64,000 nt of DNA from Rhizodiscina lignyota (taxonomy: Eukaryota; Ascomycota; Dothideomycetes; Aulographales; Rhizodiscinaceae). The notes under the pieces were generated by a model. The model ran no database searches, was not told where the DNA came from, and was given only the letters and a program-made list of their open reading frames with translations. The stretch spans positions 2,356,001 to 2,420,000 of the forward strand of contig ML978123.1 of the NCBI GenBank assembly GCA_010015805.1. Reading direction: 5' to 3'. Shown here piece by piece: positions 1 through 64,000 of this stretch. Made by a program: the position numbers and the translations under genes. Numbering within the stretch: position 1 is the stretch's first letter; every line of letters begins with the position of its first letter.

Positions 1-1388
1 TGGGTGGATGCTCCGTAATTTATTAGTCTTAATACGTCAGCGATGGGAATTGGACGACATCCAGGTGCTCTGTTACAGAGACACCCACCTCAAACGGGAC
101 CAAGCCAATAGCATCATCCTCCATTTGCAGTCAGCAGAAGCTGCACCTACGGAAGAGATGCCCAAGATCACAGGCTGGGAAAGGAATGAGAGCGGAAAGC
201 TGACCAGTCGGATGGTGGACCTGTCAGAGTATATGGATCCTATGCGCCTCGCAGATCAAGCCGTCGACCTCAATCTTAAGCTCATCAAATGGCGAATAGC
301 CCCGAGCATCGATCTAGAAGTTATCAAAGACACCAAATGTCTCCTCCTCGGCGCAGGGACTCTCGGAAGTTATGTATCCAGGAATCTCATGGGGTGGGGC
401 GTGAGAAAGATAACCTTCGTTGACAACGCAAGGGTATCCTTTTCAAATCCTGTTCGTCAGCCGCTATTCGATTTCAAGGATTGCCTCGAGGGCGGTGCCA
501 AAAAGGCGCAAAGAGCGGCCGATATGCTTGCTGAGATATACCCTGGCGTCGAGGCAGAAGGACATGTCATGTCGGTTCCAATGGCTGGCCATCCGATCAC
601 GGACGAGGAGAGAGTGAAAAGCGAGTTTGAGCTGCTAAAGAAGTTAATTGATGAACATGATACTATCTTCTTGCTCATGGACACAAGAGAGAGCCGATGG
701 CTCCCCACCGTCATGGGTAAAGCGGCAGGCAAGATTGTTCTAAATGCAGCATTGGGATTTGATACATTCGTTGTCATGAGACATGGCCTGAAGTCAAGAG
801 GGCCCGAGGAAGAAGAGATGGGCTGCTATTTCTGCAATGACGTTGTTGCGCCAGCCGATGTAAGTCAATGCTCTTGTAACCAGTGAACCAACGCTGATAC
901 GTGTGCAGTCACTCAAAGATGCAACACTCGATCAACAATGTACAGTAACACGGCCAGGAATCGCACCCATAGCTTCTGCTCTGCTTGTCGAAATGCTTGT
1001 CAGCATCCTACAGCATCCCCTCCGCGCACATGCACCAGCAACTTCTGGCTCTAATGAGTCGGCAGCATTTGCAATGTCTGACCCGGAGTCTAGTGAATTC
1101 AAGCATCCACTGGGAGCAGTGCCTCATCAAATACGGGGATTCTTGTCATCGTTCTCAAACTTGTCAATAAACGGCAAACCGTACGACTGTTGCAGTGCCT
1201 GCAGTGAGACAATCATTCGAAGATATAATGAGGATGGTTGGGACTTTGTTAAGAGAGCGCTGAACGAGAGAGGATGGGTTGAAGAAATCTCAGGGCTTGC
1301 AGAAGTACAACGAAAAGCTGAAGAAGCAAACGACGACTTGGACTGGGATGAGGAGGAGGCAGAAGAAGGCGAAGGAGAGCTGATATGA
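1..1388 (+). CDS. ATG7: Atg7, E1-like autophagy activating enzyme (3' part; 5' end outside window)
   Basis: Atg7 is the cytosolic E1 that adenylates Atg8 and Atg12 and passes them to Atg3 and Atg10 in autophagy. The frame enters from the left edge, so the N-terminal domain is missing. Seen here: the nucleotide-binding glycine motif (GAGTLGSYV) near 352-372, the following FVDNA acidic strand, the MDTRESRW segment of the adenylation domain, and the [10 protein letters not shown] motif whose Cys (codon 939-941) is the expected catalytic thioester residue. One 49-bp intron (860-908, GTAAGT...CAG) keeps the frame and joins APAD to [11 protein letters not shown]. The C-terminus is acidic and ends in a short Glu-rich tail, as in other fungal Atg7 proteins. 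Identification is firm; only completeness is limited by the window edge. Confidence 0.95.
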
Positions 1389-2141
1389 GAAGTATTTGTT
1401 AAACGATAGTCGATGTATTTTGGGCTGTCTGTCCTTATGGTATGTTAGGGAATCGAGTAACGTAAGGGAACTTGATGTGGCTTCGGTAGGGCAGAAAGTG
1501 GCATGCAAGTTATCACCTATTATGGATATTTTGGTGTAAATATGGGGGAAAGGGCATCGATATGAGCATTCGTAGAAACAATACCATACCCCTGAACTCT
1601 GCATACGTGCGGGACGGTCCGTGGACTGACTGGGATGATTTACGAGTTGCTCTCTCGAGATTTCCATGCAGGGAAGCCATACTTAAGATCGGGCATTAAG
1701 GAGATCTTCGATGCAGACACCTCCGGGTATAGAGGTGGTGTGGGTCAGGTTTGTCTGACAAAGTGGCAGTGTGCTCGATGCTGCGTCCTGCAGACGGGTC
1801 ATCCGTGAGTGAGAGGGTCATGCATATGCCCGCTGATGGAGATTCCTGCATTTCTGACATGCATTTAAATCAAAATCTCCGAGGTGTGTAGAGGCAAGTG
1901 CCATGTACCGATGGGTGAAGAGGTTGTGATATTTCGATGTTGCGGAGATGCTTCCTGATCCCCTGCAAGGGGCTCCACTCCACCTCAGCCTTACCAACGT
2001 CATGCAAGCTCCCACCATGAAAAGAGTACCTGCTGGACCTCCCACCTGCCATACGATCAACTATTCAAGCCCGGTTTCTTCGTTTCTCACTGTCTGGTTG
2101 CAGCGCATATCATTCTCTCCAGCTACTTTACGACAGTCAAA
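1389..2141. other. intergenic: ATG7 3' flank and upstream region of the DDHD gene
   Basis: No gene is supported. The frame of the next gene stays open upstream to about 1959 but contains no ATG there, so a spliced first exon may lie in this stretch. Confidence 0.5.
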
Positions 2142-5100
2142 TTGGCACGATCACAAGCTTTTCTGAGTTTCCTAAAGCGATACATTCCCGGTTTTCCACC
2201 GTCTAAAGATCAGCTTAGCAAGTCAGCACCAGCCTGGTTTGACAGAAGTGACGCCGGCTCAGGCCGGCGAGACGGGATGACCTCCACTCCAGATCCGAAA
2301 AGCGCGACCACCTTGTCCAGTCTCTCTGGCATAACTGGATTCTCCCCATGGAGCTCTCGAAGTGCCACGCCTAGACCAGGACAAGCTGCAGATAATGAGG
2401 CCGATATCACAGAAGCGGGCTTAGGCACACAGAGGGGAGGAGATCATGCCGTGTCTAATCGTCACAGGCTGAGTTTGAAAGACTACCCAAGGGACTGTCC
2501 GAGGTTGAATGTTCAGTGGTTTTATGCGGTCGATGTATGACTCTTATCTATTGATGCTGAGTTATTTAGTGCTGATAATGACATTGTGCACAGTCGCCGA
2601 AAAGAAAACCACACCTGTATCCCTCTGGTAGCGAACCTGCCAACGCCCCTCCTCCACCTCCGCCAAAGAAATACGTACCATTTTCAGGTCGAGACTCGCG
2701 AACCATCGAAGCGGCATTCCAGAAGCTGGCAGAGGAAGAAGAGGCGGCTGAACAGAAGCAGCTCGCTCAAGAGAATAGGACAATACACCCCAATACAAGT
2801 TTGAAGGGCAAGGTTAAAGTGCCCGTTAATGAAGATTATCTTTTCGATGTCGACGTAGAGAACCGTGAGCTCGGCCCTGCGTATTGGCTCGGTCCGGTCT
2901 ACGATGTTAGAAGGGGCACGTGGTTCTATTCAGGTATGCTTTTGGTTTCAAGTCTCGAGGGGGTCGACGCTGACCATCGATTAGGTTCCGCTGGCCCAAA
3001 CCCATGCGATGAAAATCTTGCAACTCAGCTAGAAGAGGGATATCTCAAAATTCGCCCATGGACGTTTCCGCTGGAAGAACAAGTCCGATCCCGGTCTGCA
3101 TCTCAGACCAGATCACGACCCACTTCCCTGAGGGTTGAAGGTGATCCTAAATCCGCACTTACATCTTCAGCAGGAGTCACGCCAAAGGCCTCTTCAGACA
3201 ATTTAAAAGCTTCAGATGCTCTGCCTCGGCAATCAGAAGACAACGTGAACTCTCAAGCTCAACAGAAGACGTTCAGGTTATTCGGAGCTCATATGGGTTC
3301 AATGGTCACATATCAAGATGCATCTACGGCGTGGCTACTAACGGACGATTTCCTCTCGAGAATGAACAGTGCCATGTACGAAAGATTCGCTGGAGGCGGC
3401 CATTTCGCTGGGGTAAAGATTACGAGAGGATACGTCGCTTCAAAAAAGGCTGTGGTTAAGGATGGGAAGTCTCCAGATGCCAATAAAGACAGTACTTCTG
3501 ACAACCAGGGCGGAGAGCGTTCACAGCAGGACACCAAACCTAAAGACGATTCTGATGCGATTGCTTCTGCTGCGGAGAAGAGGCGTTTACGGTTGGAGCG
3601 ACAGCTGTCTTCACTAATGGAGTCCGCCGTTCCCGAGGATCGCGAGAAACAGGAGGAGGAGGCACGCAAACGGAATGAGCAAGAGATGGAGGATGACTAT
3701 CGAGACGACGACGAGAATCAGCAGGTCAGAGAGATCGAGCACCTGATTCTTGTCACCCATGGGATTGGCCAGCGTCTTGGACTGCGAATCGAGAGCGTAA
3801 ATTTTGTTCACGACGTCAACACGATGAGGAGAACGTTCAAGGACACATACCAGGAGTCCCCGGATCTTCAGGCGCTCAATGGCGACATCGATAAGGATTT
3901 CAAGAATAGCCGCATTCAGGTCCTTCCTGTGTGCTGGCGCCATCTTCTTGATTTTCCAAAACAAAGCTTGAGGCACAACCGGGAGGAGCACGATTTAGGT
4001 GTGTTGATATGTTGCTTGAATCCACACTATACGCTAATGTATCCTCAGGTGATGCGGATTTCGGAGAGGAGGATGAGGATTATCCATCATTGGAAGATAT
4101 CAACGTGGAAGGTGTTCCAGCCGTTCGTAATCTGATTACCGACCTGGCTCTTGACATTCTCCTATATCAGTCGCCTGCGTACAAGAACCACATATCACGC
4201 ATTGTACTCGAAGAGTGCAACCGTGTCTACGCGCTCTTTAAGGAAAGGAATCCGTCTTTTAATGGTAAGGTCAGCTTCGTAGGACATTCGCTAGGTTCTG
4301 CGATCATGTTCGATATCCTCTGCAAACAGCCAACCGCAAGTTCGAGGCCGAGTGCCGCGAAATCTCGCCGCAGTCACAAGCTAGAACCCAGAAATCTCAA
4401 GCTTGACTTCCCAGTCGAAGACTTCTACGCCTTAGGCTCTCCAATCGGTCTCTTCCAAATGCTCAAAGGTCGCACAATTGCCGGCCGTAACTTTATGGAT
4501 GCGCCAATTACTGCCGAGACGCCTGACGATGAAGGAGACCTGGCTGGCGACCCCTTCCTTGCGCTTGGAAACCCTTCAAACAAGAACAAATCGACGTTAT
4601 TCGATATCACGACCTCGTCACCTGCTTGTACTCATATCTACAACATCTTCCATCCCACGGATCCCATCGCATATCGCCTAGAGCCACTCATCTCGCCAGC
4701 GATGGCCCAGTTGAAAGCGCAGCCGCTGCCCTATACCAAGAAGGGTCTCTTCGGTGCACCTGGACAGGGTATCCAAGGCATCGGTGTTCACATCGGCCAA
4801 AGCGTGAGCGGCTTATGGAGCAGCCTTTCTTCCGGCATTGCAAGCAGCCTGCTGAATAGAAGTCTCGGCCTCTCGAACGACCAAGCAGGCCAGCTTGGGA
4901 ATCCTGTGACGCAAGGCCAGACCACCAGTCCCGAGACGCAGGATCCTGGGCTTCTGAATGATGCGCGCAAGAGAATGCTGGCGCAAGATCATATTACCAC
5001 CGGAGAGGATGGGAAGCATCCGCCGACGTTGATCGACGCAGAGATAGAGACGTTGTATTCTGGATTTCAGCGACAGGTGACTGTCAGTGGGGAAGACGAG

Positions 5101-5411
5101 GACGGGGACGAGTTGGAGAAAGCAAAGACGACAGAAGAGCAGGCGAGGAGGCTGAAGAGGGAGGAGCAGAAAGTCAGGGCGTTGAACTCGAACGGAAGGG
5201 TGGATTACAGCATTCAAGAGTGAGTGACAATATCAGCAGCGCCATTTTTGAATCGATTGATGCTAATCATGTGGACAGGGGTGCTTTTGACATTTCACTT
5301 CTTGCGAGCATTGCCAGCCATGTGTCGTACTGGGCTGACGAGGATGTGTCTCATTTCATGGTGTCGCAGCTACTGGCTAGGCATCGGGTCTTGAAAAGGC
5401 CAGGTCGATGA
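2142..5411 (+). CDS. DDHD-domain phospholipase (phosphatidic-acid-preferring phospholipase A1 type)
   Basis: Members of this family are intracellular phospholipases that act on phosphatidic acid and related lipids at organelle membranes; yeast YOR022C is a relative. Five exons are modelled: 2142-2534, 2594-2933, 2985-3998, 4049-5219 and 5279-5411, all with GT-AG borders and matching phases. Seen: QWFYAVDV at the first junction, a long charged coiled region near 3560-3700, a VTHGIGQ motif, the nucleophile motif GHSLGS near 4275-4295, a DFYALGSPIGLF strand, HPTDPIAYRLEPL, and the C-terminal HVSYWADEDV, which supplies the His/Asp of the DDHD metal-site signature. The 51-bp second intron contains no stop and could be retained without a frame change. 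The start is unresolved: the first in-frame ATG in this exon is at 2277, but family-like sequence (PPSKDQ, SAPAWF) lies upstream of it, so a spliced first exon is likely. Confidence 0.85.
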
Positions 5412-8400
5412 TTTTGACCATATTCAGGAGTAGCGATGAATTGTGGTTTAGGACATACAAATCTCCATTTGCATAGCGCTGGTGTACGCGCGGAGGCGAG
5501 CAAATAGACCGACAAGATACCATTAAACGTAAATCAATATTAGGGGACCTGAAAAATAGCCTTCCGAAGGTAGTGATATAAAATCATATACTCTGCTCTT
5601 GTCAGCTTCACGTCCAGTCCTTTGCCATTGTCTTTCAGTATCCAGCAATAGGAGACCACACTCCCTGAGATGCCTAGATATGATTTGCTGTAGTTAAATA
5701 GAGAGAGGCCCAGCCAACAGCTTCTTTCGTAGTAGTCAGAATCTTCCGCCACTTCAAGACGACCCCGGCCACAGAGCTCCTACTTGCTCACAACGATTTG
5801 TAACCCCTCTTCCAGCCGGAACATGTTTTCAAATACAGCACAAGAGCAGATGTTACGGCCGCACTTTGCGGGTAATATGGATCGGACCGTCGGCATGTGA
5901 AGCATATCATTCAAACGTCCGAAGAATTCTCCGCGGGACAGTATTCCGAGAAACCCTTGTTGAAAGTGCCACGTTCCTCTGTTGGAATTAATTATAAACA
6001 GTCATCCTGTACCAGGGATATGGGGCGGAGATGTCGTGCTGGACTCGACGCATGGAATAATAGGCGAGGTTGAAGTCTTACGTCAGGGAAAGGCGTTATC
6101 ATGAAGACATATAGCAGCCATCTTACACGCGAAACAAAGACATTTTGATTCTGGAATGTGACCTAGTGACCGGAGAAGAGGAGAGAGGAAAGAGGTCTGC
6201 GAGAAGCGGGCAGCTGGCGCCAAATATATGAACTTGCCTTGTCCTTAAATGCGACCCCAATCACACGCGTACATTAGCAGGCGCGGTCAAGCATTCGCTA
6301 CATGAATCGCCACATGGAACGGACACTGGTTTAGAGCGTGCCTATACATACAGCAGGCTGGCTAAGGAATTATAGCGATTTAAGAACGATCTGAGTGAGG
6401 GAAAGCTGCATTGCAGGACGCGCACTTGCCACCGTCTCCCGCCTGCGCAGCTGCTCAGCATCGAGCATGAGTGCAGAAGGCGGCCGGCACATCATTACAT
6501 GACGCACGACATACTTGCAGTGGACGTTGCGTTCGCAGGCCCCCAAGCTATGCTATGTACGTGAGCCTAAGCAACTCACCCCGGTTCAATGTACGAGCGG
6601 TTGATTTACGAGGCATGGCAGAATCTGGTGAGCGGCGGGTGTGAGTGGGCCGGAAACGGGCCTTTGTCGCGACAGCAAGGCCCTGGAAATGCGGCAGAAG
6701 CTGAAAGAAGGGCAGCTTTCGCTGCGCGGGGGATCAGGGAAGAATGGAACGTGGAAGAGGAGAGCCATGGGCGGAGGGTGAGGGTCGTTCTAGGAAGGCA
6801 TCTTTTCGGAGCCGGATTGCCGGATGAGGCAACGGAAGTCGATGGCATTTTTCTTCTCGAGCCATTTTTCTGCCCTTGGCATGGAATCGAGCTGCCGGAT
6901 CATCGCACTACTTTCCGCCAGCCATTGTGCTCGCGAGAAGTTGCAGCGGCCGTGCAAAGAGGGCCTGGAGGGCCGATCGAGAAAGCGGGGCGGGCACGAT
7001 GTTCACATGGTTTTCAAGCCCTCGTTGGACAGAGGCGAATTACTGGAATTAGATTAAGATTGTAGCGACGATTACGTGTCTGTGAGCAATAGGCGCCTTC
7101 GGACCACAGGCCGCGATTACTGGCAACGTGTGGGGGAGGAAGAGACGAAGCTTCTGCGCAAAGGGCAAGAGCGCAAAATGGCGGTGAGAGAGAGGCTAGG
7201 CAAAGGTCGACGCCGGCCATCTGGATCCGTTGATTGAAGGCCGCCCCATCCAGAGGGAAGGGAGCACGGAATCGGCATCGTTGAAGGCGCTGTTCAAGGA
7301 TGATTCCTGGTCGTCAAAGGCGATTTCGACAGAGGCCAGAGAGAGGACGTTGAAGATGTCTGCCGGTCGCACGAAGCTGGCGGGGAACTCCACCATGGCC
7401 AGAACCGGACAATCTGGAGTTCGTGATCCAATGAGCCTCCGGCCTCGCCCTGCAAGGGCTGGAGGGTGGAGCGGCGGGCTGAGTCGGTGGCTGGACCCGA
7501 TAACGGTGTTCGGCTTCACCTTGACGTGTCGGGATTTGATTGGCAGTGCGGTGGCTTTCTTGATCGAGGGATCAAATTGCTGGTTGAGGTGATTCGGTGC
7601 CTAACGTTCTCGTGCCATGGCGACACATTTCACCCTTCATTTCGTGGCTCTCTCCTCATTTCCAAGCAGCCGTCTGTGCCCACGCGAGCAGCTTTGGCAG
7701 TGGTTGAAACTGGTGCAAGAGCATTGATGAAGGCGGGGCAGAGACTGAGTGTCTGGTCTAGCATGGGGTGGCGCATCGATCACACGCATTACATGCACCC
7801 ACGGGAAGCCGCATGCTCCGCTTGAAACCTAGCGAATTGGCCGGCCGCTCCGTCTCGCCATCCCAGAGACTGCAGGAACAATGGGCCCGGCGGGAGAAGC
7901 TTTGACGCTGCTCTGCTTGATGAGAGATGCAAGATCACTCTCCAGCGCTTCTCTGCGCTCGTGACCTGTACGTTGGCGTTGTAGAGTCGAGGCCGAGTTG
8001 TACGTATAGGACAAAACCAAACCAAGCGAATGCCGGTTTCAGTTCATAATACTCGCCCAATAAGCTTCAAGCTCGCTTGCTGTTCCTAGCGTACCAAACT
8101 CAAGTCGACTTGATGGTGAGGGGTGACAGGTACAGGCATCTCAGAATATTCTTAGAGCTCGATGATCGGCTGATATCTATCCGGATATCAACTAAAACTC
8201 AATGTATACGGCACGGTGTGTGTTCATGGTCAAATGTCAATGGACAAAAAGTAATATTGCACTAGATACGGCGGTGGGGCATAGTCTGTTTGTTAATAAT
8301 CGCGTTTGATGTGGCGTTTTTGCTAGACTTGCTGCGCCCGAAATGTAGCAGAATGGCACCACAGAGGAATTCAGAGCAGGCAGTTTCAAACGAGACATCG

Positions 8401-11400
8401 TGGCATGACAGAGACACAGCTGAAATGAAGAAAGTAGTAGACGAGCTACGAAGCAGTGGAACGGTGCCTGCGTGACAGCATTGAGAGCGATAGTGGAGAG
8501 CACATCACGGAGCTTTGCTAGGGACGAGCAAGTCGATGTCTAGAAAGAAGACGAAGCTTGAGACGAGAGAGCACTGATGGACCGACGTTTCGAAATTCTT
8601 TGTGCGGCCCCAGAAGAGATTTGGACGATCGTCGCAGTTTCAAAACCCAAATATTCCGAGCAGCATGCAGAAGTGCGTCTCGGCCCAGTGCTGCGCTGCG
8701 CTGCGCTCTGCACTGCACGTTTATCCACGCGTTTCGTGCGACCTGCCCTTGCAGTTGCGCTACGGAAGATCGCTGACCAGAGTGGTGAGACAGCTGGTTA
8801 CGCTTCCGCATTCAGCGCGGCGCCACGGTTGGACAAGAAAATTGTAAATGCTGAAATGCTGTCAATGAACGGGTGTGTGCGACGTCTTGGGGCACTCGCA
8901 GCCCGTGACACGCATTTGCACATCGCGGATCGCACGATACGCAGGTGGCTGGCGGCCGCCGCCTCGCCTGCCTGAGACGAGTAATTTGGCTTCAAGCTTG
9001 ACGGTGCTCTCGCCGCACGTCCGTCCAGTAAGCACGATGGCGCGCGGCTAAAGGGCGTTTTGACGGGATGGCTGGGCTGGTGCTGCTGCTGGCGCAGGTC
9101 GCGACGAGACGAACGCTTTTCTCCTCCATCGTTCGCACCAGACGCACGACGAGCGGTCCAACGAACGATGCTGGCCATTCTATCGCTTGGCGAACGAGTG
9201 GAGCGTCATCGGTAGCAGGACTGCCGGAGATCAGGGTGGCAGAGCCTAAGACGCACAGTACAGTCCAGCACAGGCAAACGGCATTTTAACGTCGAGCAAC
9301 GTCGAACACAGCCTGGCTCGAAGTCAAGTGATGCCGGCGATTGCGTGTGAGGGCAATGGTGGATAGCCCTCCACATTATCCAATGGCCACTGGTCGCTGG
9401 TGTAACGACTGCTCGCATTTCTCAACAGCCAAGCGCCTTCGTGCCAGCGCTCCGGATCCCTCGAGCGCCTCTAGTCCCGCCAACGCACACCGCCACCTGG
9501 GATAGCATCACCCGCGAACGAGTTGATCAATCTCGCGCTCACGTTTTTGCCAACCACAGCGACGGGGCTCCATCCTCGCTCGTGTCTGTTCATCTCGCCC
9601 TCCACGTCGTACCAGCCACCCTCGCCAGCCTTTTCCGTGTCAGGCCGGATGAAGAAAGTACTTTTCGAAGGAAGCAACTGGTTGAGCGACGTCGGCCCAT
9701 GCTAAACGTCCTAGCAAGCCAATCTTGCCTTGCGAGCCAACCACATCCGAGCGCGACAAGTGCAAACCCTGCCTTCCGTCCGTCAATCTTTCTGCTCGGG
9801 GCAGTCGATGTGCAAGGCTGCCCTCGCCTTCTCGTCAAGCTCTCGCCGGAACACCCAGCCCATGTGCTCTCTTTGGCGCCCTCATGCCCCTCCATCGCCA
9901 GCGATAGGCGATGTTGCCGCCGCTGGCTCCATCGCCGCAGGGTCGCACGGCGGGTAATGCTCTATAATCTTGCTTTCCAACTTCAATTGGGCGTTTTTGG
10001 TGCGTAATCGGTCCCGCTCGCCCAACACGGCGACACGATCGAGCTGGAAGGGAAAGAACCAGAGGTTCCTTCGGACTGCTCGTCTGGGCCGACGATCTCC
10101 AGCTCGCCGGCTCTTCTCTGTCGGAAAGGCTGTGACCCACCTTCGAACTAACCGCACCATTTGGATGCGGAGAAAAATCCCACTCACTGTGCCCTGTCCC
10201 CGCTCAGGGTTTGACAAAATAGGTGTGCGCAAGGAAACCAGTATGCCGTTTTGGAGCATACCAGTCTTACGCTTCAACATGAGCGAGGAGGCCACTTCTG
10301 AAAGGCATTGACACATACTTGGGGCCGCGTTTGACAGGATTAGCCAGCCATGACATTCATATTCTTCGATGCCCGGAGGAGATATTCATCCTAGCACTTT
10401 GAGATCTCGAAGATATGGCGCAACTTTTTCGTGATGATTAACCCCCGTTTAGGTAAGGGCGGTGCATGTACGAGAAACGTTTTCCCTGCGAGCCAGAGCG
10501 TCGATCAAGCTCTAGCACGTCGTTCCACCATTCTTCCACCGGCGAGTGCGAATGGCCGATGGAAGGAAAAAATAAGTCATTGTCATCGTCTGCTGACTGT
10601 CGTGGCCGTAGTAGAAAGCCACTCATCCAGCCGTTCGAGGCGTGCTTTTCCCAATGCATCCGCGTAGTGCGCAACGCCGTTCTCTATCGCCGGGGAAGAA
10701 TGGCGCTTCTCCCGGAATCCTGAGCGAGCAGTGAGTGTAAAATTTCAAGGAAAAGGCGAGGGCCCTCGGGGTCCCCTGGAGCAGATTGATGAACGATTGA
10801 TTGAGAGCTTCCTGGCCGGGCGTGTCATGGACGAGCATTCAAGAGGCTCTTGCGCTCAGCTTCGCTCTGTGGCAGACCCCAAGTCATCAAGCATCTTCCA
10901 TGTCTCATGCTTGCCCTGCTGCTCCATCCCGGAGCACCAATCATCGCCACCTCCAAGGACACCAACTCATCCAGATCCCTGCGCTCGCAGCCCGATTAGC
11001 CTGCGATTGAGAGCCGAAGCCGCACTGTTCGTTCAATGCCCACACAGAAAACTCGCCGGCCTGGTCTGCTTCCCGCCTTGCAGCAGGCCATTCAAATGTT
11101 GCTGAATGTCCAGCACCAGCGCTCCGGCCCGGCCATGAGCATCCCATCCACTTTCTGATACTGCTTGCTCTGTGGTGCATCGCCATTGCTGCAGCCCAGC
11201 GCCTGCCTCCCCAAACGCTCCAGATCCAGTTCCTGCGCGCGAGCGACAGTCGAAAGGCCTCACGACTTGCCTCTGAGCCGTCAGACCGCACGCGGGCCCG
11301 AGCGTGTGTGCATTCTGCGCTGTCGGTCAACCGCCAGTCAAGAGCAGCGTGTTAGCTGCTTCACCCTGCCTGCCTCCGCTGCACAGAAGTGTTTGGATGC

Positions 11401-12014
11401 AAGCCGTCGAACTCCCACAGACGCATTGAAGAAGCACCGGCAAGCTCCTGCTTTTTGGCCAGCGACAGCGTGCGTACCTTACACCCGGAGCGCGTCGAAA
11501 TCGCCATCTGCCATCTCTCGGGGCGTCAGGAATCGCGAGCAGGCGCAGCGCTGAAGTCACTCGCTCAAGTCCCGGCTGTATGTGTCTTCTCTTTCCCCCA
11601 CCACCACTCGCTAGCAGCAGCCCCCTCCAAGCTCCGTTGCCCGTCCCGTGCTTCCACGCCTTCCACGCTGTCCCGCTATCTGTTGGCGTGGTTTGTTCGT
11701 GAAGCGCCAACCGGCAGCTGGCACTAAGCTTCTTTCCCAACCTCCTCCGCCTCTACACATCTTCGGCCCTCCACCTCCCATCTCTTTTTCTCCTCCACTG
11801 TTGTGCCTCGCGCCAACTTCTCCTTTGTGCAGCATAGCAGAACCACTTCTCCAGAGACGAATGTTTGTCCCCATTGGCGATTGCCGCCCCAATGTGCCTG
11901 CGTTTGCGCTGCGAAGATTTTGCTGACAAGCTGCCGTGCTGCAGGCGAGTGTCTTGGGACGCAGCGAAGCACCATCTCCTGCAGGACCCTGACGAGCGAC
12001 GCGCGACGACTTTC
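5412..12014. promoter_or_regulatory. long gene-free upstream region of stuA
   Basis: About 6.6 kb with no open frame that looks like protein: frames here reach 158-188 codons, but they overlap on both strands, lack recognisable domains and cannot be joined into a gene. The right end (about 11590-11830) is strongly pyrimidine-rich on the + strand, as is usual around fungal transcription starts, so a stuA promoter near there is likely (inference). A single perfect match to the published StuA response element WCGCGWNM is seen at 6265-6272; one match in this length is expected by chance and proves nothing. Long intergenic regions are typical of developmental regulators in filamentous fungi. Confidence 0.5.
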
Positions 12015-12044
12015 ATGACCAGAAACGAGCATATAGAGTATTAG
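12015..12044 (+). promoter_or_regulatory. nine-codon upstream ORF in the presumed stuA leader
   Basis: ATG at 12015 opens a nine-codon frame ending in TAG. It is the last ATG before the stuA start at 13126. stuA of Aspergillus nidulans is known to carry upstream ORFs that affect its translation; whether this one is transcribed is not shown by the sequence. Confidence 0.35.
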
Positions 12045-13125
12045 CGGCTATCTATCACATATTTGCCGGCCTCAAAAGCGAGTGCGCCTCAGCAGCCTCA
12101 GTTCGCCGTCACCCAGCCTTATCCCAAGGAAGCGCGACCCGACTGTGCCTTCCTGAACACAAACGGGGACGACGACACCACTCCCCACGACATTTTCTTA
12201 CGACCCGACACGATTGACGCCCTAATTTCTTGCTCATCTTTCAGCATTGCAGCGTTCCTGTCTTCTGGCGAGATTCCGAATTGAGTGCCGCGCCGCATTC
12301 TTCTGCCATCAACCCACACCACACGAGAATTCCTCGGCTCCGTGCTACCTCGAGCTCTCCGTACCACGAGCTGCGCCGACATCACTGACACGCCTCACGA
12401 ATCACGCTTTCAAGCCTCGTCTTTGAACTCTAACATCCCAGCTCAAGGCAATCGAGCGTGTTTGCACTGACACTCAAACTCGACGTGCGGAACACCTAGC
12501 AAACAATTGCCAAGCCCATAGCTCGACAGCGCATCACCAACTCCGCGCTAAACCGACCCTATCTCGATTTCTTTTCACCGACATCGGCAAAATCCAGAAA
12601 ACTCGAGCTGGACTCCCGCCCTACTCCTGCCGAGCTCAATCGTCCTGAAATAGACTGTTTGACTCGAGACTTCGCTGCTCTCAAGCCGTGAAGCCTTGAA
12701 TCTCACTCTGCTGTCGCACTCGGACGTCTGGTCCGTGATCAAGCAATACCGTAAAGCTGGAGCTCCCGTCGATTTCTCAGGTCCACCAACGAGGCGCCGA
12801 CCAAGCGTACTACAATCATTACGCCCCTCGTCCAGCTGTATCGAGTGAGCGACTACCAGCTCTTCCTCAGATACAGACTCAAGCGGGGTCGTCATCGGCT
12901 TCGTCGTCGCCTCGGGGTGGATCATACAGCGGCTCCTCCGTTCTGAACGGAAGCGTATCTTCGAACACGTCCTACACCAACTCTGTTACTGGGCCACACG
13001 CAGCAGCCTTTAAAACACCCTCTCCCGAGCAAACACCGAGAGATAACGGCATTCCAGAGCAAGAATCGCCTTACGGTCAACAACAGATTTCAGGTTACGC
13101 ATACGGCCACGAGTCATACCCAAGC
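12018..13125 (+). promoter_or_regulatory. ATG-free leader of stuA, including an in-frame open extension
   Basis: In 1,108 bases there is no ATG on the + strand, while the reverse-strand equivalent (CAT) occurs about 16 times. From 12739 the reading frame of StuA is open without a stop for 129 codons up to the ATG at 13126, and its translation (for example SPEQTPRDN, PYGQQQ, YYNHYAPRP) has the same Ser/Pro/Gln/Tyr character as the StuA N-terminus. Either this is a 5' untranslated leader cleared of start codons, or part of it encodes an N-terminal extension started by a spliced exon (possible acceptor at 12779-12780) or by a non-AUG codon such as the CTG at 12757, which has A at -3 and G at +4. 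Confidence 0.6.
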
Positions 13126-15132
13126 ATGAACACAATCCAACCCGCCTACGATGTGCATCAGTCGCACATGTCGCAGCACACCTCAGGCCCGCCATCGGGC
13201 CTAGGTCATTACTCGCACTATCCACAGCCACCTCTCTTGCAGCCCGGACCACAGACGTATTCTTCTGCCCCCAATTCTTACAGCCAATATCCATATGGCG
13301 GGGGCATGAATCAGTCTCCTGCGCATCCAGTGACTTCATCAATGGGCAGTGCAATGTTACAGCAAGCCCTTCCTCTCCCAGGTAAGTTCCGCACTTCAAT
13401 TCCCAAATTAAACATCATGTCACTAATTTCAAGGCACAGCTATGGCTTCACAAGCAGGCACTGGTTCTATGCAAGGTGCTCAAAGTTACCCTCCTCACCA
13501 GTTCGATACCACCGGCCAAATCGCACCTCCAGGTGTCAAACCAAGAGTGACAGCGACCTTGTGGGAAGATGAAGGCAGCCTGTGTTTTCAGGTAGAAGCA
13601 AAGGGTGTCTGCGTGGCGCGTCGTGAAGGTCAGTATATTTCCAATCAAACGATTTGAAGGTTAAAATGAGTACGGGGCTAATGAATGGTCAAGACAATCA
13701 CATGATCAACGGAACCAAACTTCTCAATGTGGCTGGAATGACTCGAGGACGTCGTGATGGCATTCTCAAGAGCGAGAAGGTGCGCCATGTTGTGAAAATT
13801 GGCCCGATGCACTTAAAGGGTGTCTGGTATGTCTAGTTGCAGACGAGGATGCAGAGACGACAACTAACTTTCAACAGGATTCCTTTTGACCGTGCTCTTG
13901 ATTTTGCGAATAAGGAAAAGATTACAGACGTCTTGTATCCTCTGTTCGTTCACGATATTGGCGCGCTTCTCTACCACCCCACGAATCAGTCAAGAGCCAA
14001 TGTTTCCACTGGCGCGATGGCAGCAGTAGACCGCAGTCGTACGCAGCAACGATATCTCCCAGCAACACAGAGCACTCAAGCGCCACCGTTACACCATCAC
14101 CATTCGATGAGCAATCCAATGAACCAGGCACCTCCCAATTCAATCGCCCCCCATCCAGCAGCTGGTCGACCTGGACTTGACAGGGCTCACACCTTCCCGA
14201 CTCCTCCTACGAGTGCGTCGAGTGTGATGGGTATGAGTAACCAATATGGCTCCTCGGAATGGAGCGCAAGCGGTGTTTCGGGTATGCAGAACACCCAGCA
14301 ATTGTCCATTGACACAGGGCTAAGCAATACTCGTTCAGTCCCTACTACTCCGGCAACTACACCTCCAGGTAACGCAATCGGAAGCATGCAGCAATACCCC
14401 ACGACTCAATCTTACGATACTTCACGCCAAGTATACACCGCTCCACCTACGCAGACTAGTCCATACGGAACGCAGGTTCGATATGGTCAAGTTCAGCCAG
14501 GTCAATATCCAAAGACTGAAATGGCACCCCCGGCGCGTGCAGGTGAGGGTGAACAAGGTGACATAAAGCCTCCTGATATGATGGGCCAGCCGGGCACGCA
14601 TGTTCCGCACGGTGAGGAGGAAGCAGAACATGAGCAAAGCGAATACACCCACACACAAGCGCCATACTCTTCAACTCGCGATCCGTATAATTATGCGCCA
14701 GGGCCTCCTCAAGGTGCCATTCATGGTGAACCCCAACACATGTCGCCAGAACTAGCGAGTTCTCCGCATCAGAATGGCTCTGGAAGGGCTACTCCCCGCA
14801 CTACTGCGACTTCCCAGACACAGTGGTCTGGCCAGTATGGCACGCCGCAACGCGCAGCTCCAGCGAGCAATCTCTACAACGTAATGGACAATCGAGGAGC
14901 TCCAGTGAATGGCGCTGATCCCGGCTATCCTACTGCTGGATATCCGAGTCAAGCATATGCCGCTGCAAACGGTGGATCATCTGTCAAACGTGGCCGTGAA
15001 GATGATGATCAGGATTACAGACCTGATTCCCGCGATACAGATGATATCAAGGGCTTGAAGCGTCGGAAAACCGACACTATGGGTGGTGCGGTCGGAGCCC
15101 CGGCTGCAGTTGGAGCACAGAGGAGGAGATAG
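13126..15132 (+). CDS. stuA: StuA, APSES-type transcriptional regulator of development
   Basis: StuA is a nuclear bHLH-like APSES factor that controls conidiophore development, cell patterning and, in pathogens, virulence and metabolite genes. Four exons: 13126-13381, 13440-13628, 13694-13826 and 13878-15132; all three introns (58, 65 and 51 bp) have GT-AG ends and keep phase, giving 610 residues, the usual length. The APSES DNA-binding domain covers about residues 115-230 ([67 protein letters not shown]). The rest is low-complexity Gln/Pro/Ser/Tyr, and a basic GLKRRKTD segment near the C-terminus fits a nuclear signal. The start was chosen because [11 protein letters not shown] matches the start of known StuA proteins and has A at -3. 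An in-frame extension upstream is possible (see the leader entry). Confidence 0.95.
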
Positions 15133-17481
15133 CGTGCAATGGAACAAGAGCTAGTAGGATTGGGCGGCAATCTCTTTTCGGTAGACCAATGACCTGCACG
15201 AAAAGCACCTCTCGGATAATACGACGAAATTTGCCCACGACGACTTCACCACAGAAGAAGATTCCCGTTATGAATCGAATCGAATCGAATTCGAATTCGG
15301 ATGACCACACCAACCATCTACCCTCATTTACGAACGCATAGCGCCTGCGGAGAATCGGAGCGACTACACTCATTAGTTTCTTATGTGTTTCATGCACTTG
15401 CGCCTTGATTTCCATGGGTTTTGCAACAGGATACCGGAATTCATGACGACGATTACGACCATTTCTTTTCCCTGGCTTCTGAACCTCTAACATTCGACTT
15501 TCACCCGCCTCTGCTTCTCACCACGAACGATAATGACACGGTCTACTTCTGCTGCATCGAAACGCGAATCGGAATTGAACGGATGCCAGTGACGAAACGA
15601 CGGAAGGATTGCGACCTGTTTTTGCGTGTACCATTCTCTCCCTTGTGGCTTGTATCTTCTTATGAAGCCTGGGGAGTTCCCCTTTGACTTGTCCCGGCGT
15701 GGGCGAGGAAGGGCTTAGATACATATTCCCCTCTTTGTGGTTGTTTTCTAATTCGGCTGATGAAGGTGCTGGCAACGCTCCACATGTGTCTCCGGAGGCT
15801 TTGCTGTCGAGATGTGCAATGCCATGTCGAGAAGCAGACGGAATTCGGCATGGAGTTGTGGAGCGTGGATGATATGTTGTTTGGGAAAAAGTTGTTGTTT
15901 TTCTCAATGTGTCGTATCAGCAGCTCGTGGCGACTTGTCGAAGAGGAGCTGAGACATTGGCAGATGTCATGAGCGACGAGCGATGATTGTGGCGGGCTGT
16001 AGTGAGCGATCTTCCTTTTAGTTTATTTTATTTTCTACCTTTTGCTTCGAGGTCTCTTATGTGGAATGGACGATGGCTGGGATGTGGATCAGAACTGATT
16101 GCTTCCGGCTTGGATGACATGGATTCATGATAATGAGGAATTCAAAAGCCACATTTTTTCTCTTCTTCACTTTTTGTTTATTAACCTTTATACCAAATTA
16201 CCGACCCTCTTCACTTCCCTGTTGCTGCCTGCGCCTCGTCTACCGTGATATTGCTCGTGCTTGTAAGTATCTCATATGAGACATCGTATGACCAAGCAGA
16301 AGCATTTTTCCCATGAAGATTCTACTTGCCTTTGAACCCCAAGCTTCTTCCTCGTTACCCCAAGACCAGCAATTGGAGGATTGCGGGATCCTCTCATTGG
16401 GACGACCATTGCCACAGACTAGAGATGAATTGAGTTCATGGCCAGAGTATGCATTGTTTGATATTCCAGAGTCTTCTTGGCTAGAGCGAATGGACGTGAC
16501 GAAAAAGTCGCGCTTATGGCACATTGAACTGCCTAGATACAGAGCCTCTTGAGACAATATACATTTCATTCATTGAAGCTACATATAATTAGTTCACATG
16601 GCTCACGGCTTAGCATGTGAACTTTTCAGATGCTCTTGCCTGCGTTCAAGAGGAAAAGTTGCGCGCTCCTTATACTGGACTTTCGACCTCTGTCTGGGCC
16701 TTAGCTATTTTGTCCGCTTCCAGAATAAAAGGGGTTGATCGTCTCCGCCATCAGACTTCATCCTTCGCTCCATTACTCCACACAGATTTTATGGCTTGAT
16801 GCTTGAGCATTGTCAGGCATCTTGATTGCGACAGACCTATGAATTTATGCAAGCAATTAACGATGACTGGTCTACGGCTTCGAGCCAGAGCTCCGGTTTG
16901 GATAAGACCTCTTCTGATTCCTTCGGACTGCTCTGCGATAATACTCCGCAATGGCCTTCAATTCTGTAGTTATCATATCTAACCGTGCTTGAGGCTTGGT
17001 AGGTAACCAAGTGCTAGCTACTGTCATTCATGTATCCGCGTTGTGGTTGAGATCTGTTACCTCAGAGACGCTACCCGTTCGTGGAAGTCTTTCTGTCACT
17101 GCAACACCAAATGGTGGCGCCCTCACCCCAGTCACATGGCACTCATTTTATACACACAACACAATTTCCCGCGTTCAGATGTAAACATTCTTTTGACCTT
17201 CTCCTTCTTTCTTCTTCCTCCGGACAACACGCGTCAACCAGAAACATGTCTTGATCGCTCGCTGTTTCTCTCCGCGTACGGCAATATACTAAGGAAAACA
17301 TTCATTTCTGCACTGGAAACTTCTACGACATTTTCACCCTTTCTTTGGGGCTGCCTGGCGCTGTCACCACCTTCCCAGACTCCTACAGCCTACATCCAAC
17401 CTGACAAATTTCAACGACACCTACACCTGCGCTACGCGTACGATACTGTCAATATATTCAACCTCTCCACCTGCTCAAACC
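15133..17481. other. intergenic between stuA and the E2 gene
   Basis: No gene is supported. A 79-codon frame at 16313-16552 has an ATG but no recognisable domain, and it is overlapped by a 109-codon reverse frame. The left part should carry the stuA 3' UTR, the right part the promoter of the next gene. Confidence 0.5.
15272..15298. repeat. short GAATC-type tandem repeat
   Basis: About five consecutive near-perfect copies of a five-base unit (GAATC, the last ones drifting to GAATT) lie in the presumed stuA 3' UTR. It looks like a simple microsatellite. Confidence 0.6.
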
Positions 17482-19856
17482 ATGGATAGCGGAGGCAATC
17501 CAAATCGCTCGGGCGACCGCTTTACAGGTGGTCCGCCTCCTTACGGCTCCTCTTCCGCGCCTGAACGACACGGACGAGGCGAGCTCCACGCCGGCATGCT
17601 CCAGGAGGAGCAAGATCGCCAGCTCGCTGAACAAATGGCACGTCTTGGCTATGATGAAATACGAGGCAGATCTTCGACAGGACCAGTTTCTAGATCTGTC
17701 GACGACGCACCTGGACGCCCCTCCACTGGTGATCCAGCCAACAGTACAGCTCTTATACCATCAGCTGCCCATCTTACAATCGACGAGAGAGATATCAAAG
17801 CATTCGCATCTAAGATGCTGAATACTCGCTGCAGCACCCGCAATTGTAGGAAGACCTTGGTCTCAAACAAGACGGAGCTAGGAACTATCTTCGCGTTGTT
17901 CATGAGAGCTATGTCCTCTGAATTCCCAACACCTTTGACCCCAATCAGACAGTGTGTTCATTGTCACGGCTTTACCTGCATTGGCTGTGGAACACGGAAC
18001 GGGCCTCGTCCTGTTTGCGATAAGGGTTGCGTTGAAGGCGGCCTATTCGTCGTGTGGGTCTTTCTCTGCGGATTCGATCATCTGGGTGGGAAGACAATGA
18101 CGGAAGCAGAAGTGAGACAGAGGCAGACCAGCCTGCGTCCTCGCGATACGGCAAAAGGCACTGGGTACGACACAAGGAGTAATGCGGTTGCGTCCCTACC
18201 TCCTCCACCATATACTGGGTTCTATGCCCAGCCAAACCTCACCTTACCTGAGAGCAGAAACATAGCTCGTCGTGCGGTTCCGCGAACCGATGCTGTGGAG
18301 AGGGATATCGATTTCAGCTACGAGAAAATTATGCGTGGGCTTACGATGGTACTTCCAGCCCTAGACCGAAATTCCGCGTTCGACAGAGCACCACCGAGAA
18401 CTCTTGCAGCCATGATACTACGGTGTTCCATCCTCGACAAAGCAGCAGAGCTTCTGCGCAATGATTCTATCAACGATGTGCTCAAGCGCAGTGAAATCTA
18501 CATCGCTGTGTTGAATTTCACCTCCGCGTTGGTTAAGCACCCCTCAACTGCCATCACCGCTGTCAGTGACCGTACCGTTCGCGAAAAGGACTTGAATCTC
18601 CTGGAGCTTTCTTTCCATACCGACCACTCTGTGGATTCTGCACGCGGCAAGGTCGATGTTCGATCGTCCTTGGCCAAGGCAATCAGGAACATTGCAGAGC
18701 AAAGCCAGATGATCTTGCAGCGTGCGGCACGTAACCCACGCGAATTCTCGAACACGGAAGATCGGAAAGTTATCGACTTTTGCCGGTTTGCCAGTGGGCT
18801 GGCCACGTAGCTGAACATCAGCGCTTTGCAGCACGGGACCGCTGCTATGGAAGCTCCAACCTATGACAGGTCGGAGGAGGAGTGGCACCGGGAGCACTCC
18901 GTATCAGAAATCCCAGACGACCAGCTGTTCGCTCGTTTCCATTTTGCACCACAGGCAGCCAATTTTGGTCGTGGCAGGCATGGCCGGATGAGCAAACTAG
19001 TGACAGAGCTCGCTAATATGAAGACGTCGCTCCCAATGGGCATATTCGTGCGCTATGCAGAGTCTCGCATCGGCTTTATGAAAGTCCTTATCGTCGGCCC
19101 CCGGGACACGCCGTACGAGAACGGCCTCTTCGAGTTCGATCTCCTTTGTGGGTACAACTACCCCTACGAGCCGCCCAAGTTGTTCTTCCGCGGTGCTACA
19201 ATCGAAGGCTCTCCAAGGGAGATCAATCCAAATCTCCATAAAGATGGAACAGGTATGTTCCCGTGTCTCAAATGTTTCTATGGTATCAGATCCTACTACT
19301 ATTATTCGCAACTGGAGGGGCCACATCGCAAGATGAGCCGCTCCAAATTATGAATCTGATAGCGTAAGTTGTGGCGCTGATTGCTAGTCATTCGCTCCGA
19401 ATCTTCGCTAACTATCCTTTGTTAGTGTGCCTTTCGCTCCTTGGCACTTGATATGGAGAGCCTTGGAGGCCAGAGCAGAGCACGATCTACCAGGTGCTGG
19501 TCTCCGTGCAGTCGATGATCTTCTGTGAGGAGCCGTGGTATAACGAGCCTTCCCACCAGGCGAACAGTGGCACGCTTCCACAGGGAAGAGAGATATTGCG
19601 TGCACACAACGCAATGACGCGTCGCACGACCGTGGCGGGGATGTTGCGATGGCTCAATGAGGGGGCGGGCATCTGGACAGATGTGGTGCATCGACACTGG
19701 CACGTTAACCAGTTGAGAATTGTACAGGTGGCCCAGAGCTGGGCGATGGAAGAGGCTGGTGGGCCGCCGCTGCCGCAGCAGCACAGAGTGGGAGTTTTGG
19801 TGGCTGAATTGCAAAGGGCGCTCGACCGGCACTTGCGTAGCCAGGAGAGGAACTGA
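17482..19856 (+). pseudogene. large E2 ubiquitin-conjugating (UBC) protein gene with two in-frame stops
   Basis: The product would resemble the big E2 enzymes of the BIRC6/UBE2O kind. The first 442 codons hold a Cys-rich module (NTRCSTRNCRKTL, CVHCHGFTCIGCG, CDKGC) followed by a helical region. A TAG at 18808-18810 then breaks the frame, which continues unchanged into a UBC domain (MKVLIVGPRDTPYENG, YNYPYEPPKLFF, NPNLHKDGT). After an intron (19253-19425, CTAAC branch point) comes the catalytic VCLSLLGT motif, and the next codon, normally Trp, is TGA (19449-19451). Beyond it the frame is open again through the conserved VSVQSMIFCEEPWYNEP to the end at 19856. A 63-bp intron (18769-18831) could remove the TAG but its GTTATC donor is weak; no intron removes the TGA. 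A recent pseudogene, an assembly error or stop readthrough are all possible. Confidence 0.7.
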
Positions 19857-20275
19857 ATTTGTGTCCTCCAATATGCGAAGGAGGTTCTATACCACGGGGG
19901 AATCGATTTTCGAGCGGGCGGACCAAGTGACTTTTGGATATCTCATGTATCGACACTCGCGGCATGGTCTCTACATTCCTGACCCTATTGAATCGGTCTC
20001 TTCGGAGTTCTCGTACTAGGGCGCCTGTAGTGTCTTGCCTTCTCTACTGGATCGGTCCCATTTTGGGTATTCGTACTAGAGTGACAGCGTAGTTAGCAAA
20101 GATCGATACCTTTCTCTTCAGCTTGCTTGATGCTTTTCACGGACTGCAGAAATCTCGATAGAACAAGTCTCTCTCGAGGCTATTTACAGAGCTCTTCCAT
20201 CTATGACTCTATGTGCTTTTCGCTGATCCCATGCGAAGCAGACTGAAGCAGACTCACAAATGAAAATCAAACGGT
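19857..20275. other. convergent intergenic region
   Basis: About 420 bp between the 3' ends of the E2 gene and the 2H phosphoesterase gene. Nothing recognisable beyond presumed 3' UTRs. Confidence 0.5.
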
Positions 20276-21371
20276 CTAAAAGCCTGCCCCAACCATCTCG
20301 CTTCTGCCGCCTCCGTACCATACTGTGCCCGCTCTGCAGTCCAGACCCCTCTCTTCACCCACAATCCATTGCACACCTTCTCTCCGCTCATCTCCCTCTT
20401 TTGGCCAGAACTCTGACTCCAGCCAGTGATTCAACTCCTCCACTGTCTCAACAAGCTGCTTCATCTTCTCCGGGTCCGGCTTGCCGTCCGCATCTGAGAA
20501 GTCGCCTCTGTCAATGAACCGCGCGATCGTCAAATGTGCACTCGGAACGACATATCTGCTTGCTACCTGAACGCCAGCCTTCTCAGCAGTAGTATACAGG
20601 TCGCGACGGAGATGGTGATAGCTGTACGAGTCCTCGTCAGCTGTGCGACCAGGTGGAAGCGCCTCGCCTGCTGCGGGGAGGAATGACAAGGCGAGCGCTT
20701 GAGCGTCATAGCTTATCATGGGTTTGATGAGGCGTGCACGATGGCTCTGCGTGTAGTTAACCAGGGTTGGAAGACTCGGCTTGATGGCTTCGACGAGAGC
20801 TGCAATGGTCTCGGCGGTCTGGGAGTGGTTGACCTCGATGGCTGTGAGATGGAGGTTCGGAGGCGGCATTACCCACAAATCTAGTGCCATGAGCTACGTC
20901 TTCATATGTTCAATTTTTTTTTGGGAGCGCGTAAGATTGCACTCTCTGGAAGACTCACTTGGCGCAATTGCGAGCAATTTCTGCTGTACCGTGTCGACGA
21001 GCTGACGTACCCGCTCAGGAGGGCGCGCCCAGAGAGTGAGACAGTGCCTAGGGTCATCATAACCAGGCTCTACTGTAGGGTCGTGAACTCTGCGGAGGAT
21101 CTCGTCGACGAGCACGCCAGAGAAAGCCGGATCAAGCAGCTTTGTCTTCTGCTGGGCGTTCCTGGTCGTCCGATGGGAGGCGTAGCGCGCCTGAATCGTC
21201 TTCTACAGAGCGTTGTGAGCATCTGGAATAATAAGGAACTGGGATCGATTGCAGTACAATATCATCGTTTGAGCCTTCGATGAGAGCGTCGTACGGGTTG
21301 GAATAGTTCCCGGACGAGCCTCCCGACAGGTCCTCAAATGCAATTTGAGTATGAGGTTGAATGTGAACCAT
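20276..21371 (-). CDS. 2H phosphoesterase superfamily protein (LigT / RNA ligase-cyclic phosphodiesterase-like)
   Basis: 2H enzymes hydrolyse 2',3'-cyclic or 2'-5' phosphodiester bonds with two H-x-T/S motifs. Three exons on the minus strand: 21371-21240, 21190-20959 and 20880-20276, with introns of 49 and 78 bp, giving 322 residues. Both catalytic motifs are visible: PNLHLTAIE (His132, Thr134) and PSAHLTIARF (His237, Thr239), with spacing usual for the fold. The third-exon acceptor (CACTAG at 20881-20882) was chosen over a nearer one because it keeps the phase and yields APNLWVMPPPNLHLT. The first donor (GTTCCT) is unusual but gives a clean join. Substrate is unknown; tRNA or other RNA ends are typical for the family. 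Confidence 0.82.
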
Positions 21372-22314
21372 AGTAATCTGCAGTAGTTTCTACAAATGTG
21401 GATCGAACTGACTATTAGTGCTAGACCTGCATTTGTACGATCTTTAAGAGATATTTTCTTTTAAAACTTCAGAGTCCGTTCAAGAACAAACTTGCACGTT
21501 TTAAGAAATAATAACAAAAGGGAAAATTATAGCTGAATGCAGAACTGGATAATCTCGCTATAGCCTAGTTTTTTGAGTCAAATATTTATGAATTAAGTAG
21601 TAAGAGTATACAGAACAATATCACGGATAGTCCTTCGTGGTAACAAGCTTTCGCCTAATATACTTCTTTGAGTTAGCGTAGCATGGAACTCAGGACGGGA
21701 TGATTCCGTAGAGTATCTGTCACTTCGATGCTGCCACTCAAACATCTACCACTACTTTAAGATGTCAACTTCGTCGAGGCTTACAACTCTTGCAACCTCT
21801 CTCCATAGTTATCAGTATATAAGAAGCCCCTACACTCAGTCTCAATGCACTCAACAAACTTCTACCCCACCCACCTTGTACTTCAAAAGAACAACTCCTG
21901 GTATGAGCCAGGTTGTTCAACATCTTTACTCTTTTCCTCCCTGCTATCGAGGTTAAAACTACGTCTGCTTTGCTTTACCTTACACTATGCTCGTTTCTCG
22001 TTTTAGCCTTCGATGTCCAACTCACAAAACACTCATCTTCGCTAAAGGAGGAATGGCGCCTAAAGTCGGCCGAAGCGCGGTAGGATGCCGGAGCGACTTC
22101 GGAAGACCTCAACGCGTTCGCGTTAAGACGCGACTTCCAATTTTTGGAGCTCCCGTTTGTAGCATCACCTCGTCTACACGTAATAGTGGCGGCCCCTCAT
22201 TTGAGAAGCTGCTGGTGTGCTGCTCATCGTCTGAGAGCCAATTCCGAGTCAATTGTTCTCTCAGGGTGCTGCAACAACTCTTTACTTACTCGATGCACAC
22301 TTTCAAGGTGGGCC
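21372..22314. other. divergent intergenic region upstream of the 2H and DNMT5 genes
   Basis: The left part is AT-rich without a gene. A 134-codon ATG frame (21987-22391, +) runs across the presumed DNMT5 start in another frame; it has no recognisable domain and would act as an overlapping upstream ORF if it lies in the mRNA. Confidence 0.45.
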
Positions 22315-25300
22315 ATGCCTCCACCAAAGCAAACCTTACTTCGTCAATTCCTTTCCTTCTTTCCCACCAATGTTCTTCAGAGCTCGAATAGCAATCTTAA
22401 CCGTCAATCTCAGAACCAACCCGAAACTGGCAGCGTGACACCGAAGAAGCGGGCGCGAGATGAAGACGGAGAAATTCTTGACAATATAAATGTCGTCCCA
22501 GTCGACAGTCGTGCAGCGAAGAGTGCCAGGCGGCAACGTGGCTCTAAGAGCCATAAGCCAACCTTCCAGCCTCCACCATCTTCAGAGGGCGAAGAGCAGG
22601 AGCCACCACTCAAAGCTCGAAAAGTTTTGGATTGCGTTCTGAGTGCGTACATTTCTCAGCATTTCTCGGCATTTTAAGACTTTGCGCTTGTGTGCTAATT
22701 GTGATCATCCCGCAGTCGAACCTTCGAAACCTCAAACTCTTTCCGTGCAACAAGAACCTACGCCTCCAGATAGCACAGATTTCTCAAACGAGCCTCCTCG
22801 GAAACGTCGGCGAAGAACGTCAACACGACAGTCCACTTACTTGAGCGCTTCCACAGCCGAACTATTTTCCAACGACGCATCAGATAAATCCGTCTTCAGC
22901 CTCAATGACGAATCTGAAAGCGACACCGCTTTCGTTGGACCTTCAGGCGAGCCCTCAGATGAGTCGATGTTACAAGAAGGAGAGGAGTCCGGCTTCGAAG
23001 ACAAGAAACCGAAGCGAGCACGGGCGAAAACTATTCAGCAACCAAAGAATGCCTTCACCGCTATGATGCAGCGCAAGGAGTCGACTCAAGATGATGCTGA
23101 TGCAACGGATGAGGATGATGGGACGAAATACCCAAAGAGATTCAAGCAATTCCCGAAAGGCCTCGATCTCAGTCTGCCGCCGTTATCAGATGTTCGTGAA
23201 ATCTTCTCGTCGATCGCCGAGGTAGCTCTGAAGAATGGCCTCAAACCAATACTTAACAAACTGGAAGGGCAATCGATCCGAGTCGCAACTATGTGTTCAG
23301 GCACCGAAAGTCCCTTGATTGCCCTGAACATTATCAACGACTCTCTCAAAGCCCTTATCGGGAAGTCTTTCCAGTTTGAGCATGTCTTTAGCTGTGAAAT
23401 TGTGCCCTGGAAGCAGGCGTACATCGAGCGGAATTTCATGCCGCCGTTGATATTCTCGGACATCACCGAGCTCTTACATGCCGCCCGAGAAGACTTTCAG
23501 GCAACCACCGCATATGGTGCAAAAGTGGACGTTCCCGGAGACATTGACATTATCGTTGCGGGAACTTCTTGTGTCGACTTTTCCAGGAAGAATAAAAAGA
23601 GGAAAAGCATAGACGATATTGGCGAATCAGGAGATACCTTCCGAGCTCTCCTGGCCTATTGCGACGTTCGGCGACCGACCATTGTCATTGTTGAGAATGT
23701 ATGCTCTGCTCCCTGGAAAACGATGGTGAAAATGTTCAATGAAATTGGCTATGATGCCGATGCTGTCGAGGTCTCTAGCTCCGACTTCTACATCCCTCAC
23801 ATTAGAAATCGAGGGTACATGATTTGCATTGATCGAAAACCTTCTGGGAATGAAGGAGTTGCCACTACCTCCCACTGGGTCGATCTGATGGACAAGTTCA
23901 GACGACGAGCGAGTGCGCCTGTCACCGAATGTCTGCTTCCCGAAGATGACACTCGGGTCCTTCGGGCGCGCTCTGGTATTGGGCGATACGATAAGAAGCA
24001 GGTCTCAAAAGAGAAAAACTGGATGACCTGCAAAGAAAGAGGGGATAAGGAGAGAAGAAAGATGAAGCTCGGCATGCTTCGCCCACTTACCCGCTGGACC
24101 GAAGCAGGTGTCGTCGATGTGCCTGAGGGGGTCGACAAGGTGTACTTCCGTGGACAGACGAAACGCGTATGGGAGTTTTATGAGATCGCATGGCTACGAA
24201 ATGCTCTGCAAGAACGGGGAAGTTTTGATACGCGCTTTAAGACGTAAGTTGCCAAGGATTTGGCACATGGATCAGTTCTCTTTTCGATATGACGGATGGC
24301 TGTACTGTATCATGCTGCGCACCACGCTTACCTAGACGATGACACTCCAAGCTAACTATTTCACATAGGCGTTGTTGGGACGTCTCTCAGAATATCGACC
24401 TCCAAAAGGACACTCATCCCTTTGGCATAACACCCTGTATTACATCTATCACCGCTTATTTCCTTGATTGGTCAGTATCTAACCGGCTCCAGGTATCACA
24501 CCGACCGGTGACGTGTTGGTCACGAACCAAGGCCGGGCCCTTACAGGATACGAATCCCTGAGCTTGCAAGGCTTGCCTATTGACGATCTGTCATTCACGC
24601 TCGAGCTAAATAGAGATCTTTTAGATCTGGCTGGAAACGCGATGACGGCGACAGTCGTTGGTTCAGCCCTTCTTGCGGCTCTCATTTCTGCGGGCGACGA
24701 AATCAAGCACCCCATATCCTCGCCTCAGCCCACCGGCCCAAAAGAACCGACCCATCTGGATGCTCTTATCGACGCAGCTGTAATGGAAGATGATGATGTT
24801 GTGCTTGGCGCCAAAAGCGCTACTAACATGGATGAGTTGATGCATGATGCTGAGCTTAGCGCCTCTTACTGTCGTTGCGAAGGACCGTACATCACTTCTC
24901 AAGCATCCATCAAAACGTGCACAACTTGCCATCGAACCGTCTGTCAATCCTGCGCTGGAGCTTTACACACTTATGATCAGACGAGCATAACGTCCAATCA
25001 GCGGATGTCACCAATAGAATTCGAAAACCGCTGGAGACATCATTTCCCAGCTGCCTTTCGCATTTGCAGGCAACCTGACCTGAAGAGCTTGTTCCGCTTG
25101 CATAGCGATCTACCATCCTCCATCACCGACACCATTATCAGCCAGATCACTGAAGCCTTTAAAGAGCCAATGACTTTTGAAGGTTTACAACGTGGATCAT
25201 GTTGGAAAGCTTGCTATAGCTCAGCAACCGCCGCACTCGTCCTTTCACTGCAAAAGAATCCAGAATGGCAGCTATTTGTCAAACCAGAACGCGGTCTCCC

Positions 25301-28300
25301 TGCGAATAGCCGTATTCGAACGATTTTGAATAACCCCATCGCTCGAGCGGACATTCCAAACCATTCTTTACACGAAACGTGTCAGAATTGGCATTGGTTT
25401 ATCCCGACACAGGAGACCTTCGACGTTGTGATCACCGAACTAGGAGAGAGTGTGCCGTCATGGCGAGCGCGCGCCGGGTTACTCGAGGCTGCCGACGAAA
25501 CTCTCCCTAGAAAACTGTTTGTCCAATCTACTTCTCCTCTGCGATCGTTGCTAGGGGAAGATCTTTCAGGCGCATACAACCTTGTCGATAACTGTGGAAC
25601 CCCGTGCGACGTTCTGTATGTGAGGCCTCAAAGTGCTAAGCAGTGTCGGCTCTATCTCTTCCTCGACTGCTCTTCGATCGGTGATCCCAAAGCAGATCGT
25701 TTCGTCTTTGCTCGAAAGCTCCCTCAGCAAAATCAAGCTGTAAAAGAAGAGCTGCTTGCTGCTCTACCGGCACAATGGCGCCCATGGGCGTCCAAACCAT
25801 GCACTACGATCAAAATACAGCCTTTTGGGACTTGGATTACTTCAGAAAATTTTCAATTCGACATTAAAGCTGCCGACCTTCCTGTTCATTTCTTGAAACC
25901 TACATCAGCGCGAGACGTACTGAAGTCGACGGATGACTGCTCGCAAGCAGTGGTTGTTTTGGCTGCCGATTTCAACATCGATGATGGAGGATCTCGCTGG
26001 ACAACACCTGAGAGTGTGAAAATAAATGACCGGAGCTTCTGGAGGAGATTCTCTTCCGTCTTACTGCCCCTTCAATCAATGCCTACATTGAACGAATGGA
26101 GCGATGCCACATCCTATGTTCAACACGAACGCTGCTCGAGATGCGCTCCCTCCAACGCGACATTACGTTGGAAATGGGACAATAGCAATGAGTCGAGCGC
26201 CAAAAAGCAGACTAAGTTAGTGTCGTACGAGGATGCGCGAGAGGCCGGCCAGTTCGAGCGGCAACTCAAGCAACGACCTTCGCTTTTCACAATCAGAATT
26301 TCTCCCAAGGCAGACGACATTTCAGTACAGATAGGTGTCAATATCACCGGACTACTTCATCGAGCCTCGGCCCAACTGGAACACCTCCCAGGGAAGCCTA
26401 CCGTTACTTGGAGACTCCTTAGCAACCATGAGCCGGGTATTATTGGCCAATTTCCTCGCTTTACGATACCAAGCAACAATAGCGAGAAACTGTACGACAA
26501 GCCTTTGGATCTACAAGTATTGCTACGGCCGGAGCAGCTGAGATCGCTGGAATGGATGCGTCAGCGAGAAAGCGACGATGCCATGCTATTTCCCATCGAA
26601 GCCATTGAAGAAGCCATTCTTCCGGCTATGCATTGGAGAGCGGAAGCGCGTGTCCAGAAGCCAGTCCAACTCAAAGGCGGTGTTCTCGCTGATAGAGTTG
26701 GATACGGCAAAACCGGTCTAATACTAGCACTCGTTGAGTCCGATCTCCGTGACTTGGAAGCTGTGTCATCTAGAACTCAAATGGATGGAGAAGACCAGGC
26801 CTTGACCGGGCTAATCCCACTTGTAGCGACTTTGGTTATCGTACCAAAGCAAATGCCACAAGAGTGGCTACAAGAAATCAAAAAGTTTCTGCCTCAAGCA
26901 AGATTCTCTGAGCATCGAGTCGTTGTCCTCGATAAACTAAAGGATATCAAGGACTTGACCATTCATCGTCTCCAAATGGCTCGAATCGTTGTCGTAAACT
27001 GGAACGTTTTAGACAATAATAGCTACATCGAAGCTCTTGCTGGCATAGCCGCTATGCCAGAGCCGTCGTCAACTAAAGGACGATCTTTCTCAACCTGGAT
27101 GCAATCTGTGACAAGGCGCGTGGTCGAACACGTCCCGTTGCTCGAGAAACTTGGGAACGCGAGATTCGACAAGGAGCTCGCAGCTCGGTTCGAGGAAACT
27201 GCCAATAACTCTGACTTCCAGGCACATGTGCCGACGAAGCGAACCAGGGGAGCTAAATACATACCACCCAACGCTCGAAAGTCTACTGGACGTCAAGCTT
27301 CAAAGGCGGAGGATATTCCTCCACGGCCCGCTGGCTATGGGTCTCAGGGTCATTGGACTAAGAGAAGCAACCCTCTACTCCACATGTTTAGGTGGAGGAG
27401 AGTCGTCGTCGACGAGTTTCCGTATTTGACGAATGCGAGCCTGGCGTTAATTGTCAGTCTTCAGGCTGAGAGGCGCTGGATTCTGTCGGGGACACCGAAG
27501 TTGACTGATTTCATGGAGATAAAGAGGATTGCGGAGCTCCTTGGGACAGATCTCGGTCCAGATGCCATTCCAGAAGGCATCTCGTCAACACGACTCCAAC
27601 AACTCTTAAATGAAAAAACTAACGCCGAGGCTTTCCATACGTATCGCGAGATCAAGTCAACGCAGTGGCATGAGGCGCGTCATCGGTACGGTCAAAGATT
27701 CGTAGACACTTTCATGCGCCAGAACGAGCCAGATGTCAGTAGTATCCAGGTACAGGAACATCTCCGACCTTCGGTGATCTCGCCTGAGCACCGGGTTCTT
27801 TACGAAGAAACGCTACGACATTTTAACTCCAAGGGAATGGAATTTATCAAGCCTGACAGAGCTTCCTCCGCACAAGAACGTCGTATATGCGCCCTCATGG
27901 CCAGTTGCGATTCTCCGGAAGAAGCGCTGTTAAAGGACGCTTTGAGCCCTGGTGAGGAGATCCCGACGTTTACAGACCTGGAGAAAACCCGTCAGAGCGA
28001 CGTAGAGGATTGCAAAGACCGCCTCACAGAGGTCTTAGCCCGCTGCTGGAGTTTACGAAACCATCTTCGCGAGGCAGAAAGACAGGTGTGGAACGAATGG
28101 GAGAAAGAGGAGACGGACTTGGGAGACACGGAAGCCACTACTGTGCTTCATGAGCTGCTTGCACTCACGAAAAAGACGACACAAAAACAACGTGGCAATG
28201 CGGAAGACCTCCGAAAAGCTGTCGTCAAGCTTCGGGAAGAGTGTCGTGGTGCTCTTCTTGCTAGCATCAGAGGGCTTCGATATATTCAAGCGATTGTCCG

Positions 28301-29239
28301 ACTTCGAAAAGGCACATGGGATACTAACCTATGTGACGGTCTACGCTGCCATGGCACTTGTGACTCGAAAGGACTGGTTGTGCTACCAATGTGCGGCCAT
28401 ATTGCCTGCCAAAGGTGCCTTGATCGAGGGACCGACGATGGCAAGTGTGTCTCGAACGGTTGCAGTGCGGACCTTGACACTTTCGGCTTGACGAAGCACG
28501 CTGATATCACTCAAGCTCGCTTGGATGTACCGGATTCTAAGATGAAAGATATCGTCTCTGTCCTGAAAGGATTACCTAATGAAGACCAGGCCCTTGTGTT
28601 TGTGCAAGGAGATGCGATGACAGACGTGGTCAGTGCAGGGCTTACAGAAGCGGATATTGAGCACCGCGTCATCAAATCATCAGTCGATCACATTGGCAAC
28701 CTCGTGAACCTTTTTCGGGCAAGCAGTGACATCAAGGCTCTCATCCTTAATTTCGAATCAGGAGCAGGATTGTATGTAAAGCATTCTTGCGCAACTGACA
28801 CAAATGCTGACTCTGATACAGAAATGTCCAAAATGCGAACCATGTCCTCTTTGTCACTCCGTTCCTCGCGGAATCAAGTGAAGAATACCACGCTTGCATG
28901 GAGCAAGCTATTGGCCGAGCCGTCCGACCGGGCCAAACGAAGCCTGTGCACATCTATCGCTTCGTAACGCTGAACACTATCGATGTAGACATTCTGGAGA
29001 AGAGAGAGTTGCGCTCCAGGGCTCTTGCAATGGACCCTGTATCAGCTCTGCACAAGCAGAATGCTCAAGAGAAAGGTTCGCAGAGGGAGAGGGCTGTCCT
29101 CGTCAAGACTGCCGACGGCAAATATGCCCTTGTGCCAGTGTCATGGCTTGCAGAGGAAAATCCGGCGTATCTTTTCGGTCCAGATGACAAAAGTTTCACG
29201 TCACTCATGTCATTTTCAGAGCGATTCGCTGGAGAGTGA
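22315..29239 (+). CDS. DNMT5: DNMT5-family ATP-dependent maintenance DNA (cytosine-5) methyltransferase
   Basis: DNMT5 enzymes use an SNF2 ATPase to drive maintenance CpG methylation on hemimethylated DNA in the nucleus. Five exons: 22315-22642, 22716-24243, 24369-24436, 24493-28771 and 28822-29239; all junction phases agree, giving 2206 residues. In order: a disordered basic/acidic N-terminus; methylase motif I (VATMCSGTESP, about 297); motif IV with catalytic Cys (AGTSCVDFS, about 394) and ENVCSAPW; target region; motifs IX-X (ALTGYESLSLQGLP, about 657); a Cys-rich module (CRCEGPY, CTTCHRTVCQSC, about 767-795); SNF2 motif I (DRVGYGKTG, about 1374); motif II as DEFP (about 1614) with RWILSGTP; a RING finger (CHGTCDSKG, CGHIACQRC, about 1926-1968); and helicase motif VI (GRAVRPGQT, about 2096). 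No chromodomain is seen. ATG 22315 is the first in-frame ATG. Confidence 0.93.
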
Positions 29240-29487
29240 GTGGTTGTAATATCGTGGACATAGGAAATAAGATGTTCGCTACGCCCTTGCAACGGCCAAG
29301 CGGTTTGTAAACTATGTATAAGGTCTATCTCGAAGTAGCAGTACAAATGGCGGCGGTCTGCCGCGTGTCCATTGGAGAGGCGTCCATATCTAAAAAACTC
29401 CCTCCCGTCATGAGTCGTATAATACACGTTTACCAATGATATCGAACTGAACCAGGAAGCGCTAGGCGAGAGCAGACAAATTTTCAC

Positions 29488-31089
29488 TCAAACCTTGGTC
29501 ATGGGGTTGAATCCGGCCAAGACAACTCTTGCGGCAATTATGAACAGCGCTCCTCCTGCCTGCATGCACCCACAGAAAACCTGCAAGCCCGTGAACTTTC
29601 CATTATTACTTGTAACAATTGCGCCACCAATTGGGCTACCAACAAGAGCCGCAATAGAGATGATGGCGAACAGCGCACCTGTGCGAACACCGATCTTGGA
29701 CACGTCCGGCGAGATCTGCGCTACGAGTGCTGGAGCCATCGAAACGAAAGCACCTGAGCCAAACCCATATAGCGCTGCGAAAACGATGATGGGTGCGTTG
29801 GACTTTGCGGGGATCCAAATCGCGAAGTCCAGGATGAAGGTGAAGACGCACATAACAACGATGACGTTGTAACGGCCAACCTTGTCAGCAAGATATCCGG
29901 GTATGACTCTGCCGAAGAAGCTGACGGCGTTGAGAATGGCAATTAGATAACCCGCTAGGTTAGCGGACATGCCCTCGAGTTGTGCCTGGACGATGAGGTA
30001 GTTGAATGGCAGGAACATGCCGAGGAAGAAAAGGAAGCAGCCGATCGTTGTAAGGAGGAATGGGAGCTCGCGAAGAGGTACGATGAATTCGGTGACGGTC
30101 ATAGGCTTGGGCACCGAGGGAATTCGCGAGCGCACTGTCAGGTTTGCGATAATCTACGAGATTTGTTAGCACGAGAAGAATCTATAAAACTGTGGTTGAA
30201 GATTGTGGAGAGGGTCCCGCGACGTACCAAGAGGAAAAGAATTAAGAAGGCTGCAATTCGCATTGCCCAGCCAAACCCAACCTGTGGCAAAAGCCTCTCA
30301 ACCATGATTGGAAGAATGATCCCACCAATAGATGAACCAGCGGCGACGACCCCGAAAGCGAGCGCCCTTTTCTTGAAGAACCAGGTGCTCACGGTCGACA
30401 TTGCAGGGTAAAAGATCATACTGGCCCCGAGCGGAGAGCATATTCCCTGAGCCAGAATGAATTGATAGTACTCCTTGCAAAGAGAGGTCATCATGAGGCC
30501 GAAGACGTGGAAAAAGGTGCCAACGACTAGGAGAGGTTGAACGCCGTAGCTGTCATAGATCTTGCCGACGATTGGGCCACTGCGGGCGGATGTTAGCACT
30601 TTATCGGGATGTCTTAGAACACGCATTGGATAGGCGGATCAGGACATACCCGCTGAACATCATGAACGCTTCCAGACTTGGTATCCATGCGATTGTACTG
30701 GGCGAATAATGTCGAAGCTGGTGTGTCTCGTAGTAGTTCTGGAAGACACCAATGGAGCTGATCCAACCAAAGGAGACGAAGCTACATTCAATCAGTACCG
30801 ATGCCCATAGAGGCTGAAGAGAAAAAACGTACAGACAACAGAATCCGCCGAGAACTGTTAACCAAGCTTCACGTCCACCATCCGGGTTGTTGACTGGGTG
30901 AAATGGTGGGAATTGTGGCATCTCAGCCTCCACCTTTTCTTCGTCTTGGGCTTCAGGTCTGATCTCAATCTCTGGAGCGTCATTTTCATTCACAGTCGAG
31001 GGCAAATGGGCCAAGCCCTTCTCGCTGTCTTTCTCAATGGTTGAAGACATGCTCGATTCGGCAAGAGAGTTCTTTGAAGAAGGGTCCAT
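29488..31089 (-). CDS. MFS transporter, monocarboxylate-porter (MCT/Mch-like) type
   Basis: A 12-helix plasma-membrane carrier of the family that includes mammalian MCTs and yeast Mch proteins; the substrate cannot be read from sequence. Four exons on the minus strand: 31089-30833, 30781-30650, 30579-30228 and 30153-29488, with introns of 51, 70 and 74 bp in matching phases, giving 468 residues. Seen: a hydrophilic acidic N-terminal tail (about 80 residues), then DGGREAWLTVLGGF, the typical first-helix entry of this family, FVSFGWISSIGVFQNYY, SPSTIAWIPS, and GYLADKVGRYNV, the loop motif between the two bundles. A second in-frame ATG 13 codons downstream could also be the start. It is divergent from nothing nearby; 1.2 kb of non-coding DNA lies upstream. 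Confidence 0.88.
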
Positions 31090-32257
31090 AGCTGGAGGAG
31101 ATTTCCTTCTCTTCGATCCAAGCTGTCACACGGCAGACACGCTCCAAAGGCTGCTGCCCGTTATCGTATCGTCCGGGAGATCTGGGAGGTTGTTGAATCA
31201 CGGCACAGGGCACAGCATCGAGTGTAGGAAGTGGACAAAGGAGGTTCAAGTTTTATATTGGAAAAGAACATTTCCCTTTTCCGTAGGCGCTCCATTGTTT
31301 GAGAAACAGCGAAAGCGCTTCTAATTGGCCCATTTCGTCCAGTCTCGTCCGTGTTACTTCCCTTTAAAGCGCCGAGGAAGCGACTTTGCAGCACCTCGCG
31401 TTTTGTGGAAGGCCGAGAACCGCGATATGCCAAGCCGCTGCTTCAGCCCTACCCTTTACGCTCAGCCTAATTTTGCAAGATGCGTCGGCGGGAAGTACAA
31501 CAATATACGTTTTAAGAAAATAAACTCAACGGTGTGGTACCTATTAAACTCACGGAGAGATACCGGCCTTCGTTGTCGGATCCCGTTATTATGATTCAAT
31601 AGCCTATCGACGCGCAGTCGATCAAGCAGTAAATCTTCATCTGGACATATCAGATAAGATGGGACTTAGATTTCAACTCAACTCGGTCCCATCGCTCGGT
31701 CCCGAGACGAGTCCCGAGACGCTACCCTGAATCGGCGATAAGACCGTTTACTTCAACCATTCCTTCGAAGACGACATTTTGACCTACTGTGATAAATTCG
31801 CTCTTTCGCCAAACGCTAGCAGGGTGCCTTGACCTATTCGTACACGAACCTCTATGAGATTGCAACCAGTGGTATCCACAGTGTACCTTGGAGAGCTAGC
31901 TGCCGTTTTGAGCCCCGCTAGCGTTTGGCGCAAGAGCGCATCTATCACGGCATTATTGCATTCACCAATTCCTGGATGCTTGATGAATAGATTGATCTTG
32001 TGCGATTTCGATAATGAGATATTGTCGACATCGCTACACATCCTGAATGGATCTAGACACCATAACGAAGGCCATCACATTTGATATCAATCATATGCAG
32101 CGAGGTCCAGGGAACATCGGCAAGGCCGAGGATGTGATAGGATATCTATCTAAGAATCTTTCAGGGGCAAGTAGGGCCAGTTGATTTCGGTGTTTTCAAC
32201 ACTCCCCATCAACAAGCATGGCAAGCATGCAGAGAACCTTCAACAGCGTGTGGAACT
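31090..32257. other. intergenic region upstream of the transporter
   Basis: No supported gene. It contains short repeated CTCGGTCCC/GTCCCGAGACG units near 31680-31725 and the imperfect inverted repeat listed separately. Confidence 0.5.
31789..31948. repeat. imperfect inverted repeat, 36-bp arms
   Basis: The arm at 31789-31824 matches the reverse complement of 31913-31948 at 32 of 36 positions, without gaps; the core CGCCAAACGCTAGC is perfect. The arms are separated by 88 bp (31825-31912). No target-site duplication is evident on either side. It could be a small MITE-like element, a relic of one, or a hairpin in a transcript. Confidence 0.75.
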
Positions 32258-33897
32258 TTAGTACCCTGGTAACTATCAGCTTCCTTCATTAACACTTAAT
32301 ATGCAGAGAGAGACTTACCGCCCTGCTCCTTCCTATTGTCAGTACTGTCATCACCACCTTGATTTGCTCCGGCGGCAGCGGCCTTCATGGCTTCAGCATC
32401 GCCTCTGAGCTTCTCAAAGTATGCCTTTATATCCTCTGCGCCAACGGCCTGACCGCTCTCTGCGAACGGTTGAAGGAAAGACTTGACCTTGTCCTTCAGA
32501 TGATTGTACACCATGACGCCCTCAATGGCGCGGACACGATCAATGTTGCTGAGCGCAGCTTCGCCCCTATCAAGCAGGCTTCCTGAACCTGCGCTTTGGC
32601 CACCGGCACCTGCATCGCCATCCTCTGAAATCGGAGGCTCGTATGCTTCTTCCTCCTCGAGCAGCTGTGGGTGCGGTTTGAGGCGTGGAAAGCATTCTGG
32701 ACAGTGGCAGATGTGTTCCCGGAAATCATACTTCAAGAATAGCGAAAGTTGGCCGACTGGAGCTGGAGGGAGCGCGGAATAAGTACAAGTCGTGGTTGTT
32801 GAAGGGGCATCGGAGGCAGGTTTCTCCTCCACCTTGGCGTCGTCTGAGCTGCGCTGCCGCTTAAGGCTCGACTCAGCACCTTCCATCCCATCATCATCTT
32901 CTGCCTTGCGTTTTCGTGACGTCGAATCTTCTGCAGCCACAGAGCTGGCGAGACCTGTTGAGGTGTCGCTCAATGTCGCGTTCGTAGCCGGTTTGAAGAA
33001 CACAGCGGGCAGAAAGCCTGGAGCCCCCGCATATCGTTTAATCCATGGATTCAATTCAACGCATTTGTAGCAGATGATGTGATCAAATTCATCCTCATTC
33101 GGGAATCCAGGTGGTAAAGGAGGGTCATCAGTAAGGGGCGCGTCTTGCGCTTCCTGAGCTGGCTCGGGAACCGGCGCAGTGGCACTCTCGGTAGATTGTT
33201 CGCCTTTAGCAGAGTTCACGACAGTATCTTCGGAGTGACCATTGCTGTGACCATTCTGCTTCTCCTTCTCATACCACTTTCTCTCCAGGCCCACAAGACA
33301 TTCCGGGTGCCACCAGTCTTCTCCGCATCCTCCATCCTCTGCCGTGCCTAGACCAAGACATTGAAACATAGTGCCCTTCTCCTGATGCGCGTCGTAGTCC
33401 TCTCCACACCCACAGAATCGGTTTCGGAAATTCTGATTATATTTGTTCCCCTCAGCTGGCTTCTCGCCGGTCACGCCGCCCTTGCTCCCAGTGGCCTCGT
33501 TGATTTGTAAGGTACATGGCGTCGAGTTTGGAAGACGTGTCGTGCCACAGTCGCAGACAAAGTTGCGCTTGTTAAAAAGCTCAACGAGAGTATGTTCGCC
33601 GTGGCAAGCTATGCTGCAGGAGTAGCAAACAGCAGCTGGTGTGTATGGATCTGACAGTGATGCGGGAGGCGGATTGCACGAAAGGCAGGCGAAGAGAATC
33701 TGTCGCAATGGTCCGAGCGATCGAGTGCAGGTCGAAAAGTCATACGGCATGGCCTCTCGCGCATCTGCTTCGAGTTGAAGCTGGCTTTCGATGAATTCTT
33801 GCGCGGTTTGCGAGTCTGCGCTGGTTATGCTGTTGGAGCGCTGTAAAGATTGCGAGGCGCCGTTGACAGGCGCAAAGGACGAGGAGCCTTCAGCCAT
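32258..33897 (-). CDS. UBR-box/PHD-finger protein, Mlo2/UBR7 type putative E3 ubiquitin ligase
   Basis: Relatives are fission yeast Mlo2 and human UBR7, the latter linked to histone H2B ubiquitination. The UBR zinc box spans about residues 56-135 (CTRSLGPLRQILFACLSC, VCYSCSIACHGEHTLVELF, RNFVCDCGTTR), followed by a PHD-like region (FCGCGEDYDAHQEKGTMFQC, CGEDWWHPECLVGL, HIICYKCVELNPW) and the family's CHCPECFPRLKPHP segment. The main exon runs 33897-32319. At its end a strong GTAAGT donor (32318-32313) and CAG acceptor (32266) define a 53-bp intron that would give the C-terminus EQGGY and a stop at 32258; without splicing the frame ends at 32296 with KSLSAY. I prefer the spliced form. It shares a 432-bp divergent promoter region with MCM2. 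Confidence 0.85.
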
Positions 33898-34329
33898 GGT
33901 GCGAGATGTAATCAGTATATCAGGCGTTGCTGAGGCCGATGGGGCGACGCTGGGCGAGAAGTTGTAATGTTTGCTATTGCGACTTCGAGGCGCATTGGAT
34001 GAGGCGCGTGAATGCCGCTAGTCCCAAAAAGATAAATTGAGCTGTGTCGCGGTGGCCAAAGCTTTTACGCGTCGCGTGTCGACACCAACTTGACCTCCAC
34101 TTGCGTCTTTCTCCACCTCGTCACCCTTTTCACTTCCTCACAGCTCCATGCCGACAGACTTTTTCAATCTCTAGAAGAGCAGACGCCAGGCATAAGCTTC
34201 GAGTCCTTTTCTCGTGAACTACTCTCTAGATCCATGAGGTAGTCCCCGCATCCCGAGTATGCGCCCCTTGGAATCCAGCACTGACTCTCAATTCCACAAC
34301 ACAGTTCTCCACCTGCACTACGACCAAAC
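33898..34329. promoter_or_regulatory. shared divergent promoter region (UBR7-like / MCM2)
   Basis: About 430 bp between two divergent starts. An ACGCGTCGCGT-containing stretch near 34068-34078 resembles the MluI cell-cycle box (ACGCGT), which drives MCM genes in yeasts; its role here is inferred only. Confidence 0.4.
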
Positions 34330-37016
34330 ATGTCTGCCGCAAACCGTGGCACTACTTCTTCGTCCAGGCGAAAGCGCTCGCGTGAGCCGGACGACGACGC
34401 CATGTCTTCGCATCCACCATCGAGCCGTACGTGCTAAACGCCGAATTCTATAGCCATGGAATATTGCTAACGGCTGCCCAGCTCCTGCATCATCTCCTCC
34501 CATTGGCCTTCAAGACGACGAAGAGGACGACATCGACCCTGAAGATGACCTCATTGGGGACATCGACGACATCGACGAGATGGCTGAAGACGAAGCTGGT
34601 ATTGACCTGTTTGCGGACAATTTCGAGCGGGACTATCACGACCGGCCCGACGAAAACTATGAAGCTGCTGGTCTCGATGATGATGGTGACTATGATGAAC
34701 TCGACCTTGCTACACGTCGACAGCTTGAGGCTCGTCTCAATCGTCGTGATCGCGAGCTGAGGCGTCAGCGCGATATGCCTGCAGCGTTCCTCGCAGACGA
34801 TGAGGATGTTGGGATCGCCGATTTGACGCGCCAGCCCAGGAGGCGGCGACATCGATATGACGAGGATCAAGATGATGTTGACATGATGGATAATATCATG
34901 GATGAAGAGATCCCGCTCGAGGCCCTAAATGACATCAAGGCAGCCAGTATTACTGACTGGGTCGCTCAACCTGCGGTGCACAAATCCATTGCACGCGAAT
35001 TTAAATCCTTCCTCACAGAATACACTGATGAGCACGGCACATCTGTCTACGGCACGCGGATAAGGACGCTCGGTGAAATCAACGCCGAAAGCTTGGAGGT
35101 TTCTTACGACCATCTGTCCAGTTCAAAGGCGGTCATTGCATACTTCCTTGCGAACGCGCCCACTGAGGTCCTGAAGATTTTCGACCAGGTCGCAATGGAT
35201 GTCACTCTGCTCCACTACCCTGACTATGAGCGGATTCATACAGAGATTCATGTTCGCATCAGCGATTTGCCGATCAGCTACAGCCTGCGCCAGCTCCGTC
35301 AAACCCATCTCAACTGCCTTGTTCAAGTCAGCGGAGTTGTGACTCGCCGCTCTGGTGTCTTTCCTCAACTGAAGTACGTCAAGTTTGACTGCACGAAGTG
35401 CGGCACGACCCTTGGACCCTTCTCGCAAGACTCCAACGTTGAGGTCAAAGTATCATTCTGCCAGAATTGCCAATCGAGAGGCCCCTTCACTCTCAACTCG
35501 GAAAAGACGGTGTACCGCAACTACCAGAAGCTCACCTTGCAAGAAGCGCCTGGTACCGTTCCTGCAGGTCGTCTCCCTCGTCACAGAGAAGTTATTCTAC
35601 TTTGGGATCTCATTGACTCTGCCAAACCTGGTGAGGAAGTCGAAGTTACGGGCATCTATCGTAACAACTATGATGCATCTCTCAACAACAAGAACGGGTT
35701 CCCAGTCTTCGCTACTATTCTCGAGGCGAACCATGTCGTCAAGTCGCACGATCAATTAGCAGGATTCCGGCTCACGGAAGAGGATGAGCGCAACATTCGT
35801 GCACTCTCCCGCGATCCAAAGATTGTCGAAAAGATTATCAACTCTATCGCGCCTAGTATCTATGGACACACCGATATCAAGACTGCTGTTGCATTGAGCT
35901 TGTTTGGAGGTGTGAGCAAAGAAGCTCAAGGCAAGCATGCGATTAGAGGAGATATCAATGTTCTTCTCCTTGGTGACCCTGGTACCGCAAAGTCGCAAGT
36001 TCTTAAGTACATTGAGAAGACCGCTCATCGCGCCGTTTTCGCCACCGGCCAAGGTGCCAGTGCTGTCGGTCTGACTGCATCTGTTCGGCGGGATCCGATG
36101 ACTGCAGAGTGGACACTGGAAGGAGGAGCGCTTGTGCTTGCAGACAAGGGTACTTGCCTGATTGACGAATTCGACAAGATGAATGACAAGGACAGAACCA
36201 GTATCCACGAGGCAATGGAACAACAGACAATTTCCATTAGCAAGGCTGGTATCGTGACTACGCTGCAGGCGCGTTGCGCAATCGTCGCAGCCGCCAATCC
36301 GATTGGCGGGCGATACAATAGCACCATACCGTTCTCGCAAAATGTAGAGCTGACCGAACCGATTCTGTCTCGTTTCGACATCCTGTGTGTTGTTCGCGAC
36401 ACTGTAGATCCGAGCGAAGATGAGCGGTTGGCCAAGTTCGTCGTCACTTCTCACGGTCGCGCTCATCCGATCACTGCTTCCCAAGCAGCAGTGAATAGTC
36501 AGCTCAGCGAAAACGGGGATATGGATGTCGATGAGGAGTCGCAGCAGCAGCCAAAGCAGGAAGGCGAGATTCCGCAGGAACTGCTGAGGAAATACATTCT
36601 CTACGCACGCGAGAAGTGTAGGCCGAAACTTTACCAAATCGACCAAGACAAAGTGGCGCGTCTATTCGCAGACATGCGTCGTGAAAGTTTGGCAACTGGT
36701 GCTTATCCTATCACCGTAAGTCCCGGCTTCTTTTCAACTCTAGAGACTGCTTAGTGCTAACATCGCTCAGGTTCGACATCTGGAAGCCATCATGCGTATC
36801 GCAGAAGCATTCTGCAAGATGCGGCTGAGCGAATACTGCAACGCTACCGACATTGATCGCGCAATTGCAGTAGCGGTAGACAGCTTTGTCGCCAGCCAAA
36901 AAGTAAGCTGCAAGAAGGCCCTCGCAAGGGCATTCGCGAAGTATACGCTTGCGCGACCGGGTGCGGTGAGGAATGGACAGTCAAGAAGGAATAACGGCGT
37001 CATCGCCGCGGCATGA
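34330..37016 (+). CDS. MCM2: MCM2, subunit of the replicative MCM2-7 helicase
   Basis: Mcm2 is part of the hexameric helicase loaded at replication origins and also chaperones histones H3-H4 through its acidic N-terminus. Three exons: 34330-34426, 34482-36715 and 36771-37016, introns of 55 bp each, total 858 residues. Seen: an acidic N-terminal region (EEDDIDPEDDLIGDIDDID), the zinc finger (FDCTKCGTTLGPF and SFCQNCQSRGPF), the MCM-box Walker A in its family form (GDPGTAKSQVLKYIEK), Walker B (CLIDEFDKMND), the arginine-finger segment (EPILSRFDILCVV) and the C-terminal winged region (RHLEAIMRIAEAFCKMRL). The first exon, starting at MSAANRGTT, was found through its GTACGT donor and is short. Confidence 0.97.
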
Positions 37017-37441
37017 GTAAGGAATAACACTGATTGATGTCGGCGTTTGGGGTTGAGGGCGAACTGCTTTGACGGTTGATAAGGCGATTTTCCACAAGAG
37101 GAGGTGATTCGCTGCATAATAACCAGATGAGTATGCGGCACATATAGAGTCCATGAGCGGAGTATCGTGGACAGCTTCGGTGGAAGTCATGTGTTTAGGA
37201 TGACGAGTTGCATATATGATACCTTCCTGAAAAGACTTGTTCACTTCATTCTTGCCTACGCGGCATGCACAAAGCATCTCTGTTTGCCCATCTGTTTGTG
37301 AGAGCTTTTCCCATGAAGACATGATGCTAATGGCCATTTGTCATCAAGTCGTCTCGCGAAGAAAACGCCTTCGCTATGCCTCTGAAGCAGAGAGCCTACT
37401 TTCATGCAATTATTTTATCTTCAGGTCTTTCCACATCGTAC
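37017..37441. other. convergent intergenic region
   Basis: About 425 bp between the 3' ends of MCM2 and the BolA gene; presumed 3' UTRs only. Confidence 0.5.
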
Positions 37442-37801
37442 TCAAGATGCTGTATTTCCTTGCTTCTTCTCCCACTCTTCAGGCGTAAAACACTTGGGCG
37501 TCCATGCATGGATTGCCGCGATTTCTTCCTTAAGCACCGAGTTCACCAGTCGATGCCGTGCCAGAGTTGTCTTCTTCGCAAATTGAGGAGACACTATCTT
37601 CGCCTCGAACATTTGACCACATCCACCTGCGGAGAATTAGCATGCCTACGTCAAGGAGCTGTTATGCTGCGCACCCGACATGTCTTCGATGTCGACATGG
37701 CTGGCTCCCAGTTTCTCCACCAGCTTGCCCTTCAGCGCCTCTGGGGTAATGCCGGTATCATTCTGCATCTCTGTTGCTTCTGCGTCGGTTCGAGCACTCA
37801 T
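37442..37801 (-). CDS. BOL2: BolA-family protein, BOLA2/Fra2 type
   Basis: BolA2/Fra2 binds monothiol glutaredoxins through a shared [2Fe-2S] cluster and takes part in cytosolic iron-sulphur traffic and iron sensing. Two exons on the minus strand, 37801-37675 and 37626-37442, joined by a 48-bp GTGCGC...GCAG intron (branch point GCTAAT), encode 103 residues, the usual size. Seen: [14 protein letters not shown] helix, [15 protein letters not shown] with the cluster-loop Cys, the invariant RHRLVN His, [11 protein letters not shown] and the C-terminal FTPEEWE. The cytosolic type is inferred from the absence of a transit peptide and from the GGCGQMF loop. It is too split to appear as one open frame. 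Confidence 0.88.
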
Positions 37802-38264
37802 GTCGATGGGAAGATGGGGCGATGGTCGACGATGAAGTTTTCCGATCTAGATCTGATAAAGATGTCGAGATTAGGTTGACCAAGACCTAAGGAACCCCTG
37901 TCGAGGCTGCAGAAGGGCAGAAGGGCCTCGCCAATCGCATTGGCCACATGTTTCATCGCCACTGCTCCGCTCCAGCTTGCATCCGCAGGCAAACTGTCTC
38001 CATACAGAGAACCTCACTTAATTCACCGAGCGCTTTCCTTTCTGCCTCGCCAGTGTGCTGCTGGGCTGAGGCTTTGTGTACTATAATAATTCTCCTTTGG
38101 AACTGAGTGCCATTACCACATCCTTTCATCACCCGCCTCGTATTGCACTGCCTCGACAGCTGCACCACCGACGGTCACGACTCCTTCGACTTCACCACTC
38201 TCATATACTGCAGGTACATATGTCTTCTGCTCGCAGATAATAACATCCAACGAGTCCGCTCGCC
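37802..38264. promoter_or_regulatory. divergent promoter region (BolA2 / FKBP-STIMATE gene)
   Basis: About 460 bp between two divergent starts. No specific regulatory motif recognised. Confidence 0.4.
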
Positions 38265-40024
38265 ATGGGGATACCCCAGGGTTTTAAGCGCGTCTGGGGC
38301 ATACGCGTCCTATCCAGCCTCCTCCTTTTAGCCCCACTCAACACAGCCGTCCTCCTGGCAGACCGTGGTGATGTCGACATCGATGTTACGCGTACAGGAG
38401 ACTGCACACAAAAGTCGCATAGAGGCGACACCTTGAACGTCTATTACACCTTGAGGCTGAAGGATGCAGAAAGAGTCACGGAGACAAACGTCGGCACGCA
38501 ACCGTTCGAGTTTACTTTGGGGACAGGCGCAGTCATACAAGGATGGGAGATTGGACTCGAAGAGATGTGTCTGGGAGAGGAGAGACGACTGACGATACCG
38601 CCTGAATTGGCGTACGGAGCATTCGGAAGTCCCCCTGCTATTCCAGGGGGCGCAACTCTAGGTGGGCCTTGATGTTCCAAAGGACGTGGCACACGAATGG
38701 GAGCTGACGTTGACGTAGTGTTTGATACGGAACTGGTTGGACTCAACGGCGTGGCAGCACCTAGTGGAACCCCTACTGTCGGCATAGTAACTGCTCCAGC
38801 AGAACCGACGTCCTCACCTACCTCTACAGCTGCGGCCGCCGAGTCTGAGCCTTCGGACGCATTAGCTGATGCTGTACTACCCCCAGATCTCCCAGTGGTA
38901 GATGTCCCTCCGCCAATCGAATCTGTTGCAGCAGAGGTTGAAGCGGCGGACAAAGATGAAAGCGACAATGGCGAGTGTAGACTTCTTGGTCCGTTCGCCA
39001 TCTTTATTCAAGGTGCTCTCGGCGCTCTCGCTCTCCTTTCGCTTGTTTATAAAAGATGGCGCGAGACGCCTCGCCGGCCATTGAAGATTTGGTGCTTTGA
39101 TGTGTCGAAGCAGGTCCTTGGTAGCGTATTGACGCACATCCTCAACCTGCTTATGAGCATGCTTTCAAGTGGACAATTCGATGTTGCGACAGCCGTCAAA
39201 CCTGGTTCTCCATCTTCGAGGATGCTGTTTGTGCGCGCCGATCCCGGGTTCGTTCAGGACGACGCAGCACCAATGAGGGACAACCCTAATCCGTGCAGTT
39301 TCTACTTGCTCAACCTGGCGATCGATGTAAGCTTCCCATTTATACAGTAATTCTCAGGCGAACTGGTTCTGACTATACTCCATTTTAGACAACGCTTGGT
39401 ATACCAATACTGGTTCTCCTCCTCCGAATCCTCTATCACCTCTTCATGTATACTGCTCTCGCCAATCCTCCAGAATCCATTCGCTCCGGCAACTATGGGA
39501 CTCCACCTCGGTACGGATGGTGGCTTAAGCAATCCTTCATATACTTCATCGCCCTCTTCATCATGAAGCTGTGCGTCTACGCACTCTTGCAAATGCTGCC
39601 ATGGCTCGCCTGGGTCGGCGACTGGGCACTGCGATGGACAGAGGGCAACGAGGCGCTGCAGATTGCGTTCAGCATGCTGGTGTTCCCACTGATCATGAAC
39701 GCGCTGCAGTATTGGATCATCGATAATTTTATAAAGGATCCTGCTGGTGGCAGTGAAGGTGCATGGGATGGCCATGAGCAGCTGCCTCAGGAAGATGAGG
39801 ACGATGATCATAGGAGAGGTCACGATGACGACGACGATGAGGAGGAGGCTGAAGATGAGATCGAGGAGGTTGAGAATGAGGATGTCAAAGCTGTTCGCCA
39901 GACGCTGAAAGATGCGAATCCAACAGCTCTGCCGGCGTATGACGAGCATGTAGACGGACATGGCGGTGGATCAAGTAGGGGAGAGAGCAGAGGTGGATCG
40001 TCCGAAGAGGAGGTCAAAACGTGA
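38265..40024 (+). CDS. ER-type FKBP peptidyl-prolyl isomerase domain fused to a STIMATE/YPL162C-type membrane protein
   Basis: Three exons: 38265-38661, 38719-39326 and 39389-40024, introns of 57 and 62 bp in matching phases, 546 residues. The N-terminus is a signal peptide (SSLLLLAPLNTAVLLA), followed by an FKBP domain at about 37-145 (RGDTLNVYYTLRL, FEFTLGTGAVIQGWE, RRLTIPPELAYG, GGATLVFDTELVG). A linker rich in Ala/Pro/Glu of roughly 75 residues leads straight into a multi-helix domain (GECRLLGPFAIFIQ, KIWCFDVSKQVLGSVL, LNLAIDTTLGIPIL, YGWWLKQSFIYF, LQYWIIDNFIKD) of the family that includes human STIMATE/TMEM110 and yeast vacuolar YPL162C. The tail is very acidic. The second exon encodes both the FKBP end and the membrane domain, with no Met between, so separate genes are unlikely. 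The FKBP aspartate motif (FD-S) is not recognisable, so isomerase activity is doubtful. Confidence 0.85.
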
Positions 40025-40424
40025 GGGCCTTGTACGAATATGGTATACTGGATGCTTTGGCTTGGGTATCTCTGGCATTGCACGCACAGGCGCAATTGGT
40101 TTCCTTTGGGTTGAAAACAAGCTACTGTAGGGAATACACAGCTTCGCTCTTGCTTGGCCAACCAATTTGGTAGACCTTTTTTCCACTCCGCTGTCATGCT
40201 CTCCTCATGTGGTCGACTTTTCCAGTTTTACTGTCACAATTTGCAGTGTCGTCCGAGGGTGCTGTTGTCAGTCGCTATAATGCGCAAGACTGTGCGACTC
40301 TTTTTGGAAGGCACACTTGTCGTATTTGCATCTCTCGCAGCTCTCAGCCTCGTTCCATCATTCAATTTTAGTATTGTGAAAGACTTCATCTGGCCTTCTG
40401 TCCACCAACAGGGCGGTGCGCAAG
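40025..40424. other. intergenic / promoter of the membrane-protein gene
   Basis: A 400-bp stretch with no gene of its own; an overlapping 65-codon frame starting at 40280 is out of frame with the real exons. Confidence 0.45.
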
Positions 40425-42582
40425 ATGACCACATGCTCGTACGATTGCAGCACGGTGAAGAAGAAATGGCAGCCTGATCCTGATATTACCGGCCTTGGAG
40501 TAAGTATCAAAACAAGACGTCCAATTTTGTCGTTGACTCTCTAATGTACCAGCCAGGTCGTTATTGGATACTCCGCAACAGCCTTCATTGCCGTCTTTAT
40601 CCTTGCGGCATACTTTATTATGGCGCACCAGCCTAAACTTGATCCCTTTCGAGATAAAAATGGAAACCCCCCTCCCTCCTCCGAAAGGGCCGTCCCATAC
40701 AAGCCAAATCCCATCGACGAACTTGCGCTTGGGTTGTTGTCGAAGATATGGGAAAGAAGACGTCGGGTTCTAGAACATCCTCAGGTCAAGAACTCGCAGC
40801 TAGAGAGAGCCCTAACCAAGGTACGGAAGGTGGAAATATGATTCAGCGCGTCGATTAGCAATCCGCTAATGCTTTAAAGTGCGTTCTGAACATGGGCGAC
40901 ATTCAAATCGTAACGGGCATCTCTCTTCTAGTTACCGGTTACTCTCAACTCCGATGCGGCCTCTCCGTTTACGATTGGCAAGTCTTGGTTTTGTTGGTCT
41001 TTTTCTCAAGTGTCACCCATCTCGCGTGCCTGAGTTTCCTCCGAAATTACCTCTACATCCGCCGTCCTCAACGCTTGTTGAGAGTAATTTGGATGAGCAT
41101 TATGGCCATTATGCTAGTGGTGGCAATGGTTCCGACGGCCAATACCGACATCCTCTCATGGATAGATGCGGTCGGTCCAGTCGATTATGATAATCCAAAC
41201 CTCTCACCTGCGGCGTATGCGATCTGCAATTTCAGAAAGCCTCTCGATACCACTTCGGAGTCCTATCCTTCCGTGGTTGTCTCTGTGTTCCTTATTGTGT
41301 TCGGTCTTTCGTCCCGGTTTTTCAGACTATACAAGATCTTATCTGTGAACCTGGTGGGCCGACTCAGGAGATTCATGAGTGATAAGGCTCAGTTTGTGCT
41401 GCGAAGGGTATACGAATGGGCCGAAGTCGAAAGTTCTCCTATCGGTCTAAGGCGAATGTTAGTTTTTCGCCCGCTGCTTGCCACCTTTGTCTCCGCTCGG
41501 GTCTTAGTAGATGCGTACGGATCCATGCTAATAGAGGTATGATAATATGTCGATGAAGGCATTGGTCTCCTGTGTGCTCACTACAAACAGGTTTGTTGGC
41601 TTCTTGTTTGCTTCACCTGGGCTATCGCCCATCTTGTTGTCCTCCTACGGGAGCGAGGCGTCTTCATCCAGACCGACTGGACATTTGGCCAAATCCTCCC
41701 TATGATCCTTCTGGCTGCTCCACTGTTGACATTTAGTTCATTCTTACAGCCTTGTAAGTCTTATTTCCTCGCAGACTGCCTCTCCGAAACCGGTCCAGCG
41801 GCAGTTTTGTGGCCCACAGACTATTGGCCAATAATGAGACAGCTGTGCTGCTGATGCTGGTGCTACTACTGAGACGAACATGATCTGATTGAGAATACAT
41901 AGTTGAGGAAAGAGAGGATCAAGAGAAATGCGGAAACGGAAATGGCTTTCGCATCCGGCCATATCGATATCAAAGCGCGGAGCTCCAGCGGTCACCGTCA
42001 CCGTCGTCCTTGATTACGGAGACCTTCCAGCCCTCCAATAGCAGGAGAGAAGTGCAGCAAGGAGCCGTCGATGACACTCCTGAGCAAAAGTTTTATCGGG
42101 ACTCGTCTTGGGCACCAAATTTCGTTTTCTTCGTCTTATTTCAGCTGTTCTCACTCTCACTCGGAGCCCTCGATATGGTTGCACTTGGTGGCCACGCAAC
42201 TAGCCTTTTCAACCTTTTCGAGGCCGAGCATGCGAATATTAAATTCACTTGGCTCATCTCCTGGCCACCTGTGGCAACGATTTTATGCCAGTACTACTTC
42301 ATTTTATTTCAGCTCGACATCGAAAGCATCAGAGCACAGTGGCCTCGTCAGCGAGCAGCATATAGAGCATGCAGCCTGCTCAATTTCCTCTGCTTCGCAA
42401 GCATGACCGCGTGGTGCACCCTTCCGTTCCTGTGGATTGTTAATCCCGACCCCAACGATGCATCCCTCAGACCCGAAGCTGTCGTGGTCGCTTGCCCTTA
42501 CGGCATTTATTTGCTAGTTCATCTTATTCTAAGGGTTTCCCGCTTCATGTATATCAAAACTACAGTCTTAGAAAAGGCCTAG
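40425..42582 (+). CDS. fungal multi-pass membrane protein of unknown function
   Basis: Five exons: 40425-40499, 40557-40820, 40880-41536, 41591-41753 and 41903-42582; introns of 57, 59, 54 and 149 bp have GT-AG ends and consistent phases, giving 612 residues. At least eight hydrophobic helices are visible: VVIGYSATAFIAVFILAAYF near the N-terminus, then a loop NPIDELALGLLSKIWERRRR, IQIVTGISLLVTGYSQLRCG, LLVFFSSVTHLACLSF, MAIMLVVAMVP, VVVSVFLIVFGLS, CWLLVCFTWAIAHLVVLL, MILLAAPLLTF, FVFFVLFQLFSLSLGALDMV and later ones. A short acidic/basic cytosolic loop lies near residue 420. The start ATGACCACATGC was fixed by the phase of the first GTAAGT donor. Similar proteins occur widely in Pezizomycotina as uncharacterised; I assign no function. 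Confidence 0.8.
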
Positions 42583-43299
42583 CTAGAATACTCGTAAATA
42601 ACTATCAGCTATGCGCGTATAATCTGTGCACGGCTAATCAAGCATCAGACATGCTCTCGGAGTGTCGAATAGCAAAACTGGAACCTGTTGCACACGTTCA
42701 ACCTTCATCAATGTCAGCTATTTTGTCACCCTCGAGACGTCTCATGCAGCTCCGAGCCCTGTGTCATTGAATAGGGTTTCGTACTTCTACACTACACAGA
42801 GGTTTACGACTGTGACTACGTTTCTCAAGAAAAGTATGTCAAAAATTAGTAATAGTCCTCTTTACTCGAACACCCCCACCATACACTAATAACACTGCCC
42901 AGTGCAATATTCACTGCGCTCTTTCGACAGTACTGGCGACTTCACATTCTCTTCCCGTGCTTCGAACCTTAGCAAACTATCGTCCTCAGGTCTTAATCAA
43001 CTTGAAGCTCTTCCGCTCAACGTATTGCAGTTCTCCGTCACGTCATTCGAGAGTGGAAAGCAAGGTTTAATATCAATTCCCGAGCTAAGGCAGGTGATAG
43101 CTCGCCCTGGATGGCAAAGCCCTTCCCGAACGTTGACGTCCGCCAGAATTGAAAAGATGAGCCGACATTAGCAGTAATAGATACTGCAAAGTTACTTGTT
43201 ATCTCATCTTGTAATTACTCTCCATTGACACGTTTGTCGGAGGTATGTACATCTCATTCAGTCTTCGTAAAGTATCATTTACGAAGCTTCTGTACAGCC
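42583..43299. other. convergent intergenic region
   Basis: No gene supported; an 89-codon frame at 42902-43171 has no ATG and no recognisable domain. Confidence 0.5.
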
Positions 43300-44574
43300 T
43301 TAGCTCGATCCTCCAGCAAACTCGCCCCCAGTCGTGATAGTCTGCGCCAACTCCACAACATATAACCTCGTCAGCGCCAAAATCACCAACTTGTTCCCTG
43401 CAAGCGCAAAATTGGCCAAGGGAACGGGCGGCTTCCGGCTCGGGCTCAAAAGAGGATTGCTATTCACAAGACCAATGACTTTACCTGCCTCATTCCTAAT
43501 CACGATCCCCTCTCCCTCGCCCGTCCAGATGCGGCCCGCGTCATCGATATGCATGCCGTCGATGCCTCCGGCGCGTGCAAAGCCGAACAATCGTTTGTTG
43601 ACGGGACGGGCCTCCTCATCTAGATCATACAGCCAAAGTCCGGGTGATGCGAAGCCTGCTACCCCGCCGCCGTATTGCGTGGTGTTTGATGTCTCGCCGA
43701 TATAGAGCTTCGTCATCTCTTTGTTGATGCGGATGCCGTTGCAGTTGAGGATGTCGGCTCTGCCGATAATTGGAAGAAGCACCCCGGCTTGGGGATCCCA
43801 CCGCCAGACGGCATCGGGGATGTCGGGAGTTGGGCGATCGGGATATCCAAGGGCCTTTCTGCCAGTTAGAGCCGGCAGAGCAATTGTTCAGGGCTTACTT
43901 ACTGCGTAGTCCAGATCGGTCCAGAACATGTACTCCTTGCCTGCTTTGGTTTTAATCCATTGGATATCATCTGGCCCGTTGAAGCGCAGACCCATGTAGT
44001 TATTGAGTACCTGCTTGGCCTCGCCAGTATGGGGATTGACCGCGGTGATACCACCTGGATAGCTGACAGACTGATACGTCGCGAAGTATATGAGCCCATC
44101 GTAATAGTACGCGCCGTTAGGATTAATGAGCACGGACGAGATCTTAGGCTCGTAGACCTCATATGTATCAAGCTTGAGAGCGCGGACAGTCGTGGCGCCG
44201 CCGGCTTGCACAGAGCTTGTAAACCAAACTTCATTACGATCGTAGATCCAAAGTCCAGCCTCGTAGAATGGGAGTCCAGTATCAATCTCCTTGATGAGCT
44301 TCAGTTGTGGGTTGTGTCCAAAGATGTCTAAGAACTCTTGATCATAGGAGATGAAGGGAGCATTCTTAGCAGATTCAAAGAGACCGCTGAGAGAAGTCTT
44401 GTCAGAGAAGACGGTGTCAACAAAGCCTTCCGTCAGGTTTGAGAAGTATGAGTTTGGTAGAAGATATGTATATTCATATGGAATTGAGACGACTGAAGAC
44501 TTCCCATAGCTCTGAGAAGACGCTAGCTGCGCGAAAGCAGCGGAAAACGTAACGAGCACGCTACGGAGAGACAT
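43300..44574 (-). CDS. secreted SMP-30/gluconolactonase-like six-bladed beta-propeller protein
   Basis: Proteins of this fold are metal-dependent lactonases or related hydrolases. Two exons on the minus strand, 44574-43903 and 43854-43300, joined by a 48-bp GTAAGT...AAAG intron, give 408 residues. The start at 44574 was chosen over one 12 codons upstream because it begins a good signal peptide (SVLVTFSAAFAQLASSQ). Expected metal ligands are visible: Glu in LPFYEAGLW, Asn in GLRFNGPDDI, Asn in LNCNGIRI and Asp in GGIDGMHIDD. The likely location is outside the cell. The exact lactone or ester substrate is unknown. Confidence 0.82.
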
Positions 44575-45706
44575 TTTGAGGAGATCTGAGATGAACTGTG
44601 GGATACTCAACCGCGACTGCCATTCTCAGGTTATAAATTTTCGAAATTCTCCGACTTCAAGATCAGGAACCTGCTGCCATGTACCGAAGTTCCCTGCGGC
44701 CCCGCATGCTGTGATGTAAACGGGCAGAGAACTATATTGCTGCCCCGCAAAGTCGACTCTTGATGAACGTCCGTTCACGTCGACTACCTGCTTCCGAAGT
44801 CGTCGACGGAGACACGGAATTGCACGGTGCGCATATGATATGACATCCCGAGTAATGGGGAGAGGGGGATTCGACCCATCTACTCATTTACGCCGGTTAT
44901 TGTGAGTTAGGTGCTTTGCCAAGCACGAAATAGGCTTCTGGAGTTCTGCCCGTGTCTGAAACTGGAGAGATCCTTTGCCGGCAATATTCGGCAATAAGGA
45001 AAGTAGGAGTCCATCTCCTGCGATCTCCTCCTCTTAGCTTGAAAAGGCAACAAGTAGGAACAATGAGATATGTTCTCGTGCGACAAATGTGAAAGGAGGA
45101 GAATGAGGTTATATGAAGAAAAGACGGGAGACGGAAAGATATTGGCCAAAGGAGGAGAAGTCGAGATAAGGACCAATCAGAGCTAGCCCTTTTCGTATTT
45201 CGCTGAGTGATCTGTCAGCACATTATTTCTCCAGCCACGTCACAGTAGTGACTTTATTTTCACTTTTCTCCCCCTAGATGCCGAACTCTCAGTCTAAATT
45301 GCAGCTTATCACTCCGAATTAATCATCAGAAAGAAGAAAATAATATCTGGTGCCTGATATTGTCGCCCTTTAGTGTTCCAAAATAGTTCTGTCTCCATCG
45401 CAGTGGTCGAGTTTATTTCAATTCCTCCCTGAAGCGTCTGCTCGGCGTTCCAGCATTTTGACTCCAAATATCTCTGAATCATTTCCAGTATTGCAGTTAC
45501 GATAAATTAGGCGCACGTACAGCTTGAAGTCATTTTCCTCTACCGCAATCTTGAATACTCCTCGAACACGGTGTAGAGTGAGTCAGAGTCTCGTACTCCG
45601 TACTCCATTCCGAATCTTCGCGTAGCAGCCTTGGCTATTTCCACCAACAAGTTATATCATACTCAGTGCGACCTTTCTTAATTGAGTTCTTTCCTCGTGC
45701 GTCAAG
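44575..45706. other. divergent intergenic region (propeller protein / alpha-beta hydrolase)
   Basis: About 1.1 kb with no supported gene. A GGGTCGAATCCC-like stretch near 44866-44878 (minus strand) resembles a tRNA T-arm, but a full cloverleaf cannot be built. Confidence 0.45.
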
Positions 45707-46865
45707 ATGTCTATCCGCCACTTCTTCCAATGGTTTCAGCCAACAATCGACGCTTTGACTGCGCCCAACATCCCGTTCGATTTGCGCTGGCGTCTGCTCC
45801 TTCTGCAACCAATATCTCTCCTAACTTTTCTCCTTAAACATACTCCTTGGGCTCTTTCGCATGCCTATACCGTCCATTGGATTCCCACACGCGATGGCCG
45901 CTCCCTCCGAGTTATTGTTTTCCAGCCATCTCGAACCAACGAGACAGGACTCAGACCTCTTCATGTCTCTATTCATGGCGGCGCCTTCCTCGGCGGCATT
46001 GCAGAGTATAATGCTGACTTTGCCTCCATTGTCGCACAGAGAACGGGTGCTGTAGTTGTGTGTCCGCAGTATCGATGCGCTCCAGCGCACCCATTCCCTG
46101 CCGCCATCGACGACATTGACGACCTTATGAAGTGGCTTGTTCGAAACGCAGAGCAAAAATTCCACGCAAATCCCAAGATTATGACAATGAGTGGGCATAG
46201 CGCGGGCGGCAATCTTGTGTTGGCGGCGTGCCAGCAGGAGGAATTTCACGGTCAGAGCGACACAGCTGTGAAGGCGGCCGTAACATTTTACGCTGCGGTA
46301 TGTCTGTACGACAATACCTGACTATCATGCTGACACGGAGTCTAGATTGATCTCCGTCTGGAACCAAGGAACAAGCCGAAACCTCCAAACTTCCCAAAGA
46401 AGGATCCGTTGTCCTTCCTTATGCCCCTATTCAACGCATATGCAAGATTAGCTCCTCCGGGTCATGGGAACGACCCTCGTCTTCACCCCGTCATTGCAGA
46501 GCTTGAGACGCTTCCCCGCAATTTGCTTCTGATCATTGGGGAGATTGACATTCTCTTGCACGAACAACTCACGTTTGTGCAGAGATTGAAAGGTGAGATT
46601 GAGGAAGCGGAGCGCGCTGGAGGTGCGAGAGGCGAGGCTGTTCGGGGGCGGAAGGTTGAGAGTGTGCTGTACGAAAAGGGATTCCACGGTTGGCTTGAAT
46701 GTTAGTGTTTTCCCTTCGACTGCTGTTAAAGTAACTAATTATGTTCGTGAAGTGCCCAGCAGTGTTGTCGACAACAAAGCCGAAAAGGAAGATGCGTGGG
46801 GTAGAGCTGTCTCCTTGCTGAAGGAGACGCATGAGCGGTGTGGCTTTTCTTTCCCTCAACATTGA
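45707..46865 (+). CDS. alpha/beta hydrolase, hormone-sensitive-lipase (HSL) type esterase/lipase
   Basis: Three exons: 45707-46297, 46346-46700 and 46753-46865, introns of 48 and 52 bp, phases consistent, 352 residues. The HSL family marks are all present: the oxyanion motif HGGAFLGG (about 90), the nucleophile elbow GHSAGGN (about 162), the acid in IGEIDILLHE (about 262) and the His in KGFHGWLE (about 310). The N-terminal helix (LLLLQPISLLTFLLKHTPW) may anchor the protein to a membrane or form a cap. Substrates are probably short-chain esters or lactones; this cannot be decided here. It lies next to a predicted lactonase but on the opposite strand, and no cluster is evident. Confidence 0.88.
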
Positions 46866-47050
46866 TGTCTTGTCCAGTGGTCCTATTTCTCCTCCGATCC
46901 ATCTCAATTCATGTCGTCATTTCTCCAAAGATACCCGTGCTATGCTAGTTGTACATTAAAATCTCATACTCCGATTGTATGTCAATGATAATCATCTCCA
47001 GATCAACCGACCCGAGGTTCCATGAAGATATTCACAAGCTTGTTCGTTGA

Positions 47051-48173
47051 TTATGAGCCCATCGTCCCTCTCACATCCCACACCAATAAACGTTCGTCCC
47101 ATCCACATGACGCACACCATCCCTCGGCACCGAAGAGACACCAGTCGACACCAGTCACAAACTCTGTGTGCCGTCCCATCCTGCCCATCTCTTTGCCCAT
47201 TCCGACACCACCACCACCATCTATGCCCATTGCGCCGCCATCACTCCACACCCGTGCCGTCATGTCATAACTGGCACTCAGCAGCACATCCGCCAAGTGT
47301 GGACTCCACGCTACCTTCCTTACTGCATACTCGTGCCCGACTAATTGGCATAGTGGACCCTGATGAGGCGCTCTTATGTCAAATGTCCGTATCACCCTAT
47401 CCACACCCGCCGTCGCGATAATCGAATCGCGATACTTATTCCAATCGTGTGTCAGCGCCTCCGCCGGCGGGACTCCCCTCGGTGGTGGTTGTCCCGGCAT
47501 CGCCTTTGGCGGCGCATGTATCGGCATCTTCAGGGTCAGATGGTTGCTCGCGCTCGCCGGCGTACGCAAGTCGAACACGCGCAGATGCGAGTCGGAGCTC
47601 ACAGCGCTCAGGATGCCCGGCGAATGCGGGCTCCACTGCGCGCTGTACGTGCAACTATGCGTAGGCAGCGTCAGTACGCTCTGTTGCATCTCCGGCCGAT
47701 ATATTTTGACGCAGCCATCCCAGGAAGAAGAGAGGAAGCTGTCCTTAGATACGAGGTTCCACGCGCAGGAGAACACCTCGCGCGCGTGCTCGGTCCATTG
47801 CGCTATGGGAAAAGATGGTGAGTCGGGCGGGAGGGCGATATCGAAGAGTTTCAGTGAGCCGTCACCGCTAGCAGTGAGGAGCTGTGACTCGTGGGACTCG
47901 GACCAGGCGGTGTCGAAGAGGGAGTCTTGGGTATCAAACCTGTGTGAGAGTCAGAATTTGGGTCCTGCAGGAAGTGCTCATGAGCGATGAAAGTGGCCGA
48001 GAGACAGACCATTTCTCTGCTACGATGCCATTCGGCGTCAGACCTAATATGTATAATCTGCCATTGCCTACAAGCCCGAAATTTGCGGACGCGGCAACGG
48101 CTATGCGGGAGTCGAAGAAGGGAGAATATTTGACGGAGTAGCCATTGAAGCCCTGGGTGCGAAATTCGAGCAT
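47051..48173 (-). CDS. PEX7: Pex7, receptor for type-2 peroxisomal targeting signals
   Basis: Pex7 is a WD40 protein that binds PTS2 cargo in the cytosol and brings it to the peroxisome with a co-receptor. Two exons on the minus strand, 48173-48010 and 47939-47051, with a 70-bp intron, give 350 residues, the normal length. Seen: the family start MLEFRTQGFNGYSVKYSPFF, WD-type repeats (LLTASGDGSLKLFD, FLSSSWDGCVKIY, LSAVSSDSHLRVFDLRT, IATAGVDRVIRTFDIR, LLSASYDMTARVWSD, WCASCGWDERLLVWD). A Gly/Met-rich insert near residue 290 enlarges one loop. The start ATG is followed by the canonical sequence, so it is secure. It is divergent from the AlkB-like gene. Confidence 0.95.
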
Positions 48174-48525
48174 CACGGTTACCGGATACGGAGTACACCT
48201 CCGGTCGCTAAGTTATGCTGGTAACAGGCACCTGTCGTAGCTTCATCGCTCTGTATGCGTGGCTTGTTTCGATATCAAGGACATTGTTGACTGTGAAATG
48301 GGGAGCATTTTATCCTGTCATTGGAGATATCCAGAGCATCTGAGGCGCATTTGCGGGCCGAGGTCTGACGCATAGTCACGTTTCTTCGCGCCGCATTCGC
48401 CTCGAGCTTTGGATCTGTCATCAGTGCGCATCACTAAACACGTCCACTTCAAGCTCAAGACGCGTTCTTCTGCGCCAGCTTCACGATGCCCTCGGCGAAA
48501 CTTTTGAGGAAGAAGGCGAGGCGAT
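48174..48525. promoter_or_regulatory. divergent promoter region (PEX7 / AlkB-like gene)
   Basis: A 352-bp stretch between two divergent start codons; no specific motif recognised. Confidence 0.4.
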
Positions 48526-50162
48526 ATGGACGCGTTCATCTCGCGCAAGCGGCAGCACTCCACGACGGAGGAACTCGCTGAAAATGCGCCTCCGAAAGAT
48601 GCAGCTCCTACCGGCTCACAAGATGATACGGACTTCAAATTAGCGATTCTTGCCTCTCTCTGGCCTGGAGTTGGGCAACAAACCTTGTTGGAGACTCTCT
48701 TGGCGCACGATGGAAATGTTGATGCAGCGACTGCGGCACTTGTAAGGGACGAAAGTCCCTCGCCCAGGAAGAAAGCTCGTACAACTGGAGCTCCAGGTAA
48801 GTCGATTTATTTGGGATTCTATTTCTGCGCATTCAAGTTGTCCAGACCTGTGGAACGGCTGTGTCAAAGCGAACAGGACCACAAGGACGCGTTTGGGATG
48901 AACAGAAGGCCCCTCAATGATCCGCTCAGCTTAGCCACAAGTGACACAAGAGAGTGCTAACATATTCACCGTACTTCAGGCTACCAATCCAGCCTCTCGT
49001 CTTTTAACATCACCTCCACAACTTCCAGCGGCGAGACCAGAACGATCAAGCCACTCACCAAGAAAGGCCGGACGCTTCATCTCTATTCTCCTACCGACAT
49101 CGAGCAACACTGTCCTTGCACTCTGATCCATAACTTCCTTCCCCAAGATGTGGCGAATAGTCTCCTTAGAGAACTGCTGGATGAAAGCCCAACTTATACT
49201 CGCGAGACTTTTCAACTATTCGACAATGTTGTCCAGTCTCCGCACACGATATGCTTCTACGTCGATGACTATGACGAAGCAAAGCGTCAGAAGACGGAAT
49301 ACATCTACAACGGAGCCCGCGTCAAGGATGTTCGCCCTTCACTTCCACGCATGCGAGAGGTTTCTGTCATTGTGCAAGAGGCGGTGAACAGGGAAGTCGA
49401 TCGTCGCATACGAGACTTCTACCCCGGCGGGAAGAAGCTCAAATATCAGACGGAAGACCCATGGGCTCCCAATGCCGCTTTTGTGAACTGCTACGATGGT
49501 GGCCACGAGAGCGTTGGCTACCACAGCGACCAACTCACGTACCTCGGCCCTCGTGCTATCATCGGCAGTCTGAGTCTTGGGGTGGAGCGAGAGTTTCGCA
49601 TCCGTCGCGTGGTTCCGCGCGACGACGAGACTGACAGTGATGCCGATGGACGTGCAGACGCAGAGGGCCAGATTGCAATACATCTACCCCATAATTCATT
49701 GCTCGTCATGCATGCGGAGATGCAGGAGGAATGGAAACACAGCATTGCGCCGGCACAGAGCATCACAAGTCATCCCATCGCGGGGAAGAAGAGGATTAAT
49801 ATCACGTACAGGCATTATCGCGCCCATCTTCACCCGAAGCTCACCCCGCGGTGTAAGTGTGGCACACCATGTGTGCTGAGATGCGTACAGAGGAATAAAA
49901 TGACGAAGGGCCGGTATGGATCAGCTAGTTTATTCCACGATGTATTCTTCAGGTACTGACTGCTCTTAGGTACTGTTGGATGTGTCACGTCAATTACACC
50001 CCTGGGAGAGAAGGATGTGGATGGTTTGAGTGGGCGGTCTTTGATAGAGACGGGCGGCCAAGTTGGGCGGAGGGATTTAAAGGAGACGGTGTAGAGAGTG
50101 ATGATGATAGCACGAGTTTGAAGGAACGAGGGAATGTCCATAACAACGAACCGAAGCAATGA
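48526..50162 (+). CDS. AlkB-like Fe(II)/2-oxoglutarate dioxygenase with CUE domain and GRF zinc finger
   Basis: AlkB-type enzymes oxidatively remove alkyl groups from DNA or RNA bases. Three exons: 48526-48796, 48980-49913 and 49970-50162, introns of 183 and 56 bp, 465 residues. The N-terminus carries a CUE-like ubiquitin-binding helix bundle (FKLAILASLWPGVGQQTLLE, LAHDGNVDAATAALV; about 37-75). The dioxygenase core shows the metal ligands H-x-D in GYHSDQL (about 272) and the distal His in WKHSIAP (about 343), and the 2-oxoglutarate Arg in KRINITYRHYR (about 360). The C-terminus is a GRF-type zinc finger (CKCGTPCVLRCVQRN, GRYCWMC, GCGWFEWA). The architecture suggests an ALKBH2/3-like repair enzyme recruited through ubiquitin and nucleic acid; target specificity is unknown. 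The first intron is long and may hide a small exon. Confidence 0.9.
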
Positions 50163-50689
50163 AACGCTGATATTGGCATGATTGTTGATGATCCCTCAAT
50201 TCACATTGTGTAGGCTTGGGATCTCGACCATCGGTGCATCTTCAAGCCACCATTTTGTGCTCGCATTTCCTAGTCCTAACCATTGGATCGAACGCCACCG
50301 CGGGGCAACGGTGTCAGGATGATTGCACAGCATGCAAGTTACTATGGAACGAGATGGAATGAGGTTGGTGGCGCCCCGGGGCCGGAAATAATTTGTGCCG
50401 TCTAGTGGGCCACCTTTCACCGCGGGATCAACATTGGAGCTGTGATACTCGCGCTTAGTCGACCGTAAAGAGTCCACCTTGCTTCTTTCTCCAGGCATCG
50501 ACTGAAGAGTTTCTTAATCAACACGCCCGAACCTTCGCCATCTCTTCCACTCTCGTGCAATGTCCTCGCAATAGCTTAAAGGTGAACGCGGACTGCCTAC
50601 GTCACCTTCAGCTTCTCATCCCTCTCGACCACCGACAGCTTTCTTAGCTCCACATCACAATTCGCACAATTTTTTATTAAAGCGGCACA
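50163..50689. promoter_or_regulatory. SEC24 upstream region
   Basis: About 530 bp; the part next to the start is pyrimidine-rich and then A-rich, as common in fungal leaders. No gene is present. Confidence 0.45.
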
Positions 50690-53483
50690 ATGGATCCCAC
50701 AGATGGAGGAGCAGCTCCACTGCCCCAGGCGAAGAAGAAGCGCGCATACGCAGCCCAGGCATATGACTTTGGCGGCAATGCCGCTCTTACTCCACCTCAA
50801 GGCGGCCCTCCCATGGGGTCGCCAATACCACCCATGGGCCAGCCTATGCAACCAGGCATGCAACCGGGCATGCAACCAGTAATGCAACCCGGTATCCAGC
50901 CTGGCATCCAGCCTAGCATACCCCAGCAGCCGTTGGATCAACAGTTTGGACAGATGAATCTGGGAGGCGCACCGCCAGCGCCCATGCAGCAACAGCAACA
51001 GATGCCGCCACAGCAGACGCCTTTGAACCAGCTGTATCCCTCAGACCTCATCGGCCAACCTTTCCAAGTGCAAGAGCTTGATCTACCACCTCCATCCATC
51101 AATCTCCCTCCGAACACGAGTGTCACGTCCTCTCCGTTTGCCAACTGTCCTCCAAAATACGTCCGTTCTACGCTCAATGCCGTCCCCACCACCCACTCCC
51201 TCCTCAAGAAGTCCCGATTACCGTTCGCGTTGGTCATCCAGCCGTATACATCTCTTCACGATGCTGAAGACCCAGTACCTATCGTACCTGATCAAGTCAT
51301 CTCAAGATGTCGACGATGCCGATCGTACATAAACTCATTCGCAACTTTTCTGGACCACGGTCACAGGTGGAGATGCAATATGTGCAATCTTACAAACGAT
51401 GTCCCTCAGGCGTTCGATTGGGATGCGACGGCACAGAAGAATATCGATCGATGGCAACGGCCAGAGCTGAACTACTCGGTTGTCGAATTTGTGGCGCCAC
51501 AGGAGTATATGGTCAGGCCGCCGCAACCCCTCGTGTACCTCTTCCTCTTTGACGTCAGCTATGCCGCTGTCACAAGCGGGCTGTTGGCAACAAGTGCACG
51601 CTGTATCTTGGAAAGTCTTGATCGGATACCCAATGTTGACAGAAGGACAAAGCTGGGTTTCATGGCAGTTGATTCCGGCTTACACTACTTCTCTATCCCC
51701 CCAGATGAGAGCGAGAATGGCGATCCTAAGATGCTGGTGGTAAGCGACCTGGATGAGCCTTTCCTGCCGACTCCTGAGGACCTGGTCGTCAATCTAAGTC
51801 AGTGCCGGCAAAACATTGAAACTTTCCTGAACAAGCTGCAGGGCATGTTCCAGGATACGCAAAACCCAGCATCTGCCATGGGGTCAGCTATGCGCGCGGG
51901 ACACAAGCTCATATCATCGACGGGCGGAAAGATTACAGTACTTAGTGCTTCATTGCCGAACATTGGTTACGGAAAGCTCGAAGTCAGGGAGGACAAGAAA
52001 CTACTGGGCACTAGCAAGGAAGGCAGTCTCTTACAAACTGCCAACAGCTTCTACAAGAGCTTTGCGGTCGAGTGCTCGAAAGTGCAGGTCTCGATCGACA
52101 TGTTCCTTTTCTCGTCTTCTTACCAGGATGTGGCTACGCTCAGCAACCTACCGAGATACACAGGCGGTCAGACGTACTTCTACCCAGGGTGGAATGCGGC
52201 AAGGACTGAAGACGCGATGAAGTTTGCGCAGGAGTTCAGTGACTACCTTTCTGCCGAAGTTGGGCTTGAAGCGGTGCTGAGAGTGCGTGCAACCACTGGT
52301 CTGCGCATGAACGCATTCTACGGCAACTTCTTCAACCGTAGCTCTGACCTCTGCGCATTCCCGGCTTTCCCAAGAGACCAAGCATATGTCGTTGAAGTCG
52401 CCATCGATGAGACGCTTACGAAGCCGTACGTCTGCATGCAAACGGCCGTGCTCCACACTACCTGCAACGGCGAGAGACGTATCAGAGTTCTAACTCTTGC
52501 TCTACCAACCACCGAGACGCTGGCCAACGTATACGCTTCCGCAGACCAGCTGGCTATTGCCACATTCTTCAGCCACAAGGCTGTCGAGCGAGCACTCGGC
52601 AGCGGCCTCGAGGCCGCACGCGATGCGCTCCAAAGCAAGGTCATCGAGATTCTACAAACATACCGAAAAGAACTTGCAGGAGGCAACATGGGCGGAGGTG
52701 GGCTTCAACTCCCGCACAACCTTCGTGGCCTACCAGTTCTATTCCTCGGTCTAACCAAAAATGTAAGCAACTGATTGTGTCGTTAACCCTCCCCGATTAA
52801 CTGCTAACAATGCTTCCGCCTAGGTCGGCCTCCGCAAATCCGCGCAAATCCCTTCCGACCTCCGTTCTGCTGCCCTCTGCCTCCTCTCCACCCTTCCACT
52901 CCCCCTTCTCATGCAATACATCTACCCACATTTCTACTCTCTGCACGACATGCCAGACTCTGCCGGCACACCCGACCCGGACACCGGCGAGATCGTGCTG
53001 CCGCCGCGCATCAACCTCTCCTCGGAGCGCATTGTCTCGTACGGCCTGTACCTCATCGACGACGGGCAGACGCAGTTCCTCTGGGTGGGCCGCGACGCCG
53101 TGCCTGCGCTTGTACTCGACGTGTTCGGATTCGAGGACAGGACGCAGCTCAAGCAGGGGAAGACGATCATGCCAATCATCGACTCGGACATGAACGCTCG
53201 CGTGCGCGCGGTGATTGAGAAGAGCAAAGATCACAGGAGCAAGGGCGTCGGCAGCATCATCGTGCCGCCGCTCTACATTGTCAGGGAAGACGGCGAGCCG
53301 AGTCTCAAGCTGTGGGCGCAGACGCTGCTCGTGGAGGATCGTGCGGACCAGGGCGTCAGTTTGCAGCAGTGGATGGGTATGCTGAGAGAGAAGGTGAGTG
53401 CATCTGCGGATAGCATGTTCTTGGATAGCATGTGGCCGGATTGAGTATGTGCTGACCGTTTGTGCGTGTAGGTGGTGCAGTAA
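50690..53483 (+). CDS. SEC24: Sec24, cargo-selecting subunit of the COPII coat
   Basis: Sec24 pairs with Sec23 and selects cargo at ER exit sites. Three exons: 50690-52762, 52824-53393 and a 12-base last exon 53472-53483 (introns 61 and 78 bp), giving 884 residues and the typical C-terminus LREKVVQ. Seen: a Pro/Gln/Met-rich disordered N-terminus, the zinc finger (CRRCRSYIN and WRCNMC, about 206-232), the trunk domain ([48 protein letters not shown]), the beta-barrel and helical regions ([28 protein letters not shown]) and the gelsolin-like domain ([25 protein letters not shown]). The tiny last exon was accepted because it restores the conserved end. Confidence 0.97.
50846..50917 (+). repeat. 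12-bp tandem repeat in the Sec24 N-terminus
   Basis: Six tandem units of four codons encode M/I-Q-P-G/V/S. Some units are nearly identical at the DNA level, so copy number may vary between strains. Confidence 0.7.
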
Positions 53484-54927
53484 TGCTATTCAGAGCGAAG
53501 CGACAATGCGAGCGGCGAGATCAGTACGTTTAGTAATTGATGCTTGGCGGATACCAATTCTGTACGGTGTAGGCAAAGGCGGGACGTTCCACGTTTCAGG
53601 TGGTCAAAATGTCGCCGGGCATATAGGACTGGAACACGGTGGACTTTGATGCTGTGATGTCATAGATGTTGTGAGGTTTTGAAAAAGCAATCCTATTGGA
53701 ATAGCTATATCTGTGTCCTCGTTCACAATGCATGGTGAAAATCATCGAGCTACTGCAATAGAATGCTTATCCTCGTCGATGCGGATTCGTCGTCTCGACT
53801 CGGGCGTTTTGGTAATCACAAAAAACCAACACCACGTGCATGAAGCTCGAAACCCCCAAACCCTTAATATAGACATGCACCGCATTCCAAACATTGCCGC
53901 ATCACGCAGACGTGAAACTGGAATTCTCACAAAGGCGGGCGGGCGTAGGTGCGTGTTGAAAGATATAAATGTATATAATAAGCAAGCATAAGCTACTATC
54001 TGAGGTGAGAAATGTGGAGCGATTGTCGTTCAGGTACCGATTTCGCGTTAACCCTTCCCGGGCACACGCACGCGCGCTGCATTCCAGAAACCCGGCTAGC
54101 AGCCACGCAGAGGAGATCCTCCCCGGGCCAGGGATGAATTTCAAATCCCCTTGCCTTGCAAAAGAGGTGTGGATTGAATCTCAAAAAAACTCCCGCCCAA
54201 AAAGTCGAATCTGCAGAAAGAACCAGGGTTCGCAACCCACAGAAGCAGGTAAGAGAGGAAAATGGGGTATTCCTTGCGCGGTAGTCCATCACTAAATATG
54301 ACCCTGAACGAGAGTCCCTAGATACGCAAAAAAAGCAGCCATTAAAAGATGAATCGAGTCACATGATGAAGAGATAGTTTCGGTGGAGCGAGTGGCCGCA
54401 TATGGTATCGTCAAGTAGAGGAAGAAAACCGCAGTAAAACCGACTCGGAGAACACGCTGATGCAGCACAAACCCAGCCCAACAGCAGAAAAGATTGCAGA
54501 ATCGCACCCGCCCACAACAGACTTGCAGATAATCACAAATGAGACCATGTAGCACTGGCAGTTACTCGTAGATGCGCTAAAGCAGAGAATTACCGCTCCC
54601 CCCGTCTCGAGTTGGGTATCATAATAGAAAGCCCGAATCGATCCGAACCAAAGCCAAATCGTGCCAGATGAAAAAGAAACGAATGATTCGAAGATGGTCA
54701 TGCTCGTTGTCCATCGTCGACCCATTGCTCTCGTCGTTACGTCGTTAAATCTTCGACTCGTCCACAAAGGAAATTGGGTATCATTGGGTATCCAATCTCG
54801 TTCGCTCGTCAGCCGTAGTACATTTCCCCTACCCTAGTTAATAACCATGGAAATGTCGAATAGTAATAGCATTTCCGAATCGAATTGAAGTTCGCACTTC
54901 TCCATGCATGTCGTCGAATGTGCCGTT
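53484..54927. other. convergent intergenic region
   Basis: About 1.4 kb between the 3' ends of SEC24 and the C2H2 gene. No supported gene; frames here are short and lack domains. Confidence 0.5.
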
Positions 54928-57432
54928 TCAAGCTCTTCCTTCGCCAGTAGCCACAGCAACAAGCGCCTCCAGCCTCCTCATATCTACTGGTCCGCCAGCG
55001 GCAGCCATAGTCACGTCTTCACCGACGCCAGAATCCCTGATCCTGTCCCGCTCTTCACGATCTCTCTTTCTGCTCTCTATCTGAGCACCCTGCAGACTCC
55101 AGTTTGCAATCTCTGGCCTGTATGCTGGTGCTTGTTGATGATGGTGACCAAATTTGGCATGCTCATCAACAGGTACAGGCGCTGGTGCTGGCCTTGCATC
55201 GATATATCCATCGGGTCGAACGACTGCTGGGTTCCATTCGCCCTGGTTTGATGACGAAGGGGTTGGGACACCATCAGAGGAACTGGAGTCTTCCGGAGAA
55301 GTGCGAAGATTGCTGAAAGAAGAATTATGCGCGTGAGACATTTGCGTGTGCAATTGGGGGTGCGGGACTTGTCCTTGGTGAGGCGAAGCCACGTGCTGAT
55401 ACTGAGAAAAGGATGCTTCTTGTGGGTGAGGTTGAGCAGCGATCTGAGTCTGGGGGAGCGGGCCATTGTACCATCCATGACGCTTATTGCGACGCGGGGT
55501 GGTTGGTTGGTCAGAATGGCGGAAGACTGTCTGCGGTGGTGGCTGTGAAACCTGAGCAGCTTGTTGTTGAGGGGCAGTAGGAGGCGCTGCGTGTTGAGGC
55601 TGGAAAGAAGTACTGTACTGAGGATGAGATTGTTGCGTATGTGGTGGTTGTACCGCAACGTTTTCGTGAGTCCTGAGGCTCGGCAACTGAGGAGGGCCTT
55701 GCGTCTGGTGGTGAGGAGGTTGATAGTGACTCCATCGGCCCTGCTGGTGGGGCTGAACATGCTGCTCGTTTCGCGAATCAGGGTTCGCTATTTCCAACTT
55801 TCGAATGCCGCTCTGCAGCACTGCCTCGCTTCCTTGCAGCTGCGGTGGTGCATCGAGTTGCATCGGGCTCGTCACCCTCTTCGGAAGTGCTGGAACTGGT
55901 GGTGCATGGTCAAAGCTCTCAATTCCTGGAAGCCGGAGAGTCTTCTGTGGTGTTTGAGCCGGACTCGGCGAATCTGGCGTCTGGTAGTAGCTCAGACCGC
56001 TAGTTGCTGGTCTCTGTTGGCCAAGTCCGGTGTAGGTGCTCGGATGCCACGTACGGCGTCGCCATTCTGCTTCAGCAGTTGAGTCGCGACGGTCGCCTAT
56101 GCCAGAAAATACAGAGGAAGTTGGAGAAGCAAAGACGCTACTGTTGTTCGACGGGAACTGAGAACCAGATGCGGAAGGAAGAGGAGTGATGAAGGCAGCC
56201 TGTCCGTACCCATTTGCACCTGGAGGTGCCTGGAATGGGTTGGCGGCAGACGATGGAACAGACAGACGCCTTGCATGCGTTTTCGGGGTACCACCGTATG
56301 CAAGGGTTCTATTGGTCGTTACAACAGGGCTTTGTAGTCCCGACGGGAATCGAGGGCTTCCGTTGGTGGAAGAGTAAGTCGCCGAAGGCGGAGTGCTGTA
56401 TCCAGTAGTTGGTGAGCGTGGCTGGTTGTTGTAGATGACCGGGCCGGGAGAGCCTCCGAGCATTTGTGGGTTGAACGTGTCGACGCTCAGACGCGACCTT
56501 GCGGCACCCTCACTTCCTGCAGCCATGGCGAGCGGCGCTGGCCGTCTTCTGAAATCATCCTGCTGCTGACTCATCTGACTCATGGTAGAAACGGTTGAAG
56601 CAGTGGAGGCGATGCTGGAAGTGGAGAGATTACGGCTGTGTCCCCGACTGTGAGAACCAGAACTACCCAATGTGGACGCTCTAGACCGGTTGTTCGGAGC
56701 TCGCACCCGGTCAGTTCTAATTTGGCGCTGAAACCTCGTGCCTGTGGCGGCAAGCGAGTCTCCAGGGATGTCCTCGTTGACGTGGACAGTCTGAGCGTGC
56801 TGTCGCAAGTTGTCCAATCGTGAGAATCGCCTCGAGCAATGGCATTGGAAAGGCCGCTCGCCAGTATGTTTCCTGCAAGAGTTAGCATTAAAGTAATAAA
56901 TGATAGGAAGTTATGGCGAGTACCTGATATGCCTCGCTAAATGTTCGCTCCTGGTAAAGCTTAGCTGGCACGGCGGGAAATCGGTGCAGAAGAAGCGCTG
57001 GCCCTTCTTCTTCTTTGCTGGACGAGTGGAGTCGCTATTGACGCTCTCATTGTCCGAGGCAGCATTGTGTGCGTCCTCGTCGTCCTCCATGTCGATGTCT
57101 TGAGAGTCGAGCGACTTTGTAGAGCGGTGTGAACTCTCTCTGCTGACGCCTCGACGACTCGGCGCGGAGGTGGGCTGTTCTACCTTGGTCTCTTGCGACG
57201 GCGGTGTGTACGGCGCGGAAGGGAGAGGACGTTGCCCCGCTAAGCCGTTGAAGCTGTCGCGGGTGGGCGTTTTCGCAGACGGGTCATCTGCTTGTCGAGA
57301 GTCGTCCTGCGATTGCTCTGGTTGGAAGAAGCGGTGCGGTCGGGGCGTCGTCGGCGTGGTCTCGTCGCCCAGTTTGCCCGGTGCGGCGTCCTGCACCGTC
57401 AAGGTGGTGTTCACGGCGCGAAAGCCAGACAT
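54928..57432 (-). CDS. C2H2 zinc-finger transcription factor (Com2/Usv1/Adr1-like finger pair)
   Basis: Two exons on the minus strand, 57432-56924 and 56872-54928, joined by a 51-bp intron that falls inside the finger region; 817 residues. The paired fingers (about 149-201) read [20 protein letters not shown]... and [20 protein letters not shown], with the TGERPF linker created exactly at the splice join. This finger pair is shared with yeast stress and carbon-source regulators such as Com2, Usv1, Rgm1 and Adr1. A basic KKKKGQR segment before the fingers may be a nuclear signal; an acidic patch ([10 protein letters not shown]) lies upstream. The long C-terminal part is Gln/Pro/His/Ser-rich and probably disordered. 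The frame is open upstream of 57432, but this is the first ATG. Targets are unknown. Confidence 0.88.
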
Positions 57433-60400
57433 TGTGGCGCGGGTGGAGAGAAGGGAGTCGCAAGCCGCGACTAAGCGGGCGGTGACCGAGTGGTGAGAAT
57501 GTGCACAGGCGGTGCTGCGACGACGACGATGGATATTGTCGATAGTTAGAAGCCGCTCACGGCCACGCAACAGTTGGAGAGGGGTTTGGAGGTGGAAATG
57601 CAGAGGGAGCCGGCGATGTGAGGATGATGGGTCGAGGCTGAAACGCGGAAAGATGTATTCGTAAGTCGGTGTCAAGGTGCGGGACCAGGTGGACTCGACA
57701 TGGAGCGCGCCCCGCAGTGCCTGGGAGGGCTTGCTGCTGCTTTCGTAACGCGCGCCGCTCTCTCAGCCGGCGATATGGCACGGCGCTGCTCGTCGAGAGA
57801 GAGTGAGAGTCGTCCGCGGCGTGAGGCTGCGGTACAGACGAGGGATGCAATGATGCAGAAGACGCAGTGATTGACGGCGTTTGCAACGGGCACTGGCGCC
57901 GATAAGAGGTGTGAATGGCGGTCCCGCCACTCTCGCCGATCGCTTGCTCTGAGGTGATGGGCGTGCTTGGTGCCTCGCAGGGTACAGTAGATGCGCACTA
58001 GGGCTCGGACACGCCCTGCCTGTGCGCCGCGTGAAGAGTCGAAGGGCCGTTGGAGGCTGGTCTAGTCGCTCTCCACCCGATTTCTCGACGGCTCACAGTG
58101 TGGGGAAGCGCTGCTACTTCTGCTCTCTCGAGCGAATGCCCCGGCGGCGTGTGTCTTACCAACGGGCATGCGAGGTCAGGATGTGCCTTGGACCCCAACG
58201 CACGATACACGATGTTTCGCACCGCGGTACCTGAGTCTGAAGCGCAGCAAGCAAGTAATTCTGCGTCTGCGCGCGCGTACACTCTGCTCCGTGCCTAACA
58301 GAGGTGAGGGCTGGCCATGCGGTGCCTAGTGGAGCGCAATGGTTCACTACGCTCCACTACCACACTCACTATCCCAAGAGCGGTGGCTGAGCTTCAGACA
58401 CCTCTGCCTCCGCCTGTGTCCCGCCTTTTCCTCAATCCGGCGTGCATTGCCAGCTCCAGCAAGGCTGCGAACTCGCTGAGACACGGACACGACGCTCGGC
58501 CTCCTCTGGATGTCATCACAGCTCAACTTTGACTTTCTCTTTGTCACTTCGCCTCGTTATACAAATCATATATTAAAACGCGGCCCTAGCCTGCCTCATC
58601 ATGCTCTGCGATATTGCTTGTTACCACATGTTCCTTGCTTCTCTGCCCTGGGCACGAGCACGATTACTCCGCTGCTCTGGTATCCTCACACAGCTGTTTC
58701 ACATGCCAAGTGCAGAATAGGCGTGCTCCATCGCTTCCTGCGGGAGTTGGACGTCTTCCACTCGGCTCACGGTGTCTCTGGCGGCCAGCGCTTATGCTTC
58801 TAAACGTAGTTCTTATCCGGCTAATCAAGGAGCACCTGGTACCTGACCGGAATCTGAGCAGGCGTCTTATTTCAGGTACATATTATTCAGTTGACGTGCC
58901 TAGATCCAGATGGATGACACGGCGTCCTCTCCAACCTCTCTTTTGTCGGACTCGACTCGAACCGTCCCCAGTAATACGGATCTGTCGTTAGGTAGGCACG
59001 ACTAGTCTCCACAATGCAAGGCTTCTCCAAAAGCTCCGTCGGCGCGGCAGTGATTGGCCCAATTCACCGCCTCTGCCCGCCCACGGCACAGCGCAGAAAA
59101 GAAACGCTCAACTCTTCTGCAAGAAATCCTCCAGTAAGGATAGTCCCGGTACCCCTTGCAGCAGCAACAACACACCCCACCGTTCGCTCGCCCAGGACGC
59201 CATCCCATTTGGCGACGCTGGATGTAAGAATCCTGACACGCTGCTCGCTCTCCTCAGCCATCGAGTGACGGATGACTTCCCATCGTATGAGCGCTCCGCC
59301 GGGTGTCTGTGCGCTGCAGCGACTCTTAGCCCCGATGCAAGCTGCAGCGCTGGCTGGTCGGAGTGTACCTGTAACCTCCTTGTGCCTGCCTTAGCGACTG
59401 TCACCGGTGCGTGCTCGTGACCATCTTCATGTCCGTCTGGCCCGGCTCCTGCGCGACTTCGCCCGTAGTCGTAGTCGTACTCGTCGCGTTTCCTATTTGA
59501 AGCATGCCCACATCTCCCCCTTCCGACGGCCCGACAACCTGATCGCCTCGCTTTGGCCATTCGCCGTTGATGTGGAGCCGATATCGATACGTACCCGTTT
59601 CGCTGTCGATTATGCCGGGATGCGCCCTCGTGCAATTTAGGCGCGAAGCCGACGTGCCTCAGGGGTACGAAGGGACCTCGCGGGGCTCGAAAAGTATCCA
59701 AGTACTTCGCACACGCCAATTTACTCCATTCCATCCAATGAAGGATGCTTCCTGCCATTCTCAGCTATAAGACCCGGTCTTGGAGGATGAGACCCTTACT
59801 TCTATTAGGGCCCGGTTTATACAGTCGCAAATCCTGATCCTCGTGTGATCCCGTACTCTTCCTCTGCCACCTCGCTGATACCGACATCTTGGTACCTTCC
59901 CTTACGGCGGCCTGTAGAGGTATATTAAATCAGGAACGTTGAAGTGCCGTCCAAGCCCCACAGCTGCGGTTCCATGTATCCAGCAACGTTCCCACTAAAA
60001 TGCGTGACATCTCGTATATCAACAAATTTGATACCAATCGCCAGTGTCGAAGGCGTGATAGTACAGTAGGCCCCTTATATTGTACTAATGACAACAGAGA
60101 CCATGTTTCGGGACTAGTCAACTAAGGATAAGTTAGCATGTTAGTCCTCAAATGTTGGCCGGAGCTTCTCCATGTACGCAACACTTCCATGATATCTACG
60201 AGCAGTAAGGCATACATGGCTATTGCCGACATGCTGTTGTCATAAACAGTCCAGAGGAGGTGGAACGAAGGCTTCAGAGATAGTCTCACTTACGTGAAGT
60301 GCAAGTGCTGCTCTCCATTGGGCACTACAATGCCCGACAGCCAACTAGTAGACCTCGAGAATGTACCACTCTTTGCCTCATTACTGAAGAAATTTGCGTT

Positions 60401-60572
60401 TAGATACTATTTTCAAGTTCATCAAGTTTATCACTTTGAGGTGGCGCCTGCTTCACACAAAGTCTTGGCAAAACTGTAAACAGCACGCTCGGAGTTCCAC
60501 GCAATAAATTGATTTTCAACGTTCCACTCTGATTTAACTTCTTTCACTCAACTCACGAAACATGCACGCATC
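57433..60572. other. long non-coding stretch between the C2H2 factor and the BTB gene
   Basis: About 3.1 kb. Frames up to 216 codons (59108-59758, minus) have no recognisable domain, and other frames overlap them. The left part should be the promoter and leader of the C2H2 gene. A block at 60232-60300 is repeated near 62706 (separate entries). Confidence 0.45.
60232..60300. repeat. dispersed repeat block, copy A
   Basis: Aligns without gaps to 62706-62761 over its first 56 bases: TCCAGAGG (60250-60257) and TTCAGAGATAGTCTC (60273-60287) are identical and equally spaced; the bases between are diverged. It lies 270 bp upstream of the BTB start. Confidence 0.55.
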
Positions 60573-62020
60573 ATGAGCGGCACTTTGGATTTAACCGCGT
60601 ACGTCCATTTACATGCTATCATACGATTTCGCTTACCTGGACTTATTAGGCTGTTTGAATCTGGCGATTTTGCAGATCTCACGATTCGCTGCAAAGATTG
60701 GACCTGGCTTGTGCATAAAGGAATCCTTTGCGCGCAATCGGAATGGTTTCTCAAGGCGTGTACCGCCGGATTCAAGGCATGCAAATCAGTCTCTGACAAA
60801 CAAAACTTCCACGATACATAATGATCTAGGAGACTCACTCGGGCGAGATTGATCTCAGCGACAATGAGCCACTTGCTGTCGACGCGATGCTGCGCTTCTT
60901 CTACAAGGGCGCCTACAATACCCCTAAATCCCGTCGCAAAGGATTGGAAGTCGGAACGGTTACCTTCCATGCGGCTGTGTTTATCTTGGCGGACAAATAT
61001 CAACTGGACAAGCTGGCCGAGTGCTCGTACAAGCATCTCTCCGATATACTCGATGCAAGGGCTTTCCTGATGCCGCGACTGCTTCGGGATATTCCGGCCC
61101 TATTCGACATGTTGCCGCCTGATGACCCTCCGGGACGCATAAGAGAGGCGCGCAAGCCAGTGGGTGGTTCTGCTCCTTCAGAGGGCACCTGCGGATACTA
61201 TCTTCGGAGTACAATTGTTTACGTCGTTACCAGAGACTACGTTGCATGCAACAGCTATCCGGCCTTTGCACCTCGGGCAGAGCTGCACGCCGCAGCTATG
61301 AAAGGCCTTCAAGAAGCAATCCAATCCTGTGCGGAATTCGGGGCCGCCTTCGCTCGCGCATTCTATGATCAGCTGGCATCGGATAACAGTACGGATTCCT
61401 CAGTGGAGAAGCTGCCTGCTAAATGCCTCATCTGTGGAGATCAGGTGCTACTGGACCCGCAGGATGAGGTTGCCAAACTGCATAAAAACGTCTGTCGCGC
61501 CTGCATCCAAGGCCATGCTCATGACGATTGGGCACATGCGACCTTGAAAGCAGAGGAACCCGAACCAGGAACGAACGGAGACAAGGAGGGAAATATTCCT
61601 GGCGCCGATGCCCAAGTCCATACGGTGGTGACCGAGGAAATGGCGGGCGTTGCGGCTAATCCGAGCGCTGGTCCAATTCCATTCTTCTTCTATGATAGTC
61701 AGAAAAGGTCTTCTGAATGGGTGAACACGTTCATGAAGGTAGATGATAACATCTCAATTGCTCGGAGGTAGAATGCTAACGTGTCTTTGTAGAGCCTTGT
61801 GGACAAACACAAGAAGTCGAAGAAAGCAATGAAGCTATCAACTCTCATCCGAGACACTTGTCGAGTGACCAAGACCAAAAAGCATCCCCAGACCAACCCG
61901 CTGAGAGTCAAGATTCTAATTGCTGATTTGGTACGGCGCGGTGGTCTCCAGGCTCTGAAAGGCGATACCTATAAGTGTTCCCCCAAATTACTGAGTGCCA
62001 CTGGCGAAGATAAGGAGTAA
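60573..62020 (+). CDS. BTB/POZ domain protein with a possible C-terminal Cys/His zinc module
   Basis: BTB domains mediate dimerisation and often recruit cullin-3 ubiquitin ligases. Three exons: 60573 to 60788 or 60776, 60830-61738 and 61793-62020, giving about 446-450 residues. The BTB fold is split across exons 1 and 2: ESGDFADLTIRCKDWTWLVHKGILC and SEWFLKAC, then GEIDLSDNEPLAVDAMLRFFYKGAY and FILADKYQLDKLAECSYKHL. Two ways to join exon 1 keep the frame: a 53-bp intron with a GC donor after GGATTCAAG, which gives the more typical BTB sequence, or a 41-bp GT intron starting at 60789. Further on, KCLICG and VCRACIQGH could hold a zinc ion. The C-terminal exon is basic (DKHKKSKKAMK). Proteins of this type are numerous in Dothideomycetes and mostly uncharacterised. 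Confidence 0.78.
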
Positions 62021-64000
62021 AAGGTCGCGTTGTGACAGAACCGAATTCACTCAAATTCAGATGTGTATGTAATTTTAGTCTACTTCGGGCTGAAAGACGT
62101 GGAATGGATTGTCGAGCTCTTCGGTCGTCAAACCTCAATGCTATACAAAGACTTAACGTTCGTGCCCCTATGCCTCGCGCCCGTAGTACTGAAGGAGCAA
62201 ACAACTCGCTGTTGAGACAGACATGAGAAATTCACTTTATTTTGGGTCAACGGGAAAGCTTAGGATGCAGTGCATTTTCATGCTCTTGATTCGTTCCGCT
62301 TAGATATACCTCGGAGTTTGAGGATGACAGGCTTATCAGAAGATGAAAGGACGCCTTGGGGTCACGCCGCTAAAAGCCAAGTACATATTGATGCTTAGAT
62401 AGCCAGTAAGTATCTCGAAGTTCTGAAAGACGATATGTTAGTGTATATTTCTTAAGCACAATTAGTGAAGTATTGGAATTAAAGGCTGCGATTTGAGACA
62501 AAATTAAGTGGATTAGTCTAGCAGTCTATCAGATTGCTTTAATATACAACTTCGCTGCGATGACTTGTGACCCCATTTCTTCGAGCCCCGGAGGATGTCG
62601 AGTACGCAAGCGGTGACAAAAGAGTTGGCCGCAGCTTTCAAGATACTAAGCAGCATCGGTGTTCTGCCTCTACGGATAAAGTAATAGACACGTTTTCAAA
62701 TGGCTTGCTGTAATCTAATGCACTCCAGAGGCTACACAACTGAACTTTCAGAGATAGTCTCGATTACTGTGAGCTGGAAGAGCTATTAGCCACTGACTGT
62801 AACACCCCCTGCTCGCTGCCAACTGAATTGTCACCCCGAGTGCCTCCATATCGTTCGACCATTGAGTCGAGGCTAGCCTTCGTATGAGCTTTCATCAATC
62901 TCATCGTCGGACTCCTCTTCAGGAGCACCCTCTACCCCTTGGAGGTGTTCGGGGATTCCGACAGACGGGACGCTCCCAGGTTTCTTCTACCAAGAGCATT
63001 CGTCATGAATGCTGAGCAGATCCTCGAGCATCTCGTCATACAAGTTGCTATCGTAATTATGCTTTGCATGATTCGAGATCTGCAACTTGAACAGGATGTT
63101 ATTAAGGCTCTCGTCGTGATCGACGAGTGAGGTGGGAAAACTTGTCGTCTACCTAGTCCTCATCTGCATACTATGAACGAGATGCGTAATAACGAAGCAT
63201 AGACGATGTCTAGCATATATAGTCATCTCCAGCCAGAGAAGGGCATCCTTGCCCTTACATTGGACATACTGGACAACACATTCTAAGAATATGGTCTCCA
63301 CGGTGTCGAGGGTCTCCCAGTACTTGTTGCACCACCCGCTCATACGAGCGAGGCGCTCTGAAAACACTTTTCAAAGCTTGTACCAGTTCCAATTTGAGCG
63401 CTTAGACTTCTGATGGACAGAAAACGAGCGGACGCCAAGCAGTCTGGTTGAGAGGCTGTCCTATTCAACTGAACGGCTGTAGTAAAAACAAGTTTTATTC
63501 TTTAGCACGAGCGGGAGCGTCTCTGAGCGCTCGATTAGATATATTCTAGGGCTTATTCATCTAAAACGCGCAGCTTTAGTATATATAATCTATATTAACT
63601 GCTAAGGATATGCATCCCTGTAGTTCGATACATTGCAGCTATAACTTAACTATTTTATTACCCACTTGGTAGAGTCGCCGGCGAAGTCGTATCTCTTAAT
63701 GTAGAATAATGGCCGTACTCCTCGTCTAGGACGATTTATAAGAACGGTGTGCTATTCGCATACGTTTAGCTTTAATTGGTCAAAGCCGGGGAGAATTTGC
63801 TCACCGGAGTATGATGTCTCTCCTCTTGCCTTCGAGAGGTAATTCACACTGCGCTAGGTAGTGCCAATTTCAGCAGAGTTGCTAGATCTGTATCGATCCG
63901 ATCCTGCAAATATCGTAAGGCTTGTATCCCTGCATATTACTTTGAGGATGACAAAATAGCAGGCCGCCTGGCACTTTGTAACGTTTAGGAGCAAGCAGCC
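62021..64000. other. degenerate, TA-rich right end, possible transposon relic
   Basis: No intact gene. On the minus strand an open stretch at 63149-63367 and a second one at about 62900-63150 in another frame, interrupted by at least one stop, look like remains of a coding sequence (for example WCNKYWETLDTVE and an acidic EEESDDEIDES), but I cannot name the family. The segment 63541-63660 has 22 TpA and only 5 CpA, as expected after repeat-induced point mutation. Confidence 0.4.
62706..62774. repeat. dispersed repeat block, copy B
   Basis: Partner of the block at 60232-60300, in the same orientation, about 690 bp after the end of the BTB gene. The TCCAGAGG and TTCAGAGATAGTCTC cores are conserved. 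Confidence 0.55.

Follow-up and report, generated by a model that had tools for sequence, protein, structure and literature searches.

A single gene in the window, a 64,000-nt stretch of Rhizodiscina lignyota DNA, appears to encode an FKBP domain joined in frame to a STIMATE-family membrane domain, two parts that are normally made separately. On the + strand, the gene begins with an ATG at 38265 and its stop codon closes at 40024; the predicted product is 546 aa long. The in-frame fusion proposed in an earlier note on this DNA was borne out, with the start, the end, the exon join and the open linker all matching, and we consider the fusion real at the level of the sequence. In our reading, which we regard as probable, one gene supplies an FKBP2-type FKBP, a lumenal linker and the sole STIMATE domain found, and the product would be a tethered module with weak or no isomerase activity and not a STIM/Orai regulator. 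The features of the gene are as follows.

38265..38661 (+), exon 1, carrying the putative signal peptide and most of the FKBP domain (hydropathy, Pfam and inspection)
38662..38718 (+), intron 1, phase 1, with a length divisible by 3 (57 nt), GTGGGC...TAG
38670..38672 (+), in-frame TGA in intron 1, which ends the ORF 38244-38672
38697..38699 (+), in-frame ATG in intron 1, a candidate start for a speculative FKBP-less STIMATE isoform
38719..39326 (+), exon 2, carrying the last FKBP strand (VFDTELVG), the linker, STIMATE TM1, TM2 and the loop in an uninterrupted frame
38754..38975 (+), linker rich in Ala, Pro, Ser and acidic residues, predicted lumenal (about aa 145-218)
38988..39167 (+), STIMATE TM1 followed by a weaker segment resembling TM2 (together aa 223-282), not covered by the Pfam model but aligned to human STIMATE
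39327..39388 (+), intron 2, 62 nt, phase 0, GTAAGC...TTTTAG
39389..40024 (+), exon 3, carrying the remaining STIMATE domain, the acidic tail and the stop (Pfam and ORF list)
39749..40021 (+), acidic C-terminal tail, predicted cytosolic (aa 456-546; 33 D/E, 8 K/R)

The two domains meet within exon 2. It had been noted earlier that the exon completing the FKBP sheet with VFDTELVG continues into STIMATE, and this held: one frame is open over 38673-39350, and the 608-nt exon 2 passes without a stop from the last FKBP strand through the linker into the first helices of STIMATE, the STIMATE Pfam match beginning at 39294, still in this exon. The claim that no Met codon lies between the two parts stood for the spliced message and failed for intron 1, where there is an in-frame ATG at 38697. 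In-frame ATGs within 38250-39160 were located at 38265, 38565, 38697, 39153 and 39159; the first of exon 2 (39153) is inside the second membrane segment, so a separate in-frame STIMATE start would be possible only at 38697. Within 38740-38990, no sequence fitting the donor pattern GTRNGY turned up.

A stop or an intron splitting the two parts was also looked for, and every intron 1 pair listed still joins them, the list being of frame-keeping GT/GC-AG pairs. Many other such pairs near intron 1 keep the frame open to 39326, and the complete GGATL-VFDTELVG strand is obtained, among the listed pairs, with 38662-38718 alone. When spliced in this way, the FKBP part covered profile positions 1-94 with 96.1 bits, compared to positions 1-87 with 88 bits for the unspliced first frame. 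Intron 1 contains the branch-like sites CTGAC and TTGAC, and its GTGGGC donor is not of the usual fungal form. The intron lies in phase 1 between L and VFDTELV. In the FKBP2 gene of the same genome (L004), intron 3, the last one, lies in phase 1 between L and IFETELV, equal to intron 1 of the fusion in position and phase, which speaks for the splice as well as for descent from FKBP2. With so few genes compared, the intron may also have slid to this place.

When the 546-aa spliced product was searched against Pfam using hmmscan (E up to 1), matches to two families only were obtained. The FKBP_C match spans aa 47-139 and profile positions 1-94 of 94 (E 1.6e-27, 96.1 bits against a cut-off of 21.1), and the STIMATE (PF12400) match aa 325-451 and profile positions 1-123 of 124 (E 2.4e-43, 148 bits against a cut-off of 22). 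The latter match, over 123/124 profile positions, confirmed the earlier description of a complete STIMATE-family domain. A putative signal peptide extends from aa 1 to about 33, with a hydrophobic stretch at aa 13-31; it was judged by hydropathy and inspection, and its cleavage is presumed. Using BLASTP, aa 214-500 aligned to human STIMATE, a sequence that itself matches the STIMATE Pfam model, with 29% identity and an E value of 6e-33; the alignment starts at the Cys before TM1 and runs on to the tail. Relative to the human protein, the fusion carries about 40 additional residues between TM2 and TM3. In the PDB, no chain with sequence similarity to the STIMATE part was found (E up to 1). The only STIMATE stretch found in the 33.4-Mb assembly by Pfam search (E up to 10) was that of the fusion gene, the search being made exon by exon and its counts being lower bounds.

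The linker was examined separately. A 267-nt stretch of it is free of stops in its frame, with one antisense frame open there too, and in 5000 mononucleotide shuffles the linker frame was open by chance in 3.2%. The open linker frame alone is thus weak evidence, and it gains weight because the domains on its two sides were each recognised independently. The GC contents at codon positions 1/2/3 were 0.73/0.59/0.36 in the linker (aa 145-222), 0.62/0.46/0.57 in the signal-peptide-FKBP part and 0.55/0.41/0.62 in STIMATE. The linker is codon-periodic, yet its third-position GC is below that of both flanking coding parts, a point against our reading.

With a hydropathy cut-off of 1.5, TM1, TM3, TM4 and TM5 passed and TM2 was below it, so that the topology is tentative. 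Loop 1 contains 5 K/R against 2 D/E and the linker 2 K/R against 15 D/E; a basic loop 1 together with an acidic linker would fit a lumenal N-terminus by the positive-inside rule at TM1. From these features we infer an FKBP domain in the lumen, five membrane segments and a cytosolic tail. The overall architecture described earlier, with a signal peptide, a lumenal FKBP domain, a linker and STIMATE, was supported by the Pfam domains, the loop charges and a cysteine pair of the FKBP2 type.

This pair, C47/C102 of the fusion, corresponds to that of FKBP2 and was absent from the Fpr4-like and FKBP12 rows of a six-sequence alignment. The identity of the fused FKBP was 50% to human FKBP2, 42% to FKBP2 of the same genome, 41% to the Fpr4-like protein and 42% (human) and 39% to the FKBP12s, so plain identity hardly separates the genome's own FKBP2 from Fpr4-like or human FKBP12. 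The assignment of the FKBP part to FKBP2 was instead made because of the cysteine pair, the intron and the match to human FKBP2. Among the three PDB matches with alignments shown, the best single stretch was human FKBP2 (4nnr, 103 bits, aa 13-140); two chains ranked above it were wheat-type, each with three FKBP stretches, the best at 71.7 bits. An origin from FKBP12 or Fpr4 is disfavoured, with a different intron or none at this place and without the FKBP2 cysteine pair: the last intron of FKBP12 (L012), as read by eye, interrupts the next Phe codon in phase 2 and lies 4 nt further on, and no intron occurs at the place of fusion intron 1 in the Fpr4-like gene (L002).

The Pfam search for FKBP in the same 33.4-Mb assembly (E up to 10) gave four scored stretches in three genes, namely the Fpr4-like gene on C3, the fusion and FKBP2 (two exons) on C2. 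Some 53 kb separate the Fpr4-like gene (C3:2341344) from the fusion gene on the same contig. FKBP2 is a separate gene with a signal peptide by inspection and an FKBP_C match at E 1.6e-35; it ends in KDEL, whereas the fusion ends in EEEVKT, without an ER retrieval signal. That the genome lacks FKBP12 was considered and rejected: Pfam and a human FKBP12 query (E up to 0.001) missed the gene, and a fungal FKBP12 query found its exon 1 on C6 (63% over 35 aa, E 3.3e-6), the later exons being readable by eye. This FKBP12 gene lies at about 940-1610 of the C6 locus L012, on the - strand, split into several short exons.

To read the pocket we used the six-sequence alignment, which includes two FKBP12 sequences, with human FKBP12 numbering. 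At 16 positions, the fusion differed from human FKBP12 by F36V, D37T, R42G, E54A, H87S and I90A, and kept Y26, F46, V55, I56, W59, A81, Y82, I91, L97 and F99. R42, E54, H87 and I90 also vary in other rows, whereas F36 and D37 are missing only in the fusion. D37, R42, F46, V55, W59 and Y82 are described as important for activity in PMC8530231. The replacement of F36, D37 and R42 by V, T and G makes isomerase activity doubtful, and the earlier description of the domain as prolyl-isomerase-like is weakened to that extent; activity is probably weak or absent. Ligand binding and some activity would be possible, as most pocket residues are kept.

An active lumenal prolyl isomerase working on STIMATE or on clients, perhaps sensitive to FK506, would fit the complete fold and the retention of Y26, F46, V55, I56, W59, Y82 and F99, but we consider it rather unlikely given F36V, D37T and R42G in a genome where F36 and D37 are retained both by the separate FKBP2 and by the Fpr4-like protein. 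The other function suggested earlier was that of human STIMATE, which aids the activation of STIM1 at junctions of the ER with the plasma membrane (PMC7796502, PMC8944985). The membrane domain is homologous throughout, and regulation of calcium entry at such contacts could be expected on that ground. A polybasic C-terminal end is reported for human STIMATE in PMC8944985, a trait of the human function and not a requirement of the Pfam STIMATE family, whereas the tail of the fusion is acidic. By charge count over aa 456-546, no terminal polybasic segment was present. We take yeast Ypl162c (YPL162C) to be a STIMATE homologue. In PMC8176713 this protein was chosen for its exclusive location at the vacuolar rim in log phase, so that the vacuole, named earlier as one possible location, is at least as likely as the ER-plasma membrane contact. 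PMC3410928 reports that no homologue of Orai1 or STIM1 was found in the genomes of the human-pathogenic fungi that it examined, and an Orai search of the R. lignyota genome, run without a positive control, gave no match. With STIM1/Orai not found in those fungi, Ypl162c on the vacuole and an acidic tail, calcium entry is not the likely job of the protein, and we regard this suggestion of the earlier note as very unlikely.

The in-frame TGA (38670-38672) and the in-frame ATG (38697) in intron 1, together with the unusual GTGGGC donor, would also allow two head-to-tail genes, a short FKBP gene that stops within intron 1 and a STIMATE gene with its start at 38697, with the fusion being a mis-splice of the model. 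In that case, however, the FKBP would be without its last strand (profile 1-87 of 94), the second gene would start just before that strand, the stop and the start would be only 24 nt apart, and the genome's own FKBP2 has an intron equal to intron 1 in position and phase. We rejected this reading as highly improbable on account of the truncated FKBP, the 24-nt gap and the matching intron. Retention of intron 1 in one gene could have a related outcome: the FKBP would end before its last strand, and it is possible that translation restarts as an FKBP-less STIMATE. A receptor-like device built on this, in which STIMATE is gated by a non-catalytic FKBP that recognises a ligand or an unfolded client in the lumen, with intron 1 switching between the fused and FKBP-less forms, seems unlikely to us, and a sensor role for the fused FKBP in general is possible.

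For the tethered FKBP2-type module that we prefer, the origin may have been a duplicated FKBP2 gene that came to sit upstream of a STIMATE gene, with the last exon of the duplicate then running on into STIMATE. The FKBP module, permanently tethered and with isomerase activity that is weak or absent, would serve in the lumen as a binding domain or a chaperone, and might hold a lumenal client or partner beside the STIMATE membrane domain or, alternatively, help that domain to fold and stay put. The site of action would be the ER or vacuolar membrane, and the role would not be the regulation of STIM/Orai-type calcium entry.

Compared with known proteins, the fusion has in common with ER-lumenal FKBP2/FKBP13 (yeast Fpr2) a signal peptide, the FKBP_C fold and the cysteine pair, and with FKBP2 of its own genome the position and phase of the last intron; it differs from FKBP2/FKBP13 in being membrane-tethered in one chain, without a KDEL end and with F36/D37 lost. 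It has in common with STIMATE (human TMEM110) the complete membrane domain, the N-terminal Cys and TM1-TM2, and differs from the human protein in the FKBP module that replaces a short N-terminal tail, in the TM2-TM3 loop that is longer by about 40 aa and in the acidic tail without a terminal polybasic segment. Neurospora NcFKBP3 (FKBP22) is like the fusion an ER-lumenal FKBP with an added C-terminal part. The added part of NcFKBP3 is a charged tail, predicted to be an amphipathic helix, as described in PMC1618848, whereas that of the fusion is a membrane domain. In 14 of the 16 repertoires tabulated there (S. cerevisiae and S. pombe being left out), 0/45 FKBPs were listed with a membrane domain; this count reflects the annotation of 2006 and includes four Pezizomycotina (A. 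nidulans, A. fumigatus, N. crassa and G. zeae) and no Dothideomycete.

No paper on an FKBP–STIMATE fusion was found in the openly accessible literature searched, and protein databases may already hold the fusion as an automatic domain architecture. A 123-aa stretch of STIMATE from exon 3 gave 4 pattern matches and 0 relatives in viral_contigs and 33 pattern matches and 0 relatives in genome_contigs; neither collection is fungal, so these zeros say nothing on the spread of the fusion. STIMATE/YPL162C proteins seem to be little studied in fungi. With its lumenal FKBP, the natural fusion gives a clue to the side of the membrane occupied by the N-terminus of STIMATE. Gene-fusion logic further hints that STIMATE proteins may have a partner in the lumen that assists folding or binds. 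This raises the question of whether Ypl162c, or human STIMATE, binds Fpr2/FKBP2. Fungal FKBPs would also gain a membrane-anchored, apparently de-catalysed branch.

Downstream of the fusion gene, 40859-42582 (+) holds open frames rich in hydrophobic stretches, in two of which no Pfam match was obtained at E 0.001. On the other side, 37442-37846 (-) contains two open stretches running away from the fusion gene, with putatively BolA-like sequence and a likely start about 0.46 kb upstream of 38265. Further upstream lies an MCM2 helicase subunit gene at 34454-36754 (+), with the Pfam domains MCM2_N, MCM_OB and MCM.
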